Shown here: positions 1-64,000 of the stretch, in pieces
How positions within the stretch are numbered: position 1 is the stretch's first letter
Layout of the letters: each line of letters opens with the position of its first letter
Assembly: GCF_027942295.1 (NCBI RefSeq)
Contig: NZ_CP101416.1
Span: 372,001-436,000, forward strand
DNA length: 64,000 nt
Direction of reading: 5' to 3'
From: Pseudanabaena sp. Chao 1811
Lineage (GTDB): Bacteria > Cyanobacteriota > Cyanobacteriia > Pseudanabaenales > Pseudanabaenaceae
Position numbers and translations under genes: made by a program
The notes under the pieces: model-generated
Databases searched by the model: none
The model's input: the letters and a program-made list of their open reading frames with translations, nothing else
Told to the model about the DNA's origin: nothing

Positions 1-69
1 TTAAAGATCAAGCCAGAGTTAATTCAGCTTTCATCAACTAGCGAGTTTTAACTTGAGGAGTAAACGAGC

Positions 70-3000
70 GTGGCATCACTTCACCAGCCAATCTGGGTAT
101 TGTCCTTTGAAGAAGTCTATGAATCTCTCAAAACTAGTGCCAATGGGCTATCACAGGACGAAGCTAGAAAAAGATTAGAGCAATTTGGCGCTAATGAATT
201 ACCTGAACCTGTACAGCGCCCATTGTGGCTCAGATTTTTGGATCAATTGACCCACTTCATGGCTTTGTTGCTATGGGTTGCAGGAATTTTAGCTTTTATT
301 TCACGGACTCCTGAACTGGGTTGGGCAATTTGGGCAGTCATCTGGATTAATGGAATTTTTAGCTTTTGGCAAGAGTTCCAAGCGGAGAAAGCCTTATCTG
401 CGTTAAAAAAAGTATTACCGATGCAGGTCAAGGTTTATCGCAATGGCGAACTCAAGCAGATTCCTGCGCGAGAACTGGTACGTGGCGATGTCATGCAATT
501 GGAAGAAGGCGATCGCATTTCCGCAGATGCTCGTTTAATTTCCGCAGAAAGTCTATATCTCGATGTGTCAGTGATGACGGGGGAATCTCTTCCCGTAGCT
601 CGCAATGCTTACCCTGTGCGGTTACGGGAAGCTGTTTCAGTGCGTGGTGGCAAGACGATGCTTCGCCAAGGGGAACAGCCATTACAGGAAAAGGTTAATC
701 CCTCAGAAATTGCCAACCTTGTTTTAGCAGGCTCCACTGTGGCGGCTGGTCGAGCCGTAGCCGTGGTTTATTCGACGGGTGCAGAAACTGAGTTTGGACA
801 GGTGGCGCATTTAACTACTGTGGTGAAGCGCGATCCCAGCACCCTAGAAGTACAAGTGGCGCGGATCGTGCGAATCATTACCGCGATCGCAGTCAGTATG
901 GGTGTACTGATCTTTTTATTGGCATACTTTCTCGTTGGCATAGAAGTCAAAGAAAGCTTTATTTTCGCGATCGGTATTATTGTGGCTCTAGTGCCAGAGG
1001 GATTATTACCAACTGTCACCTTGTCTTTAGCGATCGGTGTCCGCCGCATGGCAAGAAAGAATGCTTTGGTGAGAAGACTGTCGGCAGTGGAATCTCTGAG
1101 CGCTACTACGGTCATTTGCACTGATAAAACAGGCACATTGACCAAAAATGAAATGACGGTGCGTTATCTATGGTTACCAACGCAACCCGATGTCGATGCT
1201 AATCCTGCTGATCATACTATTGCTAATCAAAACCGACTAATTGAGGTCACAGGCGCAGGTTACGATCCCACCAGTGGGAAAGTTAACCTTCCCTCAGATT
1301 CCGAAATTGTATGGAAAGCCAAAATTCTGCTCATTGGTTCTGCACTTTGTTCTAATGCCCGTTTAGTTCATCTCAATGCCCCCAGTCGCTGGCAAGAAAT
1401 TGGTGATCCTACAGAAGCGGCTCTCTTAGTCGCAGCAGCGAAAGCAGAATTAAATTTAGAAGAATTACAAAAGCAGTTTCCTCGTCTACGGGAAATTCCC
1501 TTTGATTCGCGTCGCCTCATGATGACCGTCATTTTAAATTGGCAATCATCAGCATTATGGAAGGATGAACTTCCCAATCTTGCCTTTACCAAGGGCGCAC
1601 CCTTAGAAGTTCTTAAACATTGTCATTGGATTTTGCGTGATGGTGAGCAGCAGGAATTGACCCATGACTATTGGCAGGAAGTGGTCACGGCAAATGATGA
1701 TTTGGCTAAGCAAGGTTTTCGGGTATTAGGGCTGGCGGCGAGACGGGGTGGACAGGAACTGATCGATCTTAAGGCTCAGGATCTAGAGCAAAATCTGATC
1801 TTCATCGGTTTAGTTGCCATGTTTGATCCACCTCGCGATGAAGTACCCAAAGCGATCGCCCAATGTCATCAAGCAGGGATCAAAGTCACGATGGTAACGG
1901 GAGATTACGGACTTACTGCTGAGGCGATCGCCCATCAAATTGGACTAGTTGGCGATCGCGTGCGGGTCGTCACAGGCGAAGGTATGGGGCATCTCTCCGA
2001 CGCACAACTACGGCAAGTTGTGAAATATCGGCATGGACTGGTGTTTGCGCGGATGTCCCCTGAGCATAAATTGCGTTTGGTACAAGCCTATAAAGATATT
2101 GGCGAAATCGTGGCAGTTACAGGTGATGGGGTAAATGATGCGCCTGCGTTACGGGCGGCGAATATTGGCGTGGCAATGGGGCAGAATGGCACGGATGTGG
2201 CGCGCGAGGCCGCCGATATTGTGCTGACCGATGACAACTTCGCGACGATTGTGGTGGCGATCGAGCAGGGGCGATCTGTATATCAAAATATTCGTAAGTT
2301 TATGACCTACATCTTGGCATCCAATGTCGCGGAACTAGTGCCATTTCTAGCGATGGTGATCTTCAAAATCCCTCCTGCTTTGATCATTATGCAGATTCTG
2401 ATCGTTGATTTAGGAACGGATATTTTGCCTGCTCTCGCCTTAGGAACCGAACGCGCAGAATTAGGAACGATGCAGTTACCACCCCGCGCCAAATCAAAAC
2501 CATTGCTCGATCGCTCTTTGTTATTACGTGCTTACTGTTTCTTAGGACTCATCGAGGCAGCCTTAGGGATGTTCGGATTCTTCTGGGTATGGCATAGCTA
2601 TGGCTATGACTTCAACTCCTTGCAAGCGATCGCACCTGCCATTCTTTCCCATACTACTAACCCAGAAATTAGTTTCATTTATGCTCAAGCAACAACGATG
2701 ACCTTGGCGATCATCGTGGCTTGTCAAGATGGCAATGTCTTTGCCTGTCGTTCCGAGCAAACTTCGATTTTTCGCATCGGTTTCTTCTCCAATCCTTTCA
2801 TCTGGTTAGGAATCGCGACAGAGTGGATCTTGATTATCTCAATCATTGAATTTTCGCCCCTACGCCAGATCTTTGCAACTGCGCCCTTGACTATTTGGCA
2901 ATGGTCACTCTTACTAATCTGTCCTCCGATTTTGCTAGGTGCAGAGGAACTTCGCAAATCGTTCCTTCGTAATCGTAAGAGACGGATTTCTGTTCCATAG
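70..3000 (+). CDS. P2-type cation-transporting ATPase
   Basis: A 976-residue P-type ATPase that should couple ATP hydrolysis to cation transport across the plasma membrane. Seen: an N-terminal cation-ATPase region, the actuator motif TGES at 170-173, the membrane motif PEGLLPT from 309, the phosphorylated aspartate D352 in DKTGTLT, and the hinge GDGVNDAP at 685-692, followed by a hydrophobic C-terminal block. The PEGLLPTVT context and the MARKN segment after it resemble the Na+/K+-ATPase (IIC) branch more than SERCA, so Na+ or K+ exchange is possible; calcium cannot be excluded. It starts at GTG 70 after a GAGGAG-like site. It converges on the kdp operon, and the last codons of both genes lie in one hairpin. 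The family call is firm; the transported ion is not. Confidence 0.92.
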   Translation: MASLHQPIWVLSFEEVYESLKTSANGLSQDEARKRLEQFGANELPEPVQRPLWLRFLDQLTHFMALLLWVAGILAFISRTPELGWAIWAVIWINGIFSFWQEFQAEKALSALKKVLPMQVKVYRNGELKQIPARELVRGDVMQLEEGDRISADARLISAESLYLDVSVMTGESLPVARNAYPVRLREAVSVRGGKTMLRQGEQPLQEKVNPSEIANLVLAGSTVAAGRAVAVVYSTGAETEFGQVAHLTTVVKRDPSTLEVQVARIVRIITAIAVSMGVLIFLLAYFLVGIEVKESFIFAIGIIVALVPEGLLPTVTLSLAIGVRRMARKNALVRRLSAVESLSATTVICTDKTGTLTKNEMTVRYLWLPTQPDVDANPADHTIANQNRLIEVTGAGYDPTSGKVNLPSDSEIVWKAKILLIGSALCSNARLVHLNAPSRWQEIGDPTEAALLVAAAKAELNLEELQKQFPRLREIPFDSRRLMMTVILNWQSSALWKDELPNLAFTKGAPLEVLKHCHWILRDGEQQELTHDYWQEVVTANDDLAKQGFRVLGLAARRGGQELIDLKAQDLEQNLIFIGLVAMFDPPRDEVPKAIAQCHQAGIKVTMVTGDYGLTAEAIAHQIGLVGDRVRVVTGEGMGHLSDAQLRQVVKYRHGLVFARMSPEHKLRLVQAYKDIGEIVAVTGDGVNDAPALRAANIGVAMGQNGTDVAREAADIVLTDDNFATIVVAIEQGRSVYQNIRKFMTYILASNVAELVPFLAMVIFKIPPALIIMQILIVDLGTDILPALALGTERAELGTMQLPPRAKSKPLLDRSLLLRAYCFLGLIEAALGMFGFFWVWHSYGYDFNSLQAIAPAILSHTTNPEISFIYAQATTMTLAIIVACQDGNVFACRSEQTSIFRIGFFSNPFIWLGIATEWILIISIIEFSPLRQIFATAPLTIWQWSLLLICPPILLGAEELRKSFLRNRKRRISVP

Positions 3001-3028
3001 ATAGAATGAATGTCGTGCATTCTATCTA
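2998..3028. terminator. bidirectional hairpin joining two TAG stop codons
   Basis: Eleven-bp perfect arms (TAGATAGAATG and its complement) are separated by 9 bases. The left arm begins with the TAG stop of the P-type ATPase, and the right arm ends with the complement of the TAG stop of kdpD. One stem can therefore end both convergent transcripts. Confidence 0.6.
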
Positions 3029-4129
3029 AATATCTGAGGTCTTACCTGTGGAAATGATGTGAATATCAACATTTTTGAGAAGCCTTAAAATCCGTTGGGT
3101 GAGAGACCCCTTAAATAAAATTTGCCAACGAGATTTTTGACTCTCGCCCATGACAATCTGCGTGACTCGATAGCTTTTTGCCGTATCGACGATCGCTTTC
3201 AAGGCATTACTATCACGCACACGGATAAAAGTCCCCTCAAATTCCTTACATAGACGCTCACAGGTCTCAATATGTAAGCTTTCAGCCTTAGTCAAAAAGC
3301 GATCGGGATCGTCAACGAATAGCACATATAACTGAGCGTGCATATAGTTGGCAATCCTTGCTCCTCTTCGCAATAATTGCAGTGAATTAGGATAGGTGGA
3401 AACACAAACTAAAACTCGTTCGTGAATATTACAAACAGGGTTTGTAGAGGACAATGACTGATCATGAGCTTCCAGATCGTCTTCGATATTATCGGCAATT
3501 TCCCGCAACGCTAGCTCTCGTAAAGCAATCAAATGACGACGCTGAAAAAAATTATTCAGAGATTGATCGATTTTTTCAGGCGCATAGATTTTGCCTTCGC
3601 GTAGTCGTTCTTGGAGGGTCTCAGGGGTAACATCAACGACAACGACTTCATCGGCAGCTTCTAAAATGCGATCAGGAATACGCTCCCGTACGATTATGCC
3701 TGTAATCTTCGCCACTGTGTCATTTAGGCTCTCGATATGTTGAATATTTACAGTGGAATAAACATCAATCCCTGCTTCTAGAAGTATTTCTACATCCTGA
3801 TAACGCTTTTCTCGTTCAGAATTTGGCACATTCGTATGAGCCAATTCATCCACGAGTACTAGCTGTGGCTGACGTTCGAGAATTGCCTCCGTATCCATTT
3901 CCGCAAGAGTCACAGAATTACAAGTAATCTGTTGACGGGGAACTATTTCTAAACCTCTTGCCTTTTCTGCGGTTTCAATACGGTTATGGGTTTCCAATAG
4001 TCCAATGACCACATCAATTCCTTCAGCACGTAGTCGATGTCCTTCCTCTAGCATCCGATAGGTTTTACCGACTCCTGGACTCATACCGATAAATATTTTA
4101 TGCTTGCCTCGTCGATGAGCTTTAATCAT
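3026..4129 (-). CDS. kdpD: truncated KdpD (KdpD N-terminal domain plus USP domain, no kinase)
   Basis: 367 residues. The N-terminal KdpD ATP-binding domain has a Walker A GMSPGVGKT at 15-23 and a Walker B-like VLVDELAHTN at 91-100. A universal-stress-protein-like domain follows (about 230-360, containing VMGESQKS). Full-length KdpD is about 900 residues with four membrane segments and a histidine kinase, all absent here. Short KdpD proteins of this kind are known from Anabaena kdp operons, so this is probably the native cyanobacterial form and not a recent truncation. It is the last gene of the kdp operon. It may act as a soluble regulator with a separate kinase; that is inference. Confidence 0.88.
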   Translation of the reverse strand: MIKAHRRGKHKIFIGMSPGVGKTYRMLEEGHRLRAEGIDVVIGLLETHNRIETAEKARGLEIVPRQQITCNSVTLAEMDTEAILERQPQLVLVDELAHTNVPNSEREKRYQDVEILLEAGIDVYSTVNIQHIESLNDTVAKITGIIVRERIPDRILEAADEVVVVDVTPETLQERLREGKIYAPEKIDQSLNNFFQRRHLIALRELALREIADNIEDDLEAHDQSLSSTNPVCNIHERVLVCVSTYPNSLQLLRRGARIANYMHAQLYVLFVDDPDRFLTKAESLHIETCERLCKEFEGTFIRVRDSNALKAIVDTAKSYRVTQIVMGESQKSRWQILFKGSLTQRILRLLKNVDIHIISTGKTSDI

Positions 4130-4134
4130 GATCC

Positions 4135-4767
4135 TCAGACAGATGCTAATTCTAATTTAGATTGCTCAAACATAAAGGCGATCGCCGCAAATAGTAACTT
4201 CAAATTTTGAATTGTATAAATCGTAATCTCTTTCGTAAAGTGATTTACACCATGCTTTTCTCTAAGCATGGCAAATTCCCAAATTACACCATTAGATACA
4301 ATCCCAAATATAGTCGTTGAATTTTGATTTGCTTGATAATTAATCTTTTGAGCAGCAATCATCTCCGCGATACATTGCGCCCAGCCTTCCTCAAAGTTAT
4401 CTTTTTTTGCTTCTACGATAATCAAAAATGGCTTTTCGAGAAAGATTTTACCCATAGGCGATCGCTTTGCCACCATGTAGTCAGGGATACCACATAGATT
4501 TTCATCATAATTCAGGGGTTGATGACTCCAGAGTAGTAGCTCATTTTTATAAAGTTTCCATACTTCTCGAAGTGTAGGATAGATTAAGGTTTCACAAAGA
4601 GCGTATTCTGAGTTTTTATAGACTCCTTCTTTCAGTGTCAATTCAATTTCAGATTCAAAGTATTTCGGTACTTCTACTTCAGCTATTTGGATAAAGTTTT
4701 GTTCAGCATAGGTAACTGCAAATTCGCCTAGTACTTCATCAATTTTTTTGTAATTGTTGTATGGCAT
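4135..4767 (-). CDS. PD-(D/E)XK-like conserved hypothetical protein
   Basis: 210 residues, lying between kdpC and kdpD in the same orientation. It contains GIPDYMVAKRS followed by FLIIVEAKKDNF, which fits a PD-(D/E)XK nuclease-like core (aspartate, then E-x-K), and then an EGWAQCIAEM segment. A paralogue of the same layout is at 21279-21896 (IVEAKRDDFEQGLAQCLVEM). Proteins of this type are common and uncharacterised in cyanobacteria. Its place inside the kdp operon looks incidental to potassium transport. Nuclease activity is not shown, only the motif. Confidence 0.7.
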   Translation of the reverse strand: MPYNNYKKIDEVLGEFAVTYAEQNFIQIAEVEVPKYFESEIELTLKEGVYKNSEYALCETLIYPTLREVWKLYKNELLLWSHQPLNYDENLCGIPDYMVAKRSPMGKIFLEKPFLIIVEAKKDNFEEGWAQCIAEMIAAQKINYQANQNSTTIFGIVSNGVIWEFAMLREKHGVNHFTKEITIYTIQNLKLLFAAIAFMFEQSKLELASV

Positions 4768-4800
4768 ATTTTAAATTTATGTGAATCTAGTTTAGCGAAA

Positions 4801-5427
4801 TCATAAACTATCTAAAGCTAAGTTAAGCTTTAACACATTCACGCCATCTTCGCCAAAGATACCGAGAAAACGGCGATCAGTATTTTGTTGAATTAATGTT
4901 TCTAGCTTACTAGGTTCAACTTTGCGAGCTAGAGCTACTTTTTGGATTTGAGCTTTAGCGGCTTCAGGGGTAATGTGAGGATCGAGGCTAGAACCAGAGG
5001 TATAAATCAAATCTGCGGTGGGTTTAATACCTGCTGTTTGAAGTCTGGTGATATCTCCCGCGATCGCCTTACTAGGATCGGGGTCAGACTTACCTTTAAT
5101 GCGATTTAGCAGATCGGGATTGCTAGGTGCTAAATTACTCGCGCCTGAAACTCCAGTTTTTAGAATACCAGCATCATCTTTTTGAGGATTAGCGGTGCTG
5201 TAGTTGGTGGTACTAGGGCGACTATTGAAATATTTGTCACTGGTAAATGGTTGTCCAATCAGTGCAGAACCAACTATTTGTCCTTGAGCATTAAGGATGA
5301 GGCTACCATTGGCTTGATTTGAGAGAAATGGTAATTTGGCGATCGCTAATATTCCAAAAGGATAAATCACAGCGACGAGTATCCAAAGAACAAGAGTGGC
5401 ACGAATAGCCTTAATAATTTCATTCAT
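4801..5427 (-). CDS. kdpC: potassium-transporting ATPase subunit KdpC
   Basis: 208 residues with one N-terminal membrane segment (about 10-30) and a periplasmic part containing the KdpC signature around SALIGQPFTSDKYFNSRPS. KdpC stabilises the KdpFABC complex and is thought to help ATP binding to KdpB. It follows kdpB and the small KdpF/KdpG-like gene on the minus strand, as in other kdp operons. The length matches the family. Confidence 0.95.
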   Translation of the reverse strand: MNEIIKAIRATLVLWILVAVIYPFGILAIAKLPFLSNQANGSLILNAQGQIVGSALIGQPFTSDKYFNSRPSTTNYSTANPQKDDAGILKTGVSGASNLAPSNPDLLNRIKGKSDPDPSKAIAGDITRLQTAGIKPTADLIYTSGSSLDPHITPEAAKAQIQKVALARKVEPSKLETLIQQNTDRRFLGIFGEDGVNVLKLNLALDSL

Positions 5428-5437
5428 AGATTTTGGG

Positions 5438-5463
5438 TAATTCGTAATTCGTAATTCGTAATT
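5438..5463. repeat. heptamer tandem repeat (TAATTCG)
   Basis: TAATTCG is repeated three times, followed by a partial TAATT, in the gap between kdpC and the small KdpF/KdpG-like gene. Short tandem heptamer repeats of this type are known in filamentous cyanobacteria. Copy number could vary by slippage. Confidence 0.85.
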
Positions 5464-5466
5464 AAT

Positions 5467-5694
5467 TTAAAACTTCTCAGGTTGAAACATCACGACAAAG
5501 AGATAGATAGAGAATGCAAAGGTGGCAATTCCTAAAAGTCCTAGAGCGTAGGCTTGGAATTTGGTGAAGCTTTCAGCATTGGCGGCATAGACTGCGGGGG
5601 CAACGATGAGGTTGAGGCAGAGGGCAAAGAAGATATATTTAGGATATTTCTTTTGAGTTGCGAGTTGCCATAGATCGGCAAGAAAGTTGTTCAT
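5467..5694 (-). CDS. KdpF/KdpG-like small membrane subunit
   Basis: 75 residues with two hydrophobic segments. The C-terminal one, ending FAFSIYLFVVMFQPEKF, resembles the single-helix KdpF subunit (about 29 residues in E. coli), while the first helix (about 18-38) is extra. From memory, Anabaena kdp operons have a small gene called kdpG at the same place between kdpB and kdpC. Position and helix pattern support a small accessory subunit of the Kdp pump. The name is uncertain between kdpF and kdpG. Confidence 0.75.
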   Translation of the reverse strand: MNNFLADLWQLATQKKYPKYIFFALCLNLIVAPAVYAANAESFTKFQAYALGLLGIATFAFSIYLFVVMFQPEKF

Positions 5695-5827
5695 AGTGGG
5701 TTAGAAATAAATTAAAAGTCAGAATCACAGATTAGACAGATTAAGGGATTACACAGATTTTTAGATTTGACTGTTAGCTGAAATAGCATCAAAATCAGTG
5801 ACATCAAACAATCCATTTAATCGGTGT

Positions 5828-7912
5828 TCAAGTGATTGGGAGAAGAATATCGATAAACTTGATGGCAATAAATGGAGCGATTACTCCTCCCAGTCCGTAG
5901 AGGAGAATATTGCGCTGGAGGAGTTGATCGGCAGTGAGAGGTCGAAATTTGACACCTTTGAGCGCTAGAGGAATTAGGGCAGGAATAATCAAAGCGTTGT
6001 AGATTAATGCTGAGAGAATTGCCGATTGGGGACTCTTGAGACCCATGATATTTAATGCGCCAATTCCTGCGGCGGCGAAGATCGTGGGGATAATCGCGAA
6101 GTATTTGGCGATGTCATTGGCGATCGAAAAAGTGGTCAATGCACCACGGGTAATCAGCAGTTGCTTCCCGATCGCCACGAGATCAATTAGCTTAGTCGGA
6201 TCGCTATCCAAATCCACCATATTTGCAGCTTCCTTGGCGGCTTGTGTCCCTGAGTTCATCGCTACGCCCACATTTGCCTGAGCCAAGGCAGGAGCGTCAT
6301 TTGTGCCATCCCCTGTCATCGCTACTAGTTTGCCCTGAGCCTGTTCGCTACGAATGACTTCGATTTTATCTTCGGGAGTTGCTTCAGCGATGAAGTCATC
6401 GACCCCTGCCTCTTGAGCAATTACGGAAGCAGTAATCTGGTTATCGCCTGTGAGCATGATCGTGCGGACACCCATCCGTCGCAGTTGATCGAAACGTTCG
6501 CGCAATCCGGGTTTGACAATATCTTTGAGATAAATGACTCCGTAGAGGTCGCCGCCCTGACATAAGCCCAAGGGAGTGCCGCCTAGTTTGGAGACTTTCT
6601 CATAGGCAGATTCAAATTCCTCTGGAACATGTCCAGCACGCGATCGCACAAAGCCTCGAATTGCATCTACGGCTCCCTTGCGAACTTCGATATTATCGGG
6701 TAAATCTGTGCCACTCATGCGGGTACGGGCGGAGAAATCAATGCCTTTAGCTTGGTTGCGATCGAAATTCAGCACGGCTCCTGATTGTTCGGCTAATTGC
6801 ACAATCGAGCGTCCTTCAGGGGTTTCATCAAAGATGCTTGCCGCAAGCGCAACTGTAGCAACCTCAGCGAGGCTGTGACCATTAACGGGGATAAACTCAT
6901 CGGCGAGGCGATTGCCGAGGGTAATTGTGCCAGTCTTATCGAGAACGAGGGTATTGATATCACCGCAAGCTTCGACAGCACGACCAGAGGTGGCAATCAC
7001 ATTAAATTGAGCGACTCGATCCATACCTGCAATCCCGATCGCACTGAGTAAGCCGCCAATCGTCGTCGGAATCAGGGCAACTAAAAGGGAAACCAAAATT
7101 GCGATCGTGGTGGGCGTATTGACATAATTGGCGAGGGGAGTCATCGTTGCCACGACAATCAGAAACACCTGTGTTAGCACCGTTAGCAGTACGGTCAAGG
7201 CAATTTCGTTAGGCGTTTTTGTGCGCTCGGCTCCTTCGACTAGGGCAATCATGCGATCGATAAATCCCTGTCCGGGGTCGGCAGTAATCCGAATCGTCAA
7301 TTCATCGGAAACTACGCGAGTACCACCTGTAACGGAACTAGCGATATCCGTCCCCGGTTGCTTGAGAACGGGAGCCGATTCGCCTGTGATGGCGGATTCA
7401 TCAACGGAAGCTAAACCTGCGATCACTTCTCCATCGGCAGGAATCATCTCACCGATCGCTACTTTCACAAAGTCACCACGCCGCAATTCCGTAGAACTAG
7501 TGGGTTGAACCGTGCCATCGGGAAGAACTTTTCGAGCGATCGTATCCGATCGCGTGGTGCGTAGGGAATCAGCCTGAGCTTTACCCCGTCCCTCAGCGAT
7601 CGCCTCGGCAAAGTTGGCAAATACCACTGTAAAGAAGAGAATGATTGTAATCGCACCATTGAGAAGCCTTTGTTGATTGGGATCGGCTTGGACATTACCA
7701 AAGAAATTCGGATCGATGGTGACAAGTAAAGTAACTAATGTGCCAACCCAAACCATAAACATGACAGGATTTCGTACTGCAATTTTGGGATTCAGTTTCC
7801 GAAAAGCATCACAAATAGCACGTTGGTAGAGTCCCGCCATTGATGCTTTGGGCGTATGTTTACGCGAGTCACGAGTGCCGCTAGGCATGGGTTTTATTGA
7901 AGAATTATTCAT
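5828..7912 (-). CDS. kdpB: potassium-transporting P-type ATPase subunit KdpB
   Basis: 694 residues, the ATP-hydrolysing subunit of the high-affinity K+ uptake pump. Seen: TGES in the actuator domain, the phosphorylation site DKTGTITLG with D325, [10 protein letters not shown], and the hinge [14 protein letters not shown], with membrane segments at both ends of the actuator and at the C-terminus. Length and motifs are those of the family (E. coli KdpB has 682 residues). It is the second gene after kdpA, with a 91-bp gap holding an inverted repeat. Confidence 0.97.
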
Positions 7913-7939
7913 AGAATTTGAAATTATTTGTGACTATCC

Positions 7940-8004
7940 AGATCCCCGACTTTTTGTGTGAATTTACAAGTTATCTTTGATTTGGCAGAAAAAGTCGGGG
8001 ATCT
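7940..8004. repeat. 16-bp inverted repeat between kdpA and kdpB
   Basis: Perfect 16-bp arms (AGATCCCCGACTTTTT and its complement) are separated by 33 bases, filling the kdpA-kdpB gap. The outer base of the right arm is part of the kdpA stop codon. Similar ATCCCCGACT palindromes are widespread in cyanobacterial genomes. In the mRNA it could form an RNA-processing or attenuating stem that sets the A:B ratio; that is inference. Confidence 0.75.
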
Positions 8005-9716
8005 CAACCTCCTCCTCTAGCAATTAGAAAACTTTCTGCAATAGAACCAAGCGCTAGTACTGGAAAGAAAGTTAAAGCTCCCATAATCAAAATCACTCCA
8101 GCCGTAACGCTAGTAAATAGAACGGTATCGGTTCTCAATGTCCCTGTGGTCATCGCCACAGGTTGCTTACGCGAAATGCCATCCGCTAGAAGTAATAAGG
8201 CGATCGCAGGAATATAACGCCCGCCTAACAAACTGACGGAAGTGCTGAGATTCCACCATAGAGCAGAGCTTGCGGGTTGAGTATCAGCTAAGCCTTCAAA
8301 ACCAGAACCATTATTGGCGGCTGCCGAAGCATATTCATAGACAACTTGCGAGAGTCCGTGAAATCCAGAATTGCTAATCCCTGCCAACTGATCGGGAAAT
8401 GCTAAGGCGATCGCACTAGGGATGAGAATAAAAATTGGATGGATTAGCAAAATCAAGAAACTCGTTAAAACCACTTCATTTTTCTCAATCTTGCGCCCAA
8501 AAAATTCTGGAGTTCTACCGACCATTAGCCCTGTCACAAATACCGCCAAAATCAAGTAGGCAAATAAATAGGCGGTTCCTGTTCCCTGTCCGCCCCAAAT
8601 GATTTGCAGGAATAGATTTGACAGAGTGATAAAACCGCCACTAGGCATAAGGGAATCGTGCATGGAATTTACTGCACCTGTCATCGTTCCTGTGGTGGTC
8701 ACAGCAAATAGAGCAGACTGCGCCCAACCAAAGCGAACTTCTTTTCCTTCAAGGTTAGGGCTTTGCGAACCAAGTAACGCATTCACCAGAGGATTGCCTT
8801 GGTATTCGCCAATTCCTACCACGACAATAAAAATTACATAGAGAATAAATACCATTCCAAAAATGAGCCAAGCTTGCTTACGGTTATGAGCAATTTCGCC
8901 ATAGGCAAAAATTAGTGCCGTAGGAATGGAAATCATCGCCAAAATTTGAATCAGATTCGTAAAGCCATTGGGATTCTCAAACGGGTGGGTAGAATTAGCA
9001 CTAAAAAATCCGCCGCCATTTTCGCCCAGTTGCTTAATAATCTCGAAATGAGCGACAGGTCCGATCGCGATCGCCTGACTAATATTTGCATCTTCTAAAG
9101 TTGGCACAACTACGGGAGCCGATAGGGTTTCGGGGACACCTGCGGCAATGAATATAATTGCGCCAATAATGCTAATTGGTAACAGGATTCTCGTAATCGA
9201 CTGCGTTAAATCCACATAGAAATTACCAAGCGATCGCCCAGTTAAACCACGAATAAAAGCAATCCCAATCGCTAATCCTGTACCCGCAGAAGTAAAGAAT
9301 AAAAATCCTAAACCCAAGGTCTGGGTGAAGTAACTGAGAGTGGTTTCACCAGCATAGTGCTGCTGGTCAGTATTGGTAATGAAGGAAATCGTGGTATGTA
9401 AGGCGGTATCCCAACTAGGAGCGCTCAAACCTGTAGGATTTAGCGGTAATGCTCCCTGAAACATGATCATCAGGAATAGCATAATTGCCATGACCAAATT
9501 ACTATACAAAATTGCACGAGCATATTGCCAGCCCGTCATCTGTACCTTTGACTGCACGCCACTGAGACTAAAAATCAAATTCTCAAATGGTGTCAGAACT
9601 TTGTCTAGAAATGTCTTTTGCCCTAAAAATACCCGTGCGATGTAACGACCAAATATCGGTGCGATCGCTACAATCAGCAACAGTGTAATTCCTATCTGCA
9701 TCCATCCTTGTAGCAT
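8004..9716 (-). CDS. kdpA: potassium-transporting ATPase subunit KdpA
   Basis: The K+-channel-like subunit of the Kdp pump, about 570 residues from the preferred start (ATG at 9716, MLQGWMQIG, matching the usual cyanobacterial N-terminus). An upstream in-frame ATG at 9758 would add 14 residues. Four selectivity-filter regions are visible: around [40 protein letters not shown] and NNGSGFEGL. About ten hydrophobic segments. First gene of the kdp operon. Confidence 0.96.
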
Positions 9717-9871
9717 GGAGATTTCTACTTCCTTTTGAGTCGATGAAGTATCAAGCAATTGCTGTGATAGTCAAATCATCAACCTATTTCTCTACTCTGA
9801 CAAGGTATATCTTTTTGTTTAGAATTCTCTTGCTTACTTAAGTATAGATTTTAAACATTTTCAAGATTGCG

Positions 9872-9904
9872 TTGTTTAGACAGTGTTTAGATGGTGTTTA
9901 GTTA
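9872..9904. promoter_or_regulatory. three direct repeats at 11-bp spacing upstream of kdpA
   Basis: TTGTTTAGACA, GTGTTTAGATG and GTGTTTAGTTA lie head to tail with an exact 11-bp period. Read toward kdpA they are three CTAAACA half-sites. Tandem heptamers every 11 bp are the usual binding pattern of OmpR/PhoB-family response regulators. They lie about 155-190 bp before the kdpA start and 65-100 bp before the opposite restriction gene, so they could serve either. Confidence 0.45.
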
Positions 9905-12407
9905 GCGGTGATCGCTAGCTACGAAATCAGGCATAATGAGATTAGCCGATATTTTCACTTAATGTAAAGTTTGATGATCCTTAATAAGCTCGAACCCAAG
10001 CAAGCATTAAATAGTAAGTATTTGAAGATTAAGCCTGATGCGGAGAATATTCAGGAATTTAAGGCTAATTTGGGGCGGATGCTTAAAGATTGTGACAACA
10101 AAAAGGATGAAGAGTTTAATAAAAATTTACTGAGTGATTTTCTAAAAAAGAGCTTTTATGGCGATCGCTATTTCATTAATACGAAGGAAAATAGCGATCT
10201 AGTAATCCACAATGATAAGGATGTGGAAAGTACGGTTGGGGTGATCTTTGAGACGAAGAAGCCAACTAAAACTAATAGTGGGGAAATGCCAAGGGTAGAT
10301 CATCTCAATCGCAAGGCTTTTCAGCAGTTGGTTTTATATTTTTTGCGGGAGAGGGTGACGCATGGCAATGTTGCGGTGAAGCATTTGGTGGTGACGAATA
10401 TTTATGAGTGGTTTATTTTTGATGCGAAGATTTTTGAGGAGTTGTTTTATAGCGATAAGCAGTTAGTTAAGAATTTTCAGGATTTTGGAGAGGGGCGGCT
10501 GAGTGGGACAACAACGGACTTTTTTTACAAGCAGATTGCGGAACCTGCGATCGCTAAGGTAATTGACCGCATTAAATTCACACATTTTGATTTGCGCGAT
10601 CTTGAGAATTTAGATTTGCTTGATCTTTACAAGATTCTTTCGCCTGAGCATTTGTTGAAGTTGCCCTTTGCTAATGACAGCAATAGTTTAAATAAGCCTT
10701 TTTATAATGAGTTGCTGTATATCATTGGGTTGACGGAAACGAAGTCAGGGGGCAAGAAGTTAATTGGGCGGATGGCGGAAAGCGATCGCCATGATGGTTC
10801 TTTGATTGAGAATGCGATTAGTCGTTTGGATAGTTTGGATAAGATTTCGCAGTTAAAGAAGCCTGAAGAGTTTGGGGAGAGTTACGAGGAGAGGCTTTTT
10901 AATGTGGCGCTGCGGTTGTCGATTAATTGGATTAATCGGATTTTGTTTTTAAAGTTATTGGAGGCGCAGTTAATTAAATATCATCAAGGCGATCGCGATT
11001 TTGCTTTTCTGAATTTGGCAAAGATGCAGAACTATGATGATCTGGATAGTCTGTTTTTTGATGTGTTGGCAAGGGAGCAGGATAGGCGCGAGGCAAAGGT
11101 TAAGGCGGCTTTTGCGAATGTGCCTTATTTGAATAGTTCGCTATTTGAGCCAACAGAGGCGGAGCAGCAAACGATTGTAATTAGCAATCTCAAGGATCGG
11201 GATTTGCCAATTTTTAGCGGGACGGTGCTGAAGGATGGTAATGGGAATAAGCGATCAGGTGAGTTGAATGCGTTGGCTTATTTGTTTGAGTTTTTGGATG
11301 CTTATAAGTTCGATCGCGATGAGTTGGAAGATACGCAGGAAGATAGTGAGAAGTTGATTAATGCCTCGGTGTTGGGGTTGATTTTTGAGAAGATTAATGG
11401 CTATAAGGATGGGTCTTTCTATACGCCGAGCTTTATTACGATGTATATGTGTCGGGAGACGATACGGCGGGCGGTGGTGCAGAAGTTTAATGAGGTGAAG
11501 GGTTGGAATTGTCAGAGTCTTGATGATTTGTATGAGAGGATTGAAGATAAAAAAGAGGCGAATGCAATTATCAATAGTCTCAAGATTTGCGATCCTGCGG
11601 TGGGTTCGGGGCATTTCTTGGTTTCAGCTTTGAATGAGATGATCGCGATTAAGAGTGAATTGCGTGTTTTATTGGATCGCTCTGGTAAGTCGCTAAAAGA
11701 TTATCGAGTGGAAGTACGGAATGATAAGTTGTTGGTTTACGATGATGAAGGGAAGTTGTTTGCTTATCATCCGAATAATGCTGAGAAACAGCGTGTGCAG
11801 GAGGCTCTATTTCATGAGAAGCAAACGATTATTGAGAGTTGTTTGTTTGGGGTGGATATTAATCCTAATTCGGTGACGATTTGTCGGTTGCGGTTGTGGA
11901 TTGAGCTTTTGAAGAATGCTTATTATAGACCAGATGGTAATCTGGAAACCCTGCCAAATATCGACATTAATATCAAGTGTGGTAATTCTTTGATTAGTCG
12001 GTTTGGGTTGGATGTGGATGTGAAACAGGTTTTGAAGAAGCAGAAGTTTAGTATTGAACAGTATCGAAATGCGGTGCAGACTTATCGCAGTGCGGAAAGT
12101 AAGGCGCAAAAGCGAGAGATGGAAAATTTGATTGCGAAGATTAAGGCTGGTTTTAGTTCGACTTTGTTGGCTGGTGATCCTAAGAAGGTGAAGTTACGAC
12201 AGTTGCAAGCGGAGCTTTATAGTGTCGAAAATCAGACTTTGTTATTTGAAGAGACTAAGGCGGAGGTTAAGGATAGAGAAAAGAAGGTTAATAAGTTAAA
12301 TAATGAGATTGATAAGTTAACTGCGGAGATTGAGGATATTGAAAGCGGTCGGCTCTATGAGAATGCTTTGGAATGGCGGTTTGAGTTTCCTGAAGTTTTG
12401 AATGATA

Positions 12408-13435
12408 CAGTCCATTGAGGGATTAAGTAGTACAGTAACAACACTTAGTAAACCAATTTTTGAAGAAATCTTTTTCTAACAAGTAAGGGAAAACGTTGAT
12501 TAAATGCTGAAGTAGTTTTTGAGAATGAGGTCTAAGCAATCTAATAAAATATTTGAGAACCGACCACATCATCTCAATTGGATTAAAATCAGGAGAATAG
12601 GTGGGTAAGTACAAAATCTTAGCACCTGTCGCTGTAATTGCTTTTGCGACCCCCTCAACTTTATGGCAGTTGAGGTTATCCATGATGATCCTATGCTCAG
12701 GACGTAATTTAGGTACTAGGTCATCTTGGACAAAGGTGAGAAAATCTGCTCCTTTCATAGAACCCTGAATCGTTTTCAGGCAAACAATCCCATCAACTGA
12801 AATAGCGCCAATTATTGTGTATTTCTGACCTTTGTAAAAGGGACGAAGACTGAATACTCTTTTGCCACATTCACTTCTTGCCACAGAGCGTTCCATCCCC
12901 TGCCATACTCCCGTTTCATCAATACAAATCAGATCTTCAGCTTTCACTTCATTCAATGCTTCCCAAAATTCACATCTTTGCTGTTGTACTGCCTCACTTT
13001 TTACCTTTTCATGGCGATAGGTCTTTTTTTTAGAGTGATGTTATGCCTCTGGAAAAATCGGCACATGCTGCCTGTGGTCACTGATACTCCTGTTTGTTCT
13101 GCTACTTCTTCACAGTACTGCCATAGTGTCCAATCTGGATGCTCTGAGACAATTTCGAGGATTTTCTCCTGATGCGCTTCGAGGGGACTTTTGATTGGAC
13201 TACCTAATGGTTTGTGGTTTAGTTCTCCTGTCTCTCGGTATTGATTCAGTAGTTTTTGCACTGTTTTCGTCGCGACTTGAAATTGCTTCGCTACTTCCCG
13301 AATCGATGTATTTCCTGCTTCGTAGTTTGCTACGATCTTTTCTCTGAGATCTAGTGAGTAAGGTGCCATTTTTTACTCTCTTTTGGGTTTTGCTATCCTA
13401 GCTTATCTTGTACTACTCTTTCCCTCAATAGGCTG
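12408..13435 (-). mobile_element. IS630-family element, copy A
   Basis: 1028 bp, flanked by the TA target duplication (12406-12407 and 13436-13437). The terminal inverted repeats are imperfect: CAGTCCATTGAGGGATTAAG at the left, and CAGCCTATTGAGGGAAAGAG read inward at the right, each followed by TAGTACA (with GTAGTACA in common). Its encoded proteins are identical to those of copies B and C in this window, suggesting very recent transposition. It disrupts the restriction-modification gene. Confidence 0.95.
12423..13369 (-). CDS. IS630-family transposase, copy A (two frames joined by -1 frameshift)
   Basis: OrfA (13369-13001, 122 residues) carries the helix-turn-helix region with IREVAKQFQVATKTVQKLL. 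OrfB (annotatable from 12956 to 12423) carries the catalytic DDE domain, with aspartates in CIDETGVW and IIMDNLNCHK and the glutamate in SPDFNPIEMMW. OrfA ends just after a run of eight A (on the coding strand) where a -1 slip joins the frames into a continuous protein of about 315 residues. The arrangement is typical of IS630 elements that use programmed frameshifting. Confidence 0.92.
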
Positions 13436-13461
13436 TAGTGGCGATTTTGTTGGCTTTGATA
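13436..13461 (+). other. 26-bp island of host gene between two IS630 copies
   Basis: Between the TA after copy A and the TA before copy B lie 22 bases that encode SGDFVGFD of the interrupted methyltransferase when both IS are removed. The two elements therefore inserted independently at neighbouring TA sites in the same orientation. Confidence 0.9.
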
Positions 13462-14489
13462 CAGTCCATTGAGGGATTAAGTAGTACAGTAACAACACTT
13501 AGTAAACCAATTTTTGAAGAAATCTTTTTCTAACAAGTAAGGGAAAACGTTGATTAAATGCTGAAGTAGTTTTTGAGAATGAGGTCTAAGCAATCTAATA
13601 AAATATTTGAGAACCGACCACATCATCTCAATTGGATTAAAATCAGGAGAATAGGTGGGTAAGTACAAAATCTTAGCACCTGTCGCTGTAATTGCTTTTG
13701 CGACCCCCTCAACTTTATGGCAGTTGAGGTTATCCATGATGATCCTATGCTCAGGACGTAATTTAGGTACTAGGTCATCTTGGACAAAGGTGAGAAAATC
13801 TGCTCCTTTCATAGAACCCTGAATCGTTTTCAGGCAAACAATCCCATCAACTGAAATAGCGCCAATTATTGTGTATTTCTGACCTTTGTAAAAGGGACGA
13901 AGACTGAATACTCTTTTGCCACATTCACTTCTTGCCACAGAGCGTTCCATCCCCTGCCATACTCCCGTTTCATCAATACAAATCAGATCTTCAGCTTTCA
14001 CTTCATTCAATGCTTCCCAAAATTCACATCTTTGCTGTTGTACTGCCTCACTTTTTACCTTTTCATGGCGATAGGTCTTTTTTTTAGAGTGATGTTATGC
14101 CTCTGGAAAAATCGGCACATGCTGCCTGTGGTCACTGATACTCCTGTTTGTTCTGCTACTTCTTCACAGTACTGCCATAGTGTCCAATCTGGATGCTCTG
14201 AGACAATTTCGAGGATTTTCTCCTGATGCGCTTCGAGGGGACTTTTGATTGGACTACCTAATGGTTTGTGGTTTAGTTCTCCTGTCTCTCGGTATTGATT
14301 CAGTAGTTTTTGCACTGTTTTCGTCGCGACTTGAAATTGCTTCGCTACTTCCCGAATCGATGTATTTCCTGCTTCGTAGTTTGCTACGATCTTTTCTCTG
14401 AGATCTAGTGAGTAAGGTGCCATTTTTTACTCTCTTTTGGGTTTTGCTATCCTAGCTTATCTTGTACTACTCTTTCCCTCAATAGGCTG
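13462..14489 (-). mobile_element. IS630-family element, copy B
   Basis: 1028 bp, same orientation as copy A, with TA duplications at 13460-13461 and 14490-14491. Excision with one TA gives GFDIVIGNPPYG, the catalytic motif IV of the host methyltransferase. Copies A and B form a direct repeat of 1028 bp with a 26-bp spacer, so recombination between them should readily remove one copy. Confidence 0.95.
13477..14423 (-). CDS. IS630-family transposase, copy B (two frames)
   Basis: Protein sequence identical to copies A and C. OrfA 14423-14055 holds the DNA-binding part, and OrfB from 14010 to 13477 holds the DDE catalytic part, joined by a predicted -1 frameshift at the A8 run. Catalytic residues are intact, so the element appears functional. 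Confidence 0.92.
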
Positions 14490-15659
14490 TATCGTAATTG
14501 GTAATCCGCCTTATGGAGTAACATTAACTAAACAAGAAGACTCTCTATTTAGGCAAAATTATCAAGTATCGAATTATCAAATTGATACATATACTTTATT
14601 TACTGAGTTAGGAATAAAAATTAGCAACCCTAACTTTATTCTATGTTTGATTATCCCTAATACTTGGTATGCATCAATTTATGATACTCAATATAGAAAG
14701 TATTTAATAGATAATAAATTTGTTAATAGCATTACAACTTGCCCAGTTAATACCTTTGATGATGCCGTAGTTGAAACCTGCATTTTAGAATGCATCCCCA
14801 AAAATAATAAAGATTATTTTGAAGTTTATTCTCTCAAAAAAGAAGAATTAAACAAGGTTCTATTTGATGACATTATATCTAATGAAAGATATTCAATTGG
14901 TTCATTTTCAAAATCAAGTGATTTTACGCTGACAAAAAAATAATTGATTCCAACGAAAAAGTTAATGATTATTTTGATGTAATATGGGGAATAAAAGTTT
15001 ATGAGAAAGGTAAGGGAAATCCTCCTCAAACTGGTGAAGAATCACAACAAAAAATCTTTCATTCAGAAAGCCGTCTCACTCCTACACATAAGCCTTTAAT
15101 TGGAGGCAGTGAAATTTTTCCATACAGATTATCATGGAAAGGTGGCTTTGTAAATTATGGAGATTGGATTGCAGCACCTAGAAAGCCAATATGGTTTGAG
15201 GCTAATCCCAGAATTGTTGTTAGAGAGGTTACATCAAAAGGACATATTTTTGCAACACTAATATTTGATGAATATGTTTTCTCAAATTCAGTTGATGGAA
15301 TAAAAAGTAAATCAAATAATATTCAAGATTTAAAAATTTTGCTTGCTATACTCAACTCTAAGTTTGCACGGTTCTTTCACTTAAATAAATCTGGTAATAG
15401 CTCAAAAGACACTTTCCCTAAAATTTTACTTCAAGATCTCAGAGAATTCCCATTTCCAAAAGGTAGAAGCAATTTTGAAGAAATCTCGATAATTGTTGAC
15501 GAAATTCTCACTGCTAAAAAAGGCGATCCTAATGCTGATACGAGCGAATTAGAAAAGAAGTGCGATCACTTAGTTTACAAACTCTATCAACTCACCTATG
15601 AAGAAGTAAAAATCATTGATCCAGAATTTGAACTAACAGAACAGGCACTGGTGAGTTAA
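14490..15659 (+). pseudogene. 3' part of the type IIG R-M gene (recognition domain)
   Basis: Separated from its 5' part by the IS copies. It begins inside motif IV (IVIGNPPYGVTLTKQ) and runs as one frame to the stop after TLTKK at 14941-14943. The rest continues one base shifted from 14943 to 15659 (IDSNEKVNDYFDVIWGIKVY through LTEQALVS). The region following NPPY in type IIG enzymes is the target-recognition domain. An ATG inside the IS (14437) could start a short fusion, but no function is expected. Confidence 0.85.
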
Positions 15660-15717
15660 TTAGTGAGACAATGAAATCCCCTAGAGGATAATAATTCCAG
15701 CATAAAAACGGGACGAT

Positions 15718-17044
15718 GAGACTGTCAAGTAAAATGTGTAAAGTCTAGAAGCTAGACGTGGAGACGATCCTCGAAGAGGATGGCAAAGCGATTAAGAGCA
15801 GGTTTCCAATCACGAATCGGCATCGTCCACTTCTTCGAGATATTCCGCATTGCTAAATAAACGAGCTTGAAAGCAGCATCATCAGAGGGAAAAATCTGTT
15901 GGGATTTAATCACCTTCCGCAAACTACTGTTCATCGACTCAATCGCATTGGTGGTATAAATCGCCCTGCGAATCTCGGTCGGGAAAGCAAAGAAGGGGAT
16001 AATGTTTGCCCAATGACTGCGCCAAGACTTGGAGATTGATGGATATTGCTTGTCCCACTTTTCAGCAAAGAGTTCGAGATTAAACTCAGCCTCCGATTCC
16101 GTCGCCGCGCTATAAATAGCCTTGAGGTCAGCACAAACTTGCTTGCGTTGTTGCCAAGGTACAAAAGCGACCGAGTTTCTGACCATGTGGACAATGCATA
16201 ACTGCACCTGAGTTTTAGGAAATACCGTCTCAATCGCATTAGGGAAACCAGTCAAGCCATCGACACAGGCAATCAAAATATCTTTGACCCCACGGTTGTG
16301 AATTTCGGTGAGTACTGACAACCAGAATTTCGCACCTTCATTCGGAGAAATCCACATACCCAGTAATTCCTTGTACCCGTCCATATTCACGCCCAAGGCA
16401 AAGTACAAGGATTTGTTAATCACTCTGCCATTGTCTCGGACTTTGATGACTAGACAGTCCAGAAAGACGATTGGATAGACTGCTTCAAGGGGACGGTTTT
16501 GCCATTGCTTCACCTCGTCAATTACTGCATCTGTAACATTGGAAATAAGTGTTGGTGATACTTCAACACCATCCATTTCTTGCAACTGGGCTTGAATATC
16601 CCTGACACTCATACCTCGTGCGTAGAGAGCAATGATCTTTTCATCTAGTCCTGACAAGCGACTTTGTCCTTTCTTCACCATCTGCGGTTCAAACTCCCCT
16701 TGCCGATCTCGGGGGACTGCGATTTCGGCTACGCCAAAGTCACCTTGCACTTTTTTCTGGCTATAACCGTTGCGACTGTTGGTTTGTCCTTCTGGTCTAG
16801 GTTCGTGCTTACCGTATCCCAGATGGGTTGATAGTTCTGCTTCCAATGCTCTCTCCACCAACGCGGTTGTCAGTTGTTTCAGAATGCCTCCTTCTCCGAA
16901 TAGGTCAGGTGGTGTTTTACATTCTTGCAGCAATTCGTCGAGCAATTCTTTGCGTATATTCATCAGTTTTAGTGTTGGTAATTGTGTGTCTAGATCATCT
17001 CTCTGTATATATCCCAGACTTTACACACTTCACTTTACACTCTC
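15718..17044 (-). mobile_element. IS256-family element, copy 1
   Basis: 1327 bp bounded by imperfect terminal repeats: GAGACTGTCAAGTAAAATGT at the left, and GAGAGTGTAAAGTGAAGTGT read inward at the right, both followed by GTAAAGTCT. Unlike the copy at 58.9 kb, no 8-bp target duplication is visible (GGGACGAT left, AAATTATG right), which suggests a flanking deletion or recombination after insertion. Confidence 0.93.
15752..16963 (-). CDS. IS256-family transposase
   Basis: 403 residues, a full-length mutator-type transposase. Seen: an N-terminal region with RNGYSQKK, the motif [12 protein letters not shown] (first catalytic D), [17 protein letters not shown] (second D), IVHMVRNS, and the C-terminal [14 protein letters not shown] with the catalytic glutamate. 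It differs from the 59.8-kb copies at single residues (for example QEMDGVEV in place of QEMYGVEV). All catalytic residues are present. Confidence 0.95.
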
Positions 17045-17049
17045 AAATT

Positions 17050-17256
17050 ATGAGCACATCCGATTGCAACCCACCACAGATTAATCCAGCTACCCAAGAA
17101 ACAGCACAAAAACTCTTTAGCGAAATTAGTCATCTTATTGATGTCGCCAAACAACGCGCCGCCATTGCTATTATTAGAAAAGAGCTACTCCAAGCAAAGC
17201 TCCAACAAGCGATCGCTTCAGCACGTCGGCAATTACCTTCATCGGAACAGGATTGA
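17050..17256 (+). pseudogene. short remnant, possibly of a DUF1016/YhcG-like nuclease
   Basis: 68 residues starting six bases after the IS256 end. KLFSEISHLIDVAKQRAAIAI resembles the N-terminal start of DUF1016 (PDDEXK nuclease-domain) proteins, and ELLQAKLQQAIASARRQL resembles their C-terminal tail, so the middle may have been deleted. The match is from memory and weak. It could instead be an intact small gene of unknown function. Confidence 0.35.
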
Positions 17257-17657
17257 TATGTTTTATTGATAGTAGTTCGATTTAATTAAATGAAGTGACA
17301 TACTTCGAATGAAGTGACATACTCCGCATGTCACTTCATGATCACCATCTTAAATTTCGTCGTCAATCCCTAATTCTCTTAATTTTGCTGCCAAGCGATC
17401 GGCTCGTTGTTTTTCGAGTTGAGCTTGTTGTTCAGCCTGTGCCAATTTTTGCTTTTCCTGTAATAGTTGTTCTGAGGCATCCTTGAGATTTGTGAATTTC
17501 TTGCCATCAGGGAAATAAAGCTCTAATTGTTCGCCACTGAGATCAAAGCGAATCCCTAATCTAGGGCTAATCCAACCATCAATGGCATCGATTACCTCTA
17601 GCTCATTGCCTATGCGTTGCCAGCCTGTTAACTCGACATCACTAGGATCATAAAGAT

Positions 17658-17801
17658 AACCCAAGTTGCTACCTATTAAAAATCGGCTCAAAACAAGTTA
17701 AAAACAGCCTCGCTAAGTCCAAAATGACGCTATTTTTATATAAAAATCTAGCATTTTTTATTTTAACTTTAGTATTGAATGAATAGGTAGCAACTTGGGT
17801 T
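17658..17801. mobile_element. 144-bp MITE, intact copy
   Basis: Perfect 20-bp terminal inverted repeats, AACCCAAGTTGCTACCTATT. Non-coding and AT-rich. A direct repeat AAAGAT flanks it (17652-17657 and 17802-17807). Removing the element and one AAAGAT restores the Uma2 frame. The ends are unrelated to the IS630 and IS256 ends in this window, so the transposase that moves it is elsewhere. Confidence 0.92.
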
Positions 17802-18196
17802 AAAGATAATATTCCTCAACGCCATAGCGCTCGTAAAATTTCAGTTTCTTTGCCATTTCACTGGTTCTATTACCCGGAGAAAGAATCTCGAAGGCAACTT
17901 GAGGGGCAATACCACCCTCGACCCATTGCATATAGGAACCACGTCTGCCCTTCGGTCTACCAAATACCACCATCGCATCGGGAGCCGTGCGAATTGTATT
18001 ATCTCCTTCAATGGGATACCAGAGTAAATCGCCTGCAACAAATACATTAGGATCGTTCGCAAAGAGACATTCCAAGTTCTCTTTAATCATTACAATCCAG
18101 TCAAATTGCTCAGTATTGTTGCTCATCGGCAGCCCATCATCGTCAGGATAAATAACCCAAGTTGCTACCTATTAAAAATCGGCTCAAAACAAGTTA

Positions 18197-19224
18197 CAGC
18201 CTATTGAGGGAAAGAGTAGTACAAGATAAGCTAGGATAGCAAAACCCAAAAGAGAGTAAAAAATGGCACCTTACTCACTAGATCTCAGAGAAAAGATCGT
18301 AGCAAACTACGAAGCAGGAAATACATCGATTCGGGAAGTAGCGAAGCAATTTCAAGTCGCGACGAAAACAGTGCAAAAACTACTGAATCAATACCGAGAG
18401 ACAGGAGAACTAAACCACAAACCATTAGGTAGTCCAATCAAAAGTCCCCTCGAAGCGCATCAGGAGAAAATCCTCGAAATTGTCTCAGAGCATCCAGATT
18501 GGACACTATGGCAGTACTGTGAAGAAGTAGCAGAACAAACAGGAGTATCAGTGACCACAGGCAGCATGTGCCGATTTTTCCAGAGGCATAACATCACTCT
18601 AAAAAAAAGACCTATCGCCATGAAAAGGTAAAAAGTGAGGCAGTACAACAGCAAAGATGTGAATTTTGGGAAGCATTGAATGAAGTGAAAGCTGAAGATC
18701 TGATTTGTATTGATGAAACGGGAGTATGGCAGGGGATGGAACGCTCTGTGGCAAGAAGTGAATGTGGCAAAAGAGTATTCAGTCTTCGTCCCTTTTACAA
18801 AGGTCAGAAATACACAATAATTGGCGCTATTTCAGTTGATGGGATTGTTTGCCTGAAAACGATTCAGGGTTCTATGAAAGGAGCAGATTTTCTCACCTTT
18901 GTCCAAGATGACCTAGTACCTAAATTACGTCCTGAGCATAGGATCATCATGGATAACCTCAACTGCCATAAAGTTGAGGGGGTCGCAAAAGCAATTACAG
19001 CGACAGGTGCTAAGATTTTGTACTTACCCACCTATTCTCCTGATTTTAATCCAATTGAGATGATGTGGTCGGTTCTCAAATATTTTATTAGATTGCTTAG
19101 ACCTCATTCTCAAAAACTACTTCAGCATTTAATCAACGTTTTCCCTTACTTGTTAGAAAAAGATTTCTTCAAAAATTGGTTTACTAAGTGTTGTTACTGT
19201 ACTACTTAATCCCTCAATGGACTG
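18197..19224 (+). mobile_element. IS630-family element, copy C
   Basis: 1028 bp in the opposite orientation to copies A and B, at a TA inside the MITE. Ends and coding content match copies A and B. Confidence 0.96.
18263..19209 (+). CDS. IS630-family transposase, copy C (two frames)
   Basis: OrfA spans 18263-18631. OrfB is readable from 18601 in the -1 frame, or from the internal ATG at 18676, to 19209. The A8 run at 18601-18608 is the slip site: frame 0 reads CTA AAA AAA AGA, and the -1 frame continues AAG ACC TAT, giving KKKTYRHEKVKSEAVQQQ into the DDE domain. Without a slip OrfA stops at 18629-18631. DDE residues are present. Confidence 0.93.
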
Positions 19225-19485
19225 TAAAAACAGCCTCGCTAAGTCCAAAATGACGCTATTTTTATATAAAAATCTAGCATTTTTTATTTTAACTTTAGTA
19301 TTGAATGAATAGGTAGCAACTTGGGTTAAATAATTTTTTGAGAAGGTGGCATTTGTAAAATCATGGCGCAACCTCAAAAATGTTTGGTTATCTTCTAGGG
19401 AACCAGATTTTTTACGGCAAAGCTGCACTATAAAAAATCTGACTCCTTATTTTACTGCATCTCTCTTAAGTAGCTCATCATAGTT

Positions 19486-19540
19486 AAACCCTAGAAGCGT
19501 GGGTTGCCCGCTTTGCGGGCAACCCACGCTTCTAGGGTTT
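19486..19540. repeat. 55-bp perfect palindrome, TTT loop
   Basis: 26-bp arms around TTT. The outer arm overlaps the msrP stop codon. Likely a transcription end for msrP on the minus strand, but far longer than an ordinary terminator and without a clear T tract. Confidence 0.9.
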
Positions 19541-20501
19541 AGTACAAACTAGCAACATAGGACGCATAGCCGTTATACATTTGCGTAGCATAGCGATCGC
19601 CTGTTCCTAACATTTTTTCACTTGCCTGCGACCAGCGTGGATGCGGGATATTCGGATTGACATTAGCAGCAAAATCATATTCTTCGGGAATACGAGTGTT
19701 CCAAAATGTGGAAGGTTGGCGATCGCTAAATTCGATTTTCTCAATGGACTTGATACTCTTGTAACCATATTTCCAAGGCAAAACTAATCGAATCGGAGCG
19801 CCATGCTGTTTGGGTAATTCATGACCGTAAATACCAACAGCCATAAAAGCCAATTCATTCATCGCTTCTTTGATCGTTAATCCTTCCGTATAGGGCCAAG
19901 GCTGATTATGCAAAATCTGTCTGCTTGCCTGTTTAGTACGAAAAAATGTGGTGAACTTGACATGAGTAGCATTTGCTTTCGGTTCCACTAACTCGATTAA
20001 TCGCTTTAAAGGGAAGCCCATCCAAGGTACTGCCATTGCCCAAGCCTCCACACAGCGATGGCGATAGAGCCTCTCTTCGATGGGCATTTTGGCGATTAAG
20101 TCCTCGATCGCAAATTTCTGAGGCTTCGCTACTAGTCCCGTGACTTCTATCGTCCAAGGATGGGGCTGAAATTTATCCACATATTTCCATACATCTTTGT
20201 CTCCACTGAATTCATAGAAGTTGGTATAGACAGCCGCGCTATATTCTTCCGTAATTGGGCGATCGAGGGTAAAGGCAAGGTTGCGAGAGGCTGTAATTGC
20301 TTTCAGTCGTTCATTAGATATCTGTTGCTTGACGATCGCTTTTTTCTCTTCGAGGGTTTGACAACCTGCCAGCAACCCGATCATGCTTAGGCTCCCTAAA
20401 CCAGTACTCTTTAAAAATCGGCGACGATTCAGGTACACCGATTCTGATGTGGCTTGACTCTCGGGCAGAAACCAATCAGGAAGAATTTTGATCAAGGTCA
20501 T
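19539..20501 (-). CDS. msrP: protein-methionine-sulfoxide reductase, molybdenum subunit MsrP
   Basis: 320 residues of the sulfite-oxidase fold. A twin-arginine signal RRRFLK at 26-31 followed by a hydrophobic stretch ending LAGC points to export of the folded molybdopterin enzyme. The molybdenum-binding cysteine is C150 in HRCVEAWAMAVPW. It repairs oxidised methionine in exported proteins. The partner MsrQ heme membrane subunit is not next to it. Confidence 0.93.
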   Translation of the reverse strand: MTLIKILPDWFLPESQATSESVYLNRRRFLKSTGLGSLSMIGLLAGCQTLEEKKAIVKQQISNERLKAITASRNLAFTLDRPITEEYSAAVYTNFYEFSGDKDVWKYVDKFQPHPWTIEVTGLVAKPQKFAIEDLIAKMPIEERLYRHRCVEAWAMAVPWMGFPLKRLIELVEPKANATHVKFTTFFRTKQASRQILHNQPWPYTEGLTIKEAMNELAFMAVGIYGHELPKQHGAPIRLVLPWKYGYKSIKSIEKIEFSDRQPSTFWNTRIPEEYDFAANVNPNIPHPRWSQASEKMLGTGDRYATQMYNGYASYVASLY

Positions 20502-20551
20502 GGTTATAATTCCTAAAGCAATTTGCGATGAAACCTGCCAAAGCTTGTACT

Positions 20552-20594
20552 AATCTAATGAAATCTCCGCCGAAGGCGGAGATTTCATTAGATT
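20552..20594. repeat. 43-bp perfect palindrome, GAA loop
   Basis: 20-bp arms around GAA, in the gap between divergent msrP and rnhB, where a terminator would not be expected. It lies in the rnhB leader. Confidence 0.92.
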
Positions 20595-20620
20595 GCTGGA
20601 AAAGCACTATATTTACCATT

Positions 20621-21238
20621 ATGAACCGAGAAGATTTGCGATCACTAGAAATTGCCAACTATCCAGTTGCAGGAGTTGATGAAGTTGGTCGAGGTTGCCT
20701 TTTTGGTGAAGTGGTCGCCGTAGCAGTAATTTTGCCTATTGAGAAAATGGCATATTTAGCAGATTTAGGCGTAACTGATAGCAAAAAACTGTCGGCATCA
20801 AAGCGTGAGCATTTAGACAAGATCATTCGTGAAGTAGCGATCGCCTATGCAATTGGGACTGCCTCAGTTGCAGAAATCGATCAGATCAATATTCTCGCCG
20901 CAAGTTTGTTAGCTATGGAAAGGGCAATTTCTCAACTTAACCCACAGCCCAAGCATTGCTTGGTTGATGGTAATCAGCCTTTACGCTTTCAACTAATTGC
21001 GCCTATTCCCCAAACAACCGTAGTTCAGGGTGATTCCTTATCAATTTCTATTGCGGCGGCGAGTATTGTCGCAAAGGTGTGGCGCGATCGCCAAATGATC
21101 GAACTTGCCAAAACCTATACAGGATATGATATTGCTACGAATAAAGGCTATGGAACTCCTAAGCATCGAGAAGCGATTAAGAACCTTGGTTACACCGATC
21201 TCCATCGTCAAACATTTAAGATACGTGCAGCAAAATAA
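20621..21238 (+). CDS. rnhB: ribonuclease HII
   Basis: 205 residues from ATG 20621. Cleaves RNA in RNA-DNA hybrids and single ribonucleotides in DNA. The signature GVDEVGRG supplies D20 and E21; further acidic positions are in CLVDGN and VWRDRQM, and AASIVAKVWRD is typical. A longer in-frame reading from 20528 would translate the palindrome, so the later start is preferred. Confidence 0.95.
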   Translation: MNREDLRSLEIANYPVAGVDEVGRGCLFGEVVAVAVILPIEKMAYLADLGVTDSKKLSASKREHLDKIIREVAIAYAIGTASVAEIDQINILAASLLAMERAISQLNPQPKHCLVDGNQPLRFQLIAPIPQTTVVQGDSLSISIAAASIVAKVWRDRQMIELAKTYTGYDIATNKGYGTPKHREAIKNLGYTDLHRQTFKIRAAK

Positions 21239-21290
21239 TTTATAGGTTTTTAGAAGTTGCAAAGCAACTTCTAAAAACCTATAAATTATT
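21234..21290. repeat. 57-bp perfect palindrome, AAA loop
   Basis: 27-bp arms around AAA between convergent rnhB and the following minus-strand gene; it covers the ends of both. Probably a bidirectional transcription end. Confidence 0.92.
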
Positions 21291-21896
21291 CTCACATTCC
21301 TGAAAAGCTAAACGTAAAGCTCCTAAAGTCTTAGCGATATCATCAGAACTATACATTCCTGTTTCGTAGACTTCGTTGGTAAGGGTAAGTTTATAAAATA
21401 TCCATCCTTGCCCATTAGTAACAATTCCCAAAACATCAATCTCTTTTCCTACTTGCCGATTTTCCCATTGACAAGCTTGCATTTCTACTAAGCATTGAGC
21501 TAAACCCTGCTCAAAGTCATCGCGTTTAGCCTCGACAATACATAGGAATGGTGTATCTAAATAGTCTTGCCTAGCGGCAATTAAATAGTCAGCATTGCCA
21601 ATTAAAATATCACTTTCTATTTTGCCGCCTTTCCATATTTTGAGTTTGTCAATACTATCCATTGCTTCTTCGCAAAAAGCATCGATCAGCAGCTTTTTGG
21701 ATTCCTCATAACTCCGCAAATCGAAATTGCGATGTAAGCGCTCTAATCTTTTGATAAAAAATTCGCTAGGAGCGATCGCTAAATCTGGTAATTCCCAATG
21801 GGTTAAAGTTTTGATACCTAATTGCTTATAAGCAGATGCTAGATCAAAGCTAGAGAAGCTCTTTTTTTTAGGTTTTGATGGTTTAGTCTGTTTCAT
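21279..21896 (-). CDS. PD-(D/E)XK-like conserved hypothetical protein (paralogue)
   Basis: 205 residues. Core GNADYLIAARQ followed by FLCIVEAKRDDFEQGLAQCLVEM, then VLGIVTNGQGWIFYKL, the same layout as the 4135-4767 protein. The acidic residue and E-x-K pattern suggest a restriction-endonuclease-like fold. A basic N-terminus (KPSKPKKKS) precedes it. Function unknown; the next gene, pdhB, is divergent. Confidence 0.65.
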   Translation of the reverse strand: MKQTKPSKPKKKSFSSFDLASAYKQLGIKTLTHWELPDLAIAPSEFFIKRLERLHRNFDLRSYEESKKLLIDAFCEEAMDSIDKLKIWKGGKIESDILIGNADYLIAARQDYLDTPFLCIVEAKRDDFEQGLAQCLVEMQACQWENRQVGKEIDVLGIVTNGQGWIFYKLTLTNEVYETGMYSSDDIAKTLGALRLAFQECENNL

Positions 21897-22083
21897 ATAG
21901 ATGTAACTTGCTATCTTAAGGTTTGCCTACATCCTAACTAATGTGAATGATGGCAAGCCGTAGCTTTGCCTAAATTATGCTTAGTCTCAAGTTTTTGGTG
22001 TAAGTTTTGGTGCAAGATTTACACTTTGTAAAGTTATAATTGAGCGTTAGCCCCAATAACTATGTAGACATTAATAGATAAAT

Positions 22084-23058
22084 ATGGCAGAGGTTACTTT
22101 TTTTAACGCCCTCAGAGAGGCGATCGATGAGGAAATGGAGCGCGATCCAGCCGTTTATGTTCTAGGCGAAGACGTGGGGCATTATGGCGGCTCCTACAAA
22201 GTAACCAAAGACCTTTACAAGAAATACGGTGACTTGCGCCTCCTCGATACCCCGATCGCCGAAAACAGTTTTACAGGCTTAGCGATCGGTTCAGCCATGA
22301 CAGGCTTGCGCCCCATCGTTGAAGGCATGAACATGGGCTTCTTGCTACTCGCCTTTAACCAAATTTCTAACAACGCAGGGATGTTGCGCTATACCTCTGG
22401 TGGTAATTTCAAAATCCCAATCGTCATTCGTGGTCCTGGTGGTGTCGGTCGCAACCTCGGTGCAGAACATTCTCAGCGTCTTGAAACCTATTTCCAAGCA
22501 GTCCCGGGGATTAAGATGGTGGCTTGCTCCACACCTTACAATGCTAAAGGTTTACTAAAATCAGCGATTCGCAACGATAATCCGATCCTATTCTTCGAGC
22601 ATGTGTTGCTGTATAACCTCAAGGAAGATATTCCCGATGAGGAGTATTTACTGCCCCTAGATAAAGCGGAAATCGTGCGCGAAGGTAGCGATGTCACAAT
22701 TCTCACCTATTCGAGAATGCGCTATCACGTTCTCAAGGCTGTTGAGACTCTCGTTGATAAGGGCTACGATCCTGAAGTAATTGACTTGATTTCCTTGAAG
22801 CCTCTCGATCTGGAAACTATCGTTACCTCCTTGCGGAAAACCCATCGCATTGTCATCGTTGAAGAAGGAATGCGTTGTGCCAGTATCGGTTCCGAAATCA
22901 TCGCTTCGATCAATGACAATTACTTTGATGAGTTAGATGCACCAATTGTACGTCTTGCCGCTTTGGATGTTCCTACTCCCTATAATGGCGGATTGGAAAA
23001 CCTAACAATCCCTCAACCTGAAGATGTAATTGCAGCAGTTGAGAAGTTACTAGCTTAG
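22084..23058 (+). CDS. pdhB: pyruvate dehydrogenase E1 component, beta subunit
   Basis: 324 residues, full length. The beta subunit of the E1 heterotetramer that decarboxylates pyruvate with thiamine diphosphate before acetyl transfer to E2. Seen: the N-terminal [31 protein letters not shown], the [23 protein letters not shown] stretch and [14 protein letters not shown]-like region (here [15 protein letters not shown]), and a transketolase C-terminal domain. The alpha subunit is not nearby, as usual in cyanobacteria. A TATAAT at 22035-22040 is a candidate -10 box. Confidence 0.95.
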
Positions 23059-23073
23059 AACTTCACCTATACC

Positions 23074-23112
23074 AAAAAGAAGATACGTTGCGTTGCGATG
23101 TGTCTTCTTTTT
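23074..23112 (+). terminator. pdhB terminator hairpin
   Basis: 13-bp arms (AAAAAGAAGATAC with one G-T pair) followed by a run of T, 15 bases after the pdhB stop. Confidence 0.7.
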
Positions 23113-23121
23113 TTATGCAAA

Positions 23122-23376
23122 TTAAGCGGCTTGAGCAGATTGATAAATTATTTGATTAGGAACTGAAACCCAGACCCGAAATAGTTCTCCGTCTGGAGTG
23201 ATCAATACGGCAAAGCCTAGATCGAGGTCTTTTCTAGAAGCTGCGATCGCTTGATCGAGATTGCTATAGGATTGATCAGCTACAAAAGTTTTGCCTAAAA
23301 AAACAAGCCCTTGTTCTCGACCAGCAAGGGTAATGACTTCTATGGAACGAGTATCATTTAAGGAGTTGAGGATCAT
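23122..23376 (-). CDS. conserved hypothetical protein
   Basis: 84 residues, no recognised domain. It reads as a small soluble alpha/beta protein (EVITLAGREQGLVFLGKTFV, AVLITPDGELFRVWV). Codon use is ordinary for the window. It ends at the pdhB terminator. Confidence 0.6.
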   Translation of the reverse strand: MILNSLNDTRSIEVITLAGREQGLVFLGKTFVADQSYSNLDQAIAASRKDLDLGFAVLITPDGELFRVWVSVPNQIIYQSAQAA

Positions 23377-23520
23377 AAACTTGAAGCGATAAAAGAACTT
23401 GACTATAGATTTAAGTATCTATTTCTATAGGTGTTTAGACAGCGATCGCTAGTTCCTGTTCCTGTGATGTCAAAATTGATGGCTAGTGATATTGATCACC
23501 AACTTCCCTACATTAAAAAG

Positions 23521-23551
23521 GCTAGTTGCGGTGCGAAGCGTCGCAACTAGC
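23521..23551. repeat. 31-bp palindrome, GAA loop
   Basis: 14-bp arms around GAA with two G-T pairs, downstream of the DUF4079 gene. Confidence 0.75.
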
Positions 23552-23560
23552 TGAATAGAA

Positions 23561-24265
23561 TCATTTAACCTGTGGACAGACTTTATTAGTGAAATCACAT
23601 TTGCCAAGGTACGATGCCTGCCAACTAGGAGCAATATCTAATAAATCCCTTGCGCCTGTAATTCCTTGTCCTAGAAATAGTAATAGAGCTAGACAATTGA
23701 GAATGATATGGGCTGTCCGCCAACGATCGCTTTTGTCTTTGTAAATATCTTGGGTGATCGCCACAGAAATAATCATCAAAATTGCTGAAGCAACACCATA
23801 GTAATAATGGGAAATAAACCATTGGCGATCGAGTCGATAAACCTCTGGCTGACAGCCGATCACAATCAATCCCATACTTGTCAGTCCCGCAAAGACCACT
23901 TTCCAAATTGTCACTTTGCTCCGACAAAGAAATGTCATTGATGCGGTAGTCACGATAAACATCACAGCAACAAAGACAACTCGCAATGGATCTGTTGTTA
24001 AAACATCTTTCGCAATCATTTTGGAGGTTATGGCAAATGCCAAGCCTATTAATGCTACGCCGACAACGGCAATACTCAACCACAGTCCAGTTTCTACATG
24101 TTCAGAACCAACAACTGGCGGGATTTTACTCTTTTCTCCAGCTTTAGTGATGAGGCGACGCTGACGCACAAGGATAGCGCGATTGACGACCATGCCAATT
24201 AAGGGAAATACAATGACAACTGCGATCGCAGGATGTAATAAAGCAAAGGCATCTTTTAAATCCAT
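23561..24265 (-). CDS. DUF4079 membrane protein
   Basis: 234 residues with about six hydrophobic segments, starting LHPAIAVVIVFPLIGMVVNRAIL and including FISHYYYGVASAILMIISVAIT and HIILNCLALLLFLGQGITGARDLL. The histidine-bearing helices recall cytochrome b561-like folds. Cyanobacterial family of unknown function. Confidence 0.8.
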   Translation of the reverse strand: MDLKDAFALLHPAIAVVIVFPLIGMVVNRAILVRQRRLITKAGEKSKIPPVVGSEHVETGLWLSIAVVGVALIGLAFAITSKMIAKDVLTTDPLRVVFVAVMFIVTTASMTFLCRSKVTIWKVVFAGLTSMGLIVIGCQPEVYRLDRQWFISHYYYGVASAILMIISVAITQDIYKDKSDRWRTAHIILNCLALLLFLGQGITGARDLLDIAPSWQASYLGKCDFTNKVCPQVK

Positions 24266-24372
24266 AAAATCCTCGTAATATCATAAATGCGAGCGAGTCA
24301 GTTAGCGGAACTGCCTACTCTCTGATATGGATAATATAGAGCTAATCAATTACATGATTTGCTGACCAGTTA

Positions 24373-24446
24373 TCGGAATGTTGGGATTTGAACCCAAGAC
24401 CCCCACTACCCCAAAGTGGTGCGCTACCAAGCTGCGCTACATCCCG
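24373..24446 (-). tRNA. tRNA-Pro (GGG)
   Basis: 74 nt. Acceptor CGGGATG pairs with CATTCCG, the D stem is GCGC, the anticodon stem CCACT/AGTGG encloses loop TTGGGGT with anticodon GGG, and the T arm TTGGGTTCAAATCCCAA is standard. CCA is not encoded. Confidence 0.96.
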
Positions 24447-24558
24447 TTGCATTTTTGATGCTTTCCTATCATAACATAACTGTTAGCAAAATTTGCATAC
24501 TGACAAAATAAATTGCTCAAATATTCTCTAAGTAGCTATGCTTAATTAAATATAAAAC

Positions 24559-24603
24559 CCCAAAAGCTATAGCACACGCTGCGCGTGTGCTATAGCTTTT
24601 GGG
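24559..24603. repeat. 45-bp perfect palindrome, TGC loop
   Basis: 21-bp arms around TGC, immediately after the stop of the next minus-strand gene. Confidence 0.92.
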
Positions 24604-24606
24604 TAC

Positions 24607-25179
24607 TTACTTGCCCAAATTACGTTTGAGGCGCTCAAGCTCTTCATCCATCTCCCAACGTCGAAATGTTTCTTCTAGCTTGTCATTAGGATCGCGGAAG
24701 GGAGGCGTGTAGAGATTATCCCAGTTTAAGGGTGTGCTAGCAGGAGATTTTGCCTTAGCAGCTTTGGCAGCCTCTGCAATTTTAGCTTGCACCTCCTTAC
24801 GCCGTTCTTGGATTTGAACTTGCAAGGATTGGCTATCGATCGCCCGTTTTTTAACTAGTTCCATCTGCGCCCAGATTTGATTACCTTGACGCAAGAGTGC
24901 AGCTTCTCGCTCTTTAGCTAGATTTGCTAAATCTGGACGATCAAAGGATTCCGCCTTGACGGTGCGATCGTGCCAGACACGGATCTCTTCGGCTATTTCC
25001 AGAATGCGATCCTGTAGATTTTTTTCTTCTTGCTTAGAAGTAATAATTAATTTCGCAATTTCCTCTTCTTGCTGGCGTAACTTATCTTCGAGGATTTGCA
25101 ATTCGATTTGGGGATTATTGCGAATAAACTCCTCTAGACGAGTTTCTAAAAAGCGAGATATATCCTCTAGTAACCCCAT
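24607..25179 (-). CDS. TIGR04376-like coiled-coil protein
   Basis: 190 residues, strongly helical and charged (LEDKLRQQEEEIAKLIITSKQEEKN), with a C-terminal conserved end RWEMDEELERLKRNLGK. It matches my memory of the cyanobacterial family TIGR04376, function unknown. It may be co-transcribed with the upstream gene (34-bp gap). Confidence 0.75.
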   Translation of the reverse strand: MGLLEDISRFLETRLEEFIRNNPQIELQILEDKLRQQEEEIAKLIITSKQEEKNLQDRILEIAEEIRVWHDRTVKAESFDRPDLANLAKEREAALLRQGNQIWAQMELVKKRAIDSQSLQVQIQERRKEVQAKIAEAAKAAKAKSPASTPLNWDNLYTPPFRDPNDKLEETFRRWEMDEELERLKRNLGK

Positions 25180-25213
25180 ATATTTTCCTTAGCTAGTTAA
25201 TTTTTGAGATTTT

Positions 25214-26332
25214 TTAGAACTTCTGTCCAACCAATATGGTTTTAGTTTCTCTACCCCGTTTCGCCACAATCTCTTGTTGACTGACACGGGCTAAGACCCA
25301 GCCTGTATTGCCGATCGCCTTGCCTAGTCCAATGGACTGGACTGAACCGTTCATATCAAACATGGCTGTCGAGCGATCGCCCAAGTCCAGAACACCGATT
25401 AATGTATATGATGGCACAGGAGCCGCCGCTTGAGTAGATACAGCGTTTGGTCTGGCATTGGCTGTAGAGTTAGACACATCAATTGAGTTGCCCGATGTGA
25501 CAGGTGGTAAGGCGAGGGGCGAGGGCAGATTGCCACTATTGGAATTATTGAGTGTCGGTGGTTGATAGACAGGCACATACATCGGTTGCTGTATCCCGTT
25601 CATCAAGGGATTCGTGCCAATCGGTAGAGGCATCGTACCCGCTAAAGGAGCTGCCATTAGAGGAAGATTGCTGCCAATATTGCCATTGGAATTAGCCGCG
25701 ATCGCCCGATTTTTATCAACGATATCTGACAACATTCGCTTAATTTCGTCAGCAAAGGGTTTATTGTCAGGAGTATTTTTAGTATTAGCGGTGACAACGC
25801 TAACTGATTGTCTGCCTAACCAAATGCCATGATTCACTGTCCACATCACTGCGGCGAGCAGGGCTGAGCTACAGGCAAGAATTAATAAAATGCGATCTAG
25901 TAAACTTGACTTTTGAACTGTGGGGTCAGGTGGGCTAGGCGGAATATTGGACGGTGGTTCTGGATTCCGCATAATGTAGGGTTGAATCCAGAGTACATCT
26001 TGCTTAGAAATGGGTGGTAAGGAGATATCAGCAAGATTTAGCTTTGTAATGTTAACGGTGTCTTTGGAGGTGGATATGTCTTGGCTATTTGGCTCAAATT
26101 TTGATATAGCAACTATGTCTGAGCTTGAAGAGGTTGCAGAAGCATAGGGAGCTGACTTTTTAGGTTGCACTTTTGGGGATTTAGATCCCTGCGATCGCTT
26201 TTTAGCATAATCAACATGAAGAGTACTTTCCACCTCCCCAAATAAATCATCCATTAAGTGATCAACGTTGTCCGTATAGGCATCAACGTCTTGAGTTACA
26301 TAAAACTGATTTTTATCTGTGTTTTGCATCAT
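25214..26332 (-). CDS. single-pass membrane protein with PilP/GspC-like C-terminus
   Basis: 372 residues. A polar, low-complexity N-terminus with VDHLMDDLFGEVE is followed by one membrane segment (about 150-170, LLILACSSALLAAVMW), a proline/asparagine-rich linker, and a C-terminal beta domain (YTLIGVLDLGDRSTAMFDMNG, IGNTGWVLARVSQQEIVAKRG). That last part resembles the small pilot-protein domain of pilus/secretion systems (PilP, GspC). The resemblance is by eye only. Confidence 0.5.
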   Translation of the reverse strand: MMQNTDKNQFYVTQDVDAYTDNVDHLMDDLFGEVESTLHVDYAKKRSQGSKSPKVQPKKSAPYASATSSSSDIVAISKFEPNSQDISTSKDTVNITKLNLADISLPPISKQDVLWIQPYIMRNPEPPSNIPPSPPDPTVQKSSLLDRILLILACSSALLAAVMWTVNHGIWLGRQSVSVVTANTKNTPDNKPFADEIKRMLSDIVDKNRAIAANSNGNIGSNLPLMAAPLAGTMPLPIGTNPLMNGIQQPMYVPVYQPPTLNNSNSGNLPSPLALPPVTSGNSIDVSNSTANARPNAVSTQAAAPVPSYTLIGVLDLGDRSTAMFDMNGSVQSIGLGKAIGNTGWVLARVSQQEIVAKRGRETKTILVGQKF

Positions 26333-26636
26333 ATGCAGACCTTATTCACTCCATTATTCACACGCACTCACCACAAAAACTGCCATACTCAATAAAGTGC
26401 TGTTGGAATAGCTATCTTAGCCAAATCAGAATACTTGAAAGTTGTCTCGAAAAAAATAAGAAAAAATAATACTGGTAAGTGATACCACAGATCAGCCCTT
26501 AACGCTACAACTTTAGGTTAGATTGCGTAAATCTTTTTAAATCATTTTAAGTCGTTTATACAGTAAAGGCAGCGCTGAGCGCTGCCTTTGGTCAGATTAC
26601 AGAGGCGATCGCGCCCTCCTTCTGTGGTACAGGGGG
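26333..26636. other. intergenic gap of about 300 bp
   Basis: AT-rich, no coding sequence seen. It holds one 25-bp palindrome (26565-26589) near its end. Confidence 0.7.
26565..26589. repeat. 25-bp perfect palindrome, TGA loop
   Basis: 11-bp arms (AAAGGCAGCGC) around TGA, downstream of the DUF1517 gene. Confidence 0.85.
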
Positions 26637-27617
26637 TTAAATTCTTACTAGATCTGGATATACGGTTAAAACTTCATCATTGGTGAGTGTATAGTTCTCC
26701 GACTGAGGCTCCCACAGGATTTCTACAGCTAAGAGGTTATCTTCAGGTACAGAACCGATCACTGATAGAGCTGCTTGTAAATCTTCAGAAGATCTCAAGG
26801 TGGGTAGCTTAGTGAGGGAATCACCTGCGACTGCTAATAGCATGGTCACTACAATATATTCGCTAGGATCTTCGAGACTCAGACTACCCTCACTAGGTAG
26901 AGATGCCGCAGTTTTACCCTGTAGCACGCGCCCACCGACATTACTTAAAGTTTCCGCGTTAAGCTTGCTACGCTCAGACATGACTAAACTATTAAATTTT
27001 TGTTCAGCAAGGGCAAACTTGGTGTTTTCGCTACCGCTACTAACATATACCCAATATTCAGGATGACGCATTAGGGAAACAGCCGTTTCGCGGGTAACGG
27101 TGGCTAAACCTTCGGAAGAAGATGTATCAGACTCCAGAGCCAAACGGGTTAGCTCTTGTTGGAGCGATCGCGCAGAGGCAAGGAGCCCAACTTGGATTTT
27201 GGCAACGCTCACTTTGCTGTCCATGCCTGTAATACCTTCGCCATCACCACGACCACGAAAGGCTTGCATGATTGCGCCTGCAACAATTACCAATAGCAAT
27301 AGGGTAAATAAGCCGCCACCCATGCCACCACCAAAAAACATAGGTAAGAAGAAAAATCCACCACCACCATTGTTGTAGTAGGGAGTGGTACTACCACTAT
27401 AGTTAGGGTTCGATGGTGCAGAGCGGCTGGGAGCAGATTTGAAAGAGCTACCGCCAATTCTGCCACCTGAACGCTTAGCAAAAGCTTCGTGGGCATTACC
27501 AAAGATTGTCATTGCTACTAGGGATATTGCAACCAGTGATCGCGTCCAGACCTTAACGTTATTTTTCATCTTTTTCATAAATTCTGGGCTAAAAATTTTC
27601 ATAGGTAAAAGCGACAT
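26637..27617 (-). CDS. DUF1517 membrane protein
   Basis: 326 residues. N-terminal signal-like segment (VAISLVAMTIFGNAHEAFA), then RSGGRIGGSSF, a Gly/Phe-rich region, a second membrane helix (GLFTLLLLVIVAGAIMQAF) and a soluble C-terminal domain with KVSVAKIQVGLLASARSLQ, the DUF1517 hallmark. The family is shared by cyanobacteria and plastids; function unknown. In-frame ATGs also occur at residues 6, 14 and 17, so the start is uncertain. Confidence 0.85.
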   Translation of the reverse strand: MSLLPMKIFSPEFMKKMKNNVKVWTRSLVAISLVAMTIFGNAHEAFAKRSGGRIGGSSFKSAPSRSAPSNPNYSGSTTPYYNNGGGGFFFLPMFFGGGMGGGLFTLLLLVIVAGAIMQAFRGRGDGEGITGMDSKVSVAKIQVGLLASARSLQQELTRLALESDTSSSEGLATVTRETAVSLMRHPEYWVYVSSGSENTKFALAEQKFNSLVMSERSKLNAETLSNVGGRVLQGKTAASLPSEGSLSLEDPSEYIVVTMLLAVAGDSLTKLPTLRSSEDLQAALSVIGSVPEDNLLAVEILWEPQSENYTLTNDEVLTVYPDLVRI

Positions 27618-27749
27618 AACTAAAAACTTGTCTATAGATGTTCTAACCCTATTTTAACTCTAGTCAAGAGGTCTAGGTTTTGAAGTGAGTTATTGGAATT
27701 AAATGTAGGACGAGTTAGCGATCGCGTAACCCATCATATTTGTTTAATT

Positions 27750-27777
27750 GGATGCGTTAGTGCAACGTAACGCATCC
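27750..27777. repeat. short inverted repeat GGATGCGTTA
   Basis: 10-bp arms, 8-base loop, of a palindrome type (GGATGCGTTA...TAACGCATCC) that I recall as widespread in cyanobacteria. It lies just after the gshB stop codon. Confidence 0.75.
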
Positions 27778-27782
27778 TACAA

Positions 27783-28742
27783 CTAAAAACTTGCTAGCCA
27801 ATCCATCACGCGATCGCCTAAAGATACTCCATCGAGACGATCAATTTCGCGTACACCTGTGGGACTAGTGACATTCACTTCCGTCAGATAGCCGCCAATC
27901 ACATCGATACCCACAAATATTAAGCCATCACGCTTGAGGGTGGGGGCAAGTTGAGTACATATTTCTCTTTCGCGATCTGTAATATCCACTTGCACAGCAC
28001 TACCTCCTGCTGCCATGTTGCCGCGAAATTCCCCTGATTTTGGAACTCGATTTACTGCACCAATGGGTTCGCCATCAAGGAGAATAATCCGCTTATCACC
28101 CAATTGAGCATCGGGCAAGTATTCCTGTACCATTACAGGGGTTTTACCAATATTGGTACTGATTTCGATTAGGGAGTTAATATTGCGATCGCCTGTTTCT
28201 AAAAATAGAATTCCTTCACCACCTTTGCCACCCAAAGGTTTCATCACGGCTTTTCCTTCCGTTTTCACAAAGTCGATAATTGTCCCTTTATCAGCAGTGA
28301 CGATGGTTTTGGGAATCGCGCCTGTAAACTGCAAAGCATACATCTTCTCATTTGCCGCACGAATGCCTTGTGGGGAGTTGAGAACTTTAGTCTTCAGAGG
28401 ATCTACATAATCGAGAATATAGGTAGCATAGAGATATTCGGTTGTCACAGGTGGATCGGGACGCATCCACACAAACTGCATATTCTCTAAGGGTTGAAAA
28501 GATCCTGCCGCCACTTCATACCAAGGATTGGGAACTTGCCATTTTCCATTAACAAGGGGAATAGGATGAATCTTGGTCGCTTGGAGAAATGCCCATGCTT
28601 TGCCATCTCTAACACTAAGCGTATTCATATCCGTGATAAATACTTCATAGCCCCTGCGACAAGCTGCTTCCATTAGCGCAACACTAGTGTCATGGGCGGG
28701 ATCGAGTCTAGCGATCGGATCGATAATAAAGGCAAGTTTCAT
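27783..28742 (-). CDS. gshB: glutathione synthetase
   Basis: 319 residues, ATP-grasp enzyme joining gamma-glutamylcysteine and glycine. Seen: the N-terminal LAFIIDPIARLDPAHDTSVALMEAA, the phrase FVWMRPDPPVTTEYLYATY, the ATP-grasp loop KPLGGKGGEGILFLE, and C-terminal DVIGGYLTEVNVTSPTG. Full length. Glutathione reductase is encoded at 50881-52248. Confidence 0.97.
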   Translation of the reverse strand: MKLAFIIDPIARLDPAHDTSVALMEAACRRGYEVFITDMNTLSVRDGKAWAFLQATKIHPIPLVNGKWQVPNPWYEVAAGSFQPLENMQFVWMRPDPPVTTEYLYATYILDYVDPLKTKVLNSPQGIRAANEKMYALQFTGAIPKTIVTADKGTIIDFVKTEGKAVMKPLGGKGGEGILFLETGDRNINSLIEISTNIGKTPVMVQEYLPDAQLGDKRIILLDGEPIGAVNRVPKSGEFRGNMAAGGSAVQVDITDREREICTQLAPTLKRDGLIFVGIDVIGGYLTEVNVTSPTGVREIDRLDGVSLGDRVMDWLASF

Positions 28743-28833
28743 TGTTCACAGCAATTTCATGCTTAGCTATTTTAGCCATAATATAGCGACAGATATCGAT
28801 CGTCACCTACACAAGTGCATGAAATCTCAAAGA

Positions 28834-28860
28834 TATAGGTGACGCAAAGCGCCACCTATA
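28834..28860. repeat. 27-bp palindrome, AAA loop
   Basis: 12-bp arms (TATAGGTGACGC) with one mismatch around AAA, just after the aar stop codon. Confidence 0.75.
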
Positions 28861-28867
28861 ATCTCCA

Positions 28868-29887
28868 TTAATTAATTAGCGGTCTGAATCCGTGCTTGAT
28901 CGATACTGCGCCAATTTTGTCCATATTCTCAATGGAGATTTGATTGCGTCCCCATGAGAAATTGGTATGCCAACCTTCAAACTCTAATAGCATTGCTTCA
29001 GCAAAACAGGCGAAAAGCTGACGGGCAGGGGCAGTCATATTCACGATTTTCATGATCTTCCAATCAATATCGAGGCTATGCTCAACGATGCCACCATCGA
29101 TTACATGAATTCCTTCCTCTTTGACAAGGGTAGACATATTTTTGGGATAGCCACCATCAATGAGGATGCAGGGACGCTTGAGGGTGGCGGAATCGATCGC
29201 CATTCCCTTTGCCATACTCGCTACCCACACAATAATGTCGGACTGGGGCAAGGCTTCTTCGATACTCAAAACTTTACCGCGACCGAGTTGGGCTTGAAGT
29301 TCTTGCAAACGCTCTTGATTGCGGGCAACTAGCAATAGATCTTTGATATTAGTACGTGCATCGAGCCAACGACATACCGCGCTACCAATATCCCCCGTGG
29401 CTCCACAAACTGTAACCGTAGCCTTGGCTAAATCAATGCCAAATTTACGACTAGCTTCTTCAATTTGGCGACAAATAATATATGCCGTATGGGTATTGCC
29501 TGTGGTGAAGCGATTAAAATCTAGCTGAATATTTCGCACGCTCGACATTTGGCTCAAGTTAAAATTCTCGAAAATAATCGAGGAAAATCCCCCCAAAGCG
29601 GTGATATCAATATCATGCTTCTGTGCATGAGCCATCGCGTTAAGGATTTTGCGAATAGCGGTTTTAATTTTGCTACCTGCCAACATTTCGGGCAAGAAGC
29701 ATGATTCTACATATAGCCCTTCGATCTGCTGACCTGTGGCACTCGTAACTTTGATGCGATCGACGATTTGGGGTGGGGCGCTACACCAAAATTCCAAACC
29801 TTGATCGGCATATTCGGGATAGCCTAATTCCCTTGCTACAGACTGAGCGTGTTCAAGACTTGTCAAATGCCCAATGAGACCAAACAT
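28868..29887 (-). CDS. aar: long-chain acyl-[acyl-carrier-protein] reductase (AAR)
   Basis: 339 residues. Reduces fatty acyl-ACP to the aldehyde with NADPH, the first step of cyanobacterial alkane synthesis. Seen: the nucleotide-binding [10 protein letters not shown] at 162-171 and cysteine C294 in [10 protein letters not shown], which coincides with the reported acyl-binding cysteine of the Synechococcus elongatus enzyme. It lies directly after ado, the usual pair. Confidence 0.97.
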
Positions 29888-29929
29888 CGATTGCGGTTAC
29901 CAGTTACAGTTGTCAACGAAAATATTTTG

Positions 29930-29958
29930 GTTTAAACGCGCCATCGGCGCGTTTAAAC
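29930..29958. repeat. 29-bp perfect palindrome, ATC loop
   Basis: 13-bp arms (GTTTAAACGCGCC) around ATC between ado and aar. In the mRNA it could partly separate expression of the two genes. Confidence 0.88.
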
Positions 29959-29968
29959 GGTGAGGTGA

Positions 29969-30676
29969 TTAAGCAGCTACCAAGCCCATTGCAGACATCT
30001 TCATAATGTCACGGGTGCTGAAGCCAATTTTGCCAAGACTTTCTCCATATTGGATCATGAAGTCTTCTACTAAAGCTTCCTTTTCCATGCCGAGGACTTT
30101 GGCATCGGTTTCAACTTGGTTGAGCATTTTCCAGACGATCGGCAGGTTTTGACGATTGGCTTGCTCTAAATTTGCTTTGGATTGTTCAAAATGCTCTTGC
30201 AACCATTCTTCGCCAAAGTTAAGATGCAGGTATTCATCTTTGACTACGCCCTCAGTGATTTTGCGGGCGAAGGGATCGGCGACGGGAATATAAATGTTAT
30301 AAGCGGCGATCGCAAAACACTCAATGATAAGTGATTGGATTAACAGGCAAGTAACAATATCTTTAGTTGCAAATGCTTTTTGGAAATTGCTATGCAATTC
30401 GGCAAAGAATTTCTCAGCAAAGTCCATGTCTGGGGTGACATTGAGGTTTTTACCGCAGGCAGTAAAACCCTTCTTATGACGCTCCTCCATCTTGGCAAGT
30501 TTAATCAGATCATTTTTAGATTCGGGCAGTAGCTCCGCTAGTTGGAGATAGTTGCTGTATGCTTCAGCTTCGCCCTCAATGACGATCGCATTGATTCGGC
30601 TGTAGGCATCGCGATATTGTTCAGTCTGATAATTGATTTGATCAGTAATCGCTACAGCTTCGAGTGTTTGCCCCAT
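29969..30676 (-). CDS. ado: aldehyde-deformylating oxygenase (alkane synthase)
   Basis: 235 residues, ferritin-like di-iron enzyme that turns fatty aldehydes into alkanes plus formate. Iron-binding carboxylates and histidine are visible in [15 protein letters not shown] and [10 protein letters not shown], and in a second pair around [12 protein letters not shown] and [16 protein letters not shown]. Followed by aar, with which it forms the alkane pathway. Confidence 0.97.
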
Positions 30677-30757
30677 GTTTTGCCTCTTTCAGTATCCCTG
30701 CTCAATAAAAGTTAATCTCTAGCTATTTTATGCTAAGTGGCACTGTGCAATAAAATT

Positions 30758-30810
30758 AAAAGCCAAAAGAGGGTTGTGGGGCAAAGTCCCACAACCCTCT
30801 TTTGGCTTTT
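30758..30810. repeat. 53-bp palindrome, AAA loop
   Basis: 25-bp arms around AAA, perfect apart from one G-T pair near the loop. Confidence 0.92.
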
Positions 30811-30817
30811 ATAGCTA

Positions 30818-30918
30818 CAGCCTGTTGAGGCTTAAAGTAGTCCAAATAAATTCTTGAAAGCGTGGCTTTGCCGCGCTTTCAAGAATTTATTTGGATTTCA
30901 AGTCAGCACAAAGCGCTG
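30818..30918. mobile_element. MITE-like element with IS630-like end and a palindromic core
   Basis: 101 bp flanked by TA (30816-30817, 30919-30920). The left end, CAGCCTGTTGAGG followed by TTAAAGTAGTCCAA, resembles the IS630 end in this window (CAGCCTATTGAGG ... AGTAGTACAA). The right end, read inward, is CAGCGCTTTGTGCTGACTTG, shared with the element at 40194. The core is the palindrome 30841-30895. Confidence 0.6.
30841..30895. repeat. 55-bp palindrome, TTT loop
   Basis: 26-bp arms around TTT with one G-T pair. Confidence 0.92.
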
Positions 30919-31051
30919 TATATCTCCTAAGTATTTTCAGGATGCTGCCAATTCTTTTAGGTCAGATGCAGAGTAGATGCTGTAAGTGACTTACCCTTTC
31001 TTTATTGCGCGTCAAGGCGCTAAACTGAAGATTGTCCCTCAACTCGTGGTT

Positions 31052-33178
31052 ATGGCAAGTTTTCTGTTAGAAGTTGGTACTGAAGAATTACCCGCTAGTT
31101 TTATCGTCGATGCTTTGCGCCAATGGCAAGAGCGCATCCCTAAAATTTTAGATGAACACCAACTAACTACGAGCAAGGTCAGTGTCTATGGTACGCCCCG
31201 TCGTCTTGCCGTGCTAATTGATGGTTTACCTGTGCAACAAAGCGATCGCAGTATCGAGCTGAAAGGACCTGCGGTAGGTTCTGCTTTTGTTAAGGGAGAT
31301 CCACAGGGTGAACCAACTAAGGCTTTATTAGGTTTTGCCAAGTCCAAGGGTATTGATCTCAAAGATATCTTTATTAAAGAGACTGACAAAGGTGCATTTG
31401 TTTTTGCTAATCAGCAAATTGTTGGTCGTCAGACTGCGGATATTTTGCAAGAGCTAGCACCATCTTGGATTACAGGACTCGAAGGTAAGCGCTTGATGCG
31501 TTGGGGCAATGGCGATCTCAAGTTTCCCCGTCCGATTCGTTGGTTAGTTGCCCTGTTCAATTCCAAAATTTTACCGATCGCCTTAGAAAATGTGCAGAGC
31601 GATCGCCTGAGTCAGGGGCATCGTGTCTTGCATCCCCGCTCAGTTGTGATCGACACCGCCAAGGACTATGTGGCGACTTTGCGTGAAGCCTTTGTCATTG
31701 TTGATGGCAAAGAACGTCAGCATCATATCCTCACCCAAATTAATAGCATTGTGGAGCTATTTAATGGAAATGCGGAAATTCCTGAGGATTTGCTCGAAGA
31801 AGTTACCTATTTAGTGGAATTTCCCACAGCAGTTATCGGTGAATTTGAGCGTGAATTTTTGGAATTGCCTCAGCCTGTGATTAAAACGGAAATGGTGAGC
31901 CATCAGCGCTATTTCCCTGTGCATTCCGCCACTAATCCCGATCAATTATTGCCGCGCTTTATTACGATTTCCAATGGTAATCCTGACAAGTCGCGGTTGA
32001 TTGCCGCAGGTAATGGGCGGGTAATTCGGGCGCGTCTTTCCGATGGCAAATTTTTCTACGATAGCGATCGCGCAGTGCATCTAGAAACCTTCTTGCCACT
32101 TTTAGAAAAGGTTACTTTCCAAGCCCAGCTTGGATCGGTTGCCGAAAAGGTGGAAAGAATTAGAGCGATCGCTAAATTAGTGGTTGACTCGATTACGAAT
32201 TTAGAAATTACTGAAGCCGAGCAAGTACTAATTGATCGCACTGCTCAACTTGCTAAAGCCGATCTGGTGACGCAAATGGTCAAGGAATTTCCTGAACTGC
32301 AAGGTCAAATGGGTTACTACTATGCTCTCTCTAGTAAGGAACCTGTGGCGGTTGCTACAGGTATTCGTGAGCATTATCAACCCAAAGGCGCAGGGGATGC
32401 CTTGCCAACTTCTTTAACGGGCAAGATTGTGGCGATCGCGGATCGTATCGATAGCCTCGTTGGTATTTTCGGTTTGGGCATTATCCCTACTGGTTCGTCC
32501 GATCCCTTTGCCCTGAGGCGTGCGGCTACTGGTGTTGTCCAAATTGCATGGGAAAACGGATTTGCGCTGGACTTACCAAAACTGCTGCAATCGGCGATCG
32601 CCATTTATGCCGACAAGAATTTGCTGGCGAAACCTGCGGAAACTGTGTTGGAAAATCTCTATAAATGGTTTAAGCAACGCTGCGATACGATTTTGTCCGA
32701 GCGGGGCATTGATTATGACCTTATTGATGCGGTTACGGGGACTGATGATCTCGCCTATACCCTGCAAGGTTTGAGCAATCTCACTCGCATCAAAGAACGC
32801 GCCCACTTCCTGCAACAATCTCGCGAAGATGCCACCCTTGGTGCGATCTATGAACCAATTGTGAGAGCTTCTCGCCTTGCAGTACAGGGTGATCTAGATA
32901 GCATCACCGTTGATGTTAAGTCGGTAGTTAATTCTGCTACCTTGACCGATGCTGCGGAACAGGAACTTTATCAGGCGATCGCTGCTTTGCCAAGTCAACC
33001 CAGTGATGAGCAGTTAATGGAAGGTATTAAGGCGATCGCGCCTGTACTAGCTAAGTTCTTTGATGATGTGTTAGTCATGGCAGACGATCCACAAGTGCGC
33101 AAAAACCGCCTCAACCTCCTCGGCATTATCCGTAACTACAGTCGTCAGTTAGCCAACTTTAGCGCCATACTTAAGTAA
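31052..33178 (+). CDS. glyS: glycyl-tRNA synthetase beta subunit
   Basis: 708 residues from ATG 31052 (MASFLLEVGTEELPASF, the usual N-terminus); a longer frame from 30986 is less likely. Typical GTPRRLAVL near the N-terminus, KFPRPIRWLV, the HD-like segment around MVSHQRYFPVH, DPFALRRAATGV, and a C-terminal anticodon-binding domain with FFDDVLVMADDPQVRKNRL. Works with GlyQ, which is not in this window. Confidence 0.97.
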   Translation: MASFLLEVGTEELPASFIVDALRQWQERIPKILDEHQLTTSKVSVYGTPRRLAVLIDGLPVQQSDRSIELKGPAVGSAFVKGDPQGEPTKALLGFAKSKGIDLKDIFIKETDKGAFVFANQQIVGRQTADILQELAPSWITGLEGKRLMRWGNGDLKFPRPIRWLVALFNSKILPIALENVQSDRLSQGHRVLHPRSVVIDTAKDYVATLREAFVIVDGKERQHHILTQINSIVELFNGNAEIPEDLLEEVTYLVEFPTAVIGEFEREFLELPQPVIKTEMVSHQRYFPVHSATNPDQLLPRFITISNGNPDKSRLIAAGNGRVIRARLSDGKFFYDSDRAVHLETFLPLLEKVTFQAQLGSVAEKVERIRAIAKLVVDSITNLEITEAEQVLIDRTAQLAKADLVTQMVKEFPELQGQMGYYYALSSKEPVAVATGIREHYQPKGAGDALPTSLTGKIVAIADRIDSLVGIFGLGIIPTGSSDPFALRRAATGVVQIAWENGFALDLPKLLQSAIAIYADKNLLAKPAETVLENLYKWFKQRCDTILSERGIDYDLIDAVTGTDDLAYTLQGLSNLTRIKERAHFLQQSREDATLGAIYEPIVRASRLAVQGDLDSITVDVKSVVNSATLTDAAEQELYQAIAALPSQPSDEQLMEGIKAIAPVLAKFFDDVLVMADDPQVRKNRLNLLGIIRNYSRQLANFSAILK

Positions 33179-33217
33179 AAGAAGAGGGGATGCTTTGCAT
33201 CCCCTCTTCTTTTACTT
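33173..33217. repeat. 45-bp perfect palindrome, TTT loop
   Basis: 21-bp arms around TTT. The glyS stop codon lies in the left arm. It separates the convergent glyS and the next gene. Confidence 0.92.
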
Positions 33218-33230
33218 GCCTAATTTCGGC

Positions 33231-33782
33231 TTACCACTCTATGCCTTCTTCTTTAAAGAGCTTTCTGATGAAATCTTCCTTTTCAATTTTTAATTGCTCA
33301 ATCTTTTGAGTCTGTTTCATAATCCATTCTTCATGCTTACGGATATCTTGCCCATAGTTCCCATCAGGTTTATTCAGATAGGATTGAATTTTAGTCTGAT
33401 GTGCAAGCACTTCAGCTTCTGCATAATCAATCGCCATTATGCAGTCACAGATGCGCTCTTCAATATATAGAACCCACTCTTCAATTGGCTTTAGTTCTGT
33501 AAATAATACATCTATGGTTTCATTATCTAATTGTTCGATTGCATATCCATAGAGAACTCTCTCTTCAGGAGCAACAAACAAGTATTTATATTTGATGCCT
33601 CTTTGGATATACCAATGATCATTTTTTTTGAAGTAGTGATTGAAATTTGCATCCCAATCGTCACCCAACCCTTTTTCAATAGACCACTGATGATCAGCCT
33701 CTAAAACCTCTTTGTCACCATTTTGATATTCACGAATTCTGTACCATTTTTTAGAAAAGTTTTTTGAATTTGACCAAGACAT
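33231..33782 (-). CDS. hypothetical protein
   Basis: 183 residues, no recognised domain. The N-terminal half is aromatic-rich (KKWYRIREYQNGDKEV, YLFVAPEERVLYGYAIEQL), and the C-terminal half is helical and charged (QTQKIEQLKIEKEDFIRKLFKEEGIEW). AT-rich codon use compared with glyS. Confidence 0.5.
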   Translation of the reverse strand: MSWSNSKNFSKKWYRIREYQNGDKEVLEADHQWSIEKGLGDDWDANFNHYFKKNDHWYIQRGIKYKYLFVAPEERVLYGYAIEQLDNETIDVLFTELKPIEEWVLYIEERICDCIMAIDYAEAEVLAHQTKIQSYLNKPDGNYGQDIRKHEEWIMKQTQKIEQLKIEKEDFIRKLFKEEGIEW

Positions 33783-33892
33783 ATACTGATTGCCTTACAT
33801 CTTCGAGAACTAAACCCAATGCGAAATTCTACAGACTATTTAGGCTTTGTGTATGTGTAGCTGTAGTTGCTCAAAATCATGACATAAAACCC

Positions 33893-33931
33893 GATAGAGA
33901 GTTGCGGCACGAAGCAACGCAACTCTCTATC
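33893..33931. repeat. 39-bp inverted repeat, degenerate tip
   Basis: 14-bp perfect arms (GATAGAGAGTTGCG). The 11-base tip still has GAA in the middle. Preceded by CATAAAACCC, as is the palindrome at 40217. Confidence 0.8.
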
Positions 33932-33949
33932 ACTGGCAAGGGAGTAGTA

Positions 33950-34000
33950 CAGATAAATTTTGAAAAAGTTGGCTTCGCCAACTTTTTCAAAATTTATCTG
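33950..34000. repeat. 51-bp perfect palindrome, TTC loop
   Basis: 24-bp arms around TTC. Left flank AAGGGAGTAGTA resembles the IS630 end; right flank GGGTTTTAAGAAAGCGCAAAG matches the flank of the 30841 and 40217 palindromes. The end of this element runs into the next gene and supplies its last codons. Confidence 0.9.
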
Positions 34001-34022
34001 GGTTTTAAGAAAGCGCAAAGTG

Positions 34023-34685
34023 CTATAGCACTTTGCGAAAAGTAAATTTTTCAATCCATGCATCATTAGTTTCTGGTAGATCAAGTTCCATATTCGTAAG
34101 AGGGGAGAGGCAAATGATATATCCCACTGAGGTTAAGTTCCCTTCACTGTCATAGTCATCTAAGTCCAATTCGAGCATTTCTTCTTCATATCTTTCATAC
34201 TCTTCTTCGTCCAATGTTCCCATAAAGGTTGGACTTGCAGGATAAGCATAGATATTCACTTCGTATAAATCTGGTGGTACATCGATAACTTGAAAAATCA
34301 TAAAATCTTCTCTAGGTGGTTTCCCAGAAATTGCATGGGCAACATCTTCGGCAACACAGCTACATAACAAGATTAATTTGCCGCAGGGAATGTTCAATTT
34401 CCAAGTGAGTCGCGCACACCAATCCTTCTCTTCTTGAGGTGTTAATTGTCCAATTACAAAAAGTGTTTTGTGATCTAGAGCGCAATCACTCTCAAAAAGA
34501 ATAGGCATACAAATCCCCTGCTCCAAAATAGGAGCGATATCATCAGATGAGCCATTTAAAACAAGCTCAGAAAACTGACTGGGACTTAGATCGCTACCAC
34601 CTAAACTGGCTGAGGTAAGCACATATCCATGACCATCACAAAAAAAATGACTAGAAATAGGTATGCGCTGACTGGACAGATTCAT
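34023..34685 (-). CDS. hypothetical protein
   Basis: 220 residues from ATG 34685, chosen because GAGGAG lies 10 bases upstream; an in-frame start at 34748 would add 21 residues. No recognised domain. An acidic stretch DEEEYERYEEEMLELDLDDYD lies near 170. The last codons (RKVL and TAG) are encoded by the end of the palindrome-bearing repeat, so the C-terminus may have been altered by that insertion. Confidence 0.5.
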   Translation of the reverse strand: MNLSSQRIPISSHFFCDGHGYVLTSASLGGSDLSPSQFSELVLNGSSDDIAPILEQGICMPILFESDCALDHKTLFVIGQLTPQEEKDWCARLTWKLNIPCGKLILLCSCVAEDVAHAISGKPPREDFMIFQVIDVPPDLYEVNIYAYPASPTFMGTLDEEEYERYEEEMLELDLDDYDSEGNLTSVGYIICLSPLTNMELDLPETNDAWIEKFTFRKVL

Positions 34686-34773
34686 CTTTTCTATCTCCTC
34701 TAAATACTTTCCTATAGAAAGTTTATGCATAAACAACCAAAACAACAAATTGATAGCGACAATTTAAAGAATT

Positions 34774-35964
34774 TTAATGAGTTGGGAACGGCACTTTACC
34801 CAAAATCTTGCCATTGAGATCAACTGTATAAGTCAGTGATTTCTGAAAATTTGTCACTGTGACATTCCAACCGTCAAGTTTCTTCGTTGGTAAACAGGGG
34901 GTATTGGGTGGAGCCGTGGGACTAATGAAACAATTGAATCTTTGTTCAACTTGGGTAATGCTGAGATTGGCAATGGGTTGTTGCAAGTCTGATTGGGCTG
35001 CTTTGAATACTAGGCGGGCGATCGCTGTTGGTAGCTCATCGGTGCGGGTAGGCAGTCCTGCGATCGCTTCGGTGCGAAGGTTTAAGGCATCATTACTAAT
35101 GCGATATATTTGCCTTGCTTGCGACTTTCCTATTACTGTTACCCGATAGCCTTGAATAATTTGCTGGGCGCAGGATTCTGCCAAATTCCCTAACCCTAAA
35201 CAGCTATCAGGAAAGTTTTGAGGCTCAACTTTGGTAATTAGTACAACGGAGGGTGGGATTTGCAGATGTTTACTGGCAATACGCTTGATTTCGTTACGCA
35301 CCTGATTTGGTAAGCTCCGTTCAATCGCAGGATTATTCCGTGCAATCAATTGTATATCTTCGGCTGTTTCACCTTGAAGCACCCAACTTTGGCGTTGATG
35401 GGGAAGGGTGATTTTCCAGCCTTGACGAACAACGGGATCGCAAGGATAGGGAGCCGAGATATTTTCACAACCGCTTGCCCAAGTTGTTTTTGTAGAAACA
35501 ATCTTAGTTAGTTGGGGTTGTTCAGAATAGCCCCATTCTTTTGCTAGGCGAGTCGCTGCGGTGATCATTTGTGGTGGCGGAACTTCTTGGGCAGGTTTTC
35601 CTACAGTATGGACGTTTTGCCCATTTTTTTGCATCAAGACGATAAAGATTCCATCTTCTGTAGCGAAATAAACTAAGCTTTGATGCTGATCGGCGATCGC
35701 AATTTTCCAGTGAGCTGGAGCTTGGTACATCCAGATATCGCCCTTACCGATGCGCTCGACTTTAACAACTTTTGCTGTGTTATCGAGTTTCTCTTTGGCG
35801 ATCGCTTTTTTAAGTACCTGTTGGGCGATCGATTCCGCTTGTGGCGTAGCCAAAATTTGTGGATTAGCAACAGTAGGCTGTAAAGGAATTAGCGAACTAG
35901 AAAGAAGCAGACATCCACAAAGAGTTGATTTTATTAAGGCTTGGGGAAAGAAATGTTGCAGCAT
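34774..35964 (-). CDS. secreted protein with three repeated modules
   Basis: 396 residues with an N-terminal signal peptide (cleavage plausible after TVANP at about 35). The protein then shows three related modules, each with two cysteines and a G-[WY]-x-[VI]-T core: ASGCENISAPYPCDP...QGWKITLP, DSCLGLGNLAESCAQ...GYRVTVIG, and FNCFISPTAPPNTPC...GWNVTVTN. I recall similar modules in exported cyanobacterial proteins; function unknown. Confidence 0.55.
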   Translation of the reverse strand: MLQHFFPQALIKSTLCGCLLLSSSLIPLQPTVANPQILATPQAESIAQQVLKKAIAKEKLDNTAKVVKVERIGKGDIWMYQAPAHWKIAIADQHQSLVYFATEDGIFIVLMQKNGQNVHTVGKPAQEVPPPQMITAATRLAKEWGYSEQPQLTKIVSTKTTWASGCENISAPYPCDPVVRQGWKITLPHQRQSWVLQGETAEDIQLIARNNPAIERSLPNQVRNEIKRIASKHLQIPPSVVLITKVEPQNFPDSCLGLGNLAESCAQQIIQGYRVTVIGKSQARQIYRISNDALNLRTEAIAGLPTRTDELPTAIARLVFKAAQSDLQQPIANLSITQVEQRFNCFISPTAPPNTPCLPTKKLDGWNVTVTNFQKSLTYTVDLNGKILGKVPFPTH

Positions 35965-36061
35965 AGGTATTGAGATAGAAATTTCAGTAAATCTTGTAAT
36001 TTCAAGTTAACCAATAAATATCAAGACTGAGGATTGAGTTACAGTTTTAGCAACAAAATAA

Positions 36062-36086
36062 GTTTTTAATTATGCCCAGCTACTTA
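36062..36086. repeat. solo half of a palindromic element
   Basis: Twenty-five bases, GTTTTTAATTATGCCCAGCT followed by ACTTA, match the right end of the element at 49711-49819 with one change. No other part of that element is here. Confidence 0.75.
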
Positions 36087-36219
36087 TCAATCTGGATAGG
36101 GATCGGGGCGATCGCCTTAATGAATAAATCCGAAGACTCAGACTTGAGTTATCGATTTAGAAACAAGTGGAAAATTTAAGAGCGTATTAAACTCGACAAA
36201 GATTGGGCGATCGCTAGAA

Positions 36220-36501
36220 TCAACGTTCCAGAATTTTGCGAATATTAGGAAGGGCGGATTCAATTAAGGATTGAGAGGCGATCGTTTGCTGCCAACTTTC
36301 TCGTTGCGCGAGGCGCTCTGACCAAGCTTTTAAGCGAGGATAGTCATCTAGAGGTAGCGCAGGAATTAATGTGCCAGCCACAGCTTCCGCAAGGGTAAAT
36401 TCTTCTTTGGCAAAGTGAGTTCGCCCATCGAGCAATTCTTCAAAGAACTGTAAAACGCTGGTTACTCGCTGTTGTGCCGCTTCAATTTTTCCAAGGTTCA
36501 A
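36220..36501 (-). pseudogene. glutathione S-transferase, C-terminal fragment
   Basis: About 90 residues of the GST C-terminal helical domain (EELLDGRTHFAKEEFTLAEAVAGTLIPALP, DYPRLKAWSERLAQRESWQQT). The N-terminal thioredoxin-like domain is missing; the upstream frame belongs to a different gene remnant (36482-36679). A TTG at 36501 could start it, but it is best read as a truncated gene. Confidence 0.75.
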
Positions 36502-36679
36502 CTTCTAATACACACTTTGCTTGACAGTCTCCCTCATGTGTACCTGTGGTCATAATTTCTCGAACTATTTCTCTATATAGTTCATAGCGTTTGCCATCTT
36601 CGGAATATCATTCTACAAATTCTTCAAAGCTTATACAATCTCTATTGACTAATCCGCTTGCAACTAATGATTGGATCAT
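36482..36679 (-). pseudogene. Uma2-like N-terminal fragment with in-frame stop
   Basis: 66 codons from ATG 36679: MIQSLVASGLVNRDCISFEE then FVE, a TGA, and YSEDGKRYELYREIVREIMT then TGTHE. The pattern F-x-x-[FY]-x-x-[W]-Y-x-x-[DN]-G-x-R-Y-E-L and the TGTHE after it are those of a Uma2-family N-terminus, with TGA where tryptophan is normal. The frame then runs into the GST fragment in another frame, so this is a junction of two broken genes. Confidence 0.55.
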
Positions 36680-36751
36680 GGCAACACCTATAAACTCTTC
36701 GGCTCTGATTGCTTAGTATATTTTTTTAGGGCAGATTTCAGGCGAATATGT

Positions 36752-37300
36752 TTAGAAATGCGATGAATTGTATTGCTTGAGAACACGACCCGTACTAGTA
36801 AACGAAATTCCTTGAGCAGAGGCAGTGCTAATCATGATGGCTTCAACTACGGGGGCATATACCTTTTTCTCCGCAGTCCATTCAACAATAAAATTTGCGC
36901 CTGCACCTCCAGCAACATCATCTGTTTCAATAAACACCTCAGTAGAGGCAAGGGGTTGTAATTCCACAGGTTGACTGATGTATTGCCGAACCAATTTTCC
37001 CTTTGTGTCGTAATAACGCACCGAGGCGATCGCAATGGAATTATTCAGGTCAGTATTGCGAATGCTGAGGGTAGCTGATAGATTTAGCCCTCGATCGGGA
37101 CTATTGTTGTGATAAATATGCGAGTAGATTGGCACATAAATGAGCTGCCCTGACACTACCTTGGCGCGATTAATCACTGTAGTTTTAAGCTGAGTTAAAG
37201 GATTAGTAGAGATATCCTTTCTTTGAGATAAATTTGAGGGAGAACAGGATGTCAATGCGATCGCTATGAGCAGTCCACTAACTGATAAATATGCTTTCAT
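36752..37300 (-). CDS. DUF3124 lipoprotein
   Basis: 182 residues from ATG 37300, chosen because it begins a lipoprotein signal peptide (MKAYLSVSGLLIAIALTSC, lipobox LTSC). The mature part (QLIYVPIYSHIYHNNSPDRGLNLSATLSIRN region) matches DUF3124, function unknown. A frame from 37330 would place ten residues before the signal. Confidence 0.8.
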   Translation of the reverse strand: MKAYLSVSGLLIAIALTSCSPSNLSQRKDISTNPLTQLKTTVINRAKVVSGQLIYVPIYSHIYHNNSPDRGLNLSATLSIRNTDLNNSIAIASVRYYDTKGKLVRQYISQPVELQPLASTEVFIETDDVAGGAGANFIVEWTAEKKVYAPVVEAIMISTASAQGISFTSTGRVLKQYNSSHF

Positions 37301-37452
37301 TTTCACTAAACCGTAGGATTGAAATATCACTCTTAATAAACAGTGCCTTCACTTTGCAATAGAACTGCACAGGCTAGAGATATTGAGCTAAAGTAGAGAT
37401 AGGCGGCTCTATGTTGTGTTCTTCAGTACAAAGAGCATAAAGGCATAAATCT

Positions 37453-37848
37453 ATGAAAGCATTATTAGCAGCAGTTACATCTCTTGGGGTGATGTGTTCA
37501 TTTGTGGGAACAGCGATCGCAGATGTGTCGATTAGTATTAGATTCGGCTCAAGCCCATCGTACAATTCCTATCGAAGTTATCGATCCTATCGCTCTAACA
37601 TCTATCAGCCAACATATCCTAGCGTTCCTTATCAAAACAATCATTATGATCATTTTGATCGCTACAATCGGAATATTAATTCCTCAGTCATAGTTCCTAA
37701 TCTATATCCATCTTCTAGCTACCATAGAAATTCTTGGAACTATGCTGTACCAACAATTATTCACCGATCCAACTCCTTTGAGCGTCACTATAGCAATCAT
37801 CAAGGTGATCGCTACATTATCGAAAAACGGATAATCCGAATTAGATAA
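37453..37848 (+). CDS. small secreted Tyr/Ser/Arg-rich protein
   Basis: 131 residues with a clear signal peptide (MKALLAAVTSLGVMCSFVG followed by TAIA). The mature part is low in complexity, with YRSYRSYRS and many Tyr, Asn and His residues, and ends in a basic tail. No family recognised. Confidence 0.6.
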   Translation: MKALLAAVTSLGVMCSFVGTAIADVSISIRFGSSPSYNSYRSYRSYRSNIYQPTYPSVPYQNNHYDHFDRYNRNINSSVIVPNLYPSSSYHRNSWNYAVPTIIHRSNSFERHYSNHQGDRYIIEKRIIRIR

Positions 37849-37852
37849 ATAC

Positions 37853-37882
37853 AAAAAAGAGCCTACATGTAGGCTCTTTTTT
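37853..37882. terminator. bidirectional terminator
   Basis: 30-bp perfect palindrome AAAAAAGAGCCTACA and its complement, with A/T tracts on both sides, between convergent genes. Confidence 0.85.
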
Positions 37883-37884
37883 CG

Positions 37885-38652
37885 TTAGACAGGCTGTTTG
37901 ATATTTTCTTCGCCTTGGGTAATGGTGATCGATTCAATGCGATCGCCGACTTGGATTTTTTCGACTAACTCCATACCATCAGTCACATAGCCAAATACAG
38001 CGTAGGAACCATCGAGAAAGTAAATATCATCAAGGGCAATATAAAACTGACAGGAAGCAGAATTAGGAGACTGAGATCGTGCCATCGCGATCGCACCTTT
38101 GTTATGACGTAACTTTGGTTTTTGGGTGGGGGGTAAGATTTCACCATAGACAGGTTGCTTTGCCCCATCAGGAAGAATTTCGAGGGGAATATATCGAGTC
38201 TGAGATGTGACTGGATCTACAAAGTTACCAGTACCATTACCGAGTGGATCACCACCTTGAGCCACAAAAGGAGTAGGTTCTTTCACTACACGATGAAAGG
38301 TTAAACCATTATAGAGACCACGTTTAACCAAGTCTGCGAAGTTACCTGCGGTCAATGGAGCATTAGTACCATCAAGATCAATCTTGACAGTCCCTGATTT
38401 TAGTTTTAGTTCTACTGTCGCCTTACCTTTAAGTTGTACAAATTTCGCAAGGGCAGCTTCCAAAGAATTTGGACTGGCGCTAGGTGAAGCATCAGCAACT
38501 TTGGTAGGCGATGCCTTAGCAGTAGCAGTCGAGGACGCAGAAGCACTTGGTGATGCGCTTGGTGATGCACTAGCGGAAACACTGCTACTGTTACTACAAC
38601 TAGTAAGTAGAATGCTGATTGCCAAAAAACAACTAAAAATCCAACGAAACAT
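37885..38652 (-). CDS. peptidyl-prolyl cis-trans isomerase (cyclophilin type), lipoprotein
   Basis: 255 residues. A lipoprotein signal ends in ISILLTSC; a Ser/Ala/Pro linker (SASASPSASPSASAS) leads to a cyclophilin domain with TVKIDLDGTNAPLTAGNF, LTFHRVVKE, FVAQGGDPLGNGTG, and the GAIAMARSQSPNSASCQFYI core. Assists folding outside the membrane. Terminator shared with the convergent gene. Confidence 0.92.
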   Translation of the reverse strand: MFRWIFSCFLAISILLTSCSNSSSVSASASPSASPSASASSTATAKASPTKVADASPSASPNSLEAALAKFVQLKGKATVELKLKSGTVKIDLDGTNAPLTAGNFADLVKRGLYNGLTFHRVVKEPTPFVAQGGDPLGNGTGNFVDPVTSQTRYIPLEILPDGAKQPVYGEILPPTQKPKLRHNKGAIAMARSQSPNSASCQFYIALDDIYFLDGSYAVFGYVTDGMELVEKIQVGDRIESITITQGEENIKQPV

Positions 38653-38761
38653 TTTTACACCTTAATAATTTCAGTATTAATTTAAAACCAAATGCAGCAT
38701 TTCACACCACAGATGATCAACAAGCTTGGAGATGCTTAACTGATGTTTAACTTTAGACGCA

Positions 38762-38787
38762 AAAAAAGGCTCCGAGGAGCCTTTTTT
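38762..38787 (-). terminator. ycf4 terminator
   Basis: 12-bp arms AAAAAAGGCTCC with a 2-base loop and T tract on the minus strand, just after the ycf4 stop. Confidence 0.75.
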
Positions 38788-38789
38788 AT

Positions 38790-39347
38790 TTATAAACCTT
38801 CGAGGGGTACTGATAAAAACTTAGCAATCTCGGCAGCTCGATCTTCAAGGACATTCAAGGCGATCGGTTGACCAACCTCAGAAAGAGGCAAATCACCTCT
38901 GCCCTTGACCCGCAAATATAGCGCTCTCTTTGGATTTAAGCCTTCGCGAATCTCTACACGCACTGCCTGTACATCCGCAATATTGTAGGTAAGCTCAATG
39001 TTTTTGCTTTGGCTACGTCCACGACGGAACAATGTTACCTTGCCATTATTGCGATCGAACTCGTTGTAGCCGCTACCGTAATCAACAGCAATAACGTATA
39101 GCAAATATATTTCTAGCAAAGTACCAGCAATCCCATAAAAGGAAAGCGCCAATCCTTGTGGCACAAAATCCATTTCTAAAGGCTGGGAAAATGGCAACAA
39201 ATTAATTTTTAAGAAGCTAGATAGTCCTGCTAGCAAGAATCCCAACGCACCTATGGCAACAATAACCGCAAAGCCATAGTTACTAACGCGTCGTGACCCA
39301 ACAATGTCATATCGCAGAACATTGGATTGAGATTTTGTAGTTACCAT
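38790..39347 (-). CDS. ycf4: photosystem I assembly protein Ycf4
   Basis: 185 residues from ATG 39347 (MVTTKSQSNVLRYDIVGSRR); a longer frame from 39497 adds 50 residues not usual in Ycf4. Two N-terminal membrane helices (about 20-45 and 60-85), then GKVTLFRRGRSQSKNIELTY, DVQAVRVEIREGLNPKRALY and a C-terminal domain. It helps assemble photosystem I in the thylakoid membrane. Confidence 0.94.
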   Translation of the reverse strand: MVTTKSQSNVLRYDIVGSRRVSNYGFAVIVAIGALGFLLAGLSSFLKINLLPFSQPLEMDFVPQGLALSFYGIAGTLLEIYLLYVIAVDYGSGYNEFDRNNGKVTLFRRGRSQSKNIELTYNIADVQAVRVEIREGLNPKRALYLRVKGRGDLPLSEVGQPIALNVLEDRAAEIAKFLSVPLEGL

Positions 39348-39553
39348 CGGTTGAAAAAATATAAAAAAAATTACGACATCTAGAAAAACAGTATATAGCG
39401 GCTTGCAGCTTCTCGCCAAATATCCGACAGGTTCTAAGCTATGATGCAAAGGATTTGCTAAGCAATAATTCGCAGAGTATCCTACATACACAAGCACCTC
39501 AAGGCTGACATCCCGACTGTCACTTATTGTTACTTAATAATTCCCAATTAATC

Positions 39554-40138
39554 GTGAAAAAATCACTCAACTATTCTCTAAAGCAAAGTATCCTAGCCGC
39601 GATCGCCGTTAGCTGTGTTTCCGTTGTATCTGCTTGCCAACAACCACCCGCACCTACTGAAACTGCGGCGACTCCTGCTTCAAGTGCTAAACCTACTGCT
39701 ACTGCTTCGGCATCTCCTAGCACCTCTGCATCTCCTAGTGCTAGCCCCTCTCCAAAATCTACTGAATCTGCTTCAAGCACGGGCAGTACCAATCCCGCTA
39801 GCCTTGATAAAGTCGCAGGTGAATATAAAGTTGTTTTAGATCCAAAAGTTTTAGCTGATGCTGAGAAGGAAGGCGTTAAGTCTGTAACTGGTAAGTGGAC
39901 AATTAAAGCCGAAGGTAGTTTTGAAGCTACATTAAAAGCAGTTTCGACTAAGGATGAAGTTCAAGAAATTAAGACTGCTGGCAAGATTTCGATCAAAGAT
40001 GGCAAAGTTGTCTCTCAGGTTGAAACTGTTAATGGGGAAAAACCACCGACAGCCCCTCCTGAACAGCCCTACACCCTTTCTGCTGATGGTAAGGAATTAC
40101 AAGCTGATGGTCAGCCTGTAAAACTAGTTAAGCAATAG
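39554..40138 (+). CDS. small lipoprotein with Ser/Ala/Pro linker
   Basis: About 194 residues from GTG 39554 (a TTG at 39527 is also possible). The lipoprotein signal ends VSVVSAC, and a linker rich in Ser, Ala, Thr and Pro follows. The C-terminal domain (DKVAGEYKVVLDPKVLADAE, GKWTIKAEGSFEATLKAVS, LSADGKELQADGQPVKLVKQ) looks like a small beta domain. No family recognised. Confidence 0.6.
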   Translation: MKKSLNYSLKQSILAAIAVSCVSVVSACQQPPAPTETAATPASSAKPTATASASPSTSASPSASPSPKSTESASSTGSTNPASLDKVAGEYKVVLDPKVLADAEKEGVKSVTGKWTIKAEGSFEATLKAVSTKDEVQEIKTAGKISIKDGKVVSQVETVNGEKPPTAPPEQPYTLSADGKELQADGQPVKLVKQ

Positions 40139-40192
40139 TTTTGTGAAGGAGCAAAGACATTAAAGATATAAAAACATCAAACATCTTTGCTT

Positions 40193-40209
40193 ACAGCGCT
40201 TTGCGCTGT
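40193..40209. repeat. 17-bp perfect palindrome, TTT loop
   Basis: ACAGCGC arms around TTT; forms the outer end of the element that holds the next palindrome. Confidence 0.8.
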
Positions 40210-40216
40210 CATAAAA

Positions 40217-40271
40217 CCCAGTGAAATTTTTGCAAGTGCTGCTTTGCGGCACTTGCAAAAATTTCACTGGG
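40217..40271. repeat. 55-bp palindrome, TTT loop
   Basis: 26-bp arms around TTT with one G-T pair. Its left flank (CAGCGCTTTGCGCTGTCATA then AAACC) is shared with the right flanks of the 30841 and 33950 palindromes on the other strand. Confidence 0.92.
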
Positions 40272-40294
40272 TCTTTTAGCTATACAAGGTGCTT

Positions 40295-41113
40295 ATGTAC
40301 AACAGTTTTTATTCATCCCACGATCGCATTTATAACTTTGAAGAATTGGCTTTTCCCACCGCAGGAGTGGAGTTTAGTTGTAATCATTTGGATGATTTAT
40401 CTGAAAATTTAGAAATTAAGGGCGATCGCCTCAAGCGTCCCTACATTATTTTTAATATGGTTTCGAGTGTGGATGGCAAAGCCACAACCTATGCAGGTAA
40501 ACTTACAGGATTTGGTTCGCGCCCCGATCGCAATTTGATGAAGCGGTTGCGATCGCAGGTAGATGCAGTCTTAGCAGGTGGTGGCACATTACGCCATGAT
40601 GCTTTTATCCCCACATTGCCCCCAGAACTCCTAGAAGAGCGCCAAAAGCATTTTGACAATCCGCAACCCCTTGGCATCGTAATTAGTAACTCAGGTGATC
40701 TGCCTAAGGAACATCGATTTTGGAATGCTGGTAGAGATTTACGAATTGTTTTACTAGGTGAAAATGCGTCACCTGAAGCATGGCTGTACGAAAAGGCACA
40801 GGTTTTTAAATTTCCAGTTCAAGACCAGAAAATAGATTTAAATCAAGCTTTATCAATGCTATTTGAGAAGTTTGGCATTAAGCGACTGTTGGTAGAAGGT
40901 GGTGCATCTTTAAATTACTCCTTGATATCTCAGGGCTTTGCCGATGAAATATTTCTAACCCTATCACCACATATAGTAGGGGGTATGAAGAACATGTCGA
41001 TTATTGCTGGTGAAGACTATGGTATGGGCGGCGGCGATTTACCCAAACTCAAATTGCGATCGCTGTATCATCATGATTCAGAACTATTTTTGCGATATCA
41101 ATTTGATCGTTAA
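40295..41113 (+). CDS. RibD C-terminal-type reductase (dihydrofolate reductase fold)
   Basis: 272 residues from ATG 40295. Seen: RPYIIFNMVSSVDGKATT, SQVDAVLAGGGTLRHDAFIP, LLVEGGASLNYSLISQGFAD and ELFLTLSP-like end (EIFLTLSPHIVGG), the RibD_C fold that reduces the riboflavin precursor with NADPH. No deaminase domain. The next gene begins two bases after its stop, so they are probably co-transcribed. Substrate not proven. Confidence 0.88.
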   Translation: MYNSFYSSHDRIYNFEELAFPTAGVEFSCNHLDDLSENLEIKGDRLKRPYIIFNMVSSVDGKATTYAGKLTGFGSRPDRNLMKRLRSQVDAVLAGGGTLRHDAFIPTLPPELLEERQKHFDNPQPLGIVISNSGDLPKEHRFWNAGRDLRIVLLGENASPEAWLYEKAQVFKFPVQDQKIDLNQALSMLFEKFGIKRLLVEGGASLNYSLISQGFADEIFLTLSPHIVGGMKNMSIIAGEDYGMGGGDLPKLKLRSLYHHDSELFLRYQFDR

Positions 41114-41115
41114 GT

Positions 41116-42582
41116 ATGGCTACTGTTGCCCTAGCTGCGTTTATCCTGTTGCGAGTAGGTTTCTGGCTATTCGCGCCCCCAAATCCCGATGAAGCTTACT
41201 ATTGGCTTTGGGGACAGCATTTAGATTTCTCCTACTATGATCATCCACCGTTGCAGTCATGGTTACAGGGATTAATTACTGCTTGCTTGGGCAAATCTCT
41301 ATTTACTTTGCGATCGCTAAATGTCATTACTAATGGCATTTTTTTCTATACCTATTACCAACTGCTCCAATATCTCTATGGCGATCGCGTCAAGCGTTAT
41401 ATCTGGTGGATAATTCTCGCCATTTTCGCATCTCCTCTCTACAGCATCATGTTGTCATTGGCATGGCATGACCATGTGGCAATTACCCTAACCTTGATGG
41501 GCGCTTATTTATGTATAAGATTTCTCGATGAATATCTGATTGATGGCAAAGGCTCAAGTTGGCGACTATATGGCAGTGCGATCGCTTTATCCTTAGCGCT
41601 GATTACGAAATACAATTCCCTCTTTATGACCTTGGGATTGTTAGTTGCGATCGCGACGCATTCCCAATTACGGAAGCTATTTAGAGATATCCGTTTGTGG
41701 TTATGCGTGGTGATAGGAGCAATTGTCTTTACCCCTGTTTTCTATTGGAATTACAGTAATAATTTTCAATCATTTCGCTTTTATGCAAGTCGTAGCGTTG
41801 ATAGTGGCTTGCCAATCATGCGCTTGCTAGAGCCTTTAGGATTTATTGGCATTTCTCTATTAATGCTTTCTCCCTTTGTGGCATGGTTGTTGTGGAAAGG
41901 ATTTAAAGAAAAATTGCCACTTCAGGAAACAGTTTATAGACATATTGCCTTGTGGACATTTGCCGTACCCACATTTCTACTAATCGCAATTTCGCTAATT
42001 TCTACAGCGCTTTATTATTGGAATATCCATGCCTACCTATTGCTATTTCCATTGCTACCATTAGCTCTAGAATCTAGACCACAGATAAAGTCGCATCGAT
42101 TGCAAGTTTTCTATGGAGCGCAAGTTGCTGGTTTATTATTTACCGCTTTCTTTGTTTGGAATTCCTCTGTATTTCCTGTGAGTGCATTGTTTGGCAAAGA
42201 TGGAGATCAAGATGGACGGATGTTATTTGGATGGAGTGAAGTTGCATCAGAAGTGCAAAAGATTGCAAATACTTTGCCAGAGAAGCCCTTGCTAATTACT
42301 TCTGATTATCGTTCAGCCGCTGCCCTTGCCTATGAGATGAATAATCTTAACGTCACAGCATTGTCTAAACGCATTAGTCAATTTACGCTTTGGAATTTAC
42401 AGAATGCAGCACAGCAAAAGGGTAAAAATGCAATTTTCATCTCTGATCAATGGTATCCACTTACTGAAGAAGCGATCGCCCATTTCGAGAACATCCAACC
42501 CATTAGTAAAGTAGCAATTACTAGATTTGGTGTGTATTTGAAGACTTACGAAATTGCGATCGCTCAAAACTATCAACCCTAA
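41116..42582 (+). CDS. GT39-like membrane glycosyltransferase
   Basis: 488 residues with about ten hydrophobic segments. The first outer loop has NPDEAYYWLWGQHLDFSYYD then HPPL, the ArnT/PMT (GT39) signature with the acidic pair around D-E and the H-P-P motif. It should move a sugar from a polyprenyl-phosphate donor on the outer face of the membrane. Paralogue at 42883-44520. Confidence 0.88.
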   Translation: MATVALAAFILLRVGFWLFAPPNPDEAYYWLWGQHLDFSYYDHPPLQSWLQGLITACLGKSLFTLRSLNVITNGIFFYTYYQLLQYLYGDRVKRYIWWIILAIFASPLYSIMLSLAWHDHVAITLTLMGAYLCIRFLDEYLIDGKGSSWRLYGSAIALSLALITKYNSLFMTLGLLVAIATHSQLRKLFRDIRLWLCVVIGAIVFTPVFYWNYSNNFQSFRFYASRSVDSGLPIMRLLEPLGFIGISLLMLSPFVAWLLWKGFKEKLPLQETVYRHIALWTFAVPTFLLIAISLISTALYYWNIHAYLLLFPLLPLALESRPQIKSHRLQVFYGAQVAGLLFTAFFVWNSSVFPVSALFGKDGDQDGRMLFGWSEVASEVQKIANTLPEKPLLITSDYRSAAALAYEMNNLNVTALSKRISQFTLWNLQNAAQQKGKNAIFISDQWYPLTEEAIAHFENIQPISKVAITRFGVYLKTYEIAIAQNYQP

Positions 42583-42645
42583 AAATTAGGCAGCACAGTG
42601 CGCCCACTTGGGTAAACATAACGCGAGTTCGGGATAATTTGAAAC

Positions 42646-42690
42646 GGGATTTGAGAGAGGGTTGGCGTAGCCAACCCTCTCTCAAATCCC
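42646..42690. repeat. 45-bp perfect palindrome, GTA loop
   Basis: 21-bp arms around GTA. Its right arm end (AAATCCC) is also the left arm end of the next palindrome. Confidence 0.92.
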
Positions 42691-42734
42691 AAAAGTAAAA
42701 GCCTTGCTAAGCAAGGCTTTTACTTTTGGGATTT
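42684..42734. repeat. 51-bp perfect palindrome, TAA loop
   Basis: 24-bp arms around TAA. Shares AAATCCC with the preceding palindrome, so only one can form fully at a time. The outer flanks AACGCGAGTTCGGG (42620) and, inverted, AACGTCAGTGCGGG (42766) enclose both. Confidence 0.92.
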
Positions 42735-42787
42735 TAAAATTTGCCAGCTTAACCCGCACTGACGTTAACCATACGTGAGTTCGATAA

Positions 42788-42824
42788 CGCCATTTGCGCG
42801 GCGCGAAGCGCCGCGCAAATGGCG
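42788..42824. repeat. 37-bp perfect palindrome, GAA loop
   Basis: 17-bp arms around GAA; its last four bases are shared with the next palindrome. Preceded by ACGTGAGTTCGATAA, also found at 63638. Confidence 0.9.
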
Positions 42825-42867
42825 GAAAATGGTAAAAATCGCTTAGCGATTTTTACCATTTTCCGCC
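42821..42867. repeat. 47-bp perfect palindrome, TTA loop
   Basis: 22-bp arms around TTA, joined to the preceding palindrome through GGCG, 16 bases before the end of the following minus-strand gene. Flanked on the far side by the inverted GTCAGTTCGACG, which pairs with the GTGAGTTCGAT at 42775. Confidence 0.92.
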
Positions 42868-42882
42868 TTCGTCGAACTGACA

Positions 42883-44520
42883 TTAACCATAGGGACGAGG
42901 ATAGGGTTTAAGCATAGGAGAAGCACGATAAACAGGAAAAATCTGGACGGCTTGACCACCACGTTTAATAGGAATATCAGCGATTTTTTCGAGGGACTGG
43001 AAGTAACCTTTGTATTTATCTAGAGGCTCTGGAAATCGCTCATCCTTCATAAACTGTTCAGAAGTAATATAGAGCGAAGTCTTACCTACAAAATCTTGAG
43101 CTTTACTCCAGTAAGCAAACCCGCGTAAGTCTTCATCAAAACAGGTAACTTTTTTGCCCAGTGGCTCGATCGCCATGCCCACTTGTCCCGCCACAAAAAA
43201 ACTATTGCTAAATACAAAATCTGCTTTTTGTAATTCTGCTTTCAGTGCTGGAGAATCGACAAAGGCTTGGCGTAACTGCTCAATATCAATCATTTGCGTA
43301 GAGGGATCATCCTTAGCTTCCCAGAAACCACCCGCGATCGCCGCATCACCCCCTTTTTGAGCAATACCCAAATGCACATGGAGTAAGCCGATTAGCAACA
43401 ATGGCAAAATCACCATACCCGAACCCCAGAGCCAATTGCGAATAAATTTGGGGCGTTTGATCTGCACCAATGCAGCCCGTTCGCCTAATAACAAAGTTGC
43501 GCCAAAGAACCCTGGCATATGCCATGAGGGGAGGATTTGGATAAAGCCACCCATAAAGGTAAATCCAAAGAAAATTGGCATCGATACGCAGAGGATTAGT
43601 AATCGTTTTTGATGGAGTATTTCCAAAGCGCGTACTTCTTCCTCTGGTTCTTCACTGGGAATGCCCTTAAGTTTACGATTGCCAAATTGTAATAATTCGC
43701 CCAAGTCACGAAAACTTGTCCACCAAATGGGAACTCCAAACGTAGGAAATAGATAGCCAAGAGCCACTAAAATCGTCACTAATAGACGTTCTAAGTTATA
43801 TCCCTCAGAGGGTACAGCACGCTTGCTTTGAAATCTAAAGGAGGCAAATTCATGTTGGGAGTTCCAGAAGAGAACGGGAGAAGTCGCGATCGCAAATAAA
43901 GCGATCGCAGCTAATGTCCATCCCGAAAACAAAGCTGCCCGATGGCGACTACTAATCAAGCAAAATAGGACTAGTCCGCCACCAAGTAGCACGCCATGAT
44001 ATTTGCCCAAAAAGGCTAATCCCACTAATAGACCAATGATTGCTAAGCGATAGGTCGGTTTATAGGGCTTATGGTCATAGATTTCACCCGATGGGAAAAA
44101 CTCAGTCGCGGCAACATATAAACAAGCTGACCAGAAAAACATCAGCGCATTGTCTGGCAAAGTGAGAATGCCAAAGGCAATCTGAAAAATCGGAATTGTT
44201 GTCAGAATCGCAAGGGTCAGCGTAGCTGTGCGTTCCCCAAATAGCTTCTTGCTAGCCAGATAGGAAAAAATTAAGGTTCCTGTATAAAGTAAAACGCCAC
44301 CAATCCGAATCGTGAAGGGTGTAACTGCACCTGTAAGCCAAACTCCTATTCCCGTAGTCAAAGCTACCAGCGGCGGATGGTCGAAATAGCTCCAGTTGAG
44401 ATTTTGCGTATAAAGATAGTAGTAAGCTTCATCAAAGCCCGTATTGAGATAGATAGCGGACGTAGCCCTAAAGAGGAAACCCCACAATAATATGGCGATC
44501 GCCCACTTATGAATTTTCAC
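42883..44520 (-). CDS. GT39-like membrane glycosyltransferase
   Basis: 545 residues from GTG 44520, chosen because AAAGGAA lies 7 bases upstream; a frame from 44583 would run through a repeat end. Many hydrophobic segments. The first loop has FDEAYYYLYTQNLNWSYFDH then PPL, the same GT39 signature as 41116-42582, and TLPDNALMFFW. Probably glycosylates lipids or exported polymers. Confidence 0.87.
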   Translation of the reverse strand: MKIHKWAIAILLWGFLFRATSAIYLNTGFDEAYYYLYTQNLNWSYFDHPPLVALTTGIGVWLTGAVTPFTIRIGGVLLYTGTLIFSYLASKKLFGERTATLTLAILTTIPIFQIAFGILTLPDNALMFFWSACLYVAATEFFPSGEIYDHKPYKPTYRLAIIGLLVGLAFLGKYHGVLLGGGLVLFCLISSRHRAALFSGWTLAAIALFAIATSPVLFWNSQHEFASFRFQSKRAVPSEGYNLERLLVTILVALGYLFPTFGVPIWWTSFRDLGELLQFGNRKLKGIPSEEPEEEVRALEILHQKRLLILCVSMPIFFGFTFMGGFIQILPSWHMPGFFGATLLLGERAALVQIKRPKFIRNWLWGSGMVILPLLLIGLLHVHLGIAQKGGDAAIAGGFWEAKDDPSTQMIDIEQLRQAFVDSPALKAELQKADFVFSNSFFVAGQVGMAIEPLGKKVTCFDEDLRGFAYWSKAQDFVGKTSLYITSEQFMKDERFPEPLDKYKGYFQSLEKIADIPIKRGGQAVQIFPVYRASPMLKPYPRPYG

Positions 44521-44577
44521 TCTAAATTCCTTTAACTTAATGTACAAACAACTTTTAAAAGGTATTGTCAAATCAAG

Positions 44578-44709
44578 CAGCAATTCTCATTATGAAACCG
44601 AATTTTGGGGTTTCTAGCGTCTTTGGCACTAGAAACCCCAAAATCGGTTTTTTGAAAGCCCGCCTACAACGAACTTTCAAAAAACCGATTTTTATACTGA
44701 GAATTGCTG
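44578..44709. mobile_element. 132-bp palindromic MITE-like element
   Basis: 15-bp terminal inverted repeats CAGCAATTCTCATTA (one mismatch). Inside, one hairpin (44595-44650, tip TTT with a mismatch and a bulge) and a second (44640-44692, 19-bp arms, 15-base loop) share AAAATCGGTTT. The right end overlaps nothing coding. Confidence 0.75.
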
Positions 44710-44856
44710 TAAGTCAAGCTTTTAAAAGCTGTTGGATTTTTACGATCAATCTTATCGCAACCAAAATAACAGTAGAGATAATTCATGAATTGCCACTACT
44801 ATGATTTGCTATATAATTCGGCATGATTACGCGAAATTTAGACGGAGTAGATCGAG

Positions 44857-45120
44857 ATGCCGAGAGAACCCAGAAAGCCTAATGAATACATCGTGCATTT
44901 AAAGCTAGAAGGTGGGCAAGAAGTCATAACAAAATTTACGACCATCGAAGAAGTCAAAACTTGGTATGCATCACAGTTTAAGGCAAAGGCAAATGAAGAT
45001 GATCTCATGCCGATTCCTGTTAAAGCGGAACTAAATGAAATTTTGCTGGTTCGTCCGAAACGGGTAATCGCTATCCATGTTGAGCCGATTTACTCCTCTA
45101 GCGTTGAAATGTTTTCATAA
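44857..45120 (+). CDS. conserved hypothetical protein
   Basis: 87 residues, MPREPRKPNEYIVHLKLEGG..., with a regular alternation suggesting a small alpha/beta protein. I recall it as conserved in cyanobacteria but know no function. GGAG at 44844 is a plausible ribosome site. Confidence 0.65.
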   Translation: MPREPRKPNEYIVHLKLEGGQEVITKFTTIEEVKTWYASQFKAKANEDDLMPIPVKAELNEILLVRPKRVIAIHVEPIYSSSVEMFS

Positions 45121-45131
45121 AATCAAATCTC

Positions 45132-45174
45132 ATAAAATCAAAGGTGAGCGCTTTATGCTCACCTTTGATTTTAT
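45132..45174. repeat. 43-bp palindrome, 7-base loop
   Basis: 18-bp perfect arms (ATAAAATCAAAGGTGAGC) with loop GCTTTAT, between the hypothetical gene and the EamA transporter. Confidence 0.85.
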
Positions 45175-45185
45175 AAATACTAACA

Positions 45186-46121
45186 ATGCTTTTACATCAA
45201 GTTTCAGGGCGATCGCGTTTAGGTCTAGCGCTATCACTGCTTACGGTTTTGCTATGGGGATTTTTAGCGATCGCGCTGAAGATTGTCCTCCAAGAGCTAG
45301 ATCCATTCACCGTTACTTGGTTTCGCTTTACTGTCTCAGGAGTTGTACTGGGGGCATATCTAGCAATAAGGCAGCAACTACCAACATGGCAACAATTGCA
45401 GAAAGTTTCCTTGCCAGTGTTTTTAGTAGCCGTTGGCGGACTATCGCTGAACTACATTTTGTTTTTAATTGGCGTAGGCAAAACTTCCGCCAATAATGCT
45501 CAAGTCATTACACAAATTGCGCCTGTAATGATGGGCATGGCTTCATTAGTCATTTTTAAAGAAAAATACAACTACAAACAGTGGGGCGGCGTAGCAATTC
45601 TTATCTGCGGATTGTTGATGTTTTCCCATGACCAAGTGCGATCGCTAGTTACCAGCTTTGACACCTATATGTGGGGCAATATTTTGCTCATCATCGGCGC
45701 GATCGTCTGGGCATTTTACGGACTTGCACAAAAGCAACTCTTACTCAATCTTCCTTCAACTTCCGTGTTGTTATGCCTATATCTCAGCGCCGCAACACTA
45801 TTTGCACCGATGGCACATCCAGATAGGCTGCTTACACTATCAGCATTGCCCATGATTGCCCTGATCTTTTGTGCATTTAATACTTTGATCGCCTATGGAG
45901 CATTTGCAGCGGCGCTCGAACATTGGGAAGCCTCACGGGTCAGTGCCGTAATTACCCTTGCGCCCCTCGTCACCTTAGCCGCCTCGGCAATCCTACCCAA
46001 TTTTGTACCGCAGTTCTTACCACCTTCGCCTTTGAGTTGGCTGGGTTATCTAGGTGCGATCGCTGTGGTGTTTGGCTCAATGGTCATTTCTCTAGGTGCA
46101 AGTCGTAAGTCCAAGCCATAA
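45186..46121 (+). CDS. EamA-family (DMT) transporter
   Basis: 311 residues, about ten membrane helices in two EamA repeats (GFLAIALKIVLQELDPFTVTW in the first, NILLIIGAIVWAFYGLAQKQ in the second). Exports or imports small metabolites; substrate unknown. Confidence 0.9.
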   Translation: MLLHQVSGRSRLGLALSLLTVLLWGFLAIALKIVLQELDPFTVTWFRFTVSGVVLGAYLAIRQQLPTWQQLQKVSLPVFLVAVGGLSLNYILFLIGVGKTSANNAQVITQIAPVMMGMASLVIFKEKYNYKQWGGVAILICGLLMFSHDQVRSLVTSFDTYMWGNILLIIGAIVWAFYGLAQKQLLLNLPSTSVLLCLYLSAATLFAPMAHPDRLLTLSALPMIALIFCAFNTLIAYGAFAAALEHWEASRVSAVITLAPLVTLAASAILPNFVPQFLPPSPLSWLGYLGAIAVVFGSMVISLGASRKSKP

Positions 46122-46239
46122 CCAATAGAAATTTTGAAAATCTTGAAATTTTTTCAATCTCTAAAAATCTTGCCTAGACTCGTTTTGGGGATTTATAGCT
46201 TAAAAAATTAAACTTTTTTAAAAAATTTTTAAAAAAGGG

Positions 46240-46270
46240 TTGCACAATTGCCACCCTTATACGCTATAGT
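46240..46270 (+). promoter_or_regulatory. candidate tRNA-Asn promoter
   Basis: TTGCAC at 46240-46245 and TATAGT at 46265-46270 with a rather long 19-base spacer, about 40 bases before the tRNA. Confidence 0.4.
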
Positions 46271-46310
46271 TATTAACGCTGAAGTCAGTGACGCAGCGAA
46301 ACAGCTACAT

Positions 46311-46382
46311 TCCTCAGTAGCTCAGTGGTAGAGCAATCGGCTGTTAACCGATCGGTCGCAGGTTCGAATCCCGCCTGGGGAG
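46311..46382 (+). tRNA. tRNA-Asn (GTT)
   Basis: 72 nt. Acceptor TCCTCAG/CTGGGGA with discriminator G, anticodon loop CTGTTAA with GTT, T arm GCAGGTTCGAATCCCGC. CCA is not encoded. Confidence 0.97.
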
Positions 46383-46386
46383 TTTA

Positions 46387-46421
46387 CAAAAAGAGAGTTC
46401 ACTTTGTGAACTCTCTTTTTG
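46387..46421 (+). terminator. tRNA-Asn terminator palindrome
   Basis: 35-bp perfect palindrome, 16-bp arms around TTT ending in a T tract, five bases after the tRNA. Confidence 0.8.
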
Positions 46422-46432
46422 TTTGCAAAACT

Positions 46433-46449
46433 CCACCGCAAAGCGGTGG
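46433..46449. repeat. 17-bp perfect palindrome, AAA loop
   Basis: CCACCGC arms around AAA, just after the end of the GGDEF-EAL gene. Confidence 0.75.
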
Positions 46450-46456
46450 TAATACC

Positions 46457-48553
46457 TTAAATAGTTGTCTGAATCCACTGAGTCGCTTTGTCCGTGTCTA
46501 GTGGATGTGAAATAAAGTAGCCCTGTACCTCAATACTGCTACCACCCAAGCTTTCAAAATACTCTAGCTCCTCAGAAGTTTCGACCCCTTCAACGATAAT
46601 CCCCATACCAAGGCTATTAGCCAGACGCAAAATTGACTGAATAATTCTTTGGCTTTTAATGTCAGTAGCAACCTTATTAGTAAAACTACGATCAATTTTT
46701 AAAACATCAATTGGTAAATTTTTAAGATAGCTAAAGGAAGAAAAACCAGTCCCAAAATCGTCAATATGTACTTGCACACCAATTTCTCGAAGCTGTTCTA
46801 ATTTTTGCGAAGAAACTTCAATATTTTCCATCAAAATTGATTCAGTGATTTCCAGCTTAATTAAATTAGGTAAAATCTGTTTCTCAGTAATGATTTCCTG
46901 AATCCGTTCTACAAAATCAGATTGCACAACTTGTAATGTTGAAACATTAATACCTAATGTAAGTTGAGGAATATTAGGGAAGTCCTGTTGCCATTGTCGT
47001 AACTGATTACAGGCTGTTTCTAAAACCCAATAACCAATTTGAATAATATCCCCTGTTTCCTCTACTATGGCTAGAAATTCTTGCGGAGATATCAGACCTT
47101 GTAAAGGATGTACCCAACGTAATAATGTTTCAAATCCTGTTAGCTGATGTTGATGTAATGACACTATTGGTTGATAGACCAAATGAAACTCTTGGCGTTC
47201 GAGGGCATAGCGCAAATCGTTTTCTAGTTGCCACCTTACCTTTGCCCCCTGATTCATGTCCGTACTAAATAGAGCATACTTTCCTCTACCTAGCCTCCGT
47301 GAATGGTGCATGGCAATATTGGCATCTCGGAGAATTTCATTAGCATAGATATATTCAAGATCGCTAATAGCAATGCCTATACTAACAGAGGTAAAAATTT
47401 GATTTTCATTAATCGAAAATGGCTGTTTAATACTTTCTAAAATCTGACTAGCTAAGCTTATAATAATTTCTTGGTTGTCAAAACTTTCCACTAAAATCGC
47501 AAATTCGTCACTATCAACCCTTGCAATAGTTACATTAATTTTGCGATATACATTTAGACGCTTGCTAATTTCTTTTAATAGTTGATCACCTATGGATATA
47601 CCAAAGTTATCATTAATGCTCTGGAAGCGATCGCAATCGATGAAGAGAACTGCAAAGTTGCGATTTGAGTTAGTTTGCAATTTGGTAAAGGCAAGATCCA
47701 GCAAACTCATAAATGAATCGCGATTGGGGAGTCCTGTTAATGAGTCATGGAGTTGGCTGTAATGTAGCCTCGCAATAATCTGATCTCTTTCTACGCGGAT
47801 CGAGTCTGATTTGACTAATAATTGTAATTGATGGATAGAAATAGTAAGTTGAGTGCCTAATTTTTCTAGTAGTTCAACTTCCCAACTCTGCCATTCACGC
47901 ACAGCATCGTATTGATGTAAAACTAGAAGTCCCCAGAGCTTTTTACCACTAGGAATCGCTACAGCAAGCACTGATTTTACGCCTAAGGGTCTAAGGGATG
48001 CGCTAAGTTGCGGATCAACATTAGGAGCGTCAATATCATTGACAATTTGACTAATAGAAGTTTGATATCTTTCTAGCCATTCAGGATCAGTATAGATTGT
48101 GGGGAGTCTTTGCTCTAAAAGTGCTCGCGCAGGATCACTAACCGATTCGTAGCCAATAAAGAGATTGTTTTCTTCTAAGGATTGCTGACTCAATTGATAG
48201 GCAATTACATGATCATTTTGCAATAGCTGATGAATCTCGAAAACAACTGTCTCCAATAGTTCATCAAGAGTTATGGACTGTCGCATCCGTGCAAATACCA
48301 AAGCTAATAAAGTATCAACTTCGTTTTCATTACGCGAATCTATATACTGATTAGATTGATAAAGCTGTTTGATCCTTTGCTTGAGGCTAGATATTTCTCT
48401 TTCTGCATGATCAAAATATTTACCTAAGTTTTCGCCAAGAGATTTTATATTTTGTAGATTATCTTGTTGTTGGCTATTTAGTTGTTCGGATGCAATTAGG
48501 TTATCTACAATGGAAAATAATTCTAATAATGACTCAGGGAAATCTTTTCGCAT
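46457..48553 (-). CDS. GAF-GGDEF-EAL protein, probable c-di-GMP phosphodiesterase
   Basis: 698 residues: an N-terminal coiled coil, a GAF domain (about 95-245, SVLAVAIPSGKKLWGLLVLH), a GGDEF domain (about 280-435) and an EAL domain (about 450-695). The GGDEF site reads RVDSDEF in place of RxGGDEF, so cyclase activity is doubtful. The EAL side keeps E-x-L (FETLLRW), N in GINVS, E in EITES, IDDFGTG, K in LKIDRSF, E in VEGVET and Q in VQGYF, so it should hydrolyse c-di-GMP. The GAF shows no obvious bilin cysteine. Confidence 0.9.
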   Translation of the reverse strand: MRKDFPESLLELFSIVDNLIASEQLNSQQQDNLQNIKSLGENLGKYFDHAEREISSLKQRIKQLYQSNQYIDSRNENEVDTLLALVFARMRQSITLDELLETVVFEIHQLLQNDHVIAYQLSQQSLEENNLFIGYESVSDPARALLEQRLPTIYTDPEWLERYQTSISQIVNDIDAPNVDPQLSASLRPLGVKSVLAVAIPSGKKLWGLLVLHQYDAVREWQSWEVELLEKLGTQLTISIHQLQLLVKSDSIRVERDQIIARLHYSQLHDSLTGLPNRDSFMSLLDLAFTKLQTNSNRNFAVLFIDCDRFQSINDNFGISIGDQLLKEISKRLNVYRKINVTIARVDSDEFAILVESFDNQEIIISLASQILESIKQPFSINENQIFTSVSIGIAISDLEYIYANEILRDANIAMHHSRRLGRGKYALFSTDMNQGAKVRWQLENDLRYALERQEFHLVYQPIVSLHQHQLTGFETLLRWVHPLQGLISPQEFLAIVEETGDIIQIGYWVLETACNQLRQWQQDFPNIPQLTLGINVSTLQVVQSDFVERIQEIITEKQILPNLIKLEITESILMENIEVSSQKLEQLREIGVQVHIDDFGTGFSSFSYLKNLPIDVLKIDRSFTNKVATDIKSQRIIQSILRLANSLGMGIIVEGVETSEELEYFESLGGSSIEVQGYFISHPLDTDKATQWIQTTI

Positions 48554-49103
48554 AATTCCTAAAAATATTATTTATGGATACTTCCTAAAATCAAACTACA
48601 TCTATTTTAAGAACTAATATGCAAATAATTATAAGTTTAATTATTTTAAAAGATACCTTTTTAGCAATTTCATAATGCAATAGAAAACAATATTTTTGTT
48701 AAAAGTTTTGTCAGAAAACCTTTAATAGAAATATTGTGACTTTTTTTACATTAACGGTTCGATATAGTCAATTGCACTGTGCTTCGCACGGCACAATTAG
48801 TTGAAGCTAACATTAAATTAATAGGAATACAATCGCTGAGTTAACCTATAAGATCTCTATGATAACCATAGTTAATACCTGTACTAAAGTTATAAGTAAA
48901 GCTTGTGATACCTGCTACGAAGGCATTACAAGCTTAGTTACCTACCTTTAGGAATTATATGTCTAGTAAGATATTGCAAGTAAAAGTCAATTATAACAAT
49001 CCCACCTGATTAGTGGAAGCGCACCCCAAAGGGGTGCGCTTCCACTAATCCAAAAATCTACAAATGATTTAGGACTGCTATAGAAGCTCTCATGTAGCAA
49101 CTT
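48554..49103. other. 550-bp intergenic gap
   Basis: AT-rich with no coding sequence seen. Contains an imperfect repeat around GTGCTTCGCACGGCAC (48780) and the large palindrome at 49008-49050. Confidence 0.65.
49008..49050. repeat. 43-bp perfect palindrome, AAA loop
   Basis: 20-bp arms around AAA, downstream of the Ycf51 gene. Confidence 0.92.
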
Positions 49104-49628
49104 TTATGATGTTGTGTTTTGGGAAAGCTTAGCAAATTGATCCTTAAAAATTTCAATTTCAATATTAGGATCATTTCTTAAGCTGAGCGATCGCTTTACA
49201 CGACCAAGATATATGGGTTGGGACAAGCCCTCTTTAGGATGAACGATGGTTCGGGCATAAATTGTAAGTTGTTCTTGTCCTTGACCATTACGACCAGACG
49301 AAAATAAGTTGTTGCTGGCTTGGGTTAGCGTGGATTGAAGCTGTTCAGGGGTAATTGTGGGTTCAACAGCGATCGTGGCTTGAGGACCAAAGCGATCGTA
49401 AACAAGTTTGAATGGGGCAGATCCTTCAGTTGATGAACGGGTAATTGGCTCAAAACTGAGGGAAAAAAGTCCTACAACTAGCACAACTGAAAACAGGGTT
49501 ACACCTACCATCCGATAGCGCCAACTCCACTGCCGAGCGACAGCCAATCCTGTAATCAAAGCACAGACCAAGACAAATATGCCCATTCCTTGTGCAAGCT
49601 GTCCGAATAAAGCAGGCGTTAGCGACAT
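49104..49628 (-). CDS. ycf51: Ycf51-family protein
   Basis: 174 residues with two N-terminal membrane helices (about 8-28 and 36-56) and a soluble part with FEPITRSSTEGSAPFKLVYD and LYARTIVHPKEG-like text (TIYARTIVHPKEGLSQPIYL). It matches the Ycf51 (DUF2518) family of cyanobacteria and algal plastids, function unknown. Confidence 0.85.
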   Translation of the reverse strand: MSLTPALFGQLAQGMGIFVLVCALITGLAVARQWSWRYRMVGVTLFSVVLVVGLFSLSFEPITRSSTEGSAPFKLVYDRFGPQATIAVEPTITPEQLQSTLTQASNNLFSSGRNGQGQEQLTIYARTIVHPKEGLSQPIYLGRVKRSLSLRNDPNIEIEIFKDQFAKLSQNTTS

Positions 49629-49710
49629 AACTTATTTATTGTTAACTATTTAATAAACTACTAAGTTCATTTTATAGTGGCTTGTACTGCAAACCAAATA
49701 AAGCCGAATT

Positions 49711-49819
49711 CAATTAAGTAGATGGGCGCAATTAAACATAAAAACCAGAAAACCTGTGGCGCACGCTGAGCGTGCGCCACAGGTTTTCTGGTTTTTAATT
49801 ATGCTCAGCTACTTAATTG
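49711..49819. mobile_element. 109-bp palindromic MITE-like element
   Basis: Ends CAATTAAGTAGATGGGCGCA and, inverted, CAATTAAGTAGCTGAGCATA. The core 49740-49796 is a 57-bp perfect palindrome (27-bp arms, TGA loop). A solo right end occurs at 36062-36086. Confidence 0.85.
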
Positions 49820-49910
49820 AAAATTGACTCCTGACTTAATTGGGATATGAATCTGGGCTTGGTGGTTGCTAAATATTTGTGTCTAATTCAGCAAGAGCGC
49901 GAGTAATCCC

Positions 49911-50708
49911 ATGAATGAAACCCATCCAAATCGTGGCAAGAATATTAAAAATATGCTGTCATTGTTAGCGATCGCCATAGTAGCCATTACCTGTTTGTTC
50001 CTATCTCCACCAGTATTTGCAAGCTCTGGAGATTCTTCTCATTGGGGATATGGAGGGACAGAAAATCCAACCCAGTGGGGACAACTAAATAGAGATTTTG
50101 AGCTATGTGAGTTGGGTAAAGCTCAATCTCCTATCAATATCAAAAATCCTGTCGTCAGTACACCAACAAATATCAATTTTGATTACAAGCCTACTCCTTT
50201 AGTAGTGGTCAATAATGGTCACACTATTCAGGTGAACTATGGGCAAGGTAGTAGCGTGAATATTGATGGCGAAAAGTATTCTCTGCTCCAGTTCCATTTT
50301 CATACTCCTAGCGAACATACCATTAATAGCAAAGCCTCTGCCTTGGAACTACATTTAGTCCATCGAAATGATGTAGGAAAACTTGCTGTGGTCGGAGTTT
50401 TGCTTACTGAAGGTAATGCTAATCCTGTAATTGAGGAAGTGTGGCAGAATATTCCTGAAACAGGCAAAACTAATACTGTTAGCGATCGCCTAATTAATGT
50501 GGTAAATCTCTTGCCAAGAAGTAAAGCCTACTATAGTTATGTGGGTTCTCTAACTACGCCACCTTGCAGCGAAGGTGTGAAATGGAATCTTTTGGTAGAA
50601 CCGATGACAGTTTCTGAAGAACAGATTGCAACTTTTGCCAAAATTTATCAAGTTGATGCGCGTCCAGTGCAACCGACCAACGGTAGAAATATTGAGTTAC
50701 ATCGATAA
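49911..50708 (+). CDS. alpha-type carbonic anhydrase, exported
   Basis: 265 residues with a signal peptide (helix at about 14-32, cleavage plausible after VFA). Zinc ligands H129 and H131 in QFHFHTPSEH and H148 in ELHLVH, plus WGYGG, CELGKAQSPINI and TTPPCSEGVKW. Two cysteines (CELG and PPCSE) can form the usual disulfide. Interconverts CO2 and bicarbonate outside the cytoplasm; similar to EcaA. Confidence 0.95.
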   Translation: MNETHPNRGKNIKNMLSLLAIAIVAITCLFLSPPVFASSGDSSHWGYGGTENPTQWGQLNRDFELCELGKAQSPINIKNPVVSTPTNINFDYKPTPLVVVNNGHTIQVNYGQGSSVNIDGEKYSLLQFHFHTPSEHTINSKASALELHLVHRNDVGKLAVVGVLLTEGNANPVIEEVWQNIPETGKTNTVSDRLINVVNLLPRSKAYYSYVGSLTTPPCSEGVKWNLLVEPMTVSEEQIATFAKIYQVDARPVQPTNGRNIELHR

Positions 50709-50712
50709 ATAT

Positions 50713-50737
50713 AAAGGCGGCGCATTGCGCCGCCTTT
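50713..50737. repeat. 25-bp perfect palindrome, ATT loop
   Basis: AAAGGCGGCGC arms around ATT after the carbonic anhydrase gene. The inner GGCGGCGC-ATT-GCGCCGCC is the same as in the palindromes at 55560 and 62853. Confidence 0.88.
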
Positions 50738-50880
50738 CGTTTGGAATCCTTTAGCATGAATACAATGATGAGAATCGCATAGTAGTTTTTACCATTTTGT
50801 AACATTTTCATTGTGCGTTGCACAGGGTAAATGTCTATTGACTTTATCTTAAATTTATAAGAGTATTTGCAAAAAACAAT

Positions 50881-52248
50881 ATGACAGATTTTGATTATGA
50901 CTTATTTGTAATTGGTGCAGGTAGCGGTGGACTTGCCGCCTCAAAACGCGCCGCCAGCTACGGGGCAAAAGTAGCGATCGCGGAAGGTGACTTAGTGGGA
51001 GGCACTTGTGTAATTCGTGGATGCGTCCCCAAAAAGTTGATGGTCTATGCCTCCCACTTTTCCCATTTCCCTAATGAATCCGCAGGCTATGGCTGGACAA
51101 TTCCTGAAGGGACTTTAGATTGGGAGAAACTCCGTAATGCTATTCAAACGGAAGTATCGCGTTTAAACAAATTGCACATTGGCTTCTTAGAAAAGAACAA
51201 TGTGGAGTTAATTTCAGGATTTGCCAAATTTGTTGATACTCATACTGTGGCAGTGGGCGATCGCCAATTTACCGCCGAACGCATCTTGATCTCAGTGGGT
51301 GGTGAAGCCTTCAAGCCTGATTTAGCAGGTATTGAATATGCCATCACTTCCAAGGAGATGTTTTTGTTGCCACAGTTTTCCAAACGATTTGCGGTGATTG
51401 GGGGTGGCTATATTGGGACTGAGTTTGCGGGCATCATGCGTGGACTCGGATCTGAGGTTACACAAATCATTCGCGATCGCTATGTCTTAAAAGGCTTTGA
51501 CAATGATGTGCGTACCAATGTGCAAGAAGGAATGGTCAATCATGGCATCAATTTCCACACCTGCATTGATAGCAATTCCCTCAAGATTACCAAGAACAGT
51601 CAGGAACAGGAAAATGCATTGACGATATCCTTTAATGATGGAGAAGGCAAGGCGCAACAAGTCAATGCTGATGTTGTTTTAGCCGCAACAGGACGCAAGC
51701 CCAATCTAACCCCACTCAGTCTAGACCAAGCAGGAATCACAGTCGTTAATGGTGCGATCGCTGTTACCGAAGATAGCTGTACCAATCAACCCCATATCTA
51801 TGCGATCGGTGACTGCACCAATCGCGTGAATTTAACTCCCGTAGCGATCGCTGAAGGTCGTGCCTTTGCCGATACTGTTTATGGACATAAACCAAGATTT
51901 ATCAGTCACAAAAATATTCCCTCGGCTGTATTCTCACAACCCGAAGCCGCTACCGTTGGCTTATCTGAAGAGAAAGCACTTGAGCTATATGGCGATCGGG
52001 TAAAAGTCTATAAAACAAAATTCCGCCCCATGTTTTACAGTCTGGCAGGTGGTGAAGCCAAAACAATGATGAAATTAATTGTCGTTGGTGAAGAGGAACG
52101 AGTTGTAGGTTTGCATATGGTCGGGAAAGATGCCGCTGAGATCATTCAAGGCATGTCTCTAGTCGTCACGATGGGCGGCTGCAAAAAAGATCTAGACAAT
52201 ACGATGGCAATGCATCCCACTGCCGCAGAAGAATTTGTCACCATGTAA
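50881..52248 (+). CDS. gor: glutathione-disulfide reductase
   Basis: 455 residues, FAD-dependent. FAD motif VIGAGSGGLAASKRAA (9-24), redox pair C43/C48 in GGTCVIRGCVPKK, nucleotide-binding GGGYIGTEFAG, and the C-terminal catalytic HPTAAEEFVTM. Keeps glutathione reduced; gshB is in the same window. Confidence 0.96.
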   Translation: MTDFDYDLFVIGAGSGGLAASKRAASYGAKVAIAEGDLVGGTCVIRGCVPKKLMVYASHFSHFPNESAGYGWTIPEGTLDWEKLRNAIQTEVSRLNKLHIGFLEKNNVELISGFAKFVDTHTVAVGDRQFTAERILISVGGEAFKPDLAGIEYAITSKEMFLLPQFSKRFAVIGGGYIGTEFAGIMRGLGSEVTQIIRDRYVLKGFDNDVRTNVQEGMVNHGINFHTCIDSNSLKITKNSQEQENALTISFNDGEGKAQQVNADVVLAATGRKPNLTPLSLDQAGITVVNGAIAVTEDSCTNQPHIYAIGDCTNRVNLTPVAIAEGRAFADTVYGHKPRFISHKNIPSAVFSQPEAATVGLSEEKALELYGDRVKVYKTKFRPMFYSLAGGEAKTMMKLIVVGEEERVVGLHMVGKDAAEIIQGMSLVVTMGGCKKDLDNTMAMHPTAAEEFVTM

Positions 52249-52250
52249 CA

Positions 52251-52283
52251 AAAGAGAGTATGTGCAAGGCACATACTCTCTTT
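52251..52283. repeat. 33-bp perfect palindrome, AAG loop
   Basis: 15-bp arms (AAAGAGAGTATGTGC) between convergent gor and the toxin gene; the T tract on both strands suits a bidirectional terminator. Confidence 0.85.
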
Positions 52284-52289
52284 GATGAT

Positions 52290-52556
52290 TTATTCTTCAT
52301 AGTGTCCCCCAATCGCAATGATATGTATATTTTCATCATCAAAACTATAAATTATTCTCTCCTTATCTGACAGTCTCCGAGAGTAATATCCAGATAGTTC
52401 ATATTTTAATGCCTCTGGTTTACCAGTTCCCTGAGTGGGATCGGCTTTTTGCATCTCTTTGAGAATACTTAGCAATTTTTTATGAACAGATTTGTTAGAT
52501 TCTCTCAAATATTCATAAGCTTGCAAAGTATCTTCATGAAACACAATTGAGCGCAT
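52290..52556 (-). CDS. Txe/YoeB-family mRNA interferase toxin
   Basis: 88 residues. GTGKPEALKYELSGYYSRRL then SDKERIIYSF and a C-terminal HIIAIGGHYEE, the YoeB pattern (ribosome-dependent RNase, catalytic E, R and C-terminal H/Y). The gene overlaps the upstream antitoxin by 23 bases. Confidence 0.9.
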   Translation of the reverse strand: MRSIVFHEDTLQAYEYLRESNKSVHKKLLSILKEMQKADPTQGTGKPEALKYELSGYYSRRLSDKERIIYSFDDENIHIIAIGGHYEE

Positions 52557-52752
52557 GATGCTTTTGTTTATGGACTTCGATTATTGCTTGAATTTGTTTT
52601 ACTAGATCAGGATTGCTCACAAGGTATTCAAAATCAATTGACTGTCTTAATTGATTAATTGATGATTTTTTAGCGTTATCTTGAAACTGCCTGATCTGTT
52701 GCATCAGGATGGAATTACTCAAAACATATTCAGTTTCTTGATAGCTGTCCAT
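52534..52752 (-). CDS. antitoxin partner of the YoeB-type toxin
   Basis: 72 residues, helical, with no clear DNA-binding motif (ILMQQIRQFQDNAKKSSINQ, LVKQIQAIIEVHKQKHH). Assigned as antitoxin from overlap and order. It does not look like YefM/Phd. Confidence 0.7.
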   Translation of the reverse strand: MDSYQETEYVLSNSILMQQIRQFQDNAKKSSINQLRQSIDFEYLVSNPDLVKQIQAIIEVHKQKHHALNCVS

Positions 52753-52804
52753 AAAGCTTAATGTTTATAACCTATGCTTATACTTTTATCATATCTGAAT
52801 GATC

Positions 52805-52835
52805 ATAAAAAAGGGCGCTTCGCGCCCTTTTTTAT
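52805..52835 (-). terminator. heme oxygenase terminator palindrome
   Basis: 31-bp perfect palindrome, 14-bp arms around TTC with a T tract on both strands, next to the heme oxygenase stop. Confidence 0.85.
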
Positions 52836-53570
52836 TTAGCTAGCAGCGTTTGATTCGCGGCGGACAGAGGTGTTTTTGGGTTCACCCTTGATTTTGGTGA
52901 CCAAAGAATTCCAGCCAAACTTGGTTAGAGCCAATAGCCAGTTACCTTCCAACTCACGGAACATTGCCATATTCATATGGAAGGAAGCATTTGCTTCATC
53001 GACAATGCGCTGAGCAGTTGCTTCATCTACAGGCAAAGTATCGAGAGCAGCACGATAGTTTTTCTTGAATTCACCGTGATTGCGAATATCATCGAATTCA
53101 TAGAAAGCAGTACCATCGCCCTCGGCTAAACCCATCGACTCCTTAGCGATTTTCTTAAGGATTTGACCACCAGATAGATCACCCATATAACGAGTGTAGG
53201 CATGGGCTACAAGCAATACAGGGTCAGTAGCCGAAATTTCGCGGATACGAGCCAGATACTTTTCGCAAGCAGGGGTGGGCTTTACGGCTTCGCGCCAGTT
53301 CGAGCCGAAGTAAAACAACATATCGAGTTCTAGACTCTTTTCGCGCCATAGCTCACGATAGTAGAGCTTGCTGAGGATCGGGTCATTTTTGTGAACTTCA
53401 AACTCTTCCTCGATCGCTTTGTAAACAAAGTAAAGATTACCGACGAGTCGGCTATAGGCAGTCTTGTTAACTACACCCTTTAAAAAACATTTAATAAAAT
53501 CGGTACTCTCTGCTGCTGAGTGAGATTTTTGTGTACCTACGCGCAACTTTGTTGCTAAACCTTGACTCAT
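52836..53570 (-). CDS. ho1: heme oxygenase
   Basis: 244 residues. Opens heme to biliverdin, the precursor of phycobilins, using ferredoxin. Proximal histidine in TQKSHSAAE, LVAHAYTRYMGDLSGGQILK is the distal-helix signature. Full length. Confidence 0.96.
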   Translation of the reverse strand: MSQGLATKLRVGTQKSHSAAESTDFIKCFLKGVVNKTAYSRLVGNLYFVYKAIEEEFEVHKNDPILSKLYYRELWREKSLELDMLFYFGSNWREAVKPTPACEKYLARIREISATDPVLLVAHAYTRYMGDLSGGQILKKIAKESMGLAEGDGTAFYEFDDIRNHGEFKKNYRAALDTLPVDEATAQRIVDEANASFHMNMAMFRELEGNWLLALTKFGWNSLVTKIKGEPKNTSVRRESNAAS

Positions 53571-53913
53571 GAAAACTCCTAAAACTTTTAAATCAAGATG
53601 GTGAATTTAAGCGAATTTATTGATAGTTAAATTTGTTATTAAGAATATATTTTGGGATAAATTGGTGAGATTTATCAAGATGATGCCAATATGCCGAAAA
53701 AACTGCGATCGCCGCTAAAGCCTTAAATCACAAGCATTTGGCACAGTATTCAAGTATATAAGCCAATGTATAGAAAAATTTCTAGTCTGTAACAAATTTT
53801 CATCTACCACTGCGACCATATAATGTAGTCACGATCTCCTAATTTGTAGCAGTTGCTAACATCCGCCGTTATAAATTAGATTTAGTCAAGCTAGCTTGAA
53901 GAGGTAATACATC
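53571..53913. other. divergent regulatory region between ho1 and ndhC
   Basis: 343 bp with no coding sequence seen. TATAAT at 53819-53824 is a candidate -10 box for ndhCKJ (about 90 bases before the start); no good -35 is visible. No palindrome. Confidence 0.5.
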
Positions 53914-54273
53914 TTGGTTTTAAGCGGATACGAATACTTACTGGTATTCATCATCGTTTGTACGCTTGTCCCGATATCGGGATTAGTCCTATCTGGTCTT
54001 TTAAGTCCCCAACAGTCTGGAGCTGCAGGTCGTACTACCTACGAATCTGGCTGCGAACCTGTTGGGGGAGCTTGGATCCAGTTTAATATTCGTTATTACA
54101 TGTTCGCCCTTGCCTTTGTGATATTCGACGTGGAAACAGTGTTTTTATATCCTTGGGCAGTGGCTTTTAGCAAACTAGGCTTACTTGCCTTTGTTGAAGC
54201 ACTTATCTTTATTAGCATTCTCATCTTAGGTCTAGTCTACGCTTGGAGAAAAGGAGCCTTAGAATGGTCATGA
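53914..54273 (+). CDS. ndhC: NDH-1 subunit 3 (NdhC)
   Basis: 119 residues, three membrane helices, with [20 protein letters not shown], a family hallmark. TTG start at 53914 with GAGG 9-12 bases upstream. First of ndhC-ndhK-ndhJ, part of the plastoquinone-reducing NDH-1 complex. Overlaps ndhK by 10 bases. Confidence 0.96.
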
Positions 54274-55010
54274 AATCCGAAAACGTTGGTCTGGACTTCA
54301 GCATTGAAGAACAAACTCAGCGCCTTATTAATCCTGCCGCAACGCCACAAGTCACCCAAGACTTATCTAATAATGTCATTTTGACCACTCTCAATGACCT
54401 CTACAACTGGTCGAGAATGTCTAGCCTCTGGCCGATGCTCTATGGCACTAGCTGTTGCTTCATTGAGTTTGCTGCCATGATCGGCTCTAGATTTGACTTC
54501 GATCGCTTTGGTCTATTACCCCGTTCTAGCCCTCGTCAAGCTGACTTGATCATCACCGCAGGCACAGTCACCATGAAAATGGCTCCTGCACTGGTGCGTC
54601 TTTACGAACAAATGCAAGAACCCAAATATGTAATTGCCATGGGCGCTTGCACAATTACAGGCGGCATGTTTAGCACCGATTCCTACACCACAGTGCGTGG
54701 TGTGGATAAGTTAATTCCCGTTGATGTGTATATCCCCGGTTGCCCTCCTCGTCCTGAAGCGATCATGGATGCGATTATCAAATTGCGTAAAAAGATTGGG
54801 ACTGAGGGCTTTAACGAAAGAGCCAACCTCAATCGTACCCATCGCTACTATGCCGTCAAACATGAAATGAAGGTGGTTAGCCCCATCCTCACAGGACAAT
54901 ATCTAGAAATGCCTAGCCGTATGGCTCCGCCTAAGGAACTAGTCGAGTCTGGTATTCCCTTACCCGCTTTGCAAATGGCTCAAAAGGAGGTCGAGACAGT
55001 TGGCAGATAA
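54264..55010 (+). CDS. ndhK: NDH-1 iron-sulfur subunit NdhK
   Basis: 248 residues from ATG 54264 (AAAGGAG eight bases upstream, inside ndhC). The [4Fe-4S] cysteines are in [22 protein letters not shown] and [10 protein letters not shown]. It carries the last electron step to plastoquinone (cluster N2). Confidence 0.96.
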
Positions 55011-55527
55011 TCAAGAAGCAGCTTTGGTCACGACTGAGGTAACTTCCCCAGTTTCTCAATGGCTAACTAACAATGGCTTTGAGCATGAGTTTCTAGGGCT
55101 TGACCAACAAGGCGTTCCCATTCTCAAAATCGATCGCCAGTTTTTACTTCCCTTTTCCACAGCGCTCTATGCCTATGGCTTTAACTACTTGATGATGCAA
55201 TGTGGTTATGATGCAGGCGCAGGTGATAGTTTGGTGAGTGTTTACCATCTCGCCAAGCTAACCGATGAGGGTATTGATAAAAGCGATCGCCTTGAGGAAG
55301 TTCGCGTTAAGGTATTTCTCCCTCGCACCGATCCCCGTTGCCCATCGGTCTATTGGATCTGGAAGACTGCGGATTGGCAAGAGCGTGAAACCTACGATAT
55401 GTATGGCATTGTCTACGAAGGACATCCCAATCTTAAGCGGATTCTTATGCCCGAAGACTGGATTGGCTATCCGATGCGAAAGGATTACGTCACACCAGAC
55501 TTTTACGAATTGCAAGACGCATATTAA
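55000..55527 (+). CDS. ndhJ: NDH-1 subunit J (NdhJ)
   Basis: 175 residues, TTG start at 55000 with AGGAGG upstream, overlapping ndhK by 11 bases. Contains [20 protein letters not shown] and [20 protein letters not shown], the 30-kDa subunit signature. A damaged copy of its 3' end is at 62613-62820. Confidence 0.96.
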
Positions 55528-55563
55528 GAAAGAAGCACCCAATGGGTGCTTCTTTCTTAATAT
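55521..55563. repeat. 43-bp perfect palindrome, AAT loop
   Basis: 20-bp arms around AAT, with the ndhJ stop codon in the left arm. The duplicate at 62814 has one uncompensated A-to-G change (a G-T pair). Confidence 0.92.
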
Positions 55564-55598
55564 AGAAGAGGCGGCGCATTGCGCCGCCTCTTCTATAT
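55560..55598. repeat. 39-bp perfect palindrome, ATT loop
   Basis: 18-bp arms ATATAGAAGAGGCGGCGC around ATT; shares ATAT with the previous one. Copy at 62853 differs by two compensated changes. Confidence 0.93.
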
Positions 55599-56282
55599 TT
55601 ATGTGACTGCGACATTAGCCCGTACCCATTTCCGAAATTCTCTTAAGGTTGCACTCTCTCCTAAAGTTAATCGTTGCTGCACATATTCGACAACGATCGC
55701 GGCAGGTAAATCGGGAAAGGCTAAACTCTTCTCAATCGGTTTATATTCTCCATCCTCTAAGGCTAGAAATTCTAAACTATAGCCATCATAGCGCCAGACT
55801 TCAGGCACATTTAGCAAGGCGTATATTGGTAAACGGTGATCGCTAGGGTTGGTAATATCTACTTCTAAAACCAAGTCAGGTGGAGGATCTTCTCCCACAA
55901 TAATTACTTCTTTATTCCTAATTATTGGCTCATTCTGGATGTAATAACAAGAATCTGGCTCTGCTCCTAACTTTAGATCAGGAATTTTCATCAGTAAAGA
56001 GCCAAGCTTTCGCAAATCAATTTCTAGCTCATCAGAAAATGCTCTAATTAAATCATCAATAAACCGATTGCTACCTTCATGAATTGAGAGGGGAGACATA
56101 ATTTCTAATGTGCCATTGAGGTAATGAAATAGGGTGTTGCGGCGATCGCCTAGATCGGCAAGTAAACTTTCAAAAGTCTGCCAACTAACGTTATGTAGGG
56201 TCACGCGATATTCGGCAAGGGGACGATCTTGATCAGCGATCGAAGATGAAGTAACGGATTTGCTTAGTGTTGTCGCAGTCAT
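55599..56282 (-). CDS. Uma2-family (DUF820) protein
   Basis: 227 residues with the Uma2 core PDSCYYIQNEPIIRNKEVII and PPPDLVLEVDITNPSD, then LPIYALLNVPEVWRYDG. The PD-(D/E)XK-like residues are D in PDSCY, E and D in LEVD. A large cyanobacterial family, function mostly unknown. A paralogue at 62891-63574 is about four-fifths identical by eye, more so in the C-terminal half. Confidence 0.9.
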   Translation of the reverse strand: MTATTLSKSVTSSSIADQDRPLAEYRVTLHNVSWQTFESLLADLGDRRNTLFHYLNGTLEIMSPLSIHEGSNRFIDDLIRAFSDELEIDLRKLGSLLMKIPDLKLGAEPDSCYYIQNEPIIRNKEVIIVGEDPPPDLVLEVDITNPSDHRLPIYALLNVPEVWRYDGYSLEFLALEDGEYKPIEKSLAFPDLPAAIVVEYVQQRLTLGESATLREFRKWVRANVAVT

Positions 56283-56358
56283 CGTAATTTCCTACGGATT
56301 TTATTTTCTTGTCTTTGTCAGCAATTGAAGATCTCAAATTTTTTACTATTTTCCTAAA

Positions 56359-56505
56359 TTACCATTTCAGACATTCCCAATCTTCTTCATCTACGATTGG
56401 GCTAACAATATCGCCTAATGTTTTGCCTTTACCAGCCATGTCAGGGATAGGAAAGCGAAGGTGGGATAATCGCACGGGTAATTGAGCATCAATGAGAAAT
56501 TTCAT
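56359..56505 (-). pseudogene. remnant of a PIN-like (DUF5615) toxin
   Basis: 48 residues. MKFLIDAQLPVRL is the start of DUF5615 PIN-like toxins, which follow DUF433 antitoxins as here (start overlaps the DUF433 stop). The catalytic remainder is absent, and the tail (FPIPDMAGKGKTLGDIVSPI and onward) looks like the C-terminus of another small gene. Probably inactive. Confidence 0.6.
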
Positions 56506-56729
56506 GCGAGAACCTTGTGGATGCTCTTTACTTGGCTAAGTTTTGTGGCATAGGCGAGGACTGCAAAAATATCATCTTGCTCTAGATCGTCATAGTCTTC
56601 TAGGATTTCTTCGGTGGTCATGCCTGAACTGAGGAGTTCTAAGATCATCTCAACGGGATAGCGCAGACCTCTGATGCAGGGTTTACCATGACAGATATTC
56701 CAGTCTAAGGTGATGCGTTGTAGTAGCAT
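56502..56729 (-). CDS. DUF433 antitoxin-like protein
   Basis: 75 residues, RITLDWNICHGKPCIRGLRY PVE then a helix-turn-helix with GMTTEEILEDYDDLEQDDI, a DUF433 signature. Usually the antitoxin of DUF5615/PIN-like toxins; its toxin here is a stump. Confidence 0.88.
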   Translation of the reverse strand: MLLQRITLDWNICHGKPCIRGLRYPVEMILELLSSGMTTEEILEDYDDLEQDDIFAVLAYATKLSQVKSIHKVLA

Positions 56730-56941
56730 ATCTAGAGATTTCTTGTTGAATCAGTTAAAACGATTTTACTCTGGTTACATAGAAAGAGATTTTTCAAATT
56801 CTTGTTTTTTACTAGAGATTAAAGAACGTAGGCAATCGCCTTTTTCCTGTTGTTTCCTCTCCTCAGGTTGATTATAGATAATTTTAGGAAACAAATGTTA
56901 GTATAAATATTAGCTAAAATTAAGCCATAACGTTTCCAGAT

Positions 56942-57276
56942 ATGCCGCTAAGTTGGAATGAGATTAAGCAAAGGGTAATCGCCTTGAGTCATAGCAGGAG
57001 GAAGAGGCAAATGCTTGGACAAGGGAGTTTTTAATTCCATCAGAGTATGATGCAGATTTATCTACACTGAGATCGCGTGACGATGTAATTGGTTTTGCTG
57101 AGAGGCTTGGGATTCACGCTGGGATTGTAGTTGGACGACTACAGTATGACAAAATTATTGAGCATAATAGTAAGTTGAATGCTTTAAAAGTAAGCCTCAA
57201 TCCTAAAAATCAAAAATTTTCCTATTTCAAAATTTTAACCACTCTTGATTTCAGTACTTCCAAAATCCATATTTAA
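56942..57276 (+). pseudogene. fused remnants: type I methylase N-terminus and ImmA/IrrE-like C-terminus
   Basis: MPLSWNEIKQRVIALSH from 56942 resembles the N-terminus of type I restriction methylases. In another frame from 56998, EEEANAWTREFLIPSEYDAD and RLGIHAGIVVGRLQYDKII resemble the C-terminal half of ImmA/IrrE metalloprotease (HigA-like) proteins, ending at TAA 57274. Neither is complete, suggesting a deletion joining two genes. Confidence 0.55.
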
Positions 57277-57289
57277 CGGAAACATTGAT

Positions 57290-57940
57290 ATGTATAACTT
57301 GACTGACTCTCAAAAAAAATTTGTAAAGTGGTTAGTTCAAAATGTTAGAGAGAAAAAACTAGATGAGGAATTTCATATACAATGGTCTTTCACCCCTTTC
57401 GATGAGTTGATACCAATTTGCCTATCGAATTATAGGGGAACAGATCAAGAATTGCAGAATATAGATATATCGAAGGGCTGTATAAATGCCTTAGCTATGC
57501 ATAAGTTACTTCTTTATCAAGTCCTCCAATCAGATCAAGATGGATCTTATATAAATGGTGAAATAAAACTTCCTCGCCCCGAAATTTGGAATTGTACTTT
57601 AACAAGCGATATTTACAAAGCTGTAGATAATGATTTCGAGAATCCAGAACTACCAAAATCACCAAGGCATAAGCAAAATCCTTGGACATCAGGCTCATTT
57701 TATTTGTTTGCTCTTGTTGTTGTCTCAGCATCATTTGCTGTCATAAGTGCTTATATACCTTGGTACATTATTCCTATTCTTCTCATAGCTGCAATTATAG
57801 CTTTAGGAGTCATTGGTGCGTTTCAACTTCGGATGGATGGAGAACTAAATGAATCAAACTTCCTAACTCTCATGATTGAGACTTATAAACGCTTGCCATT
57901 GTTGGTTCAATACAAAACTAAACCACCCATCGAAAAGTAA
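57290..57940 (+). CDS. two-helix membrane protein of unknown function
   Basis: 216 residues from ATG 57290 (GGAA 9 bases upstream). A soluble N-terminal part (YNLTDSQKKFVKWLVQNVRE) of about 130 residues, then a helical hairpin (SFYLFALVVVSASFAVISAY and YIIPILLIAAIIALGVIGAF), then a short cytoplasmic tail with LTLMIETYKRLPLL. The layout recalls membrane-tail effectors in cyanobacterial conflict genes, which I cannot verify. AT-rich relative to ndh genes. Confidence 0.6.
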   Translation: MYNLTDSQKKFVKWLVQNVREKKLDEEFHIQWSFTPFDELIPICLSNYRGTDQELQNIDISKGCINALAMHKLLLYQVLQSDQDGSYINGEIKLPRPEIWNCTLTSDIYKAVDNDFENPELPKSPRHKQNPWTSGSFYLFALVVVSASFAVISAYIPWYIIPILLIAAIIALGVIGAFQLRMDGELNESNFLTLMIETYKRLPLLVQYKTKPPIEK

Positions 57941-57958
57941 TTTAAAAACTGCAAAATC

Positions 57959-58198
57959 ATGCAAACACTAACTAAAATCGAAGAAACATTAATCGCAGTT
58001 ATCAAAACTTTACCACCTGAAAAACAGCAAGCACTATTAGAGTTTGCTGAGTTTTTGCAAGCCAAAACATCGTCTAAAGCCTCAAGCAAAAGTATCAAAG
58101 GCTTATGGGCAAATACAGATATTAACCTCACCGAAGAAGAACTCGCCACAACCAGAAAAGAAATGTGGGTAGACTTTCCCAAAGATATTGCAATCTAA
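57959..58198 (+). CDS. DUF2281-type antitoxin-like protein
   Basis: 79 residues, LIAVIKTLPPEKQQALLEFA EFLQ then a C-terminal acidic end (SKSIKGLWANTDINLTEEEL), as in DUF2281 antitoxins. A matching toxin is not adjacent. The first codons recur at 62466. Confidence 0.8.
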   Translation: MQTLTKIEETLIAVIKTLPPEKQQALLEFAEFLQAKTSSKASSKSIKGLWANTDINLTEEELATTRKEMWVDFPKDIAI

Positions 58199-58226
58199 AA
58201 CTTATCCAATATTCAGACAATTTGGT

Positions 58227-58274
58227 AGCTTTAAAAACAGGTGTGTTTAAACAATCGTCTGATATGGCGATCGC
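58227..58274. repeat. 48-bp island repeat, copy 1
   Basis: AGCTTTAAAA...AAACAATCGTCTGATATGGC then GATCGC. Related to 58893 and 62380; all three sit beside toxin-antitoxin genes. Confidence 0.75.
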
Positions 58275-58281
58275 CTCTAAT

Positions 58282-58563
58282 TCAATAATGATATCTACAT
58301 TGCAAAAATTTAATGTAATTTTGCTCAACTAGATAGACCAATCGATGCTCTTGAGTAATACGGCGCGACCAAATACCAGAGCCAAGATATTTCAAGGGTT
58401 CAGGCTTCCCAATTCCGTTAAAAGGATCGCACATAACTGCATCAACTAAATCCATTACTCGCAAAGCTACCTTACGATCAACAGAAATCCAATGGGTTAA
58501 ATCTGTACGAAAATCTTGATCGAAAATAGATTCTCTACTTAATGGAGCATTACTCTTTGACAA
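58282..58563 (-). CDS. Txe/YoeB-family toxin
   Basis: 93 residues with GIGKPEPLKYLGSGIWSRRI then TQEHRLVYLV and a C-terminal CRYHY, the YoeB pattern. Overlaps the Phd-like antitoxin by 14 bases. Confidence 0.9.
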   Translation of the reverse strand: MSKSNAPLSRESIFDQDFRTDLTHWISVDRKVALRVMDLVDAVMCDPFNGIGKPEPLKYLGSGIWSRRITQEHRLVYLVEQNYIKFLQCRYHY

Positions 58564-58834
58564 GTCCTAACTCCCTGCGTAAATCAACAGGTGTTTGAGA
58601 AATTTCTGCATTTGTTCTAGCGCGACTAATAGCATTTAACAAACGTTCCGCATTTTTAGGAGATCGCAAAAGATGCATAGTTTCTAACAAGCTTTCTAAC
58701 TCATCAGCAGCAATCAAGGCAACATTCTCACCACTTTGACTTTTGATGTAGATAATCTCGCGATCATTAACAACGCGATCGAGTAATAGATTTAAGTTTG
58801 GCGTTGTCTGTGCATAGCTAGTTTCAACAATCAT
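58550..58834 (-). CDS. Phd/YefM-family antitoxin
   Basis: 94 residues. NLNLLLDRVVNDREIIYIK and VALIAADELESLLETMHLLR are the Phd/YefM fold, followed by a disordered C-terminus that should wrap the toxin. Confidence 0.9.
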   Translation of the reverse strand: MIVETSYAQTTPNLNLLLDRVVNDREIIYIKSQSGENVALIAADELESLLETMHLLRSPKNAERLLNAISRARTNAEISQTPVDLRRELGLVKE

Positions 58835-58892
58835 AATGACTTCCTGAAATCTTATTAAGATTATAGTCGGTTCCTTAAAAACTAAGGCATAA

Positions 58893-58932
58893 AGCTTTAA
58901 AAGCAGATGTAATTAAACAATCGACTGATATG
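58893..58932. repeat. 48-bp island repeat, copy 2, split by IS256
   Basis: AGCTTTAAAAGCAGATGTAA... to CTGATATG (58925-58932). It continues as GCGATCG at 61603-61609 after the composite IS256 and the duplicated CTGATATG (61595-61602). Confidence 0.85.
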
Positions 58933-59698
58933 GAGACTGTCAAGTAAAATGTGTAAAGTCTAGAAGCTAGACGTGGAGACGATCCTCGAAGAGGATGGCA
59001 AAGCGATTAAGAGCAGGTTTCCAATCACGAATCGGCATCGTCCACTTCTTCGAGATATTCCGCATTGCTAAATAAACGAGCTTGAAAGCAGCATCATCAG
59101 AGGGAAAAATCTGTTGGGATTTAATCACCTTCCGCAAACTACTGTTCATCGACTCAATCGCATTGGTGGTATAAATCGCCCTGCGAATCTCGGTCGGGAA
59201 AGCAAAGAAGGGGATAATGTTTGCCCAATGACTGCGCCAAGACTTGGAGATTGATGGATATTGCTTGTCCCACTTTTCAGCAAAGAGTTCGAGATTAAAC
59301 TCAGCCTCCGATTCCGTCGCCGCGCTATAAATAGCCTTGAGGTCAGCACAAACTTGCTTGCGTTGTTGCCAAGGTACAAAAGCGACCGAGTTTCTGACCA
59401 TGTGGACAATGCATAACTGCACCTGAGTTTTAGGAAATACCGTCTCAATCGCATTAGGGAAACCAGTCAAGCCATCGACACAGGCAATCAAAATATCTTT
59501 GACCCCACGGTTGTGAATTTCGGTGAGTACTGACAACCAGAATTTCGCACCTTCATTCGGAGAAATCCACATACCCAGTAATTCCTTGTACCCGTCCATA
59601 TTCACGCCCAAGGCAAAGTACAAGGATTTGTTAATCACTCTGCCATTGTCTCGGACTTTGATGACTAGACAGTCCAGAAAGACGATTGGATAGACTGC

Positions 59699-61025
59699 GA
59701 GAGTGTAAAGTGAAGTGTGTAAAGTCTGGGATATATACAGAGAGATGATCTAGACACACAATTACCAACACTAAAACTGATGAATATACGCAAAGAATTG
59801 CTCGACGAATTGCTGCAAGAATGTAAAACACCACCTGACCTATTCGGAGAAGGAGGCATTCTGAAGCAACTGACGACCGCATTAGTGGAGCGAGCATTGG
59901 AAGCAGAACTATCCATGCATCTGGGCTACGGAAAACATGAACCAAGACCAGAAGGACAAACTAACAGTCGCAATGGCTATAGCCAGAAAAAAGTGCAAGG
60001 TGACTTTGGCGTAGCCGAAATCGCAGTCCCCCGAGATCGGCAAGGGGAGTTTGAACCGCAGATGGTGAAGAAAGGACAAAGTCGCTTGTCAGGACTAGAT
60101 GAAAAGATCATTGCTCTCTACGCACGAGGTATGAGTGTCAGGGATATTCAAGCCCAGTTGCAAGAAATGTATGGTGTTGAAGTATCACCAACACTTATTT
60201 CCAATGTTACAGATGCAGTAATTGACGAGGTGAAGCAATGGCAAAACCGTCCCCTTGAAGCAGTCTATCCAATCGTCTTTCTGGACTGTCTAGTCATCAA
60301 AGTCCGAGACAATGGCAGAGTGATTAACAAATCCTTGTACTTTGCCTTGGGCGTGAATATGGACGGGTACAAGGAATTACTGGGTATGTGGATTTCTCCG
60401 AATGAAGGTGCGAAATTCTGGTTGTCAGTACTCACCGAAATTCACAACCGTGGGGTCAAAGATATTTTGATTGCCTGTGTCGATGGCTTGACTGGTTTCC
60501 CTAATGCGATTGAGACGGTATTTCCTAAAACTCAGGTGCAGTTATGCATTGTCCACATGGTCAGAAACTCGGTCGCTTTTGTACCTTGGCAACAACGCAA
60601 GCAAGTTTGTGCTGACCTCAAGGCTATTTATAGCGCGGCGACGGAATCGGAGGCTGAGTTTAATCTCGAACTCTTTGCTGAAAAGTGGGACAAGCAATAT
60701 CCATCAATCTCCAAGTCTTGGCGCAGTCATTGGGCAAACATTATCCCCTTCTTTGCTTTCCCGACCGAGATTCGCAGGGCGATTTATACCACCAATGCGA
60801 TTGAGTCGATGAACAGTAGTTTGCGGAAGGTGATTAAATCCCAACAGATTTTTCCCTCTGATGATGCTGCTTTCAAGCTCGTTTATTTAGCAATGCGGAA
60901 TATCTCGAAGAAGTGGACGATGCCGATTCGTGATTGGAAACCTGCTCTTAATCGCTTTGCCATCCTCTTCGAGGATCGTCTCCACGTCTAGCTTCTAGAC
61001 TTTACACATTTTACTTGACAGTCTC
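59699..61025 (+). mobile_element. IS256-family element, copy 3 (inner)
   Basis: 1327 bp, opposite orientation to its host, flanked by the 8-bp duplication TAGACTGC (59691-59698, 61026-61033). Confidence 0.96.
59780..60991 (+). CDS. IS256-family transposase (inner copy)
   Basis: 403 residues, complete, with the catalytic D, D, E motifs as in copy 1. Has ELSMHLGYG where the others have ELSTHLGYG. Confidence 0.95.
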
Positions 61026-61611
61026 TAGACTGCTTCAAGGGGACGGTTTTGCCATTGCTTCACCTCGTCAATTACTGCATCTGTAACATTGGAAATAAGT
61101 GTTGGTGATACTTCAACACCATACATTTCTTGCAACTGGGCTTGAATATCCCTGACACTCATACCTCGTGCGTAGAGAGCAATGATCTTTTCATCTAGTC
61201 CTGACAAGCGACTTTGTCCTTTCTTCACCATCTGCGGTTCAAACTCCCCTTGCCGATCTCGGGGGACTGCGATTTCGGCTACGCCAAAGTCACCTTGCAC
61301 TTTTTTCTGGCTATAGCCATTGCGACTGTTGGTTTGTCCTTCTGGTCTTGGTTCGTGCTTACCGTATCCCAGATGGGTTGATAGTTCTGCTTCCAAGGCT
61401 CTCTCCACCAACGCGGTTGTCAGTTGTTTCAGAATGCCTCCTTCTCCGAATAGGTCAGGTGGTGTTTTACATTCTTGCAGCAATTCGTCGAGCAATTCTT
61501 TGCGTATATTCATCAGTTTTAGTGTTGGTAATTGTGTGTCTAGATCATCTCTCTGTATATATCCCAGACTTTACACACTTCACTTTACACTCTCCTGATA
61601 TGGCGATCGTT

Positions 61612-61941
61612 TTACCTACTCACAACCTGAGTACGCGCCTGAGAACGAGATTTAGGCTTATCTTTTACCACAATCTCCACATCACGACCTAGAGAATTTA
61701 AAAACCTAAACAACCTCACAGTCGAGAATCCTGATAACTTGCCATTGATCAAAGCCGACATCTTAGGCTGATCAATTCCCAATAGTTTAGCCGCTTCAAC
61801 TTGAGTGATTCCTAATTTAGTAATGATACTGCTAATTTTGTAAGCAAGTTCTGCTTTGACCAGCAACTCATCAGAATTCTCTAATCCCAAATCTGCAAAA
61901 ACATTACCACTGCTCTTTTGTACCTTAATCTCTTCACCCAT
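61612..61941 (-). CDS. HigA-type (XRE) antitoxin
   Basis: 109 residues with a helix-turn-helix, ITQVEAAKLLGIDQPKMSAL INGKL, preceded by an N-terminal arm. Lies 13 bases after the toxin gene (toxin-first order, as in higBA). Confidence 0.88.
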   Translation of the reverse strand: MGEEIKVQKSSGNVFADLGLENSDELLVKAELAYKISSIITKLGITQVEAAKLLGIDQPKMSALINGKLSGFSTVRLFRFLNSLGRDVEIVVKDKPKSRSQARTQVVSR

Positions 61942-61954
61942 TTAGCACCTCTAT

Positions 61955-62326
61955 TTATTTCTTGTTGTAATGCTCAGCATAGTGTTCTTTAGCCCGTTTT
62001 AGTCTTGCCTCAATCAAATCCATATCTTGCTTTGGAGTAGCAATGCCCTGTTTCGATTTCTTTTGAAAGGAATGCAAAACATAAACAACATCAGCAAATT
62101 TGATCGTATAAACTGCCCGATAAGTGTCTCCATCAAAATCTTCTACTATTTCCACAACTCCAGCACCTTTAAAACCTTTAAGTGGCTTAGCAGAAGGATG
62201 TTTATCTCCACATTGAGCGATGTACAAAGCATAACCCACAACTTGCTGAACCTCGTCTGGGAAATCTTTTAAATCATCTAGCGAACTCCCAATCCACTCA
62301 ACAGATTTCAACGGTAAAATACTCAC
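61955..62326 (-). CDS. HigB/RelE-like toxin
   Basis: 123 residues with SAKPLKGFKGAGVVEIVEDF DGDTYRAVYTIKF and VLHSFQKKSKQGIATPKQD, typical of the phage-derived gp49-like HigB family. First gene of the pair. Confidence 0.9.
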   Translation of the reverse strand: MSILPLKSVEWIGSSLDDLKDFPDEVQQVVGYALYIAQCGDKHPSAKPLKGFKGAGVVEIVEDFDGDTYRAVYTIKFADVVYVLHSFQKKSKQGIATPKQDMDLIEARLKRAKEHYAEHYNKK

Positions 62327-62379
62327 ATTACAAATATGCTAACACTAGCATATCGCATAAAATTAATATTGTGGCATAA

Positions 62380-62427
62380 AGCTTTAAAAGCAGATGTAGT
62401 TAAACAATCGTCTGATATGGCGATCGC
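62380..62427. repeat. 48-bp island repeat, copy 3
   Basis: AGCTTTAAAAGCAGATGTAG... to GGCGATCGC, upstream of the DUF2281 remnant. Reads without a stop as ALKADVVKQSSDMAIA in one frame. Confidence 0.8.
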
Positions 62428-62465
62428 GAATCTTTACTATTACTTCAATTAGATAATTCAAGACT

Positions 62466-62512
62466 ATGCAAACACTACCTAAAATCGAAGAAATATTAAT
62501 CGCAGTTATCAA
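62466..62512 (+). pseudogene. 5' stump of a DUF2281 antitoxin gene
   Basis: MQTLPKIEEILIAVIK matches the start of the gene at 57959, then is cut by the small inverted-repeat element. Confidence 0.8.
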
Positions 62513-62610
62513 GGCACTGGTCAGTTAAATCGTGATAGACATATTTGAGTCTTTTTTATCGACATGAAATGGACGTTTCAGAACTCATCCCACATTAGCT
62601 GACCAGTGCC
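62513..62610. mobile_element. 98-bp MITE-like element
   Basis: Terminal inverted repeats GGCACTGGTCAG (plus T/C mismatch and T). Non-coding; no clear target duplication. It separates the DUF2281 stump from the ndhJ fragment. Confidence 0.7.
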
Positions 62611-62612
62611 TA

Positions 62613-62820
62613 GGTTTAACTGCTTGATGGTGCAATGTGGTGATGACGCTTGCTGGTGATCGTTTGCTAAGTGGCATCTCGCCAAGCTGACCGATGAGGG
62701 CATTGATAAAAGCGATCGCCTTGAGGCAGGAGGATTCTTATGCCCAAAGCCTGGATCGGCTATCCGATGCGAAAGGATTATGTCACGCCAGACTTTTACG
62801 AGTTACAAGACGCATATTAA
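62613..62820 (+). pseudogene. damaged duplicate of the ndhJ 3' end
   Basis: Matches ndhJ from about 55178 to its TAA, with about 135 bp missing after GATCGCCTTGAGG and several small changes upstream; [22 protein letters not shown] is still readable at the end. No start, not functional. Confidence 0.92.
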
Positions 62821-62856
62821 GAAGGAAGCACCCAATGGGTGCTTCTTTCTTAATAT
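62814..62856. repeat. 43-bp palindrome, AAT loop (duplicate)
   Basis: Copy of 55521-55563 with one G-T pair. Confidence 0.92.
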
Positions 62857-62891
62857 GGAAGGGGCGGCGCATTGCGCCGCCCCTTCCATAT
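62853..62891. repeat. 39-bp perfect palindrome, ATT loop (duplicate)
   Basis: Arms ATATGGAAGGGGCGGCGC; differs from 55560-55598 at two positions, each changed in both arms so that pairing stays perfect. Confidence 0.94.
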
Positions 62892-63574
62892 TATGTGACT
62901 ACGACATTAGCCCTCACCCATTTCCGAAATTCTCTTAAAGCTCCACTTTCTCCTAAAGTTAAGCGTTGCTGCACATATTCGACAATAATCGCGGCGGGTA
63001 AATCAGGAAAGGCTAAACTCTTCTCAATCGGTTTATATTCTCCATTCTCTAGAGCCAGAAATTCTAAGCTATAGCCATCATAGCGCCACACTTCAGGCAC
63101 ACCAAGTAAGGCATATATCGGTAAACGGCGATCGCTTGGATTGGTGATATCAACTTCTAAAACTAAATCAGGCGGTGGATCTTGCCCAACAATCACATTC
63201 TCTTGAGCGCGAATCCTTAACTCATTTTTGAGGTAATAACAAGAATCTGGTTCCCCACCTATTTTTAGTTCAGGTATTTTCATTAGCAAAGAACCTAGAC
63301 ATCGCATATCAATTTCTAGTTCATCTACATAAACTGTTAATAATCTATCAAAAAAGCGACTGCTACCTTCGTGAAGTGAGAGGGGAGACATGATTTCGAG
63401 AGTGTCGTTGAGGTAATGAAATAAAGTCTTGCGGCGATCGCCTAGATCGGTAAGTAAATTTTCAAAAGTATGCCAACTAACGTTATGCAAAATCACGCGA
63501 TTTTCGGCAAGGGGGCGGTTTTGTTCAGCGATCGGCGATGGGGAATTAGTTTTTCTGATTGTTGTGGCGGTCAT
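62891..63574 (-). CDS. Uma2-family (DUF820) protein, duplicate
   Basis: 227 residues from ATG 63574 (GGAGGA eight bases upstream). Core PDSCYYLKNELRIRAQENVI and PPPDLVLEVDITNPSD. Paralogue of 55599-56282; the C-terminal half is nearly the same, the N-terminal half more diverged. Confidence 0.9.
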   Translation of the reverse strand: MTATTIRKTNSPSPIAEQNRPLAENRVILHNVSWHTFENLLTDLGDRRKTLFHYLNDTLEIMSPLSLHEGSSRFFDRLLTVYVDELEIDMRCLGSLLMKIPELKIGGEPDSCYYLKNELRIRAQENVIVGQDPPPDLVLEVDITNPSDRRLPIYALLGVPEVWRYDGYSLEFLALENGEYKPIEKSLAFPDLPAAIIVEYVQQRLTLGESGALREFRKWVRANVVVT

Positions 63575-63636
63575 AGTGATTTCCTCCAATCTGAATTAGA
63601 TCTAGCGATCGCGTACATTCTTACTCCTGTTAATTT

Positions 63637-63695
63637 TAACGTGAGTTCGATAACGCGCTTTGCGCCGCGCAAATGACGTTATCGAACTCACGTTA
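63637..63695. repeat. 59-bp palindromic element
   Basis: 19-bp perfect arms TAACGTGAGTTCGATAACG with a 21-base centre that forms a small stem (TTTGCG-CCG-CGCAAA). The ACGTGAGTTCGATAACG part also begins the 42.77-kb element. Confidence 0.88.
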
Positions 63696-63729
63696 TTTTA
63701 GAAATTTTTGGAAATTTTCAAAAAAGCTC

Positions 63730-63759
63730 TTGTCTAAATACACGCACTAGTATTAAGAT
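63730..63759 (+). promoter_or_regulatory. candidate tRNA-His promoter
   Basis: TTGTCT at 63730-63735 and TAAGAT at 63754-63759 with an 18-base spacer, about 15 bases before the tRNA. Confidence 0.5.
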
Positions 63760-63774
63760 AGATAACGGTTAAAT

Positions 63775-63848
63775 GGCGAGCGTAGCCAAGTGGTTAAGGC
63801 AGAGGTTTGTGGTTCCTCCACGCGTGGGTTCAATTCCCATCGTTCGCC
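63775..63848 (+). tRNA. tRNA-His (GTG)
   Basis: 74 nt including the encoded G-1, which pairs with C73. Acceptor GCGAGCG/CGTTCGC, anticodon loop TTGTGGT with GTG, T arm GTGGGTTCAATTCCCAT. The extra 5' G is diagnostic for tRNA-His. Confidence 0.95.
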
Positions 63849-63874
63849 CTTAAAAATTAAAACCATAAAAACCC

Positions 63875-63911
63875 AAAACAAAAGAGAGTGCCTAGCGCTC
63901 TCTTTTGTTTT
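63875..63911 (+). terminator. tRNA-His terminator palindrome
   Basis: 17-bp arms AAAACAAAAGAGAGTGC around CTA with one G-T pair, ending in a T tract. Confidence 0.75.
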
Positions 63912-64000
63912 TTGAGTATTTTGACGCTATCTCATGGGTCTAAAATTGCGAGAGAGTTTTATTTGTGTTTGGCAAACTTTCTCTTGGCAATTTTTAATTA

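Follow-up and report, generated by a model that had tools for sequence, protein, structure and literature searches.

Two pairs of overlapping palindromes lie next to each other in a 64,000-nt stretch of the Pseudanabaena sp. Chao 1811 genome (the whole stretch analysed, here called the window), and within each pair the two stems have one arm in common. This raises the question of what such chains are and how their arms stay matched. Both lie between two entries of the list of open reading frames, one on the forward strand with its end at 42582 and one on the reverse strand with its end at 42883. We denote the left, middle and right arms of an X-X'-X chain as X1, X' and X2, where X' pairs with either neighbour. 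The chains, E1 and E2, consist of the following stems:

42646-42690, no strand assigned: E1 stem A, X1 (42646-42652) to X' (42684-42690), 21 bp perfect, 3-nt loop, tip GCGTAGC
42684-42734, no strand assigned: E1 stem B, X' (42684-42690) to X2 (42728-42734), 25 bp perfect, 1-nt loop, tip GCTAAGC
42788-42824, no strand assigned: E2 stem A, 17 bp perfect, 3-nt loop, tip GCGAAGC
42821-42867, no strand assigned: E2 stem B, 23 bp perfect, 1-nt loop, tip GCTTAGC, with GGCG common to E2 stem A

An earlier note on this DNA had reported that AAATCCC is common to the first two palindromes and GGCG to the second two. Both observations are exact, and all four stems are perfect. The note had proposed that only one stem of each pair can form fully at a time, as in a switch. 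We consider it highly improbable that the RNA switches between two folds that exclude each other. The stems do have a common arm, but only 7 bp (E1) or 4 bp (E2) are exchanged while the remaining pairs coexist, the minimum-energy and centroid folds of E1 are nearly degenerate (-81.0 vs -80.4 kcal/mol, 0.6 apart), and the same chain is found at dozens of scattered sites. A comparison with Rfam gave 20 weak matches, none at the gathering score, and no assignment to a riboswitch or attenuator.

A search of 38 genomes, including that of the strain itself, resolved the region into two separate dispersed repeats at approximately 42619-42768 and 42773-42886. E1 is present in its own genome (G000) in at least 41 places including the window copy, based on the best 40 of 133 candidates scored; 39 of the other copies are 88-94% identical and one is 78% identical. 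For E2, the best 40 of 202 candidates scored gave at least 40 places, again including the window copy, with 89-99% identity among the others. Copies read AACG...CGTT, have a length of 147 bp (E1) or 113 bp (E2) and lack a transposase of their own. The elements and their flanks in the window are:

42620-42766, forward strand: E1, a 147-bp MITE with IS982-type ends, the body being the first X-X'-X chain
42773-42883, forward strand: E2, a MITE with IS982-type ends, the body being the second X-X'-X chain
42613-42620, forward strand: sequence left of E1, TAAACATA, presumably a target duplicate, differing from TAACCATA at one position
42765-42773, forward strand: E1/E2 junction, TTAACCATA, target duplicate, read as common to both elements
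42883-42891, forward strand: right flank of E2, TTAACCATA, target duplicate

Exact target duplicates of 6-10 bp, mostly 6-9 bp, flank 32 of 38 E1 copies and 29 of 37 E2 copies, the remaining 6 and 8 having 0-4 bp. At the window E2 the duplication is 8 bp, and a scan for exact matches at the window E1 yielded only 3 bp. In a relative strain (G021), which is 94-95% identical at the locus, the orthologous position has one TAACCATA and neither element, which shows that E1 and E2 arrived next to each other at a single target. The chains are thus the bodies of two non-autonomous IS982-type MITEs at one TAACCATA target between convergent reading frames. The outer inverted repeat related to AACGTGAGTTCG, which had been seen to enclose two of the chains, is real and represents the transposon ends; a count of the end motif ACGTGAGTTCG across the genome gave 69, compared to 2 for a reversed control. 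At least 120 public stretches carry the E1 core and, among the matches listed, all are named Pseudanabaena. The earlier note had suggested as an alternative to the switch that each new palindrome grew by copying the arm of an older one. As an account of events at the window site this was rejected, since both elements are mobile, have no G021 counterpart there and are present elsewhere; the copying itself is taken up below.

The likely parent is present in the same genome. Two full-length IS copies of 1005 bp (L089 and L090) carry AACGTGAGTTCGACG at both ends and encode 303 aa each. The product of L089 is an IS982 transposase (NF033520, 257 bits vs a cut-off of 130; Pfam DDE_Tnp_1_3). L089 is flanked by an 8-bp duplication, TGTAGTTA, and L090 by none that is clear. 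The consensus ends of E1 and E2, AACGYGAGTTCG on the left (CGYGAG) and AACGTCAGTTCG on the right (CGTCAG), match the IS ends. Shared ends, target duplication, dispersed copies and an empty allele in G021 place E1 and E2 among IS982-derived MITEs, which the IS982 transposase of this genome presumably moves in trans. The window also contains three similar IS-like copies at 12405-14491 and 18195-19226, in which the two frames have 122 and 177 aa; two of them are almost adjacent, and all three match one G021 segment at 94%.

Two further places in the window had been described as shared-arm pairs:

44578-44709, no strand assigned: E3, an X-X'-X element with other ends, CAGCAATTCTCA / TGAGAATTGCTG
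55521-55599, no strand assigned: two adjacent hairpins sharing AATAT, the second one absent in G021

The shared arm of E3 is AAAATCGGTTT at 44640-44650, as proposed, and the stem at 44595-44650 has one bulged A. A second E3 copy, 77% identical, is found at C1 3171597-3171705 of the own genome. At 55521 the shared arm is also real, but the shared letters are AATAT and not ATAT, and the second hairpin starts at 55559 instead of 55560. The stretch at 62825-62893 resembles 55521-55599 in having two adjacent hairpins, of which the second is missing in G021. Other hairpin stretches with other ends are seen on the own side (window 49739-49797; O1 59777, O1 61355, O2 40136) and in the G021 blocks (G1 6960, G1 27817, G2 36625). 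Each of them is found in only one of the two strains or is shortened in the second, and they look like several further MITE-like families.

Perfect hairpins are abundant in this DNA generally. With arms of at least 10 and loops of at most 12 nt the window contains 37, compared to 3, 0 and 2 in three randomised sequences with matching dinucleotide composition. Over 464 kb of the own genome we found 170 with arms of at least 12 nt, and second-order random sequence, one per block, gave 0; for 2 of the 170, more than 90% of the hairpin falls within frames of at least 150 aa. The density of long perfect hairpins is 35-44 per 100 kb. Two other genomes of the genus Pseudanabaena contain 16 and 17 hairpins per 40 kb, and seven genomes from other families contain 0, 0, 1, 5, 1, 1 and 1. 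Neighbouring hairpins overlap by at least 4 nt in 13 of 168 pairs in the 464 kb, and 12 of these 13 are of E1 or E2 type by inspection. We regard the overlap as a trait of the E1/E2-type families and not as a rate. The tip GCNNNGC is found in 81 of the 92 hairpins with a three-base loop in the 464 kb, mostly with GAA/TTC, GTA/TAC or AAA/TTT; d(GCGAAGC) is an unusually stable structure. Small dispersed repeats of Nostoc have reportedly been described by Elhai and co-workers. Tolerance of palindromes through loss of SbcCD was considered and found no support, as the genome has SbcC-like genes (417 and 279 bits, under a curated cut-off that 1 of 14 control genomes passes).

The chains were not built at this locus, and a further question is how their arms evolve. 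We compared the arms among copies, counting as a double change any position pair at which both arms are altered to matching Watson-Crick bases. E1 showed 53 doubles against a shuffle mean of 8.5 and a maximum of 19 (33 of 40 copies read, gap-free), and E2 showed 39 against a mean of 6.1 and a maximum of 13 (35 of 38 copies read, gap-free). These shuffles, like those used for the three-arm counts below, ignore the relatedness of the copies, and we therefore also counted changes limited to one copy. There are 12 such doubles in E1 (45 own copies; chance expectation ∼0.04), 8 of which use bases that no other copy has, and 11 in E2 (35 copies; ∼0.02), 6 of which do so; the expectations are derived from the one-arm rate. 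Of the 23 one-copy doubles in the own-genome sets, 14 thus use bases unique within their set. In a larger set of 163 E1 copies (45 from the own genome, 30 from G021 and 88 from public Pseudanabaena contigs) we found 20 one-copy doubles, only 4 of them with bases unique to that copy.

The same 163 copies were used to follow all three arms over seven positions each. All three arms were derived and equal in 42 cells, compared to a shuffle mean of 1.1 and a maximum of 5, and derived but unequal in 12 further cells. Changes confined to X' and X2 occupied 36 cells (shuffle 7.7) and those confined to X1 and X' 20 cells (8.1), while X1 and X2 were changed without X' in 1 cell (mean 8.1). Single-arm changes fell below the shuffled values for each arm: 11 cells (82) for X', 62 (98) for X1 and 42 (94) for X2. 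Whole arms behave in the same manner. All three agree in 69 of the 163 copies, which represent ten types (45 copies with the consensus and 24 with nine others, among them GGGATTT on all three arms); X'=X2 only is seen in 52 copies, X1=X' only in 22, X1=X2 only in 2, and no agreement in 18. X1 and X2 are not paired with each other and almost never share a change without X', suggesting that shared changes pass via X'. The E1 stem A loop occurs in both orientations, as TAC in 83 and as GTA in 56 of the 163 copies. Flip-flop loops are also known from chloroplast DNA. The arms of these elements therefore change together, all three included, and this is the part of the earlier copying idea that stood. 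Growth by arm copying is supported in an altered form.

We then asked whether hairpins in general behave in this way at orthologous sites. Comparing the own genome to G021, 80 of 170 hairpins have orthologous flanks, of which 48 were kept and 32 dropped as absent, indel-rich or less than 75% identical. In the opposite direction 74 of 183 have orthologous flanks, with 48 kept and 26 dropped; the two sets have many hairpins in common. Most of the arm changes between the strains are unpolarised. The 48 hairpins of the first set carry 23 doubles and 29 singles, with 1.9 coincidences expected, and those of the second carry 30 doubles and 38 singles, with 3.0 expected. As single-arm mismatches are common, correction is incomplete. 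An exact inversion of the loop is seen in 9 of 44 hairpins in the first direction and in 7 of 45 in the second; 14 of the 44 loops differ in some other way that involves no gap either. The two arms carry insertions of the same length in 4 of 63 hairpins (two of the four loosely aligned) and, in the other direction, in 2 of 65. Doubles are found in 13 of 27 hairpins with a changed loop vs 3 of 21 others, and in 16 of 29 vs 3 of 19 in the other direction (p 0.016 and 0.008). Doubles thus accompany changed loops, as expected from one copying event across the tip. Among hairpins with an exactly inverted loop, 3 of 9 and 4 of 7 also carry a double, the two directions overlapping.

Paired changes are a classic sign of structural constraint, and the stems could be kept paired through ordinary compensatory mutations by selection on an RNA or cruciform structure. 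In agreement with this, the arms diverge less than the remainder of the element (0.056 vs 0.080; 0.044 vs 0.084). However, selection on RNA would make wobble intermediates and transitions dominate, and neither is seen. G.T mismatches are about as frequent as A.C mismatches (38 vs 39, and 78 vs 96 in the 163 copies), a test that loses force if both strands are transcribed. The transition to transversion ratio is 12:11 and 12:18 in doubles, compared to 214:138 and 211:157 in the flanks, so nothing points to a G-U route. Inverting a loop leaves the pairing unaffected, and the paired insertions and three-arm changes at resident copies, the latter described below, also speak against this explanation. 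We consider structure selection quite unlikely.

Six E1 copies were found at the same site in the own genome and G021, and at four of the six all three arms differ together: L045/L136, G000 4105910, G000 4110578 and L030/L142, where X' also includes an additional base. At L041/L118, the strains disagree at two neighbouring positions of both X' and X2, and X1 is the same in the two. This locus may have been overwritten from elsewhere, since the G021 copies L118 (C1 4521510) and L119 (C1 587639) are identical over all 147 bp; identity at different sites reads as recent transposition or conversion. At L057/L138 doubles are present in stem A only. For E2, one copy could be aligned as an insertion common to the two strains, L072/L144, and all of its changes are single. 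A further E2 pair, L066/L147, lies at nearly the same place with differing flanks; as it may be two insertions, it was excluded from the counts. We also observed two rearranged stems at resident copies. In L045 (G000 C1 3231579-3231732) the element's own end, in direct orientation, takes the place of about 21 nt of stem A, and the G021 partner L136 has an ordinary stem A. At G000 C1 4105946 (O2 25946) stem B lacks 17 nt at its tip relative to G021, yet what is left still forms a perfect hairpin.

The L118/L119 identity is what would be expected if ectopic gene conversion between dispersed copies carried ready-made matching arms from place to place. The recurrence of some derived arm types points in the same direction, for example GGGATTT on three arms in 13 copies, as does the distribution of doubles among hairpins. 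Multi-copy hairpins carry 19 doubles in 33 hairpins (14 of the 33 carrying some), compared to 4 in 15 (2 of the 15) for hairpins with no similar copy in the own sequence examined. From this low number in hairpins without another copy we conclude that exchange between copies contributes; it probably spreads some of the matched arms and may account for many events. As an explanation of the whole pattern, ectopic conversion nevertheless appears somewhat unlikely to us. It leaves the origin of the matched arms in the ten all-equal types unexplained, and it does not account for the 23 one-copy doubles with their 14 cases of otherwise unseen bases, nor for the 4 doubles and 3 loop inversions in the 15 hairpins that have no other copy.

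Taken together, we find it probable that fold-back templated copying keeps the arms alike and can pass changes through the middle arm of X-X'-X MITEs. A nascent or extruded strand would fold back, and DNA synthesis would copy one arm onto the other by template switching. On this reading, arms of E1, E2 and other hairpins of the genus are overwritten time and again from the partner arm. Such copying would make the arms alike, invert loops and leave paired changes, and with X' copied to or from either neighbour a change could pass from X1 to X' to X2. Matching double changes above chance and loop inversion, the marks of homogenisation by template switching, are both present; the copying step and the enzyme behind it are inferred. 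More tentatively, and with the chances close to balanced, arm-to-arm copying may be a standing mode of intergenic palindrome evolution in Pseudanabaena-type genomes, with X-X'-X MITEs acting as three-station relays (X1 to X' to X2 at one resident locus) and each event leaving its record in a flipped loop.

When bases change in pairs, this is commonly taken to prove that an RNA structure is under selection. In the present case such changes are found in seemingly inert mobile elements, together with transversions and loop inversions, which indicates that covariation can stem from mutation alone. Elements with a shared arm allow a test of whether a change moves from one arm to another that is not its pairing partner, and at 35-44 hairpins per 100 kb the genus should, by extrapolation, offer hundreds of natural test sites.

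E1 and E2 resemble several known systems in part. REP/REPIN sequences have an IS200-like RAYT partner, whereas the partner of E1 and E2 is a DDE IS982 element with the same ends. The prokaryotic MITEs of PMC10969869 are, in the parts of that article available to us, likewise short, devoid of a transposase and flanked by target duplications, with ends shared with an IS, many copies and presence/absence between strains. They differ from E1 and E2, whose body is two perfect hairpins with a common arm, and in the main text, as far as it was available, neither "IS982" nor "hairpin" occurs. The X-X'-X order itself is ascribed to replication fold-back in small inverted triplications (PMC13334657, available in part), although those have units of ∼148 bp and come from cancer and yeast rad27, and the shared arms here are 7 and 4 nt and lie in a transposable element. 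Perfect arms that evolve in concert are described for mitochondrial palindromes of Nematomorpha (PMC6649704, in the parts available), which are located in mitochondrial coding sequence and are not mobile elements. In the literature, which was covered in part, we found no MITE family built as an inverted triplication, no three-arm co-change via a middle arm, and no article title naming such elements in Pseudanabaena.

The closest parallels concern the process. Template switching in yeast (PMC8604942, available in part) gives reversible arm homogenisation and inverted spacers as seen here. That work covered 39 coding genes, while the present hairpins are intergenic, have arms of at least 12 bp and many loci, and include three linked arms. 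According to the available part of PMC8794818, template switching creates and maintains RNA hairpins, and one event explains both paired changes and loop inversions; a compensatory change together with a loop inversion is regarded there as the strongest possible support and as extremely rare. Compared to that rarity, 3 of 9 and 4 of 7 of our hairpins with an inverted loop carry a double. The two-arm process is thus known from elsewhere, and what is new to us is the three-arm chain in a MITE and the extent of the process.
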